Made by a program: the position numbers and the translations under genes. Positions 1 to 47,462 of a stretch of DNA of 47,462 bases are shown piece by piece; within the stretch, counting starts at the first letter, position 1; each line of letters starts with the position of its first letter. The notes under the pieces are model-generated. The model saw only the letters and a list, made by a program, of their open reading frames with translations, made no database searches and was not told the origin of the DNA. Source of the DNA: a virus; IMG/VR virus record IMGVR_UViG_3300031578_000074, positions 1-47,462 of that record; one strand, given 5' to 3'.

Positions 1-228
1 TGATTTTCTATTAATTTATTAAGTATTTCTTCATCACTCTTGCCGGATTGCTTGCTGTCGGAAGGCTGAATTAATTTATCAATAGCAAATACAACTTTAT
101 TATGAAACGACATTTCTCTTTCGGGAGAATAACTTAATAAACCACTTTCAATAATTGTCTGTTTTAGACTCCTTAATTCAGCTTCAATTGCATTGGTATC
201 GTCTTCCTTCTCTAATTCGGCTATCTCT
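1..228. repeat. near-identical repeat, copy 1 (partner at 46151-46378)
   Basis: Bases 1-228 match 46151-46378 with only three differences (positions 128, 213 and 220), all inside coding sequence. Similarity stops after 228 and returns at 311-336, which matches 46488-46513 across the start codons. The window begins exactly inside this repeat, which would be a natural place for an assembly to break. Confidence 0.9.
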
Positions 229-335
229 GATTCAAGTTGTCTGATTTTATCATATTTAGATTGACTATTAGTTCTAAAATGAATTGAATAAAAGTTAATC
301 AATTCGTCTTTCTTCTTTTCACGTTCTGTTTTCAT
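1..335 (-). CDS. hypothetical protein, 3' part cut off by window edge
   Basis: I do not recognise a function. The reading frame starts at an ATG ending at 335, preceded by an A-rich ribosome site (AAAAGATAAATAGCT), and stays open to base 1, giving 111 codons. The product is charged and probably coiled-coil. It is a close paralogue of the gene at 45934-46512: the first 8 residues (MKTEREKK) and everything from about residue 36 on agree almost completely, while the middle differs. It belongs to the same run of small accessory genes as its upstream neighbour at 353-562. The stop codon lies outside the window. Confidence 0.7.
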   Translation of the reverse strand, partial: MKTEREKKKDELINFYSIHFRTNSQSKYDKIRQLESEIAELEKEDDTNAIEAELRSLKQTIIESGLLSYSPEREMSFHNKVVFAIDKLIQPSDSKQSGKSDEEILNKLIEN

Positions 336-352
336 AGCTATTTATCTTTTAT

Positions 353-562
353 TTAGTTATCACTGAAATGTCCTAAGTCTGTAACCTCTTCATCACTCAT
401 AGGTTTTCCACATCCTTCACATTGCACAATACCAAATCTTGTAATTGTAGTTTCATGGTGACATTGTTGAACAAATTCTTTATAAAGGCTTTCTATGAGA
501 TCAATTTCACTCCATGTAAATATTGCCTTACTCGTTAGAAATTCTCTGAATGTTTCTTTCAT
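353..562 (-). CDS. small zinc-ribbon-like hypothetical protein
   Basis: This is a 69-residue protein of unknown function. Near the C-terminus there is a CEGCGKP knuckle, with a preceding HH pair and C34 that could complete a metal site. It starts at an ATG following AAAAGATAAGTAAG, the A-rich ribosome site typical of this gene block, and its stop lies 18 bases before the next gene. The context is an accessory run of small early genes. Confidence 0.6.
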   Translation of the reverse strand: MKETFREFLTSKAIFTWSEIDLIESLYKEFVQQCHHETTITRFGIVQCEGCGKPMSDEEVTDLGHFSDN

Positions 563-625
563 CTTACTTATCTTTTAAAATTCATGTATTTTGTTCACTA
601 AAATCAATAAAATTACTTTCATAAC

Positions 626-871
626 CTATAATAGTCTCTTTTTTATAATACAACATTTTGGTATTGTTATTGTACCATTAAATTGCTGATTGTATCCATT
701 AGTATTTTGCCCTAATGACATTGCTAATCGTATCATTGTTTTATTCTCGTAAATCAAATAACCGATTGTCGTTATAATCATAGGATAAACGTTTTTTCTT
801 TCTTTATAAAATGTCCATCCATCATCTGACTGTGAATCATGCCATTTAATTTTATAAATATCTTTTTTCAT
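626..871 (-). CDS. hypothetical protein
   Basis: An 81-residue protein that I cannot assign. It has several beta-strand-like stretches (TTIGYLIY, GTITIPKCCIIKK), no signal peptide and no clear motif. The ATG follows an A-rich leader (AAAGAAAATA). It sits between two other small accessory genes on the same strand. Confidence 0.5.
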   Translation of the reverse strand: MKKDIYKIKWHDSQSDDGWTFYKERKNVYPMIITTIGYLIYENKTMIRLAMSLGQNTNGYNQQFNGTITIPKCCIIKKRLL

Positions 872-879
872 TATTTTCT

Positions 880-1041
880 TTAATATTTATTAATACAATG
901 TTTCCGATCAATAACAGAAATATATCTTAACTTTTTGTCTTCTGGTTTAGCGTAATATTGTCTTACGTATGAAACCCAATTATGTCCACAAATAGCACAA
1001 GTATGATTTATTGTTAAAATCCAATAATATTTCCCTTTCAT
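880..1041 (-). CDS. small CxxC-containing hypothetical protein
   Basis: A 53-residue protein of unknown role. I chose the ATG ending at 1041 because it follows the ribosome site AAAGATAAAGAG reused in this block; a longer frame opening at 1071 would begin inside the upstream gene. The protein has a CAICGHNW knuckle near residue 15 and a later cysteine, so it may bind one metal ion. It follows the lysozyme-like gene by 10 bases. Confidence 0.55.
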   Translation of the reverse strand: MKGKYYWILTINHTCAICGHNWVSYVRQYYAKPEDKKLRYISVIDRKHCINKY

Positions 1042-1051
1042 CTCTTTATCT

Positions 1052-1591
1052 TTATAATTCATAACCTCCAAACTCTTTCAAATAATGCTTAATGCTTGTG
1101 CCATTAACATCTTTCTTATTGACCGCTCCCATAGTAAGAAGGAACTTCTTTACACTTCCTGTTCCGCCCAGATGACTTGCCGCTAACAATCCTGATTTAG
1201 TTATCTCAACCCCTTTTATCGTTTGTCCGACATAAAAGAAATAGTCTTTTAACGCTATTTCGTTCGATTTAAGCAAAGCAAGTAATATTTGATACTGTAA
1301 CTCTTCCGGGAAGAGATCGGGGTTCTGACGAAAGGACTGAGGCGTTATATAGCCATATCCAAAGTGCCTTAATGTTCCGGGTGCTATTTGCCAGGTACCC
1401 ATGCATCCGATCTGATTAATTGCCTTCCACTGATTATTAGATTCTTTTAAACCTAAATGATCTGTGAATAGTTCCATCTGTTCATAGTGACAGACCTGTC
1501 GTACTCTCTCAATGTAAAAGCACTCTGTATTAGGTGCTGATACGTTGAGGCTGAATAATAGGATTATAATTGTTATTGCCATTTTTTTCAC
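1052..1591 (-). CDS. secreted lysozyme/transglycosylase-like peptidoglycan hydrolase
   Basis: This is a likely cell-wall lysis enzyme of 179 residues. Residues 1-18 look like a signal peptide (MKKMAITIIILLFSLNVSA), so the enzyme should be exported by the host Sec system. The segment from 49 to 69 has the lysozyme-like pattern: candidate catalytic Glu50 in LKESNNQWKAIN, followed by GCMGTWQIAPG. A later ASHLGGTGSVKKFL segment fits the helix that closes the active site in phage transglycosylase-like enzymes. Its start overlaps the end of the cytosine methyltransferase by 62 bases. It lies with early genes rather than with the late membrane-protein cluster, which is odd for an endolysin. The fold assignment comes from motif reading only. 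Confidence 0.65.
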   Translation of the reverse strand: MKKMAITIIILLFSLNVSAPNTECFYIERVRQVCHYEQMELFTDHLGLKESNNQWKAINQIGCMGTWQIAPGTLRHFGYGYITPQSFRQNPDLFPEELQYQILLALLKSNEIALKDYFFYVGQTIKGVEITKSGLLAASHLGGTGSVKKFLLTMGAVNKKDVNGTSIKHYLKEFGGYEL

Positions 1592-2366
1592 TTCTCCGAT
1601 TTTGATTAATACTAAAACTTTCTATTGCTTTAAATATTTCATAAGCGACTTGGGGGACTATTGCGTTTCCATAGGCCTTTATTGATTCTTTTCTCCATTT
1701 TGAAAAGGTAATTCCGTCCAGTTTTTTGGATAACCCATTGTCTCTGCATAGCATCCCGGTACTTCGCTTTCCTTTATTCCATTGTGAAGCAAGAGTTCCT
1801 GTAAACTTAATTGGTGTCTCTTTAAATATTCTGTCGATTTGTCTAAGTTTACAATTGCTCTTTTGTAATCGCCTGTCATTGGTGTAGGCAATAAAGAAAC
1901 ACCTATCCCTTTTATGATCAGCATTGACGGATAAAGCTGGCAATATAATCGGGAATACTTCGTACCCCTGAGCTTCCAAATCAGTTTGCACTTCGTGGAA
2001 TACCAACCCCCCTGACCAATTAATAATGCCAGGAACGTTTTCCCCCACAACCCAACTCGGTTGAATCTCTCTAATTGTTCTAAGCATTTCCGGCCAGAGG
2101 TGTCTCTCATCTTCTTTGCCTTTTCGCCTTCCTGCCGTTGAGTAAGGTTGACAAGGAAATCCTCCTGTAATAATGTCGATTGTTCCTCTCCAAATAGTGA
2201 AGTCAGTTTTTGTAATGTCTCCATAACTTATTGCATTAGGCCAGTAATATTTTAATATCTTTTGTCCAAATTCATTCCACTCACAATGAAACACATTCTC
2301 CCATCCCATCCATTGAGCTGCCAAATCGAATCCGCCAATTCCGCTAAATAAACTTGCGTGTTTCAT
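1530..2366 (-). CDS. C5-cytosine DNA methyltransferase (Dcm type)
   Basis: The 278-residue protein should methylate cytosine at C5 using SAM. Motif I is LFSGIGGFDLA near the N-terminus. The catalytic loop GGFPCQPYS carries nucleophile Cys72, and GENVPG at 108-113 is the ENV motif. The usual QRR motif is replaced by HKRDRCFFIA, and AYGNAIVPQVAYEIF is the C-terminal motif IX/X region. The target-recognition stretch between them is short, as in many phage enzymes. No restriction partner is nearby, so it is an orphan enzyme, probably for protection of phage DNA against host restriction. It begins 28 bases after the small membrane gene at 2394-2735. Confidence 0.92.
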   Translation of the reverse strand: MKHASLFSGIGGFDLAAQWMGWENVFHCEWNEFGQKILKYYWPNAISYGDITKTDFTIWRGTIDIITGGFPCQPYSTAGRRKGKEDERHLWPEMLRTIREIQPSWVVGENVPGIINWSGGLVFHEVQTDLEAQGYEVFPIILPALSVNADHKRDRCFFIAYTNDRRLQKSNCKLRQIDRIFKETPIKFTGTLASQWNKGKRSTGMLCRDNGLSKKLDGITFSKWRKESIKAYGNAIVPQVAYEIFKAIESFSINQNRRSEKNGNNNYNPIIQPQRIST

Positions 2367-2393
2367 TTCACAAAGTTAAACTATTTTTACAAT

Positions 2394-2735
2394 TCAGTTT
2401 TTACACTCAAATCTCTTAACGTCCTTCACACGCTCACAGTAGAACTTGACCCAAAAGCGATTACTTAACACAACGGTTTTTTCTTTGTTCTTGTACTGAA
2501 GATTAGCCAGCTGTTCTAACTGGTTCCAGAGATATTGATAGTTCTCAGGCGTAACGGCACGTTTTGTTATCTCATCCTGAATATAATCATACTTCAGTTT
2601 GTAGAAGCGTTCATTGCCTCGTTTGATGCGCTTGCAATCTTTCCGCCATTGGTAAATAAAATAAATTGCTGCTCCGATAAACCAAAGGAGAGCAGTAAAT
2701 AATACGAATGATGCTAAATAGATAATTGTTTTCAT
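2394..2735 (-). CDS. small membrane-anchored hypothetical protein
   Basis: A 113-residue protein with one N-terminal membrane segment (about residues 5-28, rich in Leu, Phe and Ile), followed by a basic, charged cytoplasmic-like domain with YxxLWxQLExLxxL helix features. The function is unknown. It starts at an ATG downstream of the DnaA-like gene and precedes the cytosine methyltransferase. Confidence 0.6.
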   Translation of the reverse strand: MKTIIYLASFVLFTALLWFIGAAIYFIYQWRKDCKRIKRGNERFYKLKYDYIQDEITKRAVTPENYQYLWNQLEQLANLQYKNKEKTVVLSNRFWVKFYCERVKDVKRFECKN

Positions 2736-2752
2736 AGGTTTTTATTTTAAGT

Positions 2753-3277
2753 TTAGAAACTGTGTTCTCGATAACCCGAATAAGCTCTTATTGTAACTGC
2801 CTCCCCTTTGCGCATATAAGGATTTGGAGGGAAGAAACGATAATTGACGAAATAAACAAATCGGCGAATAGGTTTATCAGCATAATAGTCATTTTCTGCC
2901 CAAGCTGAATCAATGTACCAAGGCTGATTTATTAACTGCGATACTGGAATGCCAATATGCTTTTCATAGTTTAAAATGTCTGTCCTTATGTTATTGATCT
3001 CATCCCGATAATCAGAATAAAGTTTTATTTGATTTTTAACTGTCTTATCAGCATGAATAATTGTCGCATGATCTTTGGTTTTGCCATTTCTCCCTGCAAA
3101 CATTCTCCCAATGTCAACAAGTATCATTTGTCTATTAAATTCCTTAATAAAAAACATTGATACCTGCCGGGCCTTAACGATTTCCTTTTTCCTGCTGGCT
3201 GTATTTTGTACTGCCAGAATGTCAACATCGTAATATTCACATACGATCTTAATAATGTCCTGCTCTGTTATTCTCAT
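2753..3277 (-). CDS. DnaA domain IV-like DNA-binding protein
   Basis: The 174-residue protein resembles the C-terminal DNA-binding domain of the initiator DnaA without its AAA+ ATPase. About residues 28-85 follow the family pattern: RKKEIVKARQVSMFFIKEF, then IGRMFAGRNGKTKDHATIIH, matching the DnaA signature around xGGRDHSTVxHA. The rest (90-174) is unrelated and unassigned. Such stand-alone domains occur in Bacteroidota mobile elements and phages. It may bind DnaA-box-like or iteron sites near the phage origin, or interfere with host initiation; both roles are inference. It lies downstream of the replication genes. Confidence 0.75.
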   Translation of the reverse strand: MRITEQDIIKIVCEYYDVDILAVQNTASRKKEIVKARQVSMFFIKEFNRQMILVDIGRMFAGRNGKTKDHATIIHADKTVKNQIKLYSDYRDEINNIRTDILNYEKHIGIPVSQLINQPWYIDSAWAENDYYADKPIRRFVYFVNYRFFPPNPYMRKGEAVTIRAYSGYREHSF

Positions 3278-3280
3278 AGC

Positions 3281-3484
3281 TTAATATAGTTTAAATTCCT
3301 TGTACTTCTCATAAAAAGCGATTCGCCCTATTTCAGACAATTCTTCCATATATTCATTAACTTCATCATACTGATCTTCGTTACCATAAAGATCATCAGA
3401 ATATCTAATCATATCACCGAAATATCCCTTTACAAACATTTTACTTGCAATCCAAATTAAATCTGACTTTTCTAATTTTTTCAT
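3281..3484 (-). CDS. hypothetical acidic protein
   Basis: A 67-residue acidic protein, strongly helical by composition, with a run of Asp, Glu and Tyr in the centre. No function is recognised. The ATG overlaps the stop of the 31-residue ORF upstream (ATGA), and the next gene follows after 3 bases, which supports translation as part of one operon. Confidence 0.55.
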   Translation of the reverse strand: MKKLEKSDLIWIASKMFVKGYFGDMIRYSDDLYGNEDQYDEVNEYMEELSEIGRIAFYEKYKEFKLY

Positions 3485-3576
3485 TTCCTTTTCATATTTT
3501 TAAGTTTGTAAATCAACTCTCTGATTATCGCTCTCTCAAGTTTGCGCTTCAGCTTGATTAGCTTACTTGTTTTCAT
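3481..3576 (-). CDS. 31-residue basic microprotein
   Basis: A short ORF (MKTSKLIKLKRKLERAIIRE...) rich in Lys and Arg, predicted to be one helix. Its start overlaps the stop of the DUF4326 gene as ATGA, and its own stop overlaps the next start the same way. That double coupling is the main evidence that it is translated. The function is unknown. Confidence 0.5.
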   Translation of the reverse strand: MKTSKLIKLKRKLERAIIRELIYKLKNMKRK

Positions 3577-3938
3577 AATTCCTTATTTGCTAATTCCAGT
3601 AATATATCAGTATGACATTTTTCAGATAATTTACACCAACAAGATAAATTTGCACCTTTTAACTTATGTATATTTGTAGATATCCAATAAAAGTATTTAA
3701 ATACTTCTGATCCAAATAAATTATCATATTTATGACAATAAGCGTAACCCATTGCATTATTTAAAATACACTCTTTATACATTTCAACAGATTTCTCTTG
3801 TGTTATCTCTTTTGTAACCTTAAATGGATTGCCCCATTTCGAAGGTCTCCCAACATATATTGTATTTTCCGGCATCTTCCAGCCTTTTGTCCGTTTTCTC
3901 TGTATTCTTTTTGGAATAACTGGCTTACTTGTTTTCAT
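3573..3938 (-). CDS. DUF4326 family protein
   Basis: A 121-residue protein of the DUF4326 family, whose role is not established. Typical family landmarks are TIYVGRPSKWGNPF near the N-terminus and SCWCKLSEKCHTDILLEL at the C-terminus, with conserved cysteines and a histidine that could bind metal. I use the ATG ending at 3938 (MKTSKPVIPKR) because it follows AAAGAGGTTACGT; a longer frame from 3977 reads through the upstream ORF. The family is frequent in phage and plasmid accessory regions. Confidence 0.8.
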   Translation of the reverse strand: MKTSKPVIPKRIQRKRTKGWKMPENTIYVGRPSKWGNPFKVTKEITQEKSVEMYKECILNNAMGYAYCHKYDNLFGSEVFKYFYWISTNIHKLKGANLSCWCKLSEKCHTDILLELANKEL

Positions 3939-4056
3939 ACGTAACCTCTTTTGCAAGCCTCCAAGCATGTTTAACAAAACTGTAATATGTTGGATGCATT
4001 TTATTCTTTTTATACTTCAATTGCAATAAAATAAAAAATATTTTAATTGTTTTCAT
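3925..4056 (-). CDS. 43-residue basic hypothetical protein
   Basis: A short ORF with a hydrophobic start (MKTIKIFFILLQLKYKKNK) followed by a basic, aromatic tail. It starts 13 bases inside the end of the upstream gene, after GGAGAGGAG, one of the few good Shine-Dalgarno sequences here, and ends within the next gene's start region. It may be a small membrane-associated peptide; the function is unknown. Confidence 0.5.
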   Translation of the reverse strand: MKTIKIFFILLQLKYKKNKMHPTYYSFVKHAWRLAKEVTYENK

Positions 4057-4471
4057 AGCTTAACTCCTCTCCGGTTAATGCAAAATAAAGGTTTTGTAAT
4101 TGGTGAACGTATTTAATTTCACAAGAAATAAAATCAAATCTATTATTATCTCTTTCATCTGCTGCATCTGTATATGAATGATAAAACCCCCAATCCTCTC
4201 TAAATCCAGCATATGCAAAGGAATATTTATAATCACTAATCCACATGCTAAAATAATTACCATGATGTTTAGATGGTTTTTTCTTTTCTTTCTTAAACCC
4301 AGACTTCAATAGCCATTTTTCGGTGAGGGGAATAGGTTCTAATATTAAATCTTTCCCTGATTCAAAATAATGTATAGTTATTGCCTCTATTTGATACTCT
4401 CCATTTTCTTCAGGAAATGGAGATTTAACTATCTTACACCAATTTCCAATTCTTAATTCTGTTGCTTTCAT
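4043..4471 (-). CDS. conserved Bacteroidota phage hypothetical protein
   Basis: A 142-residue protein beginning with ELRIGNWCKI and ending with KYVHQLQNLYFALTGEEL. I recognise this pattern from many Bacteroidota phage and prophage proteins of unknown function. The N-terminal part looks beta-rich and the C-terminus is one helix. It overlaps the upstream gene by 4 bases (ATGA) and is followed by small genes. Confidence 0.7.
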   Translation of the reverse strand: MKATELRIGNWCKIVKSPFPEENGEYQIEAITIHYFESGKDLILEPIPLTEKWLLKSGFKKEKKKPSKHHGNYFSMWISDYKYSFAYAGFREDWGFYHSYTDAADERDNNRFDFISCEIKYVHQLQNLYFALTGEELSYENN

Positions 4472-4719
4472 AGCTTCCTGTAATAACTGTCAATTATACT
4501 CAAACATTCAAAATTAATCTCGCCACGCTCTCTTAATAGCCGCATCTTACGTATTGCCGAATCTTCAAACATCGAAGGACGACCTGTCAACCTCCGGGCT
4601 TTAACTGCCAAATGCGAGCCGTAAAACTTCTTTGGTAGCTCGTTGTAAGCAATCCGAACAGCATCTATAACTGTCATCGTGCCTCGCTTTCTGAAATATC
4701 TCTGCTGTAATGGTGTCAT
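4468..4719 (-). CDS. hypothetical basic protein, possible DNA-binding
   Basis: An 83-residue basic helical protein. The segment TGRPSMFEDSAIRKMRLLRERGEINF looks like a helix-turn-helix or winged-helix arrangement, but I see no firm family match. It directly follows the DnaB helicase gene (9-base gap), so a replication accessory role is possible. Confidence 0.5.
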   Translation of the reverse strand: MTPLQQRYFRKRGTMTVIDAVRIAYNELPKKFYGSHLAVKARRLTGRPSMFEDSAIRKMRLLRERGEINFECLSIIDSYYRKL

Positions 4720-4728
4720 AATTCTATT

Positions 4729-6075
4729 TTAATATGGTGCATCTTGTATTGGTGCTTTCTCTAATTCTGTATCTTTTATAACTGTCAAAGATTCGTTATG
4801 ATATAACGGCAAAGTAACGCAAGCCCCGTTCCTGTTTTTAGCAATATCCAAGATCATTAATCCATCCGAGCTAACGTCATCCCCATTTATGTTTGCTGTT
4901 CTCATCTTGTAATATGCTGGCCGGTGAATAAATGCAACTATGTCAGCATCCTGCTCAATAGACCCCGATTCTCGCAAATCAGATAAAAATGGCTTTCTGT
5001 CGGCTCGCTTCTCAACATCCCTATTTAACTGAGAAAGGGCAATAACAGGAATATTAAAATCTTTTGCAATAGCTTTTAGCCCTTGTGATATTTTAGATAT
5101 TTCCTGTTCCCGGTTCCCGGCTTCCGATTTCATTAACTGAAGATAGTCAATAACAATAATCTTAATCCCGTATTTAACTATCATCTTCTTAACTTTCGAT
5201 CTTAACTCAAGTAGTTTCAAAGCCGGGGTGTCATCAATATATATTGGCAGGTTAGCTATTTGATTTGATTGAATACCCAATTCCACTAAATCAACTTTAC
5301 CTATTCTTAACTCCATATTAGTTCGTCCTGATACTGACGAAAGGTACCGGCCTGTTAATTGTCTTTCTGACATTTCCAGTGAGAATAAGCCAACTGGATA
5401 ATTAAGTTCTGCTGCCCCTCTTGTTAGTGCAAGTGCAAAGGCTGTCTTGCCCATTGAGGGCCGGCCGGCAATAATTATTAAATCCTGTTCCTGCCACCCT
5501 CCGGTAATTCTGTCTATATTCGTAAATCCGGAAGCAACCCCGGAAAGTTTCTTTTCTCTGTTTATTATCTTTTCAATCTCGATAAGATATTCATCAATAC
5601 ATTTATCAATTCTTTTTGGCTCCTTGTTTTGCGTAAAGTTTGATATTTTTAAAATAGTCGATTCAGCATATTCCACCACGTCAGAAAGATCCTCAATGTA
5701 TGCTATGTTAGCAAGCTCATATCCTGATCTTATGTATTCCCTTAATATATATTTTTCCCGGACAATAAAAACATGATTCATTAAATAAGCATCGGAGACA
5801 ACCTTCATAGTTCTTTTTGTCACCCCGATAATTCCCCCGAAATTATCTAATTGCCCTTTTACTCGTAAATAGTCACAAACAGAAACAAGGTCAGACGAAC
5901 CGCTTTTTTTGGCAACCTCATAAATTGCTGTATATAATTGCTTATTAGATTCGATGTAAAACATATCCGGTGTTAATATTGATATTATCTCATTAACCGA
6001 ATCGGGATTAATCAAACAGGTTCCTATTATTGCCTGTTCCGCCTCAAGTGCTTGTGGTAATTGTTTGTCGTTCAT
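4729..6075 (-). CDS. dnaB: replicative DNA helicase DnaB-like
   Basis: The 448-residue protein is the phage's replicative 5'-3' helicase. The N-terminal domain (about 5-110) opens with the typical PQALEAEQAIIGTCL, and the RecA-like motor follows from about 178. Walker A is GRPSMGKTA at 204-212, Walker B is IIVIDYLQLM, and the SQLNRDVEKR and DLRESGSIEQDAD motifs are all present. The length equals that of bacterial DnaB. It overlaps the DUF1376 gene by 4 bases, so loader/organiser and helicase are coupled. The phage therefore probably builds its own replisome start and recruits host primase and polymerase, none of which is encoded here. Confidence 0.96.
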   Translation of the reverse strand: MNDKQLPQALEAEQAIIGTCLINPDSVNEIISILTPDMFYIESNKQLYTAIYEVAKKSGSSDLVSVCDYLRVKGQLDNFGGIIGVTKRTMKVVSDAYLMNHVFIVREKYILREYIRSGYELANIAYIEDLSDVVEYAESTILKISNFTQNKEPKRIDKCIDEYLIEIEKIINREKKLSGVASGFTNIDRITGGWQEQDLIIIAGRPSMGKTAFALALTRGAAELNYPVGLFSLEMSERQLTGRYLSSVSGRTNMELRIGKVDLVELGIQSNQIANLPIYIDDTPALKLLELRSKVKKMIVKYGIKIIVIDYLQLMKSEAGNREQEISKISQGLKAIAKDFNIPVIALSQLNRDVEKRADRKPFLSDLRESGSIEQDADIVAFIHRPAYYKMRTANINGDDVSSDGLMILDIAKNRNGACVTLPLYHNESLTVIKDTELEKAPIQDAPY

Positions 6076-6710
6076 TTTACATTACTTAAATCAAAACCTT
6101 TCTTTCCCCATTCAGATACTACTTTTGTATTATCTATTTTATTTTCAGTTTTAAACCAAACCGACCTCATTTTCTGCTTCCAATTTAAAACAGGATTACC
6201 AAATGAATCGAACCAGTTAGCATCGTTATAATAATGCCATTTGTCTTCACCTACTTCTGGCTTGTAACCATTATCTTCAAAGTACTTTTTAACCTCTTCG
6301 ATTTTTGGAATTTTAAACGGACTTCTTCTCCTTCTTTTAATTACATCTTCATTTCTATTTTCATTTTCCATATGGTCGCTCATATGACCTCCCTTATGAC
6401 CTTCTTTTTTAGTATATTGATTTACACCTGTAAGATTATTAAATCGTGACTGTACAAAGGCTTTCCGCTTATTAATTTCAATTTCCAACCTTTCATTATA
6501 ATACAATCCTTTGTCATCTATTTTAAATTTGTCCTGTATCTTGACCCAAATTTGACCTACAACTTGACCTATCACTTGACCACTCATATGACCTCTGTTA
6601 AATTGTGTCATTAAAAGTTCAATATACGCTCCCTTTTCTTCAAATGTCATTCCCATAGTTCCACCGATATAATCGTTCGGATAAAATAAGAAAGCTGGAT
6701 CTTTAGACAT
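6072..6710 (-). CDS. DUF1376 replication protein (replisome organiser candidate)
   Basis: A 212-residue protein with an N-terminal DUF1376 domain (DPAFLFYPNDYIGGTMGMTFEEKGAYIELLM), a family found beside helicase genes and thought to act in replication initiation. Residues about 40-55 are a four-residue repeat (GHMS-GQVI-GQVV-GQIW), and a similar motif recurs at GHKGGHMSDHM. In DNA these are regularly spaced TGACC repeats. The C-terminal half (from about 110) begins with basic RRRRS and resembles the linker plus helicase-contact region of lambda-O-like proteins. It overlaps both neighbours (HNH nuclease and DnaB). Confidence 0.8.
   Translation of the reverse strand: MSKDPAFLFYPNDYIGGTMGMTFEEKGAYIELLMTQFNRGHMSGQVIGQVVGQIWVKIQDKFKIDDKGLYYNERLEIEINKRKAFVQSRFNNLTGVNQYTKKEGHKGGHMSDHMENENRNEDVIKRRRRSPFKIPKIEEVKKYFEDNGYKPEVGEDKWHYYNDANWFDSFGNPVLNWKQKMRSVWFKTENKIDNTKVVSEWGKKGFDLSNVK
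6372..6593. repeat. 12-bp spaced direct repeats inside the replication gene; candidate origin iterons
   Basis: On the plus strand the hexamer WTGACC starts at 6541, 6552, 6564, 6576 and 6588, and again at 6384 and 6396 with a variant (ATGGTC) at 6372. Steps are 12 bp except the first (11). The repeats lie in the DUF1376 gene. Intragenic iterons of this sort form the origin in lambda O and in some lactococcal replisome-organiser genes. They also encode a peptide repeat, so a purely protein-level origin cannot be excluded. Confidence 0.5.
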
Positions 6711-7161
6711 GATATTTCTCTTTCAGTAGTGATGTTAACGATTCAAGCATTTGTAAACATTCTTCTGAGCTTGCTAATTGTAACATATTCACAATATCAA
6801 TAGTAAAATATAATTGATCATTATTCATAAATCCAAGCCTTTCGTGTATTAATTGCAACCGCTGATGTCTTTTTTTATGGCAGGACTCACAAAGGGTTAT
6901 TAAAAATAAATGATGGTAATCCCATGCGGTTCTATTTGCAATGTATAGTTTATGATGAACGTTAAGGCTTGTGTCTTTACCTCCGCATTCCTGACAAGTG
7001 TAATTATCCCTTTGCATTATCTGATCTCGTTTCTCCTTCCATTGTGGAGTTTTTAATTGATCGAGATAACTTAGTTTTGGAACGTTATTAGATGAATGTA
7101 TTTCCGGAATATCCTGATTTATTATATCCTTAATACTGAACGTTTCTTTTTTCCTTTTCAT
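6703..7161 (-). CDS. HNH endonuclease
   Basis: A 152-residue nuclease of the HNH fold. The core runs from about residue 40 to 100: WKEKRDQIMQRDNYTCQECG with Cys56 and Cys59, then NVHHKLYI carrying the catalytic His pair 69-70, then LCESCHKKRH with Cys91, Cys94 and His99 completing the zinc site. The C-terminal 50 residues are unassigned. It is the first gene after the promoter and structured leader at 7182-7325 and overlaps DUF1376. Candidate roles are recombination, packaging support or homing; the sequence does not decide. Confidence 0.85.
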   Translation of the reverse strand: MKRKKETFSIKDIINQDIPEIHSSNNVPKLSYLDQLKTPQWKEKRDQIMQRDNYTCQECGGKDTSLNVHHKLYIANRTAWDYHHLFLITLCESCHKKRHQRLQLIHERLGFMNNDQLYFTIDIVNMLQLASSEECLQMLESLTSLLKEKYHV

Positions 7162-7181
7162 AACTCACGCTGTTATTAGAT

Positions 7182-7241
7182 GAGGCGTCCGCCTGGTGTC
7201 GTGATAACTAACCGGAGAGGAAAGTTCACCAGGAGGGCCTC
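7182..7241 (-). promoter_or_regulatory. strong GC-rich hairpin in the 5' leader of the replication operon
   Basis: Plus-strand arm 7182-7198 pairs with 7227-7241: GAGGC with GCCTC and CCTGGTG with CACCAGG, plus CC with GG. This gives about 14 base pairs with one mismatch and a 2-base bulge around a 28-base loop. Neither side is followed by a T-run, so it is not a simple terminator. It is unusually GC-rich for this genome and lies between the promoter at 7296-7325 and the HNH start codon at 7161. Confidence 0.6.
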
Positions 7242-7295
7242 AATATTTTGATACTATGTATTTACTTTTTTTCATTCCAGTTAATTATCACACTT

Positions 7296-7325
7296 CAAAG
7301 ATATGCAATTAATTTAACATACAAA
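7296..7325 (-). promoter_or_regulatory. Bacteroidota-type promoter for the replication genes
   Basis: Read on the minus strand, TTTG (7325-7322) is followed after 18 bases by TATCTTTG (7303-7296). This matches the Bacteroidota -33 TTTG and -7 TAnnTTTG boxes. Transcription would start near 7289 and give a leader of about 130 bases with a stable hairpin before the HNH, DUF1376 and DnaB genes. Confidence 0.7.
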
Positions 7326-7336
7326 TAAAATTTCAG

Positions 7337-7996
7337 TTATTTTATACTTAAATTAGTTTTTCTTTTCAATCCATAAGAAGCCCTCAATTTTTCTATTCTC
7401 CATGTCTTACGCATTGATTCAGCTGCTTTAGTTCTGTTCTGATTACGAAGCATATTTTCGCTTCTGCTTATCATTTCCAAATTCTGAATACCAGGATTAA
7501 GCTGATTACCATCACTGAAAATAACTATCATTCCTTTTGGAATATCACCATATTGTTGCATCCAAATTACCCGGTGTAATGCCTCCCATTTGTTCGGTTC
7601 TGATATTTTCACTTCATAGTACCCATCTTTAGTAATTCTCTTACTGCCTACCGATTTATGATTCTTAGGGATATTCCCCTTCTGAAATTTAGTCGAACTG
7701 CAATGGTTATGATTCTTTCCCTTATTGAATGGTTTATGGCCGGTACCAAATCTCTTTGCATCCATTATCTGTTCTGACTTTTTAAGTTTATGAATGCGCT
7801 TTAATCTTAATATTGTCGATTCTGCAACATTGAATTGTTTGGCAAGCTCATAATTGAACTTATCAGGATATAACTTTTTTATTTCTTCAATCTCAAAAGT
7901 CATCAAATATTTTCTTTCACCGTTTTTTTTAAAAGATAACTTCTTTGAGTTGTTACTTTTTGGAGGGGAAGCAATATATAGTTCAAAGTTTTCCAT
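7337..7996 (-). CDS. HNH homing endonuclease-like protein
   Basis: A 219-residue protein with three parts. An N-terminal helix-turn-helix recognition module lies at about 40-70 (YPDKFNYELAKQFNVAESTILRLKRIHKL). A linker rich in Lys and Asn follows. The C-terminal HNH_3-type nuclease has GYYEVKISEP, ALHRVIWMQQYG and NLEMISRSENMLRN. This layout is typical of free-standing phage homing endonucleases that copy themselves into related genomes. The start codon overlaps the methyltransferase stop as TGATG, so it is cleanly coupled. It sits immediately upstream of the promoter that drives the replication genes. Confidence 0.82.
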   Translation of the reverse strand: MENFELYIASPPKSNNSKKLSFKKNGERKYLMTFEIEEIKKLYPDKFNYELAKQFNVAESTILRLKRIHKLKKSEQIMDAKRFGTGHKPFNKGKNHNHCSSTKFQKGNIPKNHKSVGSKRITKDGYYEVKISEPNKWEALHRVIWMQQYGDIPKGMIVIFSDGNQLNPGIQNLEMISRSENMLRNQNRTKAAESMRKTWRIEKLRASYGLKRKTNLSIK

Positions 7997-8631
7997 CAAA
8001 ATAAATTTAACTGCAATTTATGATTCTCAAAACGCTTGCATCCGGCATCGTAGTAGTCCTTATCCAGCTCACAACCCCAATAATCAAAGCCACCGTCCCA
8101 GCAGGCAATACGTGAACTCTGGCTGCCCATGTGAGAATCGAATATCTTGTCTCCGGGCTTTGCGTAGTTCTTGAGAAGCCATTTATAAAGTTGTACGGGC
8201 TTTTGTGAAATATGTATTCTATCATCTTGATTACTATTTATTTTAACTAATTTTGAATGTTCAATAAATGACGTCCATGCTAATTCAATTTGGCTCATCG
8301 AAGGAATATAAGTCATTTTGTCCCAACAAATCATACAACGTGTTGAATCTAAATATTTAATAAAATAATTACCACCCCATATAATTTGATTTTTTGATAC
8401 TCTTATCAGTTCAGAAAAGTAATAATAATTAGGTGTTTCTTTATCCCATTCCGTTCCTCCCTTTCTTGCAAGTCGCCTTAGATTGTTTCCGCTTTTTGTT
8501 TCAATGGCATTTCTATTATCAAGACCCCCATTTATCCCATACGGCGGATCAACAATAGCCAGCTCAAAGAACTTATCCGGTATGTCCTTCATGTATTCCA
8601 TGCAATCAATATTATATACCTCGCTAATCAT
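7996..8631 (-). CDS. DNA N-methyltransferase (DPPY type)
   Basis: A 211-residue SAM-dependent DNA methyltransferase of the N6-adenine/N4-cytosine class. The catalytic motif is VDPPYGIN with DPPY at 28-31. The SAM-binding region is near the C-terminus (KPGDKIFDSHMGSQSSRIA), a beta-class order in which the FxGxG motif is modified to DSHMGS. ISQKPVQLYKWLLKNY is the typical helix before it. No restriction enzyme is adjacent, so it is an orphan enzyme, probably for protection or regulation. It begins one base below the NinG gene. Confidence 0.92.
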   Translation of the reverse strand: MISEVYNIDCMEYMKDIPDKFFELAIVDPPYGINGGLDNRNAIETKSGNNLRRLARKGGTEWDKETPNYYYFSELIRVSKNQIIWGGNYFIKYLDSTRCMICWDKMTYIPSMSQIELAWTSFIEHSKLVKINSNQDDRIHISQKPVQLYKWLLKNYAKPGDKIFDSHMGSQSSRIACWDGGFDYWGCELDKDYYDAGCKRFENHKLQLNLF

Positions 8632-9042
8632 TTAACAAATTGTTTTCTGGTTCCTTAATTCCTTAACTTTTGCCTTGTATTTTTCAATCAGCTCAATAAG
8701 TTCGGAACGGCTCCACTTGTAACCAATATGCTTATATTCCTGAGCGCACTCTGCAAGATATTCAACATTCTCGCGCCCTATTCTTAACCATAAATTTCTG
8801 CCGTAATGTATTAAATGTGATTCATCAAAGCAGTTACACCCGGCGCATTCGCCATGTACGTTATCCTCGTTGAATCTTAACCCATCATATCCCTGGGTGG
8901 GGAAGTAGTGACCCGCTTGTAAAGGCTTCATTAAACCGCAGGAAATACACGGTCTTCCCTGATCTCTTAACCGGATGTACTCGTTAAAGATTTTTTGGCA
9001 GTCAGCTTTAAGCTTCGGTAGGCTTTTCGTTTTTCGTTTCAT
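8632..9042 (-). CDS. ninG: NinG/Rap-like recombination protein
   Basis: A 136-residue protein of the NinG (Rap) family, which in lambda acts on branched DNA during recombination. The zinc-binding core is visible: PCISCG (Cys32, Cys35), AGHYFP (His45), then FNEDNVHGECAGCNC (His63, Cys66, Cys69). The C-terminal helices contain the expected basic stretch. Most family members are longer; the N-terminal extension is short here. It overlaps the preceding small gene by 35 bases. Confidence 0.88.
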   Translation of the reverse strand: MKRKTKSLPKLKADCQKIFNEYIRLRDQGRPCISCGLMKPLQAGHYFPTQGYDGLRFNEDNVHGECAGCNCFDESHLIHYGRNLWLRIGRENVEYLAECAQEYKHIGYKWSRSELIELIEKYKAKVKELRNQKTIC

Positions 9043-9202
9043 TTATGTAGTCTTTTAATATTTTTACTCGCCTTTCTAATTTAAACAAATAGAAGTCTAT
9101 TGTAATAAAATCAGGTTTTGCACTTCTCGCTTCATCTCTGATATTTTTAATATATCCATCAATTTGTTTCCAAAATAGGTCAAAATCTTTATTATCATCC
9201 AT
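9008..9202 (-). CDS. hypothetical helical protein
   Basis: A 64-residue charged, helical protein with no recognised family. Its 3' end overlaps the NinG start by 35 bases, and the upstream gene ends two bases before its ATG, so it is read as part of the same operon. Confidence 0.5.
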   Translation of the reverse strand: MDDNKDFDLFWKQIDGYIKNIRDEARSAKPDFITIDFYLFKLERRVKILKDYINETKNEKPTEA

Positions 9203-9203
9203 T

Positions 9204-9398
9204 TCATAAGCTTATGAATAATGAAGCGATATCATCAAACGTCACTTCCCGGTGCTTTACCTCTTTCAGCTTTGCAACAATCATCTCGTTCCACAGGAGA
9301 ATGATCTCATTTGCTTTTGATTCCCTTGTTGACTTTGATGAAGGGTAATAAGCAATATCATCTATTATCTCAATGATCTTTTTTTGTATGTCTTTCAT
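9204..9398 (-). CDS. hypothetical helical protein
   Basis: A 64-residue protein of unknown function, alpha-helical by composition with repeated Ile and Lys. Its ATG overlaps the stop of the cysteine-rich ORF upstream (ATGA), which argues for coupled translation. Confidence 0.5.
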   Translation of the reverse strand: MKDIQKKIIEIIDDIAYYPSSKSTRESKANEIILLWNEMIVAKLKEVKHREVTFDDIASLFISL

Positions 9399-9574
9399 TC
9401 TGTTTCGTTTATTTCAATTATTACATATCCAGTCCCATTACATTCTTCACATTCAACCTGAACAGGACACCCAAATTCAAAGCAATCTGTAATTTGTGGG
9501 TTTGCATAATGTGCATTACTGTGATCAGTATACCATCCATTACCACCACATACCTGACAAGTATCTGTAGCCAT
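9395..9574 (-). CDS. 59-residue DnaJ-like cysteine-rich zinc protein
   Basis: A short protein with two CxxCxGxG-type knuckles as in the DnaJ cysteine-rich domain: CQVCGGNG at 6-13 and CEECNGTG at 42-49, with further Cys at 31 and 36. It probably binds zinc. The start lies at the end of the 9574-9873 gene and the stop overlaps the next start as ATGA. It is likely a small accessory or host-interaction protein. Confidence 0.65.
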   Translation of the reverse strand: MATDTCQVCGGNGWYTDHSNAHYANPQITDCFEFGCPVQVECEECNGTGYVIIEINETE

Positions 9575-9873
9575 TAGTACAAATATTTAATTAATTGCTC
9601 ATAAACAAAATCCCGGTTCTCGTTAACTTCATCAAGTTCGTTCTGGGTCAACTCTCTGTCGTTATAATCAGCACTGCAAATATACGCATCGCAGTAATCA
9701 GGATAATCATTATGATCAACCTGGTCAAATTCAATGTTACTGATCTTTGAAAAGTCTAATTTAGTTAAATTATCAACCTCGTCCCTGATCTGCCTTGTGG
9801 CTTCTCCAAGTTCAAACTCATCGTCATCAGCGGGATTGTGAAACTGGTAAATGTTGATTTTATCTTTCATCAT
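9574..9873 (-). CDS. acidic hypothetical protein
   Basis: A 99-residue, very acidic protein (many Asp and Glu, few Lys) that starts with MMKDKINIYQFHNPADDDEFE. Such charge could reflect DNA mimicry, but I see no family signature and do not assign one. It lies in the early operon between two short ORFs. Confidence 0.55.
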   Translation of the reverse strand: MMKDKINIYQFHNPADDDEFELGEATRQIRDEVDNLTKLDFSKISNIEFDQVDHNDYPDYCDAYICSADYNDRELTQNELDEVNENRDFVYEQLIKYLY

Positions 9874-9876
9874 AGC

Positions 9877-10056
9877 TTATTTATTATACCATTGTTTTCT
9901 CTGTGTATCTGTCGTTTTCTCAAGAAAGTTAATCACACAATCCAAATCAACTCCTGCGTAATCCTGCATATATTGCAACATAAATTCAGTTGATTTATCA
10001 TTCTCATCACAGTAATCCCATGCAATAAATAGTTTTTCTTTTGTTTCTGCTTTCAT
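9877..10056 (-). CDS. 59-residue hypothetical protein
   Basis: A short ORF (MKAETKEKLFIAWDYCDEND...) predicted helical, acidic at the front and basic at the end. The ATG overlaps the stop of the upstream gene as ATGA, supporting translation. The function is unknown. Confidence 0.5.
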   Translation of the reverse strand: MKAETKEKLFIAWDYCDENDKSTEFMLQYMQDYAGVDLDCVINFLEKTTDTQRKQWYNK

Positions 10057-10412
10057 GTCAGTTTAGATTTAAAATGTTCAATTAATACTTCCATCTTTGA
10101 ATTATAGAAATCATTGAATATCTTGTAACCTTCCGGGGATTGCTCCCATGTGCGATACAAAACAGCTCTTAAACGTTGTGATGGAGTTTTATTAGTGTCA
10201 TCATATTCAACCTTCAGAGAATCCAAATCATTAATTTCCTTTGTTGTGAATGGATCAGGAGCAAAAGCCAAATAACCTACTTTATTAAGTGAGTAATGAA
10301 TATCAGCCATCTGTTGAGGCGAAAGTTCATTTGTCTCAAAACTTAATTTAAGGGTCCGATCTTTTAATGACCGGTACCCTTCAAGTTGTGCTGGTAATTG
10401 AAAAGTTTTCAC
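10053..10412 (-). CDS. hypothetical protein
   Basis: A 119-residue protein I cannot assign. The sequence mixes beta (LKLSFETNEL) and helical segments (QQMADIHYSLNKVGYLAF; GYKIFNDFYNSKMEVLIEH). It overlaps the upstream gene by 4 bases and forms a set with it and the SSB-like protein, a set often found together in phages near recombination functions (inference). Confidence 0.55.
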   Translation of the reverse strand: MKTFQLPAQLEGYRSLKDRTLKLSFETNELSPQQMADIHYSLNKVGYLAFAPDPFTTKEINDLDSLKVEYDDTNKTPSQRLRAVLYRTWEQSPEGYKIFNDFYNSKMEVLIEHFKSKLT

Positions 10413-10873
10413 AGCGTAATTGTTACCTTAGTTTTACTGGTTCTCGTCGGCTTAGTAAGAAAGTTACCATTTACAGGATCAACAGTACCCTCATAAGGGA
10501 TTGACTTTAAAAAGGCTTCACGTTCTTTTAATTTCTTTTTTAATTCTGCAAGTTCCTTCTGCAGGTCATACCATTGCTCATCACCACATTCTTTAAAGTC
10601 ATTCCTTACCCCTGTTTCTGCAATAGAAAACTCACAGCCTAAATGCTTAAAGGTTTTTTCTTTGTATTTCTCCGCTTCGGTTAAGAAGTGTTCATCAATG
10701 TCGTCATCAGTCAAAACGTCGTCAAGTGTTTTCTGAATAAGTTTCAAGTGTTTCAGTATTGAAAGAGGGTCCCGGTCATTTGCAAGAATCTCAGATTTTA
10801 ACATTCTGGCAAATTGTGCTACCTCCAGTTTTTCAGAAGGTAGCACGCTGATTGTTGATAAAGCCGTCTGCAT
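10409..10873 (-). CDS. coiled-coil hypothetical protein
   Basis: A 154-residue protein, helical, with a clear coiled coil around residues 103-125 (DLQKELAELKKKLKEREAFLK) and a beta-like C-terminal tail. No enzyme motif is seen. It starts two bases after the SSB-like gene stops, and is coupled (ATGA) to the next gene. Proteins of this size and position are usually accessory to ssDNA-binding or recombination; that is context only. Confidence 0.55.
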   Translation of the reverse strand: MQTALSTISVLPSEKLEVAQFARMLKSEILANDRDPLSILKHLKLIQKTLDDVLTDDDIDEHFLTEAEKYKEKTFKHLGCEFSIAETGVRNDFKECGDEQWYDLQKELAELKKKLKEREAFLKSIPYEGTVDPVNGNFLTKPTRTSKTKVTITL

Positions 10874-10875
10874 GT

Positions 10876-11556
10876 TTAAAATATAAATTGTGTTAACAAT
10901 CCCAATGCAATAGGCATGGTCAAAATGAAGGGCAGATCAGAAAGATCGTCATTACTGTTATCATTCTCATCCCTTGTCTGATTTGGTTCCTGTAAACTTT
11001 TGAACTCATCGGATGATTTTATCTTATCCTTCATGTAATCGGAAAGACTTTCGAATACTTCCCAATCAAAGGTATCATAAGAAAGCACTCTCATAGGATT
11101 GATTTGTGGAGGGCATTCCTGACCTTTCATTAGTTTAGAAATAGATGTAACTTTAACATAGTTCTTTGAAGAATCAGTTATCCCCGGTTGGTGAATAACA
11201 GAAAGAATACAGGGTTGCCCCAGAAGCTTAGTTATATCAAATTTGCGGGCTTCTTCCTCTGTGTAGCCCTTGCCTCTCCATGACTCAAGATCGTGCCTTA
11301 AAGTGGCCTTTTCGTGCATTGACAGGGTATATGTCTTTGATACAACAAATGGCTCCGGGCCTTTGTCCTCATTGAATACTGCCAGTTCATCCGGAAGCTC
11401 CCACGTTATACTGACTTTGTGGGCTTTCTTTTTCTTACCTTCAAACTCGGTTTCAATAGTACCTATCTGAATCATTGAATAACAACGAGCCATGTAAGTA
11501 CCTGGTTCAATTTGAATGAAATTTTCACCATCTTTTTTTTCTGCGTAAATTGCCAT
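10876..11556 (-). CDS. SSB-like OB-fold protein with extended tail
   Basis: A 226-residue protein. Residues 15-145 alternate strands as in OB-fold nucleic-acid binders (IEPGTYMARCYSMIQIGT, KKAHKVSITWELP, CILSVIHQP, YVKVTSISKL). Residues 186-210 form an acidic flexible tail ending in NSNDDLSDLPF, which looks like the conserved C-terminal tip of bacterial SSB (DDxPF) used to recruit partners. Unusually, the frame continues for 16 hydrophobic residues (ILTMPIALGLLTQFIF). It is probably the phage's ssDNA-binding protein for replication or recombination. Confidence 0.6.
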   Translation of the reverse strand: MAIYAEKKDGENFIQIEPGTYMARCYSMIQIGTIETEFEGKKKKAHKVSITWELPDELAVFNEDKGPEPFVVSKTYTLSMHEKATLRHDLESWRGKGYTEEEARKFDITKLLGQPCILSVIHQPGITDSSKNYVKVTSISKLMKGQECPPQINPMRVLSYDTFDWEVFESLSDYMKDKIKSSDEFKSLQEPNQTRDENDNSNDDLSDLPFILTMPIALGLLTQFIF

Positions 11557-11563
11557 AATTTTA

Positions 11564-11710
11564 TTATTTAAGGGTTTTTAGTTTCAGTGCGCACTTATCG
11601 CACACCTTTATATTTTTTGATCGTTTGTCACCTACCCGACAAATCGGGCAATAACTGTGAGGGTTAATCACGTTGATTATTCCCTCAAATAATGGATGTA
11701 CGTTATTCAT
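11564..11710 (-). CDS. 48-residue zinc-ribbon protein
   Basis: A short ORF with two knuckles, CPIC (21-24) and CDKC (37-40), separated by a basic loop, ending in a basic helix. This is a minimal zinc ribbon, often nucleic-acid binding. It starts inside the end of the previous short ORF and ends 7 bases before the SSB-like gene. Confidence 0.6.
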   Translation of the reverse strand: MNNVHPLFEGIINVINPHSYCPICRVGDKRSKNIKVCDKCALKLKTLK

Positions 11711-11879
11711 TGTTGATATAATTTTTGTTAACTATCATTTTTTGGATATACATAGAATCGAAGTTCTTACTCTTGAAATGCTTTTTATTCACATTGGCTA
11801 AATACTTTGAAGAATACACTCCAAGTACTTCGGTATCTTCATACCACCATGAACCAGTTAAAACATATACTGTTATCAT
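11703..11879 (-). CDS. 58-residue hypothetical protein
   Basis: A short ORF beginning MITVYVLTGSWWYEDTEVLG. The ATG shares its first base with the stop of the HTH gene (TAATG), so it is likely translated by re-initiation. The N-terminal part looks like a small beta-hairpin; the function is unknown. Confidence 0.5.
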   Translation of the reverse strand: MITVYVLTGSWWYEDTEVLGVYSSKYLANVNKKHFKSKNFDSMYIQKMIVNKNYINNE

Positions 11880-12136
11880 TATTCTGATATTAATTGTGTA
11901 ATTGAAATCCCCAATGTTGTTGCGATAATCCAGACCAGTTGCAGGTCGGGGTGCGAACTTTTACCGGCGTTCATGCGAGCCAGTATGTTGACTTTCGTCT
12001 TGGGCCCTGACGAGTAAGAACACATGGTAAGCCCTGCCAGTCTTTTATAAGTCATCTTCTTCGCTGGGTTATCTCTTATCTCTTCCCAGTGACGTTTATT
12101 GTACTCTTTAATCTCTCTTGTTAAGTGTATTTTCAT
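11879..12136 (-). CDS. XRE-like helix-turn-helix regulator
   Basis: An 85-residue protein with the helical pattern of a Cro/CI-type DNA-binding domain. MTYKRLAGLTMC is the first HTH helix, KTKVNILARMNAGKSSHPDLQLVWIIATTLGISITQLI covers the recognition helix and the typical C-terminal LxxIAxxLxI motif. It is the only clear transcription regulator in the window. A likely target is the control region 12987-13189 lying upstream, which has operator-like repeats; that link is inference. Confidence 0.65.
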   Translation of the reverse strand: MKIHLTREIKEYNKRHWEEIRDNPAKKMTYKRLAGLTMCSYSSGPKTKVNILARMNAGKSSHPDLQLVWIIATTLGISITQLISE

Positions 12137-12345
12137 TGCTTCCTCCTGCTAAGATAATTATCAACAATATCTTCTATTTCCTCAACACCATAAGTTAATT
12201 CAATCTGCTCATCTTTTAATAATTCAATTAACTCTTCTCTTATCGCCTGTAAACGATATGCCTCAAGTTCTTGCAATGCTTTGTCCCAATGACCAAAAGA
12301 AATATAGTCATGGATTCTTTCAAGTGCTTCTTCTTTCGTTTTCAT
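12133..12345 (-). CDS. hypothetical acidic helical protein
   Basis: A 70-residue, helical protein rich in Glu and Leu. I use the ATG ending at 12345 (TGATG overlap with the upstream stop) rather than the TTG codon before it. The function is unknown; it lies directly upstream of the HTH regulator and overlaps it by 4 bases. Confidence 0.5.
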   Translation of the reverse strand: MKTKEEALERIHDYISFGHWDKALQELEAYRLQAIREELIELLKDEQIELTYGVEEIEDIVDNYLSRRKQ

Positions 12346-12536
12346 CAAAACACTCCTTTCGCATTTCTTTCTAATCGCCTCTTGATCTGCCGTACCTGTT
12401 TTACAGTATAACCTTTCCTGTAAAACGTGTTCTCATATGCGCTATCCCACTCATTTAGTTCTGCCTGAGCGGCTTCTATTAAACGACTCTCAGCTTTGAT
12501 GCGAGAATCATTAATGGTTTTTTCTTCTTTTGTCAT
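12345..12536 (-). CDS. hypothetical helical protein
   Basis: A 63-residue, charged protein predicted to be two helices (residues 8-30 and 43-60) with no recognised family. It is linked to the neighbours by a TGATG overlap downstream and a shared base with the C2H2 gene's stop upstream. Confidence 0.5.
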   Translation of the reverse strand: MTKEEKTINDSRIKAESRLIEAAQAELNEWDSAYENTFYRKGYTVKQVRQIKRRLERNAKGVF

Positions 12537-12739
12537 TATATTACATTATTATTGTTATGATCATTTAATAAATGGCATCTTAAATCATCGGCAGTTCCGG
12601 TATATCCACAATAAGGACACCATGAATCATAATTTTCATTTTTCTTGCTTGCCCTATAATAATCAAGAGGTTCGTTATAATCATCTTCCGGATAAGGAGT
12701 GACTAATGCAATCCATAATTTCTTTAGAAAATCTTTCAT
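12536..12739 (-). CDS. C2H2-type zinc-finger protein
   Basis: A 67-residue protein. Residues 41-61 (CPYC, then HLLNDH) give C-x2-C-x11-H-x4-H, the classical C2H2 spacing with Cys41, Cys44, His56 and His61. The N-terminal 20 residues contain an amphipathic helix. It might bind DNA or a host protein. It is the second gene after the candidate early promoter. Confidence 0.65.
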   Translation of the reverse strand: MKDFLKKLWIALVTPYPEDDYNEPLDYYRASKKNENYDSWCPYCGYTGTADDLRCHLLNDHNNNNVI

Positions 12740-12750
12740 CCCTTTAATTT

Positions 12751-12963
12751 TTATAACGAATAAAATAATTTATAAGCATCAATGTTAAAATCAATTAACT
12801 CATATACATTTATATTTAATAAATCAATTTGCAGAGGAGTTAATAATATCGTATTATTATTCATAGCCAATCGAATACTACCCTCTTTAGTTTGGTAAAT
12901 ATTGAATAACCCTTTTACATAACCGCCTTGAATTCTGTATGTGTAGAAATTTTCTTTTGTCAT
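12751..12963 (-). CDS. hypothetical protein, first early gene
   Basis: A 70-residue protein with alternating beta-like segments (YTYRIQGGYVKGLFNIYQT, RLAMNNNTILLTPLQIDLL) and a helical end. The function is unknown. It is the first gene downstream of the candidate early promoter at 12987-13018, so it should be expressed very early, as host-takeover genes often are. Confidence 0.55.
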   Translation of the reverse strand: MTKENFYTYRIQGGYVKGLFNIYQTKEGSIRLAMNNNTILLTPLQIDLLNINVYELIDFNIDAYKLFYSL

Positions 12964-12986
12964 CTCTTTGGTTTTTAATTATGAAG

Positions 12987-13018
12987 TAAAGATATAATAT
13001 ATTTATATACAAAACAAA
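12987..13018 (-). promoter_or_regulatory. candidate early promoter
   Basis: On the minus strand, TTTG (13018-13015) and TATCTTTA (12994-12987) are separated by 20 bases. This resembles the Bacteroidota promoter and the better one at 7296-7325, with only the last base of the -7 box off consensus. It would start a transcript just upstream of the gene at 12751-12963. Confidence 0.5.
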
Positions 13019-13056
13019 TATTTATATAATTATTTTATAGCATGTATGCAAAAAGA

Positions 13057-13189
13057 GGTATTTATACTTATAAAGGTGGTATTTATACTTAGTGTTCATA
13101 TAAGTATTTATACTTACTTCAATATGGGTATTTAATTCTTTTAAAAGTGGTATTTTAAATAAGCCCTAATAAAGTGGTATTGTTTAATT
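13057..13189. repeat. six degenerate iteron-like repeats
   Basis: Repeats of GGTATTTATACTTA begin at 13057, 13078 and 13103 (nearly exact) and at 13127, 13149 and 13176 (only the first 6-8 bases kept). Steps are 21-27 bases, about two helical turns. The core GTATTTATAC is a small palindrome with arms GTAT/ATAC. They lie just upstream of the early promoter, as would operators or origin iterons. Confidence 0.6.
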
Positions 13190-13377
13190 TTACTGAATAA
13201 CTTCAGATTGTCAATGCTGAATATCAAATGATAAACTTACAGAAAGATAATGTTTGGATCAGGTGACAATTTTTTTCGAAACTTTTTCTTATATCTTCTT
13301 TTTCTTTTCTTTCTTTTTGTCCTTTTTCTTTCTTTTCTTTTTCTAAAGTGGCCTACTATTTACCACTTAAACTAAAT

Positions 13378-13403
13378 AAAAAAAGGAGGCACTAAGTACC
13401 TCC
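13378..13403 (-). terminator. rho-independent terminator of the late operon
   Basis: Minus-strand GGAGGTAC (13403-13396), loop TTA, GTGCCTCC (13392-13385), then seven T (13384-13378). The stem has 8 pairs, one of them G-U. It lies 37 bases past the stop of the last late gene (13440). Confidence 0.92.
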
Positions 13404-13439
13404 CCGAAGCAGAACCCTATAACTGCCTCTGCCCGCGAG

Positions 13440-13931
13440 TTAAAAGTTATACGTCAGAGCTGTGAGAAACAAAACTTTCTTTAGTTTCCCGTCCCGTGCA
13501 ATACCCGCATTAAGATACTTCAAAGCGTTAAATGTAATAGCTGGCGTGAATGTTGCCTTTGCCCCGTCTGTTCCAAAATTGGAGAATACAATAGCATTTA
13601 TTGACCAGTCACCTATCAATTCTTCACCGTATAATGTGAAGTGTTGATAACGAACTCCAATACCTACCTCATCAAATGAAGTCTGCGAAAGTTGTTTTAG
13701 ATCCTGATCATAATAAAATGCAAGTGCTTTCAGACCAAATGTTGGCCTGAGTGCGAAGGTTCCCTTTGCTGCATTTTCAACGGTGATGTAACTCCCATTG
13801 ATGTTAAGCGTTCTGTCCAATGATTTGACCGGTGGTGTGTACCCCGGAGTAAGGAATCCTTTTAAGAGTTCCTGCGAAAATCCCGTTACCGTAAAAGCCA
13901 ACAGGAATAATAAAATAATTGATTTCTTCAT
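13440..13931 (-). CDS. secreted outer-membrane beta-barrel-like protein
   Basis: A 163-residue protein with a clear signal peptide (about residues 1-19, ending TGFSQ). The rest is built of alternating short beta segments (FGLKALAFYYD, VGIGVRYQHFTLYGEEL, WSINAIVFSNFG) and ends in LTYNF with C-terminal Phe, as outer-membrane proteins do. It looks like a small host-type barrel or its fragment. It is the last gene of the late operon, after the membrane-protein run. It could alter the host surface late in infection, for example by blocking receptors; that is inference. The family is not identified. Confidence 0.6.
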   Translation of the reverse strand: MKKSIILLFLLAFTVTGFSQELLKGFLTPGYTPPVKSLDRTLNINGSYITVENAAKGTFALRPTFGLKALAFYYDQDLKQLSQTSFDEVGIGVRYQHFTLYGEELIGDWSINAIVFSNFGTDGAKATFTPAITFNALKYLNAGIARDGKLKKVLFLTALTYNF

Positions 13932-13942
13932 AATAGCGTTTT

Positions 13943-14227
13943 TTAATTAAATATTTCAAGATTATAAATACCCGTAACTTCCTCTGTTCCCTGACAGACC
14001 TGTGCAGTTAAATAAGCAACACCGCCAATTTTCCCCGGTGGGTCATAATACGGACGTGCAGGATAATACGGAATAGGTTTGTACCATTGTATAATGGCAT
14101 TGGTTTCCAAAGTATATGACTTCCACTCTTTCGGGAGCAATTTGTCTAATACTTTAATTAGTTCATCAAATTTGACATTCTCATCAACTCTGATAATCTT
14201 TGCTTTCGTGTCAATTTGTAATCTCAT
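13943..14227 (-). CDS. hypothetical protein
   Basis: A 94-residue soluble protein. The front half (IDTKAKIIRVDENVKFDELIKVLDKLLP) looks like a small alpha/beta domain, and the centre has a Pro/Tyr-rich stretch (YKPIPYYPARPYYDPPG). The function is unknown. It is the penultimate gene of the late operon. The 93 bases upstream of it hold no recognisable signal. Confidence 0.5.
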   Translation of the reverse strand: MRLQIDTKAKIIRVDENVKFDELIKVLDKLLPKEWKSYTLETNAIIQWYKPIPYYPARPYYDPPGKIGGVAYLTAQVCQGTEEVTGIYNLEIFN

Positions 14228-14320
14228 AGTGTTTTTAAGTGATTAAATAATTATATAAGGGTTTATATTCCCAATTAATAAAAGTGCCTTAAACCGTCTG
14301 TAAATAGCCTTAATTTAAAA

Positions 14321-14701
14321 CTATCCCGCCTGTCTGATCTTTGTAACCTTTGTCGGGCCGTTAAATACAGTTGCCCCGAAATAAGTAAGTGCGATTGATA
14401 GTGTTAACAATAATAATTTCTTTACATCAATCACCCCATTAAGAATGATCATTGCCGCACCGTTAAGGATCCCGTTACCGATTGCAATTAATAACCCGGA
14501 AAATACATTTTTCCAGTTCCAGGTACCGGATGCAGTAATGGAAGTCAGGGCCGGGAGAAAAGCGTTCTTACCTACATAGATAAGCGTTGCACTGATTAAA
14601 CTTATAATCAATAATGCTGTATCAAGCGGAGTTGTGCTGAATGCTGTTACAACGACAGCCATTAAGGCCATCAGAAGGTTTTTAAAAAATTGTCCGTTCA
14701 T
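14321..14701 (-). CDS. multi-pass membrane protein, holin candidate
   Basis: A 126-residue membrane protein with three or four hydrophobic segments (about 8-38, 40-56, 65-87, 92-112). Size, topology and place at the end of the late operon fit a phage holin, the pore that lets endolysin reach the cell wall. There is no sequence match I can name, and the lysozyme-like gene is far away at 1052-1591, so this is a functional guess. Confidence 0.5.
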   Translation of the reverse strand: MNGQFFKNLLMALMAVVVTAFSTTPLDTALLIISLISATLIYVGKNAFLPALTSITASGTWNWKNVFSGLLIAIGNGILNGAAMIILNGVIDVKKLLLLTLSIALTYFGATVFNGPTKVTKIRQAG

Positions 14702-14727
14702 TGTTTTTATTTATTTGGTTTTGAAAC

Positions 14728-15054
14728 TCATAGTTTAAATACGAATACTAATACACTTACTATGATGAGCTGAAGGAATAACCATACACCAAGTCCGATA
14801 TAAACAAGTTTCTGTAATGATTCAACCCTTTGTTCAATCAATTTAAGACTTGGCTCTGTTATAAATGTTAAAGCCTGTTTATCTAATTGTGCCCTAATCT
14901 CATTCATTGATTCATGTTTCAACGTGTTAAGCTCGTCATTCTTTATAACAATATCCTTTAAAGACTGAAGCCTCTCATTAAAAAGATTCTCATATCCTTC
15001 CTGCCTCGTTTCAAGATAACGCTTTGATGTTAATATTGTCCATTCTTCTGTCAT
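14728..15054 (-). CDS. tail-anchored membrane protein
   Basis: A 108-residue protein with a charged, helical coiled-coil part (residues 10-80) and one C-terminal membrane segment (about 83-107). The topology suggests a cytoplasmic coiled coil anchored to the inner membrane. It overlaps the previous gene by 4 bases. Function unknown; membrane-protein run. Confidence 0.55.
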   Translation of the reverse strand: MTEEWTILTSKRYLETRQEGYENLFNERLQSLKDIVIKNDELNTLKHESMNEIRAQLDKQALTFITEPSLKLIEQRVESLQKLVYIGLGVWLFLQLIIVSVLVFVFKL

Positions 15055-15266
15055 TTCAAAGTATCATTTTTTGTTGTATCACAATGAATGCCTCTCACTG
15101 TTGAAGAAACACCTTTATCAGGATCTATTGTAAAACTATCCAGGTATTCCTTATCCTTTCTGTCCAAGTTATAATGCCATAAAGTTAACACTCCAAAGAC
15201 TACTGCAATAACTATAATAAACATCTTCAGAACATTAACAATAGTGACGTTATTTTTTTCGTTCAT
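15051..15266 (-). CDS. single-pass membrane protein, possible spanin-like
   Basis: A 71-residue protein with one membrane segment (about 8-30, VNVLKMFIIVIAVVFGVLTL) followed by a polar C-terminal domain containing one Cys. N-in/C-out topology with a short periplasmic tail resembles inner-membrane spanin subunits, but no lipoprotein partner is seen. The assignment is weak. It overlaps both neighbours. Confidence 0.5.
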   Translation of the reverse strand: MNEKNNVTIVNVLKMFIIVIAVVFGVLTLWHYNLDRKDKEYLDSFTIDPDKGVSSTVRGIHCDTTKNDTLK

Positions 15267-15549
15267 TGCTTAATAAAATATTTATCTTACCATCAATCGA
15301 AATAATATACTTCGTTAGCATTTCGTCTGTCTTAGCCGATTCATCAATATGTTGCCTCAAATTATTATTTATAATCGCATCCTGCTTATCAACATAATCA
15401 TAAGTAGGTCGGTTTTTTAATTCCGTAATTATATTATTTTCCCCTTCCCGTGCAGATATTAATCGCTGAGTTAACAGAACTACTATTATAGCAATAGAAG
15501 CAGAAAACAATCGCTCAAACCACTTTGAATTTAAAAACTTAATCCACAT
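15250..15549 (-). CDS. single-pass membrane protein with coiled-coil tail
   Basis: A 99-residue protein with an N-terminal membrane segment (about 13-30) and a long polar helical domain (residues 35-95) that looks like coiled coil. The arrangement is that of an inner-membrane spanin or a phage membrane scaffold; neither is proven. It overlaps both neighbours by 11-17 bases, so the run is tightly packed. Confidence 0.5.
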   Translation of the reverse strand: MWIKFLNSKWFERLFSASIAIIVVLLTQRLISAREGENNIITELKNRPTYDYVDKQDAIINNNLRQHIDESAKTDEMLTKYIISIDGKINILLSNERKK

Positions 15550-15925
15550 TTTTCATTATATTAACGCAAGCTATTAACCCTGTAATTATTAATCCAACTA
15601 AAGCAAAGCTCCAAATTATTGACCATGTTTCCAGTGATAATAAATATATCCCTGCAAAACAACTTATATGGTAAATCAGTTTTAAGATAAAATACGGAAT
15701 CAATACCCATTTACAAACCATCTTTAATACTCCGATAGTCAAAGAACATATTATTAATGCAAAGGTAAGTAATAAACCATTAACAGACAATGCCCATACA
15801 ACTGCCCAACTTTTATCCGATAATCCCAGGTAACCTTCATAGGAAATATGATAAAGACTGATCACGATTGCAAATAGTAATATACTCACAACCTCGACCA
15901 TCTCTATCATATTTACTTTTCTCAT
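15539..15925 (-). CDS. four-pass membrane protein
   Basis: A 128-residue hydrophobic protein with four predicted membrane helices (about 8-26, 36-62, 68-90, 98-122) and almost no soluble loop. No family is recognised. It is the centre of a seven-gene membrane-protein run and overlaps its neighbours by 4-11 bases. Confidence 0.55.
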   Translation of the reverse strand: MRKVNMIEMVEVVSILLFAIVISLYHISYEGYLGLSDKSWAVVWALSVNGLLLTFALIICSLTIGVLKMVCKWVLIPYFILKLIYHISCFAGIYLLSLETWSIIWSFALVGLIITGLIACVNIMKNVD

Positions 15926-16170
15926 TTCTTTTCCTTCTTTGGTTTCTTAACCGGTTTCGGCGATCTTGGTGGTGGCGGTGGTTTTGGTGCTGGAGGATCA
16001 ACTGGCATAATTTTACGTTTTAAATTAGTAACTATCAACAAAACTATTATCGAAATTCCAAATAATAAAGTCGGTACAAGTGCGCTCTTTTCCATGAGTT
16101 GCAAGGCAATTCCTGTTATAATCAATCCGAGAAAATAACTCACAAGGTACCATTTTATTTTAGCGTACAT
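15922..16170 (-). CDS. two-pass membrane protein with proline-rich tail
   Basis: An 82-residue protein. Two membrane helices (about 8-25 and 30-48) are followed by a tail of Pro and Lys (PPAPKPPPPPRSPKPVKKP). Proline-rich stretches of this kind are stiff and occur in envelope-spanning proteins such as TonB. Here the topology would leave the tail in the cytoplasm if the N-terminus is inside. Function unknown. Confidence 0.5.
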   Translation of the reverse strand: MYAKIKWYLVSYFLGLIITGIALQLMEKSALVPTLLFGISIIVLLIVTNLKRKIMPVDPPAPKPPPPPRSPKPVKKPKKEKK

Positions 16171-16585
16171 CTTTCTTTTTGTAAAGTAACGTAATCCCTC
16201 CTATAAAACAAAATAAATATGGCCAGAACAGAAAGTTCAAAGGAAATCCTGACCATACAAAAAACTTCTGAATCATAATATCAATCAACTTTGTGTTACC
16301 GATGAAGTTCCAATCAAGTCCGGCAAACAAATTATGAATAACGTTAAATAGTGCGAACCTTAATAAAAGAAAGCCGGCAATAACTTTAATAAACCTCCCA
16401 ACATCCCGTCTTTGATTTTCCAGTATCCCGGTAAAGAATCCATAGATCGTTAACACGATCCCACCAAACCAAATGGATTCAATTATTCCCGCTATCATAT
16501 GATGGTGCGCAAGTGCCAGACCATCGGATGCGGCCTTGAGAACGACTAAATATAGTGCTATTAATATATAAATATTTCTTACCAT
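16160..16585 (-). CDS. multi-pass membrane protein
   Basis: A 141-residue hydrophobic protein with about four membrane helices (5-20, 30-52, 65-85, 113-133). It overlaps the 3' end of the BNR/LamG adhesin gene by 7 bases and starts the run of seven membrane-protein genes. No family recognised. Confidence 0.55.
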   Translation of the reverse strand: MVRNIYILIALYLVVLKAASDGLALAHHHMIAGIIESIWFGGIVLTIYGFFTGILENQRRDVGRFIKVIAGFLLLRFALFNVIHNLFAGLDWNFIGNTKLIDIMIQKFFVWSGFPLNFLFWPYLFCFIGGITLLYKKKDVR

Positions 16586-18708
16586 CCGGCTACGTTATTT
16601 TTAACTTTTGTCATCTCGGCAAGACTTAATACTTTATTCCAGAATTTTACTTCACTCAAATAACCAACTAAATAATAATTATAATCATAAGCCGACCCCA
16701 GGTAGCAGGATGTAGTCGTATTTGTCATTCCTATGTATGTGCCTGTTTCTACTTGTTCATTCTGTGACTCCGCTAAATCTTTAAATATTTTTAATCCCGT
16801 TTCAACACCTGCCCCATCATAAGTTAAGCACCAAAATACTTCCGTATTTATTTCCGTATATGGTGCTCGTGCTACTATATTTTTTGTTCCATCAGCATCT
16901 AACATCTGGAATGCAAATTTACTTGAGGCTATTGATACATAATATTCATATGTTCCCGCCTTTGCCTTTGCAATTATACGTTGAACAGCCGTAACGCCAG
17001 ATACATTAATCTTTAATGTTATAGTAAATGGATGATCAGGACTACCATCGTCAAAAGAAAGAAGGTCTGAATCATAAATCAATATAGTATCGGGCGATCC
17101 GGTAAACTGGTATTTAGTTCCTGTAAGCGTTAATCCTGCATTTTTTGTAGCTCTTAATATACTTTTAATTGAAGGTAATGAAAGTGGTTTAGTATTACTA
17201 ACAAATCCACTTTCCCCCCAAAGAAATCCCTTATTTACATAAAGCACATCACTGTTTTGCCTTTGTGTAATTATTATTTTCCCATTAGCCACATGATCCT
17301 TAACAACATGGGGATAATAATAATTACCTCCGGCTATTGTTTCGTATTTACTCCATGTTGTGCCTAAATCATTACTTATCCAATGTTCAAAAACAACTGA
17401 ATACGGATCGTCAATGCCATAATTATTTGCATATAAATGGAATACATCACTCTCAACATCAAATGCAGTAACGATAGCTGTATTAAATTCGCCACTTATA
17501 GCTAAATCTACCATTACCCATGCCGTCCCGTTATGTTTCAATACAACTTGCTCAAGACTTGTATAATCTAATTCAACTGTACTTCTCGGAAATATAATAT
17601 ATGGTTTATTTGTTGAATCATGATTTATTTGTGCAAAGGGACAATAATAATCTCCCGAATCATAAGCCTTACAGTTATTTCCTGCCAAAATAATAGGTGT
17701 CGGCTGAACGTCTGAAGTAATATTAACCCAATTAGTGCCATTAAAGAATATATAATATACATTTAATCTTGTTGCAGCTTGTGTATTATTTCCGAATCCA
17801 ACAGCATGAATAGTATCACCAACTCCTTTTCGAAACATCCAATATGCAATATCTTCAGATACTACTGTCGCTGCACTCCAATTATCTCCTCCGTCAGCAC
17901 TTGTTTTATATCCCCAATCACAAGACGCACCTCCTAAAATTCGATAAAAAAGATATATCGTTCCGTCTGAAAATTCTATAAGTTGAGGGTAAGTACAAAC
18001 CTCTGCCCCTGGTGTCGGAGTTGTCATTGGGGTCCATGCTGTTATATCTTCTGGATTCGTGGATTTTGAATATTTAAGTTCAGAATTATGACTATCCCAT
18101 ACACAATGTATATAACCGGAACTATCAATTAAAATAGATGGTTGCCCATGATCATCTGTCAAAACAGCACCACCAATAATAACCCGATTGCTCCAAGCAC
18201 CAGTAGCATGAGTATAAGTTATTATATAAGGTTTATCAGAAAGAGCATTGTAAACTATATATGTTTTGCCATTGAAATATTGTGATGCGGCGTAACCCAA
18301 TGGCTGGTACGCTTTATCCCCAAGCACATCATCAAAATAATTATCAACTGAAGCAGGATCAAAATTCCATCCATCAATCATTGCACTATTAAAGGTTATA
18401 GCTGTCGTGGTGATTCCGGTACTTTCTGTTGCTCCCATATAGGAAACAATCTTAATAGTGTAAAGAGTGGCATTAGTCAGTCCTGTAATTTCCTTAAAAC
18501 CTATTCCATAAAGCACAGTTGAATTATAAGTATAGTTAGCACCCCCGTCTGTAGAAAGATAAATCTTAACTCCATCCGTACCGGGAGCATCAACCCATGT
18601 AATATTTATTTGCGTTTCACTTATAGTTATTGCAACAAGTCCTGATGGTGCTGCAACTACCGCTCCTCCTCCTTTATTAAACGGTATTCCAAGTCCTATT
18701 CCTAACAT
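16579..18708 (-). CDS. Fn3-BNR_4-LamG tail adhesin or depolymerase
   Basis: A 709-residue protein in three parts. After a glycine-rich start comes a fibronectin type III domain (about 20-105). A BNR_4-like beta-propeller covers about 120-490, with DDHGQPSILID, IHCVWDSHNSELKYSKS and two Asp-box-like motifs (SADGGDNW, SNDLGTTW). The C-terminus (about 520-705) is a LamG/concanavalin-type domain. BNR_4 domains occur in polysaccharide lyases and glycan-binding proteins. It is likely a tail-associated capsule-binding or degrading protein. It has no signal peptide, unlike its two upstream neighbours. Confidence 0.75.
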   Translation of the reverse strand: MLGIGLGIPFNKGGGAVVAAPSGLVAITISETQINITWVDAPGTDGVKIYLSTDGGANYTYNSTVLYGIGFKEITGLTNATLYTIKIVSYMGATESTGITTTAITFNSAMIDGWNFDPASVDNYFDDVLGDKAYQPLGYAASQYFNGKTYIVYNALSDKPYIITYTHATGAWSNRVIIGGAVLTDDHGQPSILIDSSGYIHCVWDSHNSELKYSKSTNPEDITAWTPMTTPTPGAEVCTYPQLIEFSDGTIYLFYRILGGASCDWGYKTSADGGDNWSAATVVSEDIAYWMFRKGVGDTIHAVGFGNNTQAATRLNVYYIFFNGTNWVNITSDVQPTPIILAGNNCKAYDSGDYYCPFAQINHDSTNKPYIIFPRSTVELDYTSLEQVVLKHNGTAWVMVDLAISGEFNTAIVTAFDVESDVFHLYANNYGIDDPYSVVFEHWISNDLGTTWSKYETIAGGNYYYPHVVKDHVANGKIIITQRQNSDVLYVNKGFLWGESGFVSNTKPLSLPSIKSILRATKNAGLTLTGTKYQFTGSPDTILIYDSDLLSFDDGSPDHPFTITLKINVSGVTAVQRIIAKAKAGTYEYYVSIASSKFAFQMLDADGTKNIVARAPYTEINTEVFWCLTYDGAGVETGLKIFKDLAESQNEQVETGTYIGMTNTTTSCYLGSAYDYNYYLVGYLSEVKFWNKVLSLAEMTKVKNNVAGW

Positions 18709-18709
18709 A

Positions 18710-20512
18710 TCATTGAGTTGTTAATCGTTTTCCATCTAATCCAAATAACTGTTTTCCATTCTCATCGAAAAGATAAGTAAAGGAAATCATTGTAAACTGA
18801 ACTGTCGCTCCATAAGATGTTCCTATGCCATTTGTAGCATAAGCTCTTACAAAATATGTCTGCCCTGCAGTAAGTCCCGGCATTGAACTTACAAATGCAC
18901 CCTCCCCACTACCGTCTATTGTAAAATCATCCAAGAGAGAAGGATTGCCTGTTGTATTCCAACACACACCTCTTGATGTTACTGCATCATCACCATCCCA
19001 TGTGACATTACCTCCACCGGAAGCACTTAATGTCGCAAAACTAACTATAACACCTGAAGTTGTAATATTCGGTAAAGCGGGAGGAGGAGGTTCTTCTTCC
19101 GCATCGTATTCGTAAGCACCTATATCGGGAGTAGCATCCCTGAGAAACCAATCATAATCATAGTTAATACCCACTCCCAAAGCTATATCTCTGGCAGGAG
19201 ATATGTCGGTTAAATGATAATCCGTTGCACTTGTAAACTCAGGATCATCTGATATTGAATGACTATCCTGTCCTGTAGATGTATTCCACTGTGCCAGAGT
19301 AGTATAATTTATGTACCCGGATAAAATGGCCACTTTTGAGACATTGTAAAGATTATAATCCCATGCGATTACAGCAACGGCAGCAGGATACACATATAAT
19401 GCTTGGTTTAATGCCCCAGAAAAGATGTTGTTTCTTATATAACAATTTGTGGTCGTAGCATCAAACAAACTTGCATACACATCAAACCCCATTACATTGC
19501 CCGTTTTCTGAGTATGAGAATATCCATAACCCGAACTTACACAAGTGTTATTTTCAAAATAAACTCCATTAACTGTTCCAGTAGTATTCCAATACCAAAA
19601 CTCAAAACCTGTATCACATTTATAGGTTATATTATTCCTTATCCGGCAATTAGATACAGCAACCGACCCATTCATATATTGCGATGTAATGCCCGAATCA
19701 AAACATTGAACCACGTAATTATTCTCGATTAAACAATTATTATGACTGCACCAAAATTCTATTCCATTGCCTAATCTTGTTGTTTTATCATCATCATGTT
19801 GTGTTTTTGTACCACCTATGAATGATATATCGCAATTACGAATAGTTATATTGCTTGTTGGATCAGCAACTGTACCACTTCCAGCTATTGCATGTCTCCC
19901 AAAATATCTAATATCTAATCCATCAATGGTTATATAATCAAGAGGGCCTATGTATATACACGTCAAATCAAGTGCAACTTCAATATTTGAATAATACGTA
20001 GCAGGATTACCCACAGAATATAAAGTAATCCAATGATTCGTTACATCCCATGACCATTTCCCTTGCGCATCAGGTGTAGTAAAAACCCTGAATCCGCAAC
20101 TGGCTTCATTATTAAAAATTAAATTGCCAGGGCCATAAATAGTACTATTAAAAGTAGCATCTGAATTTCTCCATAAATTACTTCCCTGATCAATCCAATC
20201 ACTTGTTGATGTTTCCTGCTTACTTCCTAATATTAAAGGTTTTGCACCAGTATCATAAGATATATAAGTAACATCTCCTGCTGCCGTACCAGCCCTTGCA
20301 GTAAGTCCTTTTTGCTCTCTCCATACTGATCCACATTTGAAATAAACATTATCACCATGAGCCAGAACAGTAGCATTAACTTTTGTTATTGTTGCCCATG
20401 CATTAGCATCATCAGCACCGGAAGCAAGATCATTACCCCCATTTTTTACGTAGTAGTCAGTTCCAAAAACCGAAAAGGAAACAAACCAAAGTAAAATTAA
20501 AAGTTTCTTCAT
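18710..20512 (-). CDS. parallel beta-helix tailspike-like protein with signal peptide
   Basis: A 600-residue protein. Residues 1-17 form a signal peptide (MKKLLILLWFVSFSVFG). Residues 19-470 have repeated N/G-rich turns typical of right-handed parallel beta helices of polysaccharide lyases (ITIDGLDIRYFGRHAI, NCLIENNYVVQCFDSGI, NCYIRNNIFSG) and end in PDIGAYEY, a common end of that domain. A Glu/Pro linker (EEEPPPP) leads to an Fn3-like domain (about 485-575). It probably degrades or binds host capsule. The signal peptide is unusual for a virion part. It overlaps the gene upstream by 4 bases. Confidence 0.75.
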   Translation of the reverse strand: MKKLLILLWFVSFSVFGTDYYVKNGGNDLASGADDANAWATITKVNATVLAHGDNVYFKCGSVWREQKGLTARAGTAAGDVTYISYDTGAKPLILGSKQETSTSDWIDQGSNLWRNSDATFNSTIYGPGNLIFNNEASCGFRVFTTPDAQGKWSWDVTNHWITLYSVGNPATYYSNIEVALDLTCIYIGPLDYITIDGLDIRYFGRHAIAGSGTVADPTSNITIRNCDISFIGGTKTQHDDDKTTRLGNGIEFWCSHNNCLIENNYVVQCFDSGITSQYMNGSVAVSNCRIRNNITYKCDTGFEFWYWNTTGTVNGVYFENNTCVSSGYGYSHTQKTGNVMGFDVYASLFDATTTNCYIRNNIFSGALNQALYVYPAAVAVIAWDYNLYNVSKVAILSGYINYTTLAQWNTSTGQDSHSISDDPEFTSATDYHLTDISPARDIALGVGINYDYDWFLRDATPDIGAYEYDAEEEPPPPALPNITTSGVIVSFATLSASGGGNVTWDGDDAVTSRGVCWNTTGNPSLLDDFTIDGSGEGAFVSSMPGLTAGQTYFVRAYATNGIGTSYGATVQFTMISFTYLFDENGKQLFGLDGKRLTTQ

Positions 20513-22650
20513 TTTTTCTTACGTCTTATGTAACCCATAAAGAATATTAGATTAAGTATTACCCAGCCACCCCTGACGGATGTCTTTGCAATATATAGTT
20601 TACCTGCTGATGTGTCAAGAAAGAACTGCCCTACCTGATCTGGCACTTGATAATTTGATGTATCTCCTGCTGCACTTCGCATTAATACTGATCTATCAGA
20701 ATGTTTAACATAATGAGTAATTGTATCAGCTCCATCATACATTGCTGCTTGAGTACCCACATAACCAATACTGTCTATTCCAATGATAGTATTACTGGCA
20801 GCATTACCAACCTTTAAAATATCAGTTGTTATTCCATTCACAAAAGTAGGTGCGCTTATATCAGCTTTTGTTTTTAAAAACTCAGAAGGATTATTACGAA
20901 ATTGCTCGATCCATAAATCTGATGTTTTTCTGTATTTTAGATTAATTACATCCTTTTCTCCTAAAATAATCGAATCCGTTTGTAAATATAATCCTGTACC
21001 ATTTCTTAGTGTCAATGAATGTGTATTACTATTGATGATCGCTATTTCCTGTCCATCATAGCCGTCAGCAATCTGTGGGTCAGCAGTGATTCTCATATCA
21101 CTTTCAAAATATGTGTAAATGTTTCTTCGCAGCATAGTTGCTGTTATTCCGGCCCCGACCGTAGGTAACGTGACTACAAATGGATAACCATCTCCCCTGT
21201 GTATAATACTTGCTCCCTCACAGTTTTGATAACGAGTTGCAAATGCCACACCTGTTGTAGTCGAACTATTTACCGTTGCTGTATAATTTAAACAAGACCC
21301 CCCATCAAAATGATAAATAGGTTCTGATCCTGTAAGATTAAATGCATTCCTTCCCCCCAATACGAAATCAGGGAAAACAGCAGCAGATGTACTTCCATCA
21401 GCAAGCCTAACTCTAATCGCTGCTTCGGTATCATCAGTAATATTATTTTTGTTAAAATTAATATAATTATCATCAATTACCAATCCGAAGAAATACTGAT
21501 AAACAGGGCCAACAGCGTTATAATAACCCTCTGCTAATATTATACCTTGTTCATCTGAATCGAAATAATTATCCTTGATTAATATATTATCTGCTGTTAT
21601 AGTTGTATTAGGTATATCTCTTGCGCCAATGTATATAGATTGTTCCTCATTGCCACCGAAATTATTACCGGCAATAAGAATATTTGAACCAAAGATATTT
21701 ACCCCCACTGTATGAGAAAAGGTAATGGTGTTATTGATTACCTTGAAATCATTTATCTGTGCAGCAGATGTCCCTCTTCCATAAACACCTCCATGACATT
21801 TTTCAAACCAACACTTTTCAATTGTATATAATCCTGAATGAGAATTATCATCAACTTTAAACGCATAATTCCCCGTTCCTAAAAAATACAAGTTTTCAAA
21901 CTTCATCTGCGTGACTCCTGATGCTACTATTCCATACTGATTATGTTTTGTTGTATCTCCTCGAAAATGAATATTACTAATTTTTAAAGGCAATCCCCAA
22001 CCAGTAGATGAATGATCAATAACGAGCATAGGTACATCAGCAGTACTTTCTATCTGTGTGCCTTGCCCATCTGTATATGATGATCCTGCACCTTCCAAAC
22101 TCGTACTTTCAGTTATTGATAGACTTCCCGATATTATAAACCTACCAAGAGGAAATACCACTGTTGCATCATGCGCCGCATCAATAGCAGCCTGTATTGC
22201 GGCTAAATCATCTGTTACCCCATCGCCAACAGCACCATAATCTTCTGCATAAAATATTCCTGTTTGTGTGTGAAGTGAATCGGCAAAATCAGCGCTATTG
22301 AGTTTTGTATTTAATTGCGTTTGTATATTACTTGTCGCTGTATTAAGATAATTAAATTGCGCTCCTGTGGTTGTTACTGAGGTTATTCCAAGATAAAATG
22401 GTGTCGGGAAAGTTAAAACTCCTGTTATTGTCGGAGAAGTAAACATTGTCGCCTTACTCTCATTTGTGACATTATTGAGATACTGAAAGATATTTAATTT
22501 AGATATCTTCCTGGTATTGCCACTTTGTACCAAGATAAACCAGTCAGCATTATTTATGCTTGTGGTTGTCGGCAAATCCGATATTTTTATTTGTGCAACA
22601 GATATAATCGATATCAATATTGCAACCCCAAACAACATTATTTTTTTCAT
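20509..22650 (-). CDS. tailspike with pectate-lyase-type beta helix and signal peptide
   Basis: A 713-residue protein. A signal peptide (1-19, ending ISVAQ) precedes a tail-fibre N-terminal motif (KISDLPTTTSINNADWFILV). Residues about 130-200 match the pectate_lyase_3 start (DYGAVGDGVTDDLAAIQAAID, then FPLGRFIISGSL). A parallel beta helix runs to about 450, and the C-terminus has a trimer-like cap (VGQFFLDTSAGKLYIA) followed by a hydrophobic and basic end. The combination of a phage fibre N-terminus and an export signal is odd. Its start overlaps the 54-residue ORF as ATGA and has GAAGGA as ribosome site. Confidence 0.8.
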   Translation of the reverse strand: MKKIMLFGVAILISIISVAQIKISDLPTTTSINNADWFILVQSGNTRKISKLNIFQYLNNVTNESKATMFTSPTITGVLTFPTPFYLGITSVTTTGAQFNYLNTATSNIQTQLNTKLNSADFADSLHTQTGIFYAEDYGAVGDGVTDDLAAIQAAIDAAHDATVVFPLGRFIISGSLSITESTSLEGAGSSYTDGQGTQIESTADVPMLVIDHSSTGWGLPLKISNIHFRGDTTKHNQYGIVASGVTQMKFENLYFLGTGNYAFKVDDNSHSGLYTIEKCWFEKCHGGVYGRGTSAAQINDFKVINNTITFSHTVGVNIFGSNILIAGNNFGGNEEQSIYIGARDIPNTTITADNILIKDNYFDSDEQGIILAEGYYNAVGPVYQYFFGLVIDDNYINFNKNNITDDTEAAIRVRLADGSTSAAVFPDFVLGGRNAFNLTGSEPIYHFDGGSCLNYTATVNSSTTTGVAFATRYQNCEGASIIHRGDGYPFVVTLPTVGAGITATMLRRNIYTYFESDMRITADPQIADGYDGQEIAIINSNTHSLTLRNGTGLYLQTDSIILGEKDVINLKYRKTSDLWIEQFRNNPSEFLKTKADISAPTFVNGITTDILKVGNAASNTIIGIDSIGYVGTQAAMYDGADTITHYVKHSDRSVLMRSAAGDTSNYQVPDQVGQFFLDTSAGKLYIAKTSVRGGWVILNLIFFMGYIRRKKK

Positions 22651-22811
22651 ATTCCTTCAATTATAATTATAGCTTCTCCTGTCTCAGTAGTTATTGCAAT
22701 CTCTCCCAGATCACCCTCGGTAACAAGAACATTAACAGGTATTATTTCCGGTTCATCAGCGACAATATCAGTACTTATCCTTACTCTTCCTATGCCTACC
22801 CTAAACGCCAT
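22647..22811 (-). CDS. 54-residue hypothetical protein
   Basis: A short ORF (MAFRVGIGRVRISTDIVADE...) rich in beta-branched residues, ending in AIIIIEGI. It overlaps the upstream gene by 11 bases and its stop overlaps the tailspike start as ATGA. The position between connector and tailspike genes suggests a small virion or assembly component. It may be one small beta domain. Confidence 0.6.
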   Translation of the reverse strand: MAFRVGIGRVRISTDIVADEPEIIPVNVLVTEGDLGEIAITTETGEAIIIIEGI

Positions 22812-23118
22812 AACCTACGTAGATAACCTCTGCCATAGATCGCTGTCCTCCTGCTTCCAGCTCATGGAATATCTTTCTGCAAACCTCAGGATCAATAAAT
22901 ATATTAGATGCAGTAAAGGTCTTCTCAATAGCCTCTCCGTCCGATTTATTATTTATCGGACAATATTTAAGATAACCTGTCGTCTCAGCACGAATAAAAA
23001 AACCTGCTTCATCGACAAAATCACCATCATCATTAAAGTTCATCGCCGGTGTTTGATTTACAAAATCAACCGCGATTACCCTTTGAATATCGAACATTGC
23101 TGTGTTTGGCGCTCCCAT
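22801..23118 (-). CDS. hypothetical virion-region protein
   Basis: A 105-residue protein with mixed strands and helices (GAPNTAMFDIQRVIAVDF, GFFIRAETTGYLKYCPI, DPEVCRKIFHELEAGG). No family recognised. It starts 5 bases below the connector gene and probably belongs to the head-tail interface. Confidence 0.55.
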   Translation of the reverse strand: MGAPNTAMFDIQRVIAVDFVNQTPAMNFNDDGDFVDEAGFFIRAETTGYLKYCPINNKSDGEAIEKTFTASNIFIDPEVCRKIFHELEAGGQRSMAEVIYVGYGV

Positions 23119-23122
23119 AATT

Positions 23123-23665
23123 TTAATCTCCTATTACTTTAAATATACCTCTGTTGTCTTTACAATGTCTCCCCGCGCATCTTGATGAATTTGCCCACAA
23201 GGGATACAATAAATAATTTCTGTTTAAATATAAAACTACTTCACACATGATAGCATCAGCTGTCAAGCGTGAAGCCGTCTCCATGCGCTGTACAACCTTA
23301 TCCGTCACAGGTGTTGAGAAGTCACTTTCCTTAACTACTATCCCGGCTGCGGTGTAATTATATGAAGTGAGATTTGTAAACCTTCCGAATGCATAGTAAA
23401 TAATGGCTGCCTTAAGACCCTGAAACATATAAGTATTTGTAAGATATACATATGTCCCACCATCGAGTAGTATTTCATTGTCTGCAGTGAGTGTACCTGC
23501 TGCAAACTGCGTTGCCAGTTCGTCAAGCAGAGCATCCCCGATCTGAATCTTAACATCCAATAGTTGAGCCTCGGAAACAAACTGAAGCCATGATATGGAG
23601 TTCTTTACGCTATCGGCAACATATTTGTATCCATCCAAATCCGTTTTAGTTACTAAGGCTGTCAT
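23123..23665 (-). CDS. head-tail connector-like protein (DUF6712-like)
   Basis: A 180-residue helical protein immediately after the portal gene (4-base overlap). The middle segment (TYMFQGLKAAIIYYAFGRFTNL) matches the pattern of Bacteroidota phage connector proteins annotated DUF6712, which form the adaptor ring under the portal. The C-terminal 25 residues are Cys/Arg rich. Assignment rests on pattern and position. Confidence 0.6.
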   Translation of the reverse strand: MTALVTKTDLDGYKYVADSVKNSISWLQFVSEAQLLDVKIQIGDALLDELATQFAAGTLTADNEILLDGGTYVYLTNTYMFQGLKAAIIYYAFGRFTNLTSYNYTAAGIVVKESDFSTPVTDKVVQRMETASRLTADAIMCEVVLYLNRNYLLYPLWANSSRCAGRHCKDNRGIFKVIGD

Positions 23666-24819
23666 ATAGCTGGTGTTTGTGTTACTGGTGTTACGTAGGT
23701 CTTCGGAAGTATTGAGAAGTCTGTAAACTGAACCGGGTAATCTTGAAATAGGTCCATGAATACACTTTCAATATCATCCCTTTCATCAGAAGTGACAGAA
23801 TTCATAAAGTCATAAGCATTTGTCATAAGATCAGCACCAAAACCGGCACCAATATCCACACCTCGCAAGATTGGAGGTACTTTAAACATACGTCCTATGT
23901 TCTCCTGAACGGTTTTCTCTGTTAGTTCAAACTGCCTATCGTAGTTCTTTGCTGTGAAATCAATGAATTCCGGCTTCTCTTCATCTGAATCAACATCGAC
24001 AACCCAAATCTTTGAGGTATTCATATCCCCCTGCATGCGCAGTATCTCATGTCGGCTATCAGCTTGATCTTCGTTATACCTGTCATTAGGGTCTATACCT
24101 CCATTATTAAGCAGTCGGGGCTTGATGCCTTTTCTCACCAGTACCCCGGAGGGAAGAAAATTAAACTTAGCGTTTCTATGCTTAACCGTAGAAACACTTT
24201 CCTCAGTAAGCATATCGGTTATGATAGGATCAAACGGACAGACAGGATATTCAAAGTCACCGTCATCTGTGTAATAGTAAATCTGTCCCAGGTAATTCTC
24301 CGGACCTCCCGCATCTACTATCTCTTGTGGTACTTTTAAAGGGTCGAACCTATTGATGAACATGACATCCCGGAGATCAAACGTGATACCCCTCAGATTG
24401 GTCCAGTCAGAATAAACAGCTATACGTCCTGTGTAAGACTTGTCGCTATCAATTTGAATACGACAATGCTCAAAAGGAATGTTGTAATAAGCAAAAGGAG
24501 TAGCATTAAAGTCATACTTAACCAGGCAGGCAAATCCATTAAAGCTCTTTAGGTCTTTAGCGAACTTACTCAATAGCGAATTTACTCTTTCACCGCGATC
24601 ATTGATTACGGTATCACCAAAGGCTTCGTCAGTAAACCCTGCACCACGGACAAACTTAACGTATGTATCAAAGCATGTCTTCCCTGTGCCGGAGCTGGCA
24701 ATTATCTCTAATATCTTCTGTGGATAGTCGTTGCCGTCCCCGTATCCCTTTATCTGTTTACTTCTGAGATATTGGTTCCGCTCGACCCTCGGAGTTGTTT
24801 TGGTAGCGGAAACTTTCAT
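23662..24819 (-). CDS. portal protein
   Basis: A 385-residue portal, the dodecameric ring through which DNA enters and leaves the head. Landmarks include GYGDGNDYPQKILEII, GKTCFDTYVKFVRGAGF near the N-terminus, and ENIGRMFKVPPILRGVD with a following acidic helical stem, the usual portal C-terminus. It is shorter than most portals (often 400-500). It starts with ATG in the TAATG overlap of the preceding gene and is separated from the terminase by almost 19 kb, which is unusual. Confidence 0.85.
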   Translation of the reverse strand: MKVSATKTTPRVERNQYLRSKQIKGYGDGNDYPQKILEIIASSGTGKTCFDTYVKFVRGAGFTDEAFGDTVINDRGERVNSLLSKFAKDLKSFNGFACLVKYDFNATPFAYYNIPFEHCRIQIDSDKSYTGRIAVYSDWTNLRGITFDLRDVMFINRFDPLKVPQEIVDAGGPENYLGQIYYYTDDGDFEYPVCPFDPIITDMLTEESVSTVKHRNAKFNFLPSGVLVRKGIKPRLLNNGGIDPNDRYNEDQADSRHEILRMQGDMNTSKIWVVDVDSDEEKPEFIDFTAKNYDRQFELTEKTVQENIGRMFKVPPILRGVDIGAGFGADLMTNAYDFMNSVTSDERDDIESVFMDLFQDYPVQFTDFSILPKTYVTPVTQTPAI

Positions 24820-25175
24820 TATTTTCTACGTTTAGTGGCAACAACTTTTTTTTTCACTATTTGTACTGGTTTTACTTCCGGAGTTACTACTTCGGCCGGA
24901 GGGGCAAGTACTGCATTAACAAAGTCATTGGCTACCTTCGGGACTTCTTTCTCCGGAGGTATAATGATTGTTGGACCCTGAGGCCGTGGTGCGGTGACTG
25001 TATTTGATCCAGTTTGTCCAGGCATCACAGCGAAAAACCTTGCGCAGCTGGGATCCCTCTTTAGGTGAAACTGTGCCAGCTCATCAGTGAGATTAGCGTT
25101 CGTGCATGTCTTTGATGCATCAGAAAACGCTTGCAGTAATACACCTGCTTTTAAAACATAATTACATTGTGCCAT
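24819..25175 (-). CDS. hypothetical head-region protein with Pro/Lys tail
   Basis: A 118-residue protein (start chosen at MAQCNYVLKAG; an ATG 27 bases upstream is the alternative). The first 50 residues are a compact helical part with two Cys. The C-terminal half is a Pro/Val-rich flexible tail ending in KKKVVATKRRK. Such basic tails can contact DNA or acidic partners. It lies between the 210-residue structural protein and the portal. Confidence 0.55.
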   Translation of the reverse strand: MAQCNYVLKAGVLLQAFSDASKTCTNANLTDELAQFHLKRDPSCARFFAVMPGQTGSNTVTAPRPQGPTIIIPPEKEVPKVANDFVNAVLAPPAEVVTPEVKPVQIVKKKVVATKRRK

Positions 25176-25237
25176 ATTAAGGGTTTTAAATTTGAAAATC
25201 ATATAAAATAGAGGGACTATAAAAGCCCCTCTTTATA

Positions 25238-25870
25238 TTAATCCGGGCAGCAAGGAGCCAATAGACTCGCAAGGGCTGCACGCGTGAGAGCAAGTGTACC
25301 ACCTACAAAATATGTCCGTGGTAATTGTGATTCTTTCATGGTGTCCGAACAGCCAGCGGTCAATACATAACCGCCCAGCATCTCAGCATCATTAACATCT
25401 CTTACAACTGCATTGATCTCGATACCAAAATCCCATCCAAGGACTTCAAACACAGTCCTTCCGGCAACTTCCCCGGCTGTCGGGGTAAGATCCTTATTGT
25501 AGTTGTTCTCAATGATGACCATGAAACGGCTGTCTTTAGCATTCTCGATCCATAGCTTATCTTCAGGGGTGTTGTCAAATATCCTGAAAACCAGACCATG
25601 CTCCCAGTTTTTTTGGTACTTCGTCTTAACCATTGCGATAGTATGCTCGTTCGAGAAGTTATACCCCTCCAGACAATACGCGTAGCACGCCGGGGAGGTA
25701 GTCGTCAAAACAAGCTGCGTAAGCAACAGCGAATTTGAAGAATCGAAAGTACTTAAGTCCTTATCGACACAATCATAATTGATAAAATATATCTTATCCT
25801 TAATCCCTGGCACGAGGTTCGCACAGTTCTTAAGGATACATGCGACTATTGCATTACATCCTACTGTCAT
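25238..25870 (-). CDS. probable structural protein, role unknown
   Basis: A 210-residue protein with several cysteines and a beta-rich C-terminal half (GGYVLTAGCSDTMKESQLPRTYFVGGTLALTRAALASLL). It immediately follows the major capsid gene (11-base gap). The position suits a decoration protein, head completion protein or tail tube subunit; I cannot decide between them from sequence. Confidence 0.55.
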   Translation of the reverse strand: MTVGCNAIVACILKNCANLVPGIKDKIYFINYDCVDKDLSTFDSSNSLLLTQLVLTTTSPACYAYCLEGYNFSNEHTIAMVKTKYQKNWEHGLVFRIFDNTPEDKLWIENAKDSRFMVIIENNYNKDLTPTAGEVAGRTVFEVLGWDFGIEINAVVRDVNDAEMLGGYVLTAGCSDTMKESQLPRTYFVGGTLALTRAALASLLAPCCPD

Positions 25871-25881
25871 ATCCGTATGTA

Positions 25882-26970
25882 TTAAGTTCCAACCTGTACT
25901 AACCGGTCATCGATGATCTTTGCATCAAATGCATCTCTCGCCTCGATACGATTGATGCGGCTCCTTTGATCGTAAAATGAATTGATGTTATCAAAGAGTC
26001 CGTTGCATTCCATTCCGATTTGCAGATTTGAAACGGTTGAATAAACTATCCTGTGAGGATTATTATAAGACGTGCCGTTATTCTCGTAAGCACGTATCCA
26101 CTGATCCCATAATGGAATCGAAACGATCTTAATACCGTCCCATGTAGCAAACTCAAGACCATTTATCATCAATGTGTAGTCCTGGAATACTGTTCCCAAT
26201 GCCTGAAGCTGTCTGCGGATACGGTCCATTACTGATTTAGTAACAAGTATGATCCTGTCGGGCTGTGCTGCCAGCTCGGGAAGTGCTGCATCGATAACCG
26301 TATTAAGTGCGGTGTAAGTCAGTAAAGGAGTCGCGACTGTTCCCTGGAGTGCATATGTGACTTGTGTGTTACCTGGTATGGCTGTTAACCTGTCGGTGTC
26401 AGCAGCATAAATAACTGCCAGCTGATGGAAGAAACCATCTATGATATTGAAAAATCCAACATCATAACCATTAGTTATTACACCTCCGGCATTGACATTG
26501 GCGGCAGTGACATCCCCAAACCATGCATGACGAAGGAGCATCTTTTCAATGTCTTTTGTTAGTATGTCGAGTATAAATGCGAATACCTCTGTATTAGTAA
26601 GGTCAAAAGCCTGAACACCGCAACGGGTAGCAAGTTTCATGAGAGTGTCATCGAGTTCGTTTTTACACATATCGATTATGATCTCAATCACCTTAGGCTC
26701 CCATGTCTTTTGTATGGCTGTAAGCTCGTAACACTGAGCCTCAGGGTTACAGTTCTGACCTGCCTTACCTACCAGTCCAAAGGTACCAGGTATGATACCG
26801 ATATGACGGTCATTTTTTATTCCTGTCACAAGCGTATGGAACGCTGACAGTGCCGGGGCTTCGAGAACGGCAGTTACGACGAGTTCATTCAGAGAGCGAA
26901 GTTCATCGGCTGTGAATGTAAGTGCGTCCAAATTGATTGTGCTATTGCACGCTGGGCTTGTTGCTGACAT
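25882..26970 (-). CDS. major capsid protein (HK97-like)
   Basis: A 362-residue protein in the position and size of an HK97-fold capsid subunit. Features include the N-arm leading to a helix (TADELRSLNELVVTAVLEAP), the sequence MLLRHAWFGD seen in Bacteroidota phage capsids, and a C-terminal beta-rich P-domain and A-domain (YTALNTVIDAALPELAAQPDRIILVTKSVMDRI; GIKIVSIPLWDQWI). There is no long N-terminal scaffold domain, which fits the coiled coil fused to the protease upstream. It starts 3 bases below the protease gene. Confidence 0.82.
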   Translation of the reverse strand: MSATSPACNSTINLDALTFTADELRSLNELVVTAVLEAPALSAFHTLVTGIKNDRHIGIIPGTFGLVGKAGQNCNPEAQCYELTAIQKTWEPKVIEIIIDMCKNELDDTLMKLATRCGVQAFDLTNTEVFAFILDILTKDIEKMLLRHAWFGDVTAANVNAGGVITNGYDVGFFNIIDGFFHQLAVIYAADTDRLTAIPGNTQVTYALQGTVATPLLTYTALNTVIDAALPELAAQPDRIILVTKSVMDRIRRQLQALGTVFQDYTLMINGLEFATWDGIKIVSIPLWDQWIRAYENNGTSYNNPHRIVYSTVSNLQIGMECNGLFDNINSFYDQRSRINRIEARDAFDAKIIDDRLVQVGT

Positions 26971-26972
26971 AA

Positions 26973-28070
26973 TTATTTTATTTTATTTGTTTGAATTTCT
27001 TTTACCCTGTCCAGGTCAACCCTGCCGACCTTATTAACGGTTGCAAATTTAGTTCTTGCTTCGGGCTTCCATGAATTTTTTAAGTTGGTCAAGTCTGTGA
27101 CCAATGCCATCGCGGTTGCTTTCATGGCTGCAGCTTCTTCTTTAACTTTTTCGGCTTCTGCCTTTACATCTTCACTCGCGGCAATCTGTGCCTCAAGTGC
27201 TGCAATCTTCTCATTAGCCAGATCCAGCTCTGATTTGTCAGGTTCCTTAACCTCAGTAACTTCACCACCGGCAATAGTTACGGTCTTACCATCAGCCATC
27301 GTAAATGAGCCATCCGGGGTAGCCTTGTCGCCAACGGCTGGCGCGCCTGATTCTTTTTCAAGATTAAACTCTTTCCCGTCCTTATCCTTAAGGGTCTGGT
27401 CAGAGATTCTCGATAGTCCGAGGGCTGTTATCGCTTTGTTGACGGCAGCCTCGACTTTGTCCATAAATGATTTGTCGTCCATCTTTATTAATTTAATTGG
27501 TTTCATAAAAGCATATGCCGTTATCGGCTCAAGTATTTTAGTTGCGAATCCTAGGGAGAGCATATCTTCAGCAGATAGCTTAGTGTCTTCCTTCATGTAT
27601 TCCGCGAGTTTTGTTTCATCCGCCCCGGTTGTCCTGACATAGAAATCAAGTATCTTAGCCTCTTCCTGTCTTAGTGATTCAGCAATCAACTCAAGATCCC
27701 CTGCCTCGTACTTACCGGCCATAGTGTACTCAGGTATATAAGGATTGTGAATAAGACCATCAGCATTCTTCATGAACTCACGTTCTGTTCCGGCAAGGAA
27801 AACAATGGTAGCAATGGAGTAAACTTTACCCTCACCTATTGTCTTTATCTTTTTTCCTGAATTGACAAGTAAGTCATGTATAGCCCAGCCTTCCTGAACA
27901 TCACCACCGCGCGAATTGATCCTTACGGTGATCGCTGTTGCATCTTTGTTCTCATCGAGAAAGTCAGATACAATCTTTGCGGAGATAGTGTCATCAGTAA
28001 CATCAAACATCTCCATCATCTTATCCGGTTCCCCGATATCTCCATATATTTTAAGTACTGCTTCCATCAT
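26973..28070 (-). CDS. ClpP-like prohead protease with coiled-coil scaffold domain
   Basis: A 365-residue protein. The N-terminal 190 residues follow the ClpP/S14 fold: INSRGGDVQEG forms the oxyanion strand, VYSIATIVFLAG carries nucleophile Ser85, and GLIHNPY carries His108. The last 90 residues include a long coiled coil (about 279-329) like a scaffolding domain. The fusion probably guides capsid assembly and then cleaves itself and the coat. I use the ATG ending at 28070 (ATGA overlap with the upstream gene, AGTAGG before it); a TTG 18 bases upstream is less likely. Confidence 0.88.
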   Translation of the reverse strand: MMEAVLKIYGDIGEPDKMMEMFDVTDDTISAKIVSDFLDENKDATAITVRINSRGGDVQEGWAIHDLLVNSGKKIKTIGEGKVYSIATIVFLAGTEREFMKNADGLIHNPYIPEYTMAGKYEAGDLELIAESLRQEEAKILDFYVRTTGADETKLAEYMKEDTKLSAEDMLSLGFATKILEPITAYAFMKPIKLIKMDDKSFMDKVEAAVNKAITALGLSRISDQTLKDKDGKEFNLEKESGAPAVGDKATPDGSFTMADGKTVTIAGGEVTEVKEPDKSELDLANEKIAALEAQIAASEDVKAEAEKVKEEAAAMKATAMALVTDLTNLKNSWKPEARTKFATVNKVGRVDLDRVKEIQTNKIK

Positions 28071-28276
28071 AATCCTACTGTTGTACAATAACCAAGTTCA
28101 CTGGTATCGCATTCCAAAACTTTACAATATGGGTAATCTGATGTTGATTGCGGATAGTCATAATCATGTATCGCGTATAAAACATCATCCATATATGCCC
28201 ACCATGCACAAACTCCTAATGAATCTTCCATATCATTGCTTTTTTGTAAAATTACACCTATCGTATAGATAATCAT
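28067..28276 (-). CDS. hypothetical protein between glycan and head genes
   Basis: A 69-residue acidic protein, Tyr/Asp/Cys rich (VCAWWAYMDDVLYAIHDYDY). The stop overlaps the protease start as ATGA. It follows the glycan cassette by 6 bases. Function unknown; it could belong to either module. Confidence 0.5.
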   Translation of the reverse strand: MIIYTIGVILQKSNDMEDSLGVCAWWAYMDDVLYAIHDYDYPQSTSDYPYCKVLECDTSELGYCTTVGL

Positions 28277-28282
28277 ATAACA

Positions 28283-28804
28283 TTAATTTGTTATATCTTT
28301 CAAGATCCCATCACCAAAAACAACTAATTTACATCCCTCTCTTTCCAGTGCCACAGCCAGATTCTTAAAATGTATCTTTATCTTATCACATATCTTCGCA
28401 GTAAGATTAGGATGATCAACCAGATCCACACCATAAACATGAATCTCTGTTGCACGGTAATGCTTATATGCTACCTGACAAGCCACAAACGGCGAACAGT
28501 ACGATTTATATATCTGTGGTATCTCTAACTTAACTTCATGCTCCGGGTAGTATGTGGTAAGATCCAGCTTCTGAAAGCCCGGCATACAAGACCAATTTGC
28601 TACCTGCGAATAGAATACTTTCGGTTTGCTGTTTTCGATAGTTACTAAGCGTTCACCTTTAAAAATACTAATCCTATCCAGGCAGACTATGACGTCAGTT
28701 TGATGATATTTCCATATATCATTTACGCCAATAGACCAAGTATATTCCGAAGGATTGAATAGACTAAGCGAAGGACCAAGCCCCAGCACTGCTACCGGTC
28801 CCAT
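28283..28804 (-). CDS. DUF115/MAF-like glycan-associated protein
   Basis: A 173-residue protein. The start VAVLGLGPSLSLF resembles the nucleotide-binding loop of DUF115 (motility accessory factor) proteins, which occur beside glycosylation genes, and IHVYGVDLVDHPNL is a similar conserved strand. The N-terminal region reads as a Rossmann-like half. It overlaps the adjacent glycosyltransferase by 13 bases. It may be a divergent sugar transferase; confidence in function is modest. Confidence 0.55.
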   Translation of the reverse strand: MGPVAVLGLGPSLSLFNPSEYTWSIGVNDIWKYHQTDVIVCLDRISIFKGERLVTIENSKPKVFYSQVANWSCMPGFQKLDLTTYYPEHEVKLEIPQIYKSYCSPFVACQVAYKHYRATEIHVYGVDLVDHPNLTAKICDKIKIHFKNLAVALEREGCKLVVFGDGILKDITN

Positions 28805-29472
28805 TTCTGTTCTATCTCAATAAGTCCCTTACGCCTGCGGTCACTCCTGGTACCTGCTGCATCATGTCGAATCAGTAACCCTCCAGGCTCCCCTTCACGG
28901 TTGACAATAGACAGTCCGGGATATTCAATAAGTATCTTGTCAGACAAGCCACGTCGTTTGATCTCGTTCATTGCCTTAAAACAGGGAGCGCCGTGGTGTG
29001 TGTATTGAGGAAACTTATAATAGTTAGCAACATTTATAATCTGAAAAAATGGATGCAGGTATTTTGTTGCCTCATCTCTCCACTGCTGGGAATGGTTGTG
29101 TTTACCAAATCCCCGGTTATCAACATAATCAAATGCACCTACCCCGTAAGTATCTTCATTCATCATGTAAATCATGTCAGCTACCGGACTCTGAAGCATC
29201 TCAATATCAGAATCAAATATTAAAGCATACTTAGTCTCAACCATATTAATACCGGCATGCATCCCCCTACCATGACCTATGTTATATCTATATACCCCGA
29301 CAGTCGTTATGTGCGAAGCAAGTGAGCAGACATACGAATAACAGGGATCATTAATATAAGACCCATCAATAATGATTATCTGCATATCAGGATGAAATTT
29401 TCTTACTGATTCATATGCCTTCTGTATCAGGTCTTTTGTATTTGAACAAACAACAACGCCGGTTATATTCAT
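28792..29472 (-). CDS. GT-A type glycosyltransferase (paralogue of 32833-33468)
   Basis: A 226-residue transferase with a GT-A fold: IIIIDGSYIND, then NIGHGRGMHAGINMVET and the metal-binding DSD motif at 87-89 (ALIFDSDIEML). TKYLHPFFQIINV and GAPCFKAMNEIKRRGL are shared with the gene at 32833-33468, so the two arose by duplication. It should add one sugar from a nucleotide donor; donor and acceptor are not predictable. It overlaps its upstream neighbour by 4 bases. Confidence 0.75.
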   Translation of the reverse strand: MNITGVVVCSNTKDLIQKAYESVRKFHPDMQIIIIDGSYINDPCYSYVCSLASHITTVGVYRYNIGHGRGMHAGINMVETKYALIFDSDIEMLQSPVADMIYMMNEDTYGVGAFDYVDNRGFGKHNHSQQWRDEATKYLHPFFQIINVANYYKFPQYTHHGAPCFKAMNEIKRRGLSDKILIEYPGLSIVNREGEPGGLLIRHDAAGTRSDRRRKGLIEIEQKWDR

Positions 29473-30233
29473 CTGTTTATTATATTAAGATCAGCTCTGC
29501 GCAAGTCACCACCGTAGAACCTTTCATATAATGAAGCATCATCTTTCCCAATCAGCGATTGTAAAACATGCAGGTTAAAATCCTGTCGCATATTCATTGC
29601 CCTGCCATGTCCCGCGCCAATACCCGCACGTCCCGGGAGACCCTTAATGCCTATCGATAGATGATTCTCATAAAACAGATTTACCCCTTGCTTATTGGCC
29701 AGCATGAATAAATGAGCATCAATGAATTTTGTCGGGAAGCACTCACGAAACATAGGAACACATTCTGACGTAAAAGCTACCTGAAACAGACTTGCATGAC
29801 AGTTGTTCCTATTATTAAAATGCCTGCGAAAATAAACATTGTAATAAATAGTATCTATCTCTCCAATAAGTCTGAAGCCATTAATACGAAGCATCATGCG
29901 GTCCAGGTAAATAGGTCCGTAATAATCATCATCCTCAATTATAAATATGGCCTCAATATCTTCCTCCCGGTAATTTTTCATAATAGTGTTAATACCTACC
30001 GATAGGTTTCTCCCTTGTGTGTTATACTGAGGACTCCACAGCGGCAAGGGGTGTTCCTTTATTATTGTCCATCCTTCTCGAAAGTCATCCGGGATAACAT
30101 CAGTTGTCAGTGGCAGGCAGTCATCAATAATTATCCATACCACTTTACCAGTGTAAGTTTGCCGTTTCATAAATCCAGCACAAAGGTTTATCTGTGCTTG
30201 CCTGCTGCCTGTCGGTGTTATTAGAAATATCAT
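29469..30233 (-). CDS. GT-A type glycosyltransferase
   Basis: A 254-residue transferase. The GT-A nucleotide-binding strand WIIIDDC lies at 33-39 and the metal motif is IFIIEDDDYYGPIYL with EDDD at 100-103. The C-terminal third (GIKGLPGRAGIGAGHGRAM) is probably acceptor-side. I use the ATG ending at 30233 (ATGA overlap with the methyltransferase stop); a TTG two codons upstream also opens the frame. It is a likely sugar transferase for a surface or virion glycan. Confidence 0.7.
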   Translation of the reverse strand: MIFLITPTGSRQAQINLCAGFMKRQTYTGKVVWIIIDDCLPLTTDVIPDDFREGWTIIKEHPLPLWSPQYNTQGRNLSVGINTIMKNYREEDIEAIFIIEDDDYYGPIYLDRMMLRINGFRLIGEIDTIYYNVYFRRHFNNRNNCHASLFQVAFTSECVPMFRECFPTKFIDAHLFMLANKQGVNLFYENHLSIGIKGLPGRAGIGAGHGRAMNMRQDFNLHVLQSLIGKDDASLYERFYGGDLRRADLNIINR

Positions 30234-30958
30234 TGCCAAGTATATATTACGTTATTTTCTCCCGTTAGCGGTTTCTCTGGAATAAACTTACCTCCCGGAT
30301 TTAATGCATGTATCTCATCTTTGCTCATTGCCCCGTCACTACGTTGACCCAAAAAATTACAAGTTATATATCCGCGTAAAGATTTTTTGATTATCTTTTC
30401 AGCGTAGATATTTTGGTAACTACGATCAATTTCTGTGAAAGCATAGTTACTTATGCATAGATCATACTGCTCGTCCAACGTAGTTTTAATATTAGTAATC
30501 CCAAAGGCATGAAGATATTTCTCAGCAAGTACCAATACATCGGGCAAGTCAACAAGAGTATATGATTGCCATTCTACGATATCGTTTATGATCTTACATT
30601 GACCACCATAACCAACCCCAATCTCTACTATCTTCATAGTGTCAAGCCTGCCGAATATATTCATCAGATCAGCAAGTACTTTAATATATCTCAACGTAGT
30701 TGGAGAAATCTCAATTTCAATCTCCTTCGTATGATATGTTCTCGGATTACCTACGTGGTCATTTGTTGCAAATTTATTGATATATCGCAATAAATATGGA
30801 AAGTCTCTACCAATTTCAGTCAGATATTCCAGCCCCTGAAGGAAAGATACATGCTCAAGGATAGGAGTATAGTCCTGATGACGTTTAAAATTCTTAAATA
30901 CATCCTCATTTACCACCGCTTTGCGGCATACATTTAAATAAGCATTGTAATCTATCAT
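30230..30958 (-). CDS. putative sugar O-methyltransferase
   Basis: A 242-residue SAM-dependent methyltransferase of the kind annotated putative sugar O-methyltransferase. Motif I is VEIGVGYGGQCKI (residues 111-123), followed by acidic motif YTLVDLPDV. The N-terminal 100 residues are the family's helical cap. It would cap or modify a sugar hydroxyl by methylation. It overlaps the fucosyltransferase gene by 4 bases. Confidence 0.75.
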   Translation of the reverse strand: MIDYNAYLNVCRKAVVNEDVFKNFKRHQDYTPILEHVSFLQGLEYLTEIGRDFPYLLRYINKFATNDHVGNPRTYHTKEIEIEISPTTLRYIKVLADLMNIFGRLDTMKIVEIGVGYGGQCKIINDIVEWQSYTLVDLPDVLVLAEKYLHAFGITNIKTTLDEQYDLCISNYAFTEIDRSYQNIYAEKIIKKSLRGYITCNFLGQRSDGAMSKDEIHALNPGGKFIPEKPLTGENNVIYTWQ

Positions 30959-31731
30959 AATATTATCCAGTTTTTACAGTAAACATCCTTCCAATCATCA
31001 GTAACAGCAGGCCCAAACCACTTTTCAGGTGCATATACTATCTTATTTACATTAGTATTCAGGTAAGCACCCCACCAACTAAATGATGAATTGGCAATTA
31101 TATGATGCTCACATTTTGACATAGTATATAAATCTTCCCAATCTTCTTGTCTTTCAGCAAAAACTAACCGGGGATCCTTTAAGTTTCCCTTGCACCAAGC
31201 TATGTCATCAGAGAAAACAAGAATGCAATCAATCCGCGCCTTGCTATCAAGATCAGATAATGCCCTTGTGTAGTAATCCATCGGAAGTACCGGAAGAAAT
31301 TGAGCCGTATATGGATCAAGATAATCACCCCTTCTAATATGAAGCGAAACGCAATCATTAAATTCGTATTTTCTTACTGCCTTATTGCCAAATAATTCAA
31401 CGATCTCTTCCTTGTGGTTTGCGAAATACTTCTCACTCTGGAAGAATCCCTGGAGGACCATTCTTTCACGATATGGAATAGGATCAAAATTAAAACGTGG
31501 CTCCATGTATCTTATCTGCTCATAGTCTGATCGCTCAACCATGTTATCAGGTAGTTCCTTTAGGTTACGAAATACATTCGTAGTATAGTATCTTGATCCG
31601 TGACCCTGATTGATATTTGGGTTGTCCATAAAGAATGAACACTCATCATTATTGTCCAGTGCCAGCGAGTAAGCTGCTGCTATCTGAAACATCTGATTCC
31701 CTAATCCACCTTTTAAGTGCGTTGTTATCAT
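30955..31731 (-). CDS. alpha-1,2-fucosyltransferase (GT11)
   Basis: A 258-residue enzyme with all GT11 hallmarks: GGLGNQMFQIA at 8-18, the GDP-fucose motif HIRRGDY at 131-137, ILVFSDDIAWC, and NSSFSWWGA at 214-222. GT11 enzymes transfer fucose from GDP-fucose to a sugar in alpha-1,2 linkage, as in blood-group H antigen and bacterial O-antigens. The length equals that of typical bacterial members. No GDP-fucose synthesis genes are nearby, so the donor must come from the host. It is coupled (overlap) to both neighbours. Confidence 0.93.
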   Translation of the reverse strand: MITTHLKGGLGNQMFQIAAAYSLALDNNDECSFFMDNPNINQGHGSRYYTTNVFRNLKELPDNMVERSDYEQIRYMEPRFNFDPIPYRERMVLQGFFQSEKYFANHKEEIVELFGNKAVRKYEFNDCVSLHIRRGDYLDPYTAQFLPVLPMDYYTRALSDLDSKARIDCILVFSDDIAWCKGNLKDPRLVFAERQEDWEDLYTMSKCEHHIIANSSFSWWGAYLNTNVNKIVYAPEKWFGPAVTDDWKDVYCKNWIIL

Positions 31732-32228
31732 ATCGTTGCTGTTAATATATCATCGGCCTGAAAGCCATACTCATACGAGAATTTATAATCCTTATTGATC
31801 TTTAATATCTCTGATTTAATAATCTCAATATCAAAACCAAACATCCCAAAACAACGAATATCATCTATCAAAATAGTATGAGTCTTAATAGGATGATTGC
31901 TTATTATTCTCAATTCACTTATCAGCGGTGACTTGTTTTTTTCTACTGGTTTTGATTCGTGAGCATCCAACCAGAACGTGGTAGGCTCTTTTATCATTGT
32001 CAGTAGATCCCCAAGAACCTTACTTGAATCACCATGTATAAGATGAACATTATCACAATTCTTGAATCGATCTACACAACGATTATATAACGTTTTTGAT
32101 AATTCAATCGAGAATACTGTCTTAAACCCGGCATCTAAGGCATGTTGTATGCCATCACCTACTAACGCACCTGTCTCAATAAAAATATTATTAAGATACT
32201 TTTGAAATACTTCTTTTCCTGTTGGCAT
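31728..32228 (-). CDS. SAM-dependent methyltransferase-like protein
   Basis: A 166-residue Rossmann protein: IFIETGALVGDGIQHALDAG (residues 16-35) is motif I, VFSIELSKTLYNRC holds the acidic ribose contact, and LIHGDSSKVL the next motif. TTFWLDAHES and ILIDDIRCFG suit FkbM-like or related small methyltransferases found in glycan gene clusters. It probably methylates a sugar or lipid-linked product; the target is unknown. It overlaps both neighbours by 1-4 bases. Confidence 0.65.
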   Translation of the reverse strand: MPTGKEVFQKYLNNIFIETGALVGDGIQHALDAGFKTVFSIELSKTLYNRCVDRFKNCDNVHLIHGDSSKVLGDLLTMIKEPTTFWLDAHESKPVEKNKSPLISELRIISNHPIKTHTILIDDIRCFGMFGFDIEIIKSEILKINKDYKFSYEYGFQADDILTATI

Positions 32229-32836
32229 TACCTGGGATGTGAGTTAAATATATTTTGAACATTATTTATATATGGCTCGTAGTCATTTACTTTCATCTCA
32301 ATATCTGAGTATGTCACGCTCTGAGTTGCACATATCGGATCAGTGATAAAGCAATTAAATCGTTCCTGTATCTCGACCACATAAAATACATCTATCACCG
32401 GCCGATGATCCGTCCCTTCGCAGCTTTTAAAAAATCTTTTATGATTCGTAAGAATATAATCATATACTCTCTGAGAATTAAATATACAAGCATGAGCGCA
32501 GTAAGCGCCTTTCATCCTGAAAAGATTATTTGAATACCTCTCTACTGATCTGACATTAGTAGCTCCCAACCAGAGCATATCCCAATCCGCAGGCAGTTGC
32601 GACATTGCCATCTCAACCATGCTCCACGGTTGCAATAGAACACAATCATCTTCAAATATCACAAATGGGAATTCTGTTTGTTCTCGTATAGCCTGAAGAT
32701 GTGAAGCGGTACAACCAAACCACCCGGGATCAGTCTTTATAGCATTGAACCTTTTTACTTCAAAAGGAAAGTTATTCTTACGAAAGTCAACCATCCGCTT
32801 TGGACGGCTTTCAAGATTGATTACTGTTGCCTTCAT
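32228..32836 (-). CDS. GT25-like glycosyltransferase
   Basis: A 202-residue enzyme of the GT25 (LPS galactosyltransferase-like) type. The start VINLESRPKR, the mid motif GCTASHLQAI and the metal motif FVIFEDDCVLL (EDD at 62-64) are all typical. The ATG at 32836 overlaps the upstream stop as ATGA; the upstream extension of the frame is not needed. Family members add hexose to lipooligosaccharide cores. Confidence 0.82.
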   Translation of the reverse strand: MKATVINLESRPKRMVDFRKNNFPFEVKRFNAIKTDPGWFGCTASHLQAIREQTEFPFVIFEDDCVLLQPWSMVEMAMSQLPADWDMLWLGATNVRSVERYSNNLFRMKGAYCAHACIFNSQRVYDYILTNHKRFFKSCEGTDHRPVIDVFYVVEIQERFNCFITDPICATQSVTYSDIEMKVNDYEPYINNVQNIFNSHPR

Positions 32837-33468
32837 ACGCCACCCCTTCCTAATCTGTGAAGTGTACCTCCCCAATGGTGTTTAACATAATGAATACCGT
32901 TATACCAGTCATCGTTTTCATTCGGACCGCCAGAGAAGTCATCATGTACCCACTGCTCATCTTGTATTATCATTATGCCCCTTTCGTGCATATAACGCAT
33001 TGGGGCCATCATTGGCGATTGATAAAGGGAAGGTAAAGGATATTGTAAAGCTATGTTACGATTGATAAGCGCGCATGCAGGGTGAAGATAATTAATCCCT
33101 TCGGTGTCATTGTCTTTTCTGTTACCCATATACACAGCTCCTATACCATAACAATCAGGTCTTAGTTTACTCTGTAAGTCTTCAATGAATCCTCCGTTAT
33201 GAATGATGAGATCATCATCCAGAAGCATTATCTGATCTGTCTCAATATTCTGAATGCCATATGCCATACCCGGGCCATGATGTATGTTATAATCAAAGTG
33301 AAAGATTGACACTTTGTATTTATCTGCATATCCTTTTATCTGTTCAAAATGAGCTTGGTCTGATCCGTCAACTACCCAGCAAGGAAGGTCATAGAATCTT
33401 CTGAATCCTGAAAGCAACCTATCGAGAAGATCAGGAGTGTTGTAATGTACTGTGAGGACTGTAATCAT
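32833..33468 (-). CDS. GT-A type glycosyltransferase (paralogue of 28792-29472)
   Basis: A 211-residue transferase (start at MITVLTVHYNTPD, ATGA overlap). The front CWVVDGSDQ and NIHHGPGMAYGI segments and metal motif LLDDDLII (84-86) fit a GT-A fold. NYLHPACALIN and MAPMRYMHERG align with its paralogue four genes downstream, and both carry a pattern His-Gly-x-Gly-Met at the same distance from DxD. It should add one sugar; specificity unknown. Confidence 0.75.
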   Translation of the reverse strand: MITVLTVHYNTPDLLDRLLSGFRRFYDLPCWVVDGSDQAHFEQIKGYADKYKVSIFHFDYNIHHGPGMAYGIQNIETDQIMLLDDDLIIHNGGFIEDLQSKLRPDCYGIGAVYMGNRKDNDTEGINYLHPACALINRNIALQYPLPSLYQSPMMAPMRYMHERGIMIIQDEQWVHDDFSGGPNENDDWYNGIHYVKHHWGGTLHRLGRGGV

Positions 33469-34109
33469 AATATAATAATATCCGTTGCGTGACAAACATA
33501 ATACTGAGGTGTTAATATCTTAATGCAATTTTCTAAAGGTAATAAATACTTCTTAATCAGATACCAGTCATGGCCATACTTATTGCCCCATTTTACATTT
33601 ACATCCCTGCGGTGTGCTATTGAGCTGGTGCCTATCTTACATATTTCCGGTGTAACTTCCCTCACATTTATAATTATTCCATCGACAAGATAGTCATCGT
33701 AATAAATCCAGTCGTATTTTTCAGTATCAAAATTATCATTTATTATCGTGAGATGATCCTTTCCGATCTGATCATCATGGTCCAGGTAACATATGATATC
33801 ACCTTTCGCCATACGTAACCCTGTCTGTCGTACTTTACCTGAATAAGAGGGTTGCTTTTCAATGTACTTAAATCTGAAACGAGGATCATACTCATATGAC
33901 TCCTTAAATATCTCTTCAGCTCTACGGTTTCCGTCTGATACAATTATAAGTTCTGCATCCCTAAAGTTCTGATTTCCAAATGAATCGCACGCTCTGCGAA
34001 ATTTATACTCTGCATTAGGCGCGCTTGTTATGACAAATTGATCTGTATCTGGTTCCGGGACTGTCTGGTAAGGATCCAGACAAACAGGCATAATAACTGA
34101 TATCCTCAT
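33465..34109 (-). CDS. family-2 glycosyltransferase
   Basis: A 214-residue GT2-type transferase. RISVIMPVC opens the Rossmann-like domain, RACDSFGNQNFRDAELIIVSDG is the classic GT2 pattern, and CYLDHDDQIG holds the metal motif DHDD at 110-113. The C-terminus is short, so it is a minimal soluble transferase. It is the first glycan gene in the cassette, translationally coupled (ATGA) to the 79-residue gene below the tape measure. Confidence 0.85.
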   Translation of the reverse strand: MRISVIMPVCLDPYQTVPEPDTDQFVITSAPNAEYKFRRACDSFGNQNFRDAELIIVSDGNRRAEEIFKESYEYDPRFRFKYIEKQPSYSGKVRQTGLRMAKGDIICYLDHDDQIGKDHLTIINDNFDTEKYDWIYYDDYLVDGIIINVREVTPEICKIGTSSIAHRRDVNVKWGNKYGHDWYLIKKYLLPLENCIKILTPQYYVCHATDIIIL

Positions 34110-34345
34110 ACTTCTTTCTCCATGTTTTTAATGATTCGTAAAATTGTAACATCATGTAGCCGGTAATCCTCTGATATAAACCCGACAGCCATATATTTTT
34201 TATAACCTTGTTTCCTGTAATAATCATACCTGCAGTATAGTTCAAAATGTCTGATGATCGATGCTGGTAATATACCAAGCTTTACTTGTTCTCGAATCCC
34301 TGCCGGGGTTAAAATATTTGTATTTATATATTCAAACTTGGTCAT
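34106..34345 (-). CDS. hypothetical protein linking tape measure and glycan cassette
   Basis: A 79-residue basic protein (LTPAGIREQVKLGILPASIIRHFELYCRYDYYRKQGYKK). The first part looks like a helical DNA- or protein-binding unit; no family recognised. ATGA overlaps at both ends place it between the tape-measure gene and the first glycosyltransferase. Confidence 0.5.
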   Translation of the reverse strand: MTKFEYINTNILTPAGIREQVKLGILPASIIRHFELYCRYDYYRKQGYKKYMAVGFISEDYRLHDVTILRIIKNMEKEV

Positions 34346-36309
34346 ATGTTAGCTCGTACCTCCACTTTATTTTTAGCTGCTATCCTTGCATTTATGTCCT
34401 CCACGGTAACTATCGGTGCTGGCATCTTTGCGAAGGCTGCCGCAATATCTGCTGCTGTTAACATATTATCCTGTGGTGCTGCATTAAGTTGTGTCTGTGT
34501 TAACTGAGGTTGTGTGACAAATGATGGTGCCACCTGTGATGCGAATGTCCTCTGTGCTGCCGGGGAAGATGATATTGATGTTGACATACCTCTGCCTGAA
34601 TCACCTGGTAATCCAGATTTAACCTCCATTATTTTTTTCACATTAGCCAGTCCCGTTAATATAGTTGCTGCCATTGCTATATAACTAAACGGGGGAGGAT
34701 ATGTTGCCAGTGCTTTTGTTGCTGCTGCATATGTTGATATGGTTGCCTGTGCCACAGCTGCGGCCTTGCCTATCGCTGTCTGTTCGCCAAAGATAGCAGC
34801 AATCGATCCGGCAGCATCAGCCATTATCATCTGTTTACCTTCTGCTGTTAATTCTGCTAACTGTATCTCAGCTTTTGCATATTTCTTTTGAACCTGGAGA
34901 ACACCTTCGCCAATGTCTTCAGCCGCTTTTATCTCTTCATATTTCTTCTCATTCACTAACTCCTTAAGAGTCATGATCTGCTCTGTCGTTCTGTCTTTTA
35001 ATGCTTGTAATTCCTGATCTGCCAGTTCCTTTGCAGCCGTAACATCAAACCCGGATAACTTACTTATGTTTCGCTTCTGCTCTTCAAAGAATCTTGTCTC
35101 AGCATCGAATATCTTTGCGTAATATCCCTCCAATTCTTTAAATTTTTCCTCATTATTATCCCTTACTAACTGTAATTCTCTGCTTGCATTAGCCTGTTGT
35201 GCATCGGTCATCCTTAAAAATCCGAGAATATCCTCACGTCTTAATCCATTCTTACCGGCCAAATAATCAGCTTCTGTATTAAGTTTATCATTGGCAAATT
35301 TCTTTTGCATTTCAACCTCTTCAAGACCTATTGCCATAGCCTCAACGAGTGCTTTCCTTCTTTCTTCAGTTGACTTTGTTCTGTCCTGTGCTGTATATTC
35401 CAGCTTTGCAATCTTCAACCTGTTCTCTGCTGCCTGTGATACATAATTATTCTCAGAATCTTCTATCCTATCCAATGCATAAACGTAATCATATGCCGCT
35501 TTAGTTGCCTCTTTCAACTGATCCCCGATACCTGTAAATGCTTCCTTCATGTCTTCTCCAGCCTTCTTCCATTCCCCTTTGAATATATTTTGTATAGCAC
35601 TTGTCACAGCGATTAACCTTTGCCTGAATACATCTAATATAGCTTTTAACTGCTCAAATCTGGCAGCTAATGCAGTGGCTCCGCTATCTGTTGACTTGAA
35701 TGCCTTTACGAGTAGTGCTATTGCCCCGACTATTGCTGTGATGAGTAACACAATAGGATTGGCAAGTAGTACCTTAGTATATCTTGAAATAGCCGTAGCT
35801 GCCTGCCCAATCGGTCCCGGGATGGCAGCGAACTTAGCAGCCGATCCCTCAATGGCTTCACTGTAAAGACCAACTGAGGATCTCCCATCACTCTGTGCTT
35901 TATCGTATTGAATTATTGCATCCTTAGTAGCCTTGATCTTTTTTGTCTGCTCTACATATAAAGAGTTCAATCGCATCACTCCCTTTGCATCAGTTACGTA
36001 TGCATTGCCCAACTTGCCTAATGCTTTCTGCTGTAAGCTCAGTACTTCACCCAGCTGCTTCCGACTTCCTGTCTCTGACTTTATTGCTGCCGTGAATACC
36101 TGAACTTCCTTTTGTGCATCCCTGTATGTTTTCTCTGCTGCTTTAAGTGCTGCATTATTCTTTTCAACCTCTTCACGCGGAGTGTCTTTCGACATCTGCA
36201 TGTTGGCCAGCTTTAACTTATCAACTTCCTCTTTAGCCTTCGCGGCAGCCTTTGCATACTGGTCAAGATTACTCTCTACATTAACAAGATATTTCTTTTC
36301 TTCTGTCAT
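34342..36309 (-). CDS. tail tape measure protein
   Basis: A 655-residue protein that sets tail length and is threaded through the tail tube. It is dominated by charged helices with heptad pattern (about 10-115, 280-490), has a hydrophobic membrane-like segment around 180-205 (LLANPIVLLITAIVGAIALLV), and has an Ala/Thr/Pro/Gln-rich C-terminus. Tape measure of this length implies a tail of roughly 100 nm by the usual 1.5 angstrom per residue rule. No tail sheath gene is seen, so the tail is probably non-contractile. Confidence 0.85.
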   Translation of the reverse strand: MTEEKKYLVNVESNLDQYAKAAAKAKEEVDKLKLANMQMSKDTPREEVEKNNAALKAAEKTYRDAQKEVQVFTAAIKSETGSRKQLGEVLSLQQKALGKLGNAYVTDAKGVMRLNSLYVEQTKKIKATKDAIIQYDKAQSDGRSSVGLYSEAIEGSAAKFAAIPGPIGQAATAISRYTKVLLANPIVLLITAIVGAIALLVKAFKSTDSGATALAARFEQLKAILDVFRQRLIAVTSAIQNIFKGEWKKAGEDMKEAFTGIGDQLKEATKAAYDYVYALDRIEDSENNYVSQAAENRLKIAKLEYTAQDRTKSTEERRKALVEAMAIGLEEVEMQKKFANDKLNTEADYLAGKNGLRREDILGFLRMTDAQQANASRELQLVRDNNEEKFKELEGYYAKIFDAETRFFEEQKRNISKLSGFDVTAAKELADQELQALKDRTTEQIMTLKELVNEKKYEEIKAAEDIGEGVLQVQKKYAKAEIQLAELTAEGKQMIMADAAGSIAAIFGEQTAIGKAAAVAQATISTYAAATKALATYPPPFSYIAMAATILTGLANVKKIMEVKSGLPGDSGRGMSTSISSSPAAQRTFASQVAPSFVTQPQLTQTQLNAAPQDNMLTAADIAAAFAKMPAPIVTVEDINARIAAKNKVEVRANI

Positions 36310-38618
36310 AATTTTATCAAATCAATTGTGCAGAGTTTCCCTGGCACATAGTTATTAATCTTGTTAACATAAAAATAAGCCTTGTATTGACTTATGTAGA
36401 TAGGGATATAATGCTTCAACCCTGCCACTTCAAACACTGGAAGATTAAACTTAACCCTCCGAAGGTTTGTCTTCGTGAGTAACCGGGATAGTGAGCTGTA
36501 ATTGTATATCAGAGTTGAGAACGACACCTCAAGTGAGGATGCTTTCTTTGGACTTGTGATATCTGTCGCGGCTCCCGCGGCAACCGTTGCCCTTATGCCA
36601 AATGTCTTTTCATAGGCTGGTGCTGCAATGGAAGGAATATGATCAACATAAACAATCCGTGGATCAATAGTATCATTGGAATCATAAAGAGCGTCATCGA
36701 TATTATAATTATTAAATGCAATTCTGGAAACATCAACAGAGAATTCAGCAGAGTCAAGTATATTTACCTCATCACACGTTGAAACAGGCAGCTCAACAAC
36801 ATCCTTCTCTGCAGGGAGTGTGTCATCATCAATCTGCATGGATCCCATACCTTGATCTTTAACAACATCCTCGGACTCTTTATATCTTAAATAATTATCT
36901 CTGGCATAATCACCATACTTAAATTCAACCTCATCCTCCCTCTCTGATAGGTACGCGGACCAGTCGCGGGCAATAGGTATGTTATCATAAAGCTCCCTGT
37001 AATTCCAGAATCTTATCTTACGATCCCTCGGTGTAACATCAGGAATAAGGCCAAACATATTACATACCATCTTTATAAAATCAACCTGAGTAAGTTCTGG
37101 AATATTTAAACGCGGAGTGACAGGCGATCCATATGCAATACCCAGCACTTGAATATCCATAATACCAACAGTATACTCAGTGCCTCCGAGCCAGTTACTT
37201 GTATATACACTTAGTTCTTCTCCAATAGCTGCAACAGTGTATTCTCCATCCCATACAAACGGCTGAACCAAATAATCCATGTTGCGTGTCATGGTAGCTG
37301 CATAAACATCATTTGAATAAATATAAACATTTGCAGGGGTGCTGGTTACGGCCCGGCACATAAATCTTATCTTATACGTTGCAAGATGAGAAGCACTATA
37401 ATTACCTGAACTACCAAAGAAAGGGGTACCAACAACAGGCCACATATTAACCATCTTATTCGGTGATAATACGAAGTTCTTATATCCATACCAAAAACCC
37501 CAATACTTATAAAGAGATGTATCGATCATGCCTATCTTCTTATTTATTATCGGCATGTAAAGCTTATTAAACATCTCATTAGTGAGTATATTACCCTCAC
37601 ATATATACCCTGCATTGCTGATTATCTCATCCCATATAGCTTTTACTTTTATAAAAGGCCATATCCATCCGCCATACATCTCAACCCTATCTCCGTCGTC
37701 TGCTCCCGGTAATTGTGATATACCCCCGTCATCAGAAGGCTCACAAAGAGGGTAAACATAATCCAGATCAGCAGCATGTGTCCCGGCCATTGTGGCAACA
37801 TTCCAGGTATGATTAGTGGAGGCCAAAGTGAGATTAGTTAATCGTAATGGCTCAATTGACTTAAAGAAGTTACTATTGCCTGACATGATCGAAACAAAAT
37901 AATACTGATCTGTCACCTTGTCAAGTATCATTCGTCCTCCGGTTATCATCTCAACGCTGTCTTGTACCAGCCGGCAGGTTTGATTTTCATATGGGAATGA
38001 AGTGTTAATACCAACCTCCCCAGATAGTTCAAACAGGGCTTTCATAGCGCGTGTCTTACGTATCCTGAAAGCTGCTGTGAAATCTGACTGTCTGTCCTGC
38101 ATCTCTGCAATATCATTGACCTGCTTATTAACCGGGATGACCTCGCTCTCATCAAGATCACAAAGCGTATCACCTAAATATAAAAGGATAGTTTTCTGTA
38201 ACGTACTTGACGTGTATGGTATCTCTCTGCGGGTAATCTCAAAGTTAAAGATATAAGCGATTGTATCAGCGTTCTTGATAAGATGATCCCCGCGAGTTAT
38301 CTCAACCTCGTACCACTTACCCCCCTCATATTGTTCTACTTTCTCAGCTATCAAAAGATTTGTGAATCCTCCGATATTAGCTGAAGTAATTCCATTAAGA
38401 GTGATATTATATGAGTATCCTGCTTTTAGCTTAGTAGGTCTTTCAATCTTTGAGATCACAGAAAACATCTTTGTCACTTGCGTATCCATTGACTCCGAGC
38501 GCATGATCAATTCATAGCCATTCTGAAAGTTAAAGTAATGCCAGCCATTGAACCACCAACGAAGATATACCCCCTCGTCGCATTCGTTAATCAATATGGT
38601 GATTGGACCTACTTTCAT
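36306..38618 (-). CDS. large tail-tip protein with YLRWW motif
   Basis: A 770-residue protein of a type common at the tail tip of Bacteroidota phages. The N-terminus contains YLRWWFNGWHYFNF (residues 18-31), also found in the next large protein. The middle (about 220-480) is beta-rich with GGWIWPFIKVKAIWDEIISNAGYICEG, and TQVDFIKMVCNMFGLIPD suits a baseplate-hub module. The C-terminus ends in beta strands. It lies before the tape-measure gene in transcription order, which is the reverse of common phages. Confidence 0.6.
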   Translation of the reverse strand: MKVGPITILINECDEGVYLRWWFNGWHYFNFQNGYELIMRSESMDTQVTKMFSVISKIERPTKLKAGYSYNITLNGITSANIGGFTNLLIAEKVEQYEGGKWYEVEITRGDHLIKNADTIAYIFNFEITRREIPYTSSTLQKTILLYLGDTLCDLDESEVIPVNKQVNDIAEMQDRQSDFTAAFRIRKTRAMKALFELSGEVGINTSFPYENQTCRLVQDSVEMITGGRMILDKVTDQYYFVSIMSGNSNFFKSIEPLRLTNLTLASTNHTWNVATMAGTHAADLDYVYPLCEPSDDGGISQLPGADDGDRVEMYGGWIWPFIKVKAIWDEIISNAGYICEGNILTNEMFNKLYMPIINKKIGMIDTSLYKYWGFWYGYKNFVLSPNKMVNMWPVVGTPFFGSSGNYSASHLATYKIRFMCRAVTSTPANVYIYSNDVYAATMTRNMDYLVQPFVWDGEYTVAAIGEELSVYTSNWLGGTEYTVGIMDIQVLGIAYGSPVTPRLNIPELTQVDFIKMVCNMFGLIPDVTPRDRKIRFWNYRELYDNIPIARDWSAYLSEREDEVEFKYGDYARDNYLRYKESEDVVKDQGMGSMQIDDDTLPAEKDVVELPVSTCDEVNILDSAEFSVDVSRIAFNNYNIDDALYDSNDTIDPRIVYVDHIPSIAAPAYEKTFGIRATVAAGAATDITSPKKASSLEVSFSTLIYNYSSLSRLLTKTNLRRVKFNLPVFEVAGLKHYIPIYISQYKAYFYVNKINNYVPGKLCTIDLIKL

Positions 38619-38893
38619 ATCTTAAGCCATTGGTAAAATTTATTGTAGATCATTGACATCAGTATCCCTGCAGAACAGAAAAATAATAATTCAATGATAT
38701 CAAATTGCTTTGTGATAATAAAATACCAAAAGCATGCCTGCCCGGTGAAGCACATAAAACAACCTCCCAGGGGCTTGTAAAGAAACAATGGTAGTCTGAA
38801 TATTAACTTCTGATAAAAGTAAAACAGTTTACCCTCTTCCCCTAAAGCGCAGAACATAAAAGCAATCAATGATATTTTAATTATCTCAAACAT
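38615..38893 (-). CDS. small membrane protein, DUF1360-like motif
   Basis: A 92-residue protein with two or three membrane segments (about 3-16, 45-60, 66-83). GGCFMCFTGQACFWYF has a CxxC-x6-C-x-W pattern similar to DUF1360 proteins. A membrane protein embedded among tail genes is unusual; it may help injection or lysis. It overlaps the tail-tip gene by 4 bases. Confidence 0.55.
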   Translation of the reverse strand: MFEIIKISLIAFMFCALGEEGKLFYFYQKLIFRLPLFLYKPLGGCFMCFTGQACFWYFIITKQFDIIELLFFCSAGILMSMIYNKFYQWLKI

Positions 38894-40481
38894 CTCTTAC
38901 TAATCTTATATATTGACCTAAACCTTTTGCTCTATCGGCAGAATAAAATCCGGCAAAATTATAAAGAAAATATCTTGATGCTACCTTTGCCGGATCGACT
39001 CCCTCGTCTGATCCAAGTAACATTGAACCATCCCCAATATTCAAAAAGGCACCGTCAGTGTCGCGTCTTACCCCACCTGGCAGTAATGTAAATCCAGTTA
39101 CATTTGTAGCTCCTGTATTGGGAGAATTCCAATGTGTCGTTCCTGCCTCTTTTAAAGGACCACCCGATAAAGCTTCGACTACATTAATCTCATCCGAAAG
39201 AGTTTGGAAATCTATATGGGTAGGTACTCTCCATCCCGCTTCTTGCACCCCGCCTCTTTCCAGATAAGCGAACCCACTTACATTGCTTACTGCATACCAA
39301 TTATATATAGCTCCATAAATGGCTTTATAAGTAGCCTCATCATTATCATAATAACACATCGCACCAATGACATCAGCAACCCAATCACCAGCATCTGTTA
39401 TCACTGTTATTGGATCACCGTTAGCATACTTCGTTGGCCGATAGTTTTCAACTATCCATTCCTGCGCTCCTATTATAACTGAAGTATAGATATTCCCATC
39501 TATGTCTGTTAATATCGGAGAAGCAACTACATCTTTTATTAGTCTTACCGAAAACCAATTTGCTTTCGGAAGTGTGAACGCTCCTATTGCAGCGGAATTA
39601 TAACCTATTTGGATTGCCCCGGCGCCCCATGAATTAATATCATCCACAGTCCAGAAATCCGTATAACTCTTAATCCCATAATATTCATCAACAGCATTTG
39701 CCCATCCTGATCCCAATGCTTTGAAGCCATAAGTATCTACGCCCCCTGTATTCGGATCACTCCAATGATCTGTACCCGCTTCTTTTAATCTTCCCCCTCC
39801 ATTAGTTATATCACCAATAAAAGCAATCAACGTGTACCATTCTGCGCGCGTAGGAACGTGCCATCCGGGAGGTGCAAAGCCGACTGTTGTAATCTGATAC
39901 CAAGTATAAAGACCTCCATAGATCGCTCTGTTTGCTTCGTTATTAGCATAAACCTTTGAATTCGGAAAGGTAGATGCAACATTCTTACAAGCCCATACCT
40001 GAGTACCAATTGTAATACCACAAGCATCAGGATCAGGAACAGGATCAACAACAGGTATTTCAGCGACCGGGGAATATCCTGTTAAGTATGATATTGCTTT
40101 ACTGCCTATGATAGCCGTTATCTCTGCTTCATAACCATTGATCTTATTGTCGTATATCTTCATTGACCCTGGCTCAATCCTTACATTTGCCCAGCCATCG
40201 ACAGTAAGCAGATATACTTCCCGCGTGTGTAATATTGTTTTTATGGCTTGTATCTGAGTATAGATAACCTGCCCTGTACTCATGCGGATAGTTCGTGTGC
40301 TGATAGTTCTATACTCTTCCCCTTCTGTTACCATTATCGTTTCACCGGGAAGAAAAAACCAGTAATGCCATCCGTTATACCACCATCTGAGATAATACCC
40401 CTTGCATGGCTTTCCTATGAGAACATTTACCAGGCGATAGGCATCTAAGCCCCAACCTGCGCCACATGATTCTATTGTCAT
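38886..40481 (-). CDS. tail-tip protein with two FISUMP repeats
   Basis: A 531-residue protein. Residues 30-43 are YLRWWYNGWHYWFF, shared with the other tail-tip protein. From about 150 there are two FISUMP (Fibrobacter succinogenes major paralogous) domains, each with IGxQxWxxxN, GxLYxWY-like, GWHVPTxxEW-like and LKEAGTxHW motifs, at about 152-316 and 325-530. FISUMP domains are secreted binding modules. This is a good candidate for a receptor-binding protein. Confidence 0.85.
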   Translation of the reverse strand: MTIESCGAGWGLDAYRLVNVLIGKPCKGYYLRWWYNGWHYWFFLPGETIMVTEGEEYRTISTRTIRMSTGQVIYTQIQAIKTILHTREVYLLTVDGWANVRIEPGSMKIYDNKINGYEAEITAIIGSKAISYLTGYSPVAEIPVVDPVPDPDACGITIGTQVWACKNVASTFPNSKVYANNEANRAIYGGLYTWYQITTVGFAPPGWHVPTRAEWYTLIAFIGDITNGGGRLKEAGTDHWSDPNTGGVDTYGFKALGSGWANAVDEYYGIKSYTDFWTVDDINSWGAGAIQIGYNSAAIGAFTLPKANWFSVRLIKDVVASPILTDIDGNIYTSVIIGAQEWIVENYRPTKYANGDPITVITDAGDWVADVIGAMCYYDNDEATYKAIYGAIYNWYAVSNVSGFAYLERGGVQEAGWRVPTHIDFQTLSDEINVVEALSGGPLKEAGTTHWNSPNTGATNVTGFTLLPGGVRRDTDGAFLNIGDGSMLLGSDEGVDPAKVASRYFLYNFAGFYSADRAKGLGQYIRLVRDV

Positions 40482-41470
40482 ATTAATTCTATTTCAAATG
40501 TCATCTTATATGCTCCCATTGGAATAGTAGTCTCGTTTATGTTCAGAGAATTGATAAAGCCCTCAAGAGCATCAGCATCAACAGCCGTAACAATATCCCC
40601 CCCGAGCTGTGTGTTCATTGAATTATAAATCTTCTGTGTCACCACAAAATGAGATTCAGGAACCACTGCCGATATCTCAGGGATGATAAATGATAGGTCA
40701 AATGGCATGCCCCGGAAATAAACCGGTTCGGCAAACGAATTAAGAAACGGTGCATCCTGTACCTCACTTGGAACATACTCATGTAGATTTGATCCCTGCT
40801 CCTCACTTCTTACACATTCACCATAGTACCATGTGTTTCCAAATGGAGGTGAGACAATCGGAAGATCATCATCAGCCTCAACCCATCCTTCCTCTGCTCC
40901 CCAGGATGTACCCTTGTACCACACCCCGCGATATTCAAATATAAAACTGCCTGACTTGGTAGTCTCTTTCATTATCAGCGATGAGTAGTTGCCTGTCTTA
41001 CCTAATGCTGTATGTATTCTTAAGATACCTGATACGTCAAGATCAGCATATCCAAATGAGTCAGGTGAAGCGATTACAGTAAGCGCTTCGACAGCTCCAT
41101 TTATAGTCAGTCGCCCTTCAAAATAGTAATTAGGATAAAGCGTATTGTCATTCATGTACCGGATATCCATGTCAGTAACAAAAACAATATCAGTTGTGAT
41201 AACTGCCCCGGCAACATTAGTTATCAGACCTGTATGCATTGCCTCATTAGTGAAGTTATATACTGCAATGGCATCACCCGTGGTACCTGGGAAGGCGCCA
41301 TCTATGTCAAGTGTTATCTCAAGATAACCTGCGTTGTTTGCTGTTGTCAGCACTACCCAATCATTACGAAATAGCCGAAAGTTATTCGGGCTTTCCGTTG
41401 CGAGCCAACGATATACGACTGTCGGGTCAACTGTATCAGCACATGCCGGGGTGCTTACAAGTGTTATCAT
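40478..41470 (-). CDS. putative tail protein
   Basis: A 330-residue beta-rich protein. It follows the gp10-like gene as the major tail protein does in HK97-like phages, but the sequence (WLATESPNNFRLFRNDWVVL; FAEPVYFRGMPFDLSFIIPE) reads more like a distal-tail protein of Bacteroidota phages. I cannot settle which. It overlaps both neighbours by 4 bases, so it is coupled to the FISUMP gene. Confidence 0.5.
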   Translation of the reverse strand: MITLVSTPACADTVDPTVVYRWLATESPNNFRLFRNDWVVLTTANNAGYLEITLDIDGAFPGTTGDAIAVYNFTNEAMHTGLITNVAGAVITTDIVFVTDMDIRYMNDNTLYPNYYFEGRLTINGAVEALTVIASPDSFGYADLDVSGILRIHTALGKTGNYSSLIMKETTKSGSFIFEYRGVWYKGTSWGAEEGWVEADDDLPIVSPPFGNTWYYGECVRSEEQGSNLHEYVPSEVQDAPFLNSFAEPVYFRGMPFDLSFIIPEISAVVPESHFVVTQKIYNSMNTQLGGDIVTAVDADALEGFINSLNINETTIPMGAYKMTFEIELI

Positions 41471-41913
41471 ATCACATCCATTGTTATTTTACCAATCAAT
41501 ATCCCAAACTTATCATCTATCTTCTTGATAGTTTTCTTACGCTCAGTATCAAATACATCAACAAATACCTTGCTCTTAAAATGCGCATTGCCATATTTAT
41601 TGATATACCAGGTCATCCCTTTTGCCTCATTCATCTTACCCTTTGCCGTTGCTGACCGGAACATATTACGCTTCTGCATCCATCGATATATGATCTTAAC
41701 AAGGCCAGAATCCTTATTGCTTCTGCGCGGTCCACGTCCTTTCTGTAACACGCCAAGCCAGTACGGGACCAAGATACCAGCACCGTCATCCCGTACCTCA
41801 ACCTCAAACATACGCATGATAGATGGTGATATCTTATTCCCATAATACCCATTGCGCTTGCTGATGTTCTCAATAAGCTCTTCCAGTTCCGGCTTGATCT
41901 CTTGCCCTATCAT
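41467..41913 (-). CDS. HK97 gp10-like neck/tail completion protein
   Basis: A 148-residue protein (start at MIGQEIKPELEEL, ATGA overlap with the microprotein). Features of gp10-type proteins are an N-terminal helix, a central YWLGVLQKGRGPRRSNKDSG loop and PIxxWMxxRxx-like helix (VKIIYRWMQKRNMF). It likely joins the neck and tail terminator. The frame extends 36 bases upstream but that part belongs to the microprotein. Confidence 0.65.
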   Translation of the reverse strand: MIGQEIKPELEELIENISKRNGYYGNKISPSIMRMFEVEVRDDGAGILVPYWLGVLQKGRGPRRSNKDSGLVKIIYRWMQKRNMFRSATAKGKMNEAKGMTWYINKYGNAHFKSKVFVDVFDTERKKTIKKIDDKFGILIGKITMDVI

Positions 41914-41999
41914 CCAAATACTACAATCAAAACCAATACAATGACACACACTGCAAAGAATACAAATACCAAATTACCTGTTACATCGCTTTTCATCAT
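41910..41999 (-). CDS. 29-residue transmembrane microprotein
   Basis: A short ORF whose residues 8-28 form one strongly hydrophobic helix (GNLVFVFFAVCVIVLVLIVV). It starts in an ATGA overlap with the upstream tail-completion gene and stops in an ATGA overlap with the gp10-like gene, which is good evidence that it is translated. A membrane peptide amid neck genes is unusual; function unknown. Confidence 0.65.
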   Translation of the reverse strand: MMKSDVTGNLVFVFFAVCVIVLVLIVVFG

Positions 42000-42505
42000 A
42001 CTATTATTAAGTTACCTAATTCATCTGTTATAAAATTACCGGCCTCATCAATCAGATATACAACAGCCACACAAGGCGATCTATTTTCATTCCTGAGATA
42101 TGTTATATCCATAGTCATTGTCCAGCCTATTACATTAGCATCATACTTTGATTCATAAATCTTATTGCATGACACCGGAAGGATAGTCTTAAACGTACCC
42201 AGTGAGATGATCCTAACGATTACCTCTTTACAAATATCGAGCAATGCCTGGAGCTTAACTTCATTGTTCCATGCAGCATCTTCCATCTTAACCTGTTGTG
42301 ATACCTCAATGACAAGCGCGGGGTAATGCTCCATTATTGCATTAGCTCTTACCTCTAACACCAGGCTATCGAGCTGTGTAACCAGTCCTATGATATCATT
42401 CTGGTCACTCTGATCAGTGTATAGGTTTGCAAGTTGTGCCTGCTCATAGAGAACCAGAGTACATCCGGAAGTGGTAAGAATCGTTTTAAGTGCTGCTGTT
42501 ATCAT
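41996..42505 (-). CDS. putative tail terminator/completion protein
   Basis: A 169-residue protein in the position of the tail terminator, two genes above the putative tail protein. The arrangement helix, then beta pairs (ALVIEVSQQVKMEDAAW; IGWTMTMDITYLRN) fits small neck proteins. The tail ends DEAGNFITDELGNLIIV. Assignment rests on size and place. Confidence 0.5.
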   Translation of the reverse strand: MITAALKTILTTSGCTLVLYEQAQLANLYTDQSDQNDIIGLVTQLDSLVLEVRANAIMEHYPALVIEVSQQVKMEDAAWNNEVKLQALLDICKEVIVRIISLGTFKTILPVSCNKIYESKYDANVIGWTMTMDITYLRNENRSPCVAVVYLIDEAGNFITDELGNLIIV

Positions 42506-43143
42506 TTTCCATACTTTGGTTTTTGTGATTCGCTCTGTTCTTTGAGTAGTTCAAAATACCTTTCCTGGTAATCTGCTATTGCTTTGGCGTTCATAAACCT
42601 TACAAGACATTCGTTATACGGTGTTAACAATACCTCCGGGATACTGATCTTCATAATATCACGAAGGAAGTCGAGTGCATTTAGTTCTGAATATAAGTTG
42701 AGCTTGTCTATCCCGGCAGCCTTTTCAACCTTCGAAGGTTCACGGTGTAACAGGGATTCTTCCCTATCTGCCATCTCTGCGGTGAGTGTAATTAGATGCA
42801 TAGCCACAGGATATAAATATTTTGCTTTGCAAGTTACAACTTTATTTCCAAATAACAACGCGCTTTCCTCATCCCATTTTTTACCAGATACCAATGGATA
42901 ATAATAACCATCTATCATCCTGATGATTACACCTACATCATTTTTTTCCTCGCGTGCCAGGAACAACCTCTGACCATAACAAATCTTATCAGTGAACTCA
43001 TCCAACGTTTTAGGAACATCGTAATCCATTAATCGATCAGGGATAGGTAACTGGACAAGCCCCTCTGCAAGTCCTGCATAGGTATCCATGTCACGCATTA
43101 TATCTCTGAGCGTAAGACTATCAATGTCCTTTATTCGTGTCAT
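42502..43143 (-). CDS. hypothetical structural-region protein
   Basis: A 213-residue mostly helical protein with N-terminal SLTLRDIMRDMDTYAGLAEGLV and a C-terminal helix ending QKPKYGK. No family assigned. It is coupled (4-base overlap) to the terminator candidate and lies two genes below the terminase. It may be a head-tail joining or assembly chaperone. Confidence 0.5.
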   Translation of the reverse strand: MTRIKDIDSLTLRDIMRDMDTYAGLAEGLVQLPIPDRLMDYDVPKTLDEFTDKICYGQRLFLAREEKNDVGVIIRMIDGYYYPLVSGKKWDEESALLFGNKVVTCKAKYLYPVAMHLITLTAEMADREESLLHREPSKVEKAAGIDKLNLYSELNALDFLRDIMKISIPEVLLTPYNECLVRFMNAKAIADYQERYFELLKEQSESQKPKYGK

Positions 43144-43352
43144 TAGCCCTGTTCGTAAGTTGTTTTATCAGTAGTTAACTTGCCCTTCATCCTGTAAAGT
43201 TCAAGAATAAACTCCCTTGCATCCTTATCTGACAGGGTTATGTAGGCAAGGTCATTCTCATCTTTGATCTCGACATAAAGTTTTCCACTTGCCAGAACAT
43301 AAGCTGTTATCTGCTTATCTGATTCGTCACTGAATACTTTTCTTATTGCCAT
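43143..43352 (-). CDS. hypothetical protein
   Basis: A 69-residue protein with small beta strands (KQITAYVLASGKLYVEIKDE) and a C-terminal helix. Function unknown. It follows the large terminase gene by 15 bases and shares its stop base with the next start. Confidence 0.5.
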   Translation of the reverse strand: MAIRKVFSDESDKQITAYVLASGKLYVEIKDENDLAYITLSDKDAREFILELYRMKGKLTTDKTTYEQG

Positions 43353-43367
43353 AATATTTGGTTTTAG

Positions 43368-44513
43368 TTATCCATGCCATTGTTGATGTGATACACCTTT
43401 GATAGATTCCATGAAGCGGTAACGTCCTGCATCAATAAGATGGTTGAAGGCATCAATAGGGATACCTGCTTTCTTATCGCTCCATATGTAATTACTTAAC
43501 TCCTTTGATAGATTATAGCTCGACTCTGTTATGATATGCTCATAATCCTGCATCATCTTGAGGGCCTCAGGAACGGTCCATTTTGCTTTATTAATTGGTG
43601 ATATGTTATAATACTTACGTAGCTCACTAATCATCCTGGCATCAGCACAATCGGCTGTTATAGCATCATTGCGATTACAGTGCTGCCCAATAAGCAATCG
43701 AAGATCCTCAAATGAATTACCCTCTTTATAAATCTTTTCGTCCCAATACATTTTTTTCATCTTATGATCAATAGCTGTCTTGACCAGTGCATCAGGATCA
43801 TTAAATCCAAAATCCATACCGAAGCCATAAGAGAGTGAGTTATCAAACTCTCCATACCGCCAGTTCATAAAGATAGCGCCCTCCAGCTTACCAAGCTCAC
43901 CAAGCCCATAAACTTTCCACCAGTTTTCAAATCCCAGCTTATCTTTTTTTGTTAGTATGTTATTGCGTTCCTTTTCCGGGAGCCAGGGATTATCTACGTA
44001 TGTTGATTTGATAAGTACGTGAGGGAAATTAGGTATAACCTTTTCATGTAGCCAGAACTCCTGATCAGGGTTGAAATCCAAAAAGACTGCTCCCTGTGTT
44101 CGAGTGCTTAACTGATCGTAAACCTCGTAAGTTATTTTGCGATTACATTCGTTGATAAAAAGAATATCCCTCCTCGGACCGTGTGCTTTTGCAACATTGC
44201 CCTCAATGCCAAAAAACTCAACTGCTGATTTTCCAATGTAATATGTGCTTTCAGATATGTTCTTTATTCTGGCAGGGTTATCGCCAAAGGATTCGACTAT
44301 CTTATCAAAGTCAGCCATTGCACCCTGCTTTAAATGAGGAAGGGCATAACTGGCAATCGTTATACGTCGTTTTTCTTTCTTTGCAATAAGATACAGCAAT
44401 TGAAGTATTGAATACGTCTTAGAGCTTCCCTGACCTCCCTGGTTAATTATTAAATGCGCACCCGATTGATACGCATCAAGATTCTTATCAAATATCCCGG
44501 AGAGGTTAGCCAT
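43368..44513 (-). CDS. terL: terminase large subunit
   Basis: A 381-residue DNA packaging motor. The ATPase has Walker A GGQGSSKT (26-33) and Walker B ILFINE (117-122). The RNase-H-like nuclease carries GMDFGFNDP (Asp234), a TADCAD motif (near 288-291) and a final DAFNHLIDAGRY. The length is on the short side for TerL (usually 400-500). It overlaps the small subunit by 8 bases. No frameshift seen. It cuts concatemeric DNA at packaging sites and pumps it into the head. Confidence 0.95.
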   Translation of the reverse strand: MANLSGIFDKNLDAYQSGAHLIINQGGQGSSKTYSILQLLYLIAKKEKRRITIASYALPHLKQGAMADFDKIVESFGDNPARIKNISESTYYIGKSAVEFFGIEGNVAKAHGPRRDILFINECNRKITYEVYDQLSTRTQGAVFLDFNPDQEFWLHEKVIPNFPHVLIKSTYVDNPWLPEKERNNILTKKDKLGFENWWKVYGLGELGKLEGAIFMNWRYGEFDNSLSYGFGMDFGFNDPDALVKTAIDHKMKKMYWDEKIYKEGNSFEDLRLLIGQHCNRNDAITADCADARMISELRKYYNISPINKAKWTVPEALKMMQDYEHIITESSYNLSKELSNYIWSDKKAGIPIDAFNHLIDAGRYRFMESIKGVSHQQWHG

Positions 44514-44820
44514 TGAGAAACTTTTTTAACTTCTCTGCACTATTGCCGGATATAACATTTATGTTGACTTCTTTCTGTAAAGCCTCGTCGTCACTGGTAA
44601 CATCTGTTTTCTTTGCAATAACAAAAGGAAATAACTTTGATAAGCATTCAAGATATTTGTACTCATCCTTTTTTTTAATAGCCAATAATGCAGCTTTTAT
44701 GTTCGGGATCTCATCGAATAGTATCTTATTCAAAATCTCCTTTGCTTCTTTGGTAGTTTTGTTTGGAGTGCCTGATGTTTTGCCTCCCTGTTTTTTATGT
44801 CCTTCCTGAAATTTACCCAC
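44506..44820 (-). CDS. terminase small subunit candidate
   Basis: A 104-residue basic protein with a KTTKEAKEILNKIL helix pattern found in small terminase proteins of Bacteroidota phages. The frame opens with GTG, and GGAG lies 4 bases upstream, a good ribosome site, while no in-frame ATG exists before a stop four codons upstream. Position immediately before terL supports the call. The DNA-binding N-terminus starts KFQEGHKKQGGKTSGTPNKTT. Confidence 0.72.
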   Translation of the reverse strand: MGKFQEGHKKQGGKTSGTPNKTTKEAKEILNKILFDEIPNIKAALLAIKKKDEYKYLECLSKLFPFVIAKKTDVTSDDEALQKEVNINVISGNSAEKLKKFLNG

Positions 44821-44834
44821 TATGCTCCACTATA

Positions 44835-44939
44835 TTAGTGCTTCTGAAGTTTTTCACCTATCCAACTGACGAATATTGAAAGCAGCAATAAAGCTACTAT
44901 TCCACCGATTAAGAGTATTCCTGTTATATCTTGTGCCAT
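44835..44939 (-). CDS. 34-residue transmembrane microprotein at head of late operon
   Basis: The ORF reads MAQDITGILLIGGIVALLLL followed by a short soluble end (SWIGEKLQKH). One membrane helix spans about 5-27. It begins only 12 bases after the T-run of the terminator at 44952-44997. It is the first late gene and precedes terS by 14 bases. Function unknown. Confidence 0.6.
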   Translation of the reverse strand: MAQDITGILLIGGIVALLLLSIFVSWIGEKLQKH

Positions 44940-44951
44940 TCTGTTTGTTTT

Positions 44952-44997
44952 AAAAAAGCGGGATCTTATTTTTTCGACCTGCCATTGAAGACCCCGC
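44952..44997 (-). terminator. rho-independent terminator or attenuator before the late operon
   Basis: Minus-strand GCGGGGTCTT (44997-44988) pairs with AAGATCCCGC (44967-44958), 10 pairs with one G-U, loop of 20 bases, followed by TTTTTT (44957-44952). It ends the transcript of the small-gene block or attenuates reading into the terminase genes. Confidence 0.85.
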
Positions 44998-45068
44998 CCT
45001 AACCTAACCCTATGAAAAAAAACTCTATGTAAAATTAAACCTAATTTTTCAATTAAAAAAACTTATTT

Positions 45069-45281
45069 TCATCTCACTCGTTTTCCGCACCCCTGACAAA
45101 TAATTTTATCATCAATGTATTTCACCTCAAGCTCCCCGATACATTCACAAAGCCCATCAACCGGTTCGTTTTCTATTGCTGCAATTTCCGCTTCAAATAT
45201 CTTCATCTGCTTTCTTTTACACCAAATCTTTGATTTAAGATAAGCGATGTAATCTTTCTGTTTTAATTCAAGTTTTGTCAT
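45069..45281 (-). CDS. small zinc-ribbon-like protein
   Basis: A 70-residue protein with a helical N-terminal half (LELKQKDYIAYLKSKIWCKRKQ) and two Cys knuckles (LCECIGEL and IICQGCGKRVR) at the C-terminus. Probably zinc-binding; function unknown. It is the last gene before the terminator at 44952-44997. The 70 bases after it hold only AT-rich sequence and CCTAA repeats. Confidence 0.6.
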   Translation of the reverse strand: MTKLELKQKDYIAYLKSKIWCKRKQMKIFEAEIAAIENEPVDGLCECIGELEVKYIDDKIICQGCGKRVR

Positions 45282-45288
45282 GGCTTCT

Positions 45289-45498
45289 TTATTTTATTGT
45301 CTCGCATTGCTTATAGTTGTTACTGCATTTATCACTACAAAAATATTTTATTTTATCAGGATTATTTTCAGAATCGTAGTCAGAGCCATACCATGATGAT
45401 TCCTTATTCCAGTTAAACAATTTTCCACAAATATTACACTGATATACTTTTTTTGATGAATCTAAGTCTTCTTTAGTTATATTAAATACAACTTTCAT
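45289..45498 (-). CDS. zinc-ribbon-like protein
   Basis: A 69-residue protein with a CNICGKLF knuckle near residue 21 and a CSDKCSNNYKQC ending, i.e. two pairs of Cys suited to one zinc ion. Similar mini-fingers appear repeatedly in this phage. Its start overlaps the 40-residue ORF stop as ATGA. Confidence 0.6.
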   Translation of the reverse strand: MKVVFNITKEDLDSSKKVYQCNICGKLFNWNKESSWYGSDYDSENNPDKIKYFCSDKCSNNYKQCETIK

Positions 45499-45617
45499 AG
45501 CTTATAGTTGTTAATCAAATAAGGATAATAATATTGATAAACTACTTCCCGACAATATCCGTCAATATATAACGTCGTACTGAAATACCCAATTCCATAA
45601 TAAATTATTGGCGTCAT
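45495..45617 (-). CDS. 40-residue Tyr-rich microprotein
   Basis: A short ORF (MTPIIYYGIGYFSTTLYIDG...) with about ten Tyr. ATGA overlaps at both start and stop with adjacent genes support translation. Function unknown. Confidence 0.5.
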   Translation of the reverse strand: MTPIIYYGIGYFSTTLYIDGYCREVVYQYYYPYLINNYKL

Positions 45618-45937
45618 TTCGTTTCTCCTTTCCATTTGTTAAGAACCCAATTCATACAAATTAACGCACATTCTCGAAAATACTCATTTGCATCCATATC
45701 ATCAATCATAAATGGTTTATAATTATCTAATAAATATTGTTTCAAATCTTCTTTACTCGGCATCCCTTGCTCCCGATGTTCCTGTATAGCTTTAAAAGCT
45801 TGTTCTGGGGTAATACATTTTTGTTTATAATCCTGTATTAAGCAGCCTACTGATATTTTACTTATTTTACTAAGTATTTCTTCAGCACTCTTGCCGGATT
45901 GCTCAACTTTCCTTTTTATTGTTGCCTTTATTTTCAT
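45614..45937 (-). CDS. hypothetical protein of repeated small-gene family
   Basis: A 107-residue protein. KVEQSGKSAEEILSKI matches the QSGKSDEEILNKL segment of the neighbouring 45934-46512 gene and of the gene at the left edge. The C-terminus (CMNWVLNKWKGETK) matches FANWILERLKGEIK of the neighbour. It is thus a shortened paralogue of the C-terminal half. Proteins ending NWVLNKWKGE are frequent in Bacteroidota phages with no known role. Confidence 0.65.
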   Translation of the reverse strand: MKIKATIKRKVEQSGKSAEEILSKISKISVGCLIQDYKQKCITPEQAFKAIQEHREQGMPSKEDLKQYLLDNYKPFMIDDMDANEYFRECALICMNWVLNKWKGETK

Positions 45938-46512
45938 TTTATCTCTCCTTTCAATCTTTCAAGAATCCAATTTGCAAAACGAGTACAAGTTATGTCAATT
46001 AAATAATTAGTAGTAGCGTTTTCACATACACAAAGCTCTTTAATTTTATTCTTTATCTCGTTCTCTGTTGGAATATTTTGTTGACGGGATTCTTGCATTG
46101 CCTGTAAAGCTAATTTTCTATAACAGTTATCAATTTCAAATAATGAAGGATGATTTTCTATTAATTTATTAAGTATTTCTTCATCACTCTTGCCGGATTG
46201 CTTGCTGTCGGAAGGCTGAATTAATTTATCAATAGCAAATACAACTTTATTATGAAACGACATTTCTCTTTCGGGAGCATAACTTAATAAACCACTTTCA
46301 ATAATTGTCTGTTTTAGACTCCTTAATTCAGCTTCAATTGCATTGGTATCGTCTTCCTTCTCCAATTCGTCTATCTCATTTCTTAATCTCAATCCCTGTT
46401 CTCCTCTGGTTGATCTCCATCCATGAGTATGTGCTAATACCGCAAGTTCATCAAGTTCTTCACCAAGCAACTTAATGTACTCTTTCAACTTCTTTTCACG
46501 TTCTGTTTTCAT
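45934..46512 (-). CDS. hypothetical protein, paralogue of the left-edge gene
   Basis: A 192-residue protein (start at MKTEREKKLKE; ATGA overlap with the upstream stop). The N-terminal half is helical with coiled-coil character. KQSGKSDEEILNKLIENH links to the C-terminal ANWILERLKGEIK. The part from about residue 45 on is nearly identical to the gene at 1-335, while the segment before differs, as if swapped. Function unknown. Confidence 0.7.
   Translation of the reverse strand: MKTEREKKLKEYIKLLGEELDELAVLAHTHGWRSTRGEQGLRLRNEIDELEKEDDTNAIEAELRSLKQTIIESGLLSYAPEREMSFHNKVVFAIDKLIQPSDSKQSGKSDEEILNKLIENHPSLFEIDNCYRKLALQAMQESRQQNIPTENEIKNKIKELCVCENATTNYLIDITCTRFANWILERLKGEIK
46151..46378. repeat. near-identical repeat, copy 2 (partner at 1-228)
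   Basis: This matches bases 1-228 with three differences. A third, shorter relative lies at 45871-45903, matching bases 20-52 with one difference. The repeat encodes the QSGKSDEEIL region of a paralogous gene family. Confidence 0.9.
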
Positions 46513-46790
46513 AACTTGTCTTTTATATTGTCGTTCCAATCTTTATGAATCTCAATAAGATGATGCTCTTTTGTAAAATCTATATGCCTGTCTTCTCCTT
46601 CGCCAGTATATAAATAATACATGGGAGAATATGATGTGGCTATATGTGAATTTAGTGAAAGCCAAAAAATAAACTTCTCCATATTAGAGGCTATCTCTTT
46701 TGCAATACTAACCAATGGCTTTTTAACTGATACATCTGATTTAGCATAGTAAATGCTATTTTGTAATATTTTCAATATTTCTTCTTCCAT
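46509..46790 (-). CDS. hypothetical protein
   Basis: A 93-residue protein with helical N-terminus and His/Trp-rich C-terminal part. Function unknown. The start uses the AAAGATAAAGAG ribosome motif of this block, and its stop overlaps the next start as ATGA. Confidence 0.6.
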   Translation of the reverse strand: MEEEILKILQNSIYYAKSDVSVKKPLVSIAKEIASNMEKFIFWLSLNSHIATSYSPMYYLYTGEGEDRHIDFTKEHHLIEIHKDWNDNIKDKL

Positions 46791-46801
46791 CTCTTTATCT
46801 T

Positions 46802-46858
46802 TTAATTACTGTAAATCAGCACATTGTTGAATACTAAAAAAAGAATTAATGTTTTCAT
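46802..46858 (-). CDS. 18-residue hydrophobic micro-ORF
   Basis: The ORF reads MKTLILFLVFNNVLIYSN. ATGA overlaps with the stop of the gene upstream at 46855, and the next ribosome motif begins at its stop. It could be a leader peptide or a small membrane peptide. Evidence is position and hydrophobicity only. Confidence 0.35.
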   Translation of the reverse strand: MKTLILFLVFNNVLIYSN

Positions 46859-47052
46859 AGTAATTTTTTATATCGTAGTACTTTTATTGCATCATGTGGA
46901 TTTTCAAAACCCAACCCTTTTAATCTTTCTATTTCTTTTTTTGCAATTGTAAGTGATGGGAATGGCTCATTAATATCAACTTTATGGCAACTTGCATTTA
47001 TAACTCCCATTAAATAAGCTGCATCAATATCTGCATCAGTCCAGTTTTTCAT
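46855..47052 (-). CDS. hypothetical protein
   Basis: A 65-residue protein (MKNWTDADIDAAYLMGVINASCHK...) with a helical start and a second helix near the end. Unassigned. Its ATG follows AAAAGATAAAGAG, the recurrent ribosome motif. Confidence 0.55.
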   Translation of the reverse strand: MKNWTDADIDAAYLMGVINASCHKVDINEPFPSLTIAKKEIERLKGLGFENPHDAIKVLRYKKLL

Positions 47053-47063
47053 CTCTTTATCTT

Positions 47064-47300
47064 TTAAAATTCCTCAACTTTAGGAGGTTCCTTTAATTCA
47101 TAAATTGGATAAATACCTCGTACCATATCACCTTCTGGATATGTCGTTAGTATAGACATTAATTTTCGATGACCACAAACAGAGCATTGAATATATGTCT
47201 TTTTACCCGCAAATCCCATATCTTTTATAACATGTTCATATTGATTAATTGCCCCGCATTGAGAACATTTTTTGTCTGGTATTGGTAATTGTATATACAT
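47064..47300 (-). CDS. zinc-ribbon protein
   Basis: A 78-residue protein with CSQCG and CSVCG knuckles about 27 residues apart, a classical zinc ribbon, then a beta/helix tail. I start at the ATG ending at 47300 after AAAGATAAAGAG; a longer frame to 47396 overlaps the upstream partial gene and is less likely. Possible nucleic-acid or protein binder; function unknown. Confidence 0.65.
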   Translation of the reverse strand: MYIQLPIPDKKCSQCGAINQYEHVIKDMGFAGKKTYIQCSVCGHRKLMSILTTYPEGDMVRGIYPIYELKEPPKVEEF

Positions 47301-47310
47301 CTCTTTATCT

Positions 47311-47462
47311 TTATAATTCACTGTACGGTTTAATATGTAACTTAAATTCCTTACATACTTTAATACAAACACACACAATGAGTTTTGGATTATCACATGT
47401 TATAAGTTCATCAAACTCATTAAACCATTGACAGTCTTCTTTTTTTCTTCGCTTTATTGTTT
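47311..47462 (-). CDS. hypothetical protein, 5' part beyond window edge
   Basis: A frame open from the right edge to a TAA at 47311-47313. The visible part (KRRKKEDCQWFNEFDELITC...) is charged, then has several Cys (CVCIKVC) and ends KPYSEL. No start codon is visible, so the gene begins outside the window. Its stop lies directly before the ribosome motif of the next gene. Confidence 0.5.
   Translation of the reverse strand, partial: TIKRRKKEDCQWFNEFDELITCDNPKLIVCVCIKVCKEFKLHIKPYSEL

Follow-up and report, generated by a model that had tools for sequence, protein, structure and literature searches.

Why should a phage carry, among the genes for its own particle, nine genes that appear to build a glycan, and to what would that glycan be attached? 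The question is raised by an uncultured phage whose entire IMG/VR virus record (IMGVR_UViG_3300031578_000074, 47,462 bases) was analyzed and is referred to below as the window. The original prediction described the nine genes as a cassette inserted in the virion operon, which must use host sugar donors and decorates either the virion proteins or the host surface.

Results

The virion genes of the window all lie on the minus strand, in the order terminase, tail genes, tape measure, g10, g9 to g1, a small ORF, head maturation protease, probable capsid protein, a conserved 210-residue protein and portal (phrog_11226, 3.3e-76); all coordinates given below refer to this strand. The cassette (g9 to g1) occupies positions 28283-34109, with the tape-measure gene on one side and the head maturation protease gene on the other, and all nine predicted ORFs are found there. 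On the upstream side, the gene for the tail tape measure protein (34342..36309; phrog_3336, E 7.7e-14) is followed by g10 (34106..34345), a small conserved ORF that matches a family of unknown function (phrog_17790, E 0.005), bounds the variable island described below and is present with 33-81% identity in nearly all relatives reaching that far. On the downstream side, the gap between g1 and the protease contains a small ORF (28067..28276), which overlaps the protease start and has 33-64% identity in some relatives. It is followed by the ClpP-type head maturation protease (26973..28088; phrog_94, 7.6e-36) and by two candidate acceptors: the probable major capsid protein (25882..26970), assigned by position and conservation since its family is unnamed (phrog_38780, 4.5e-59), and the adjoining conserved virion-module protein (25238..25870; phrog_21217), with 52-93% identity in relatives.

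The predicted linkage of the genes by overlaps proved to be complete. With better start codons for g3 (30233), g7 (32836) and g8 (33468, giving a 4 bp overlap), all eight cassette junctions overlap by 1-13 bp, mostly by 4 bp of the ATGA type; g9 also overlaps g10, and g10 overlaps the tape-measure gene. Judging from the overlaps and the position, the cassette would be transcribed late together with the virion genes. Promoter and terminator scans of the cassette region gave the same counts as shuffled sequence.

The family assignments of the original prediction hold for most of the genes, with unequal strength. Pfam matches above the curated cut-off assign to the GT2 family g9 (33465..34109; PF00535, 3.8e-13), g8 (32833..33468; PF00535, 7e-8) and g2 (28792..29472; PF00535, 8.7e-11), the last having an invariant FDSD motif in the alignment. 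GT11 is equally clear in g5 (30955..31731; PF01531, 2.2e-31; phrog_2644, 2.5e-50), which scores 109.6 bits against a cut-off of 23.9 and covers profile positions 32-295 of 298; judged from this family, g5 probably adds a fucose. g4 (30230..30958) is a putative sugar O-methyltransferase (TIGR04371, 1.2e-21, above the cut-off). The GT25 assignment of g7 (32228..32836) is weak, as PF01755 gives 16.6 bits (0.0072) and does not reach its cut-off of 24; the gene also matches phrog_24091 (2.4e-10) and the glucosyltransferase PHROG phrog_2835 (3.3e-6). g6 (31728..32228) has no significant match in family profile searches and is methyltransferase-like by eye. No family match by sequence is found for g3 (29469..30233), which contains an invariant EDDD motif; its AlphaFold model (pLDDT 87) has the GT-A fold, with the best match to the WrtF fucosyltransferase (Z 17.9), followed by TarS (Z 17.4). 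The original prediction took two GT-A enzymes for paralogues; there is indeed a match between g8 and g2, though a weak one, and g8 as a query picks up g2 orthologues at 23-36% identity.

The last gene, g1 (28283..28804), was predicted to be DUF115-like, and this is retained on the predicted fold, below the Pfam cut-off. The best Pfam model is MptE-like and is found in 3/21 members with E 0.061, which is not significant; the sequence profiles of g1 and g3 have no match among solved structures. Foldseek alone found no useful match for the g1 model (best E 0.024, TM about 0.3). A second look at structures with VIA-align matched the AF2 model of g1 (pLDDT 93) best with the Maf glycosyltransferase 5mu5 (Z 13.3, 160 of 173 residues, rmsd 3.1), then with the MptE HPPK (Z 11.2) and CstII (Z 9.9). 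All 173 residues lie inside the fold of the Maf central domain; the N- and C-terminal domains of the three-domain Maf architecture are absent. The Maf central domain is known to resemble Cst-II, and Maf enzymes O-glycosylate Ser/Thr of flagellin (PMC11339370). Invariant residues in the g1 alignment include G8, G10, S12, N28, D29, S104, D127 and H145. We presume these to match the nucleotide-binding and catalytic positions of CstII. The fold is also common to pterin and thiamine pyrophosphokinases, and the glycosyltransferase function of g1 is predicted from the modelled fold. g1 can thus be described as a minimal protein of the Maf/DUF115/GT42 fold, and it may be among the smallest Maf-type domains.

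Relatives were fetched from IMG/VR with the capsid protein, g3 and g1 as queries. The counts are based on distinct protease sequences: for g1, the 57 that have over 1.2 kb of upstream sequence, and for g2 and g3, the 38 that have over 2.6 kb. Beside the protease and capsid genes, g1 is found in 55/57 distinct relatives, g3 in 38/38 and g2 in 36/38. All genomes except the two without g2 keep the order g10, island, g3, g2, g1, protease, capsid. Two apparent absences of g1 (L017 and L022) are contigs ending near that place, and in L017 a looser threshold reveals an edge fragment of the gene. A megablast search of phage records gave no match for the virion module, nor did tblastn with the queries g1, g2 and g3 at 1e-5 against 50,697 phage records.

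Between the tape measure and g3, the 28 genomes that span the island contain 0.6-5.6 kb of variable DNA. The 153 genes called there fall into 47 clusters, including 18 singletons (the cluster with g9 of the window counts 7 genes), and over half of the genome pairs have no island gene cluster in common. The contents are GT2, GT92-type and other glycosyltransferases, methyltransferases, DegT, C-methyltransferases, a B12-binding radical SAM protein and sugar-nucleotide enzymes (Polysacc_synt_2 and RmlD/Epimerase). The cassette is a lineage-wide feature of the whole phage group, in which only the middle part is exchangeable, and it cannot be called inserted. The expectation of a variable cassette between conserved flanks is borne out for the island; the g3-g2-g1 core is conserved beside the head genes.

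The window cassette contains no sugar-nucleotide, flippase or polymerase gene, in agreement with the predicted lack of lipid-carrier machinery. The sugar donors in this phage would be those of its host, as was proposed; as a general rule the proposal fails, since some relatives would supply steps of their own through the Polysacc_synt_2, RmlD/Epimerase, DegT and C-methyltransferase genes of their islands.

Core and island evolve independently. In 24 genomes, distances between the core genes correlate with those between capsid, protease and portal genes (Mantel rho 0.34-0.62, p <= 0.006). No such correlation with the core or the capsid is seen for the island content (rho -0.13 to 0.04, p > 0.3). 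The tape measure and g10, which are linked on the other side of the island, exhibit little correlation of the core-head kind. The correlation of the core with the head genes may reflect, at least in part, physical linkage instead of function. By virion genes, the nearest relative of the window is contig 3300031565_000088 (MCP 89%, portal 88%, g1 77%), which has none of g4-g8 in common with the window and only 62% identity in g3 and 56% in g2. By cassette it is 3300037424_000332 (g8 86%, g7 82%, g3 80%), which is more distant outside the cassette (MCP 77%, tape measure 34%). The window thus shows an exchange of the block g9-g2, in which g1 remained linked to the head genes. The median omega (dN/dS) is 0.09-0.12 in core and island genes alike, and the capsid and protease genes are also under strong purifying selection.

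Discussion

We consider it probable that, late in infection, the cassette enzymes work in the cytoplasm and build a sugar chain, made of a conserved core and swapped outer sugars, on at least one of the phage's own virion proteins. The scheme is drawn from the gene content, order, tight coupling and conservation, from the independent behavior of core and island, and from the predicted folds; the enzyme activities, their order of action and the virion-protein acceptor are presumed. Most likely g1 would attach the first sugar to the protein, and g3 and g2 would lengthen the chain into a short core of the same kind throughout the phage group. The window's island enzymes g9, g8, g7 and g5 and the methyltransferases g4 and g6 would then add and cap the outer sugars, which would be partly methylated. 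Swapping of the island genes among phages would give a different outer glycan to each phage. The virion is the favored acceptor because virion proteins are what the cytoplasm produces in bulk late in infection.

It is tempting to go further and propose, as a possibility that we do not rate as probable, a dedicated phage machinery for protein glycosylation, corresponding in prokaryotes to that behind the chlorovirus capsid glycan. A head protein would receive the conserved core chain from the minimal Maf-like enzyme, and the exchangeable island would provide each phage's own outer glycan. The capsid N-glycans of chloroviruses (PBCV-1) have a core common to all members and extra sugars that are the signature of each virus, and they are made by virus-encoded glycosyltransferases (PMC7826918). 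Chloroviruses infect eukaryotic algae, their glycans are N-linked and known, whereas here the glycan is only inferred.

Among phages, mycobacteriophages are known to have glycosyltransferases that act on capsid and tail-tube proteins, according to the mention of Freeman 2023 in PMC12363180. Che8, Corndog and Myrna resemble our case in encoding glycosyltransferases, there reported to glycosylate virion proteins and here predicted from the genes; they have one or two such enzymes, compared with up to nine genes, methyltransferases and a core-plus-island layout in the group considered here. The comparison by sequence with Che8 gp110, Corndog gp38 and the Myrna glycosyltransferases covered g1-g3, for which the tblastn search of phage records mentioned above gave no match.

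The main rival explanation is late remodeling of the host surface, in which soluble glycosyltransferases at the inner membrane would extend a capsule precursor or the core of the LPS and block superinfection or re-adsorption of progeny. Bacterial surface loci typically contain GT2, GT11 and GT25-like enzymes and sugar methyltransferases, rapid exchange of glycosyltransferase sets would be expected, and a host-surface role was proposed for glycosyltransferases of pelagimyophages (PMC7029224) and Gratiaviridae (PMC8008677). Nevertheless, we consider this explanation unlikely. No product of the window cassette and only 2/153 island products have a TM-like segment, and the flippase GtrA (PF04138) is absent from 15 records, in a search whose control profile gave matches. 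These observations fit soluble, nucleotide-sugar-dependent enzymes in the cytoplasm, where virions assemble. Integrase (PF00589) and resolvase (PF00239) are absent from the same number of records (15, possibly incomplete; the controls gave matches), which makes a lasting serotype conversion unlikely. The Gtr serotype-conversion clusters are similar in that phage glycosyltransferases change glycans, and g2 and g9 match "GtrB-like" PHROGs; they differ in the GtrA flippase, membrane glycosyltransferase and integrase, all missing here. In addition, the cassette position is locked to the head genes and the core evolves with them.

A comparable arrangement in a second head lineage also argues against the host surface. 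In this second group (L072, L083-L116), which has different connector and tail genes, a DUF115-like gene, glycosyltransferase, epimerase and methyltransferase genes, a g3 homologue and a sulfotransferase gene lie directly before the connector genes; in one member, DUF115-like, GT8 and methyltransferase domains are fused in a protein of 976 residues. The DUF115-like protein matches PmgP of P1, HdmB of P7 and proteins of Caulobacter jumbo phages. In P7, the sialyltransferase-like hdmB and the glycosyltransferase hdmD are annotated in one head-morphogenesis operon. The pmgP/hdmB operon of P1/P7 and the "alpha-2,3-sialyltransferase" clusters of Caulobacter jumbo phages thus place a DUF115/sialyltransferase-like gene with glycosyltransferase or methyltransferase genes amid head and tail genes. 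These proteins are related to the DUF115-like protein of the second group and not detectably to g1; hhalign of g1 against this family gave a probability of 6%, and we claim no kinship. Taken together, the comparison of genomes favors the virion over the host surface as the target, short of proof.

Hypermodification of phage DNA by the cassette glycosyltransferases as a protection against restriction is far less probable still, and we rejected it as the main role of the cassette. Phage glycosyltransferases are able to glycosylate DNA bases, according to the reference to Pyle 2024 in PMC12619734. The window also encodes a C5 cytosine methylase (1530-2366). Against this, the cassette sits in the virion module, away from the replication genes, and a thymidylate synthase homologue (PF00303, the hydroxymethylase fold) is absent from 15 records, its control having given matches; the TET/JBP oxygenase PF12851 was not found in a search whose control matched nowhere either. 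Base glycosylation is not known to use as many as nine enzymes in varying sets.

The resemblance of the cassette enzymes to host polysaccharide genes might suggest that a polysaccharide locus of the host was misassembled into the record or transduced. This is refuted by the recurrence of the core at the same position in dozens of contigs, assembled independently from many samples, by a colinear contig of phage size in a Bacteroidales MAG, by the absence of g1 from 394 other Bacteroidota genomes and by purifying selection.

Few phages are known to glycosylate their virions, and those have one or two enzymes for it. Throughout the uncultured group described here, which comes from many environmental samples, a three-enzyme core is fixed to the head genes and the rest is swapped. 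If the glycan is built on the virion as we propose, phages of the same lineage might differ in the type of surface sugar as bacteria differ in O-antigen, and the core/island pattern suggests that the sugar type can be a selected, variable surface trait of the phage particles. The genes g1-g3 and the candidate acceptors are a defined set for a direct test of phage protein-linked glycan assembly.

A Bacteroidales host is likely for the phage group, considering the MAG contig mentioned above and the nearest host-named terminases, which belong to phages of Parabacteroides, Phocaeicola and Bacteroides. A Fib_succ_major protein in the tail region is also consistent with such a host.

Glycan cassettes in other phages

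The virion module of a second phage group, whose connector and tail genes differ from those of the window's group, carries a separate glycan cassette directly upstream of the head-tail connector genes (for example, L086:6978-11379, L098:4912-11388 and L072:5976-11352 in the related records fetched). It combines a DUF115-like gene, variable glycosyltransferase, epimerase and methyltransferase genes, a homologue of the core GT-A glycosyltransferase g3, and a sulfotransferase; in L098, several of these domains are fused in one protein of 976 aa. The DUF115-like protein of this group is matched by the sialyltransferase-like hdmB of phage P7, which shares with hdmD, a glycosyltransferase, an operon annotated as head morphogenesis (NC_050152, 78003-86566).

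Distant homologues of g1, the predicted minimal Maf/DUF115/GT42-fold protein of the window cassette, are found in three other phages, L167, L169 and L170 (28-35%). L169 additionally encodes a distantly related capsid protein (34%), on the strand opposite to g1.

Variation within and around the cassette

Several relatives have an extra gene of 227-302 aa between g1 and the protease (L005:7810-8643, L007:7628-8536, L013:5755-6438), for which no family could be assigned. An enzyme unusual for a phage, a B12-binding radical SAM protein, recurs in the variable islands between the tape measure and g3; it has 11 members, about 373 aa long (L032:5593-6714 and ten relatives). The window tape measure gene (34342-36309) diverges far more quickly than its neighbours, the median bit-score ratio being 0.11 versus 0.45-0.70, and it shows no correlation with the head genes.

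Other genes of the window

The early region encodes an N6/N4 DNA methylase (7996-8631) and a C5 cytosine methylase (1530-2366); the profile match of the latter extends no further than position 174 of 324. A tail-region protein (38886-40481) has two Fib_succ_major matches and is located where a structural or receptor-contact protein would be expected.
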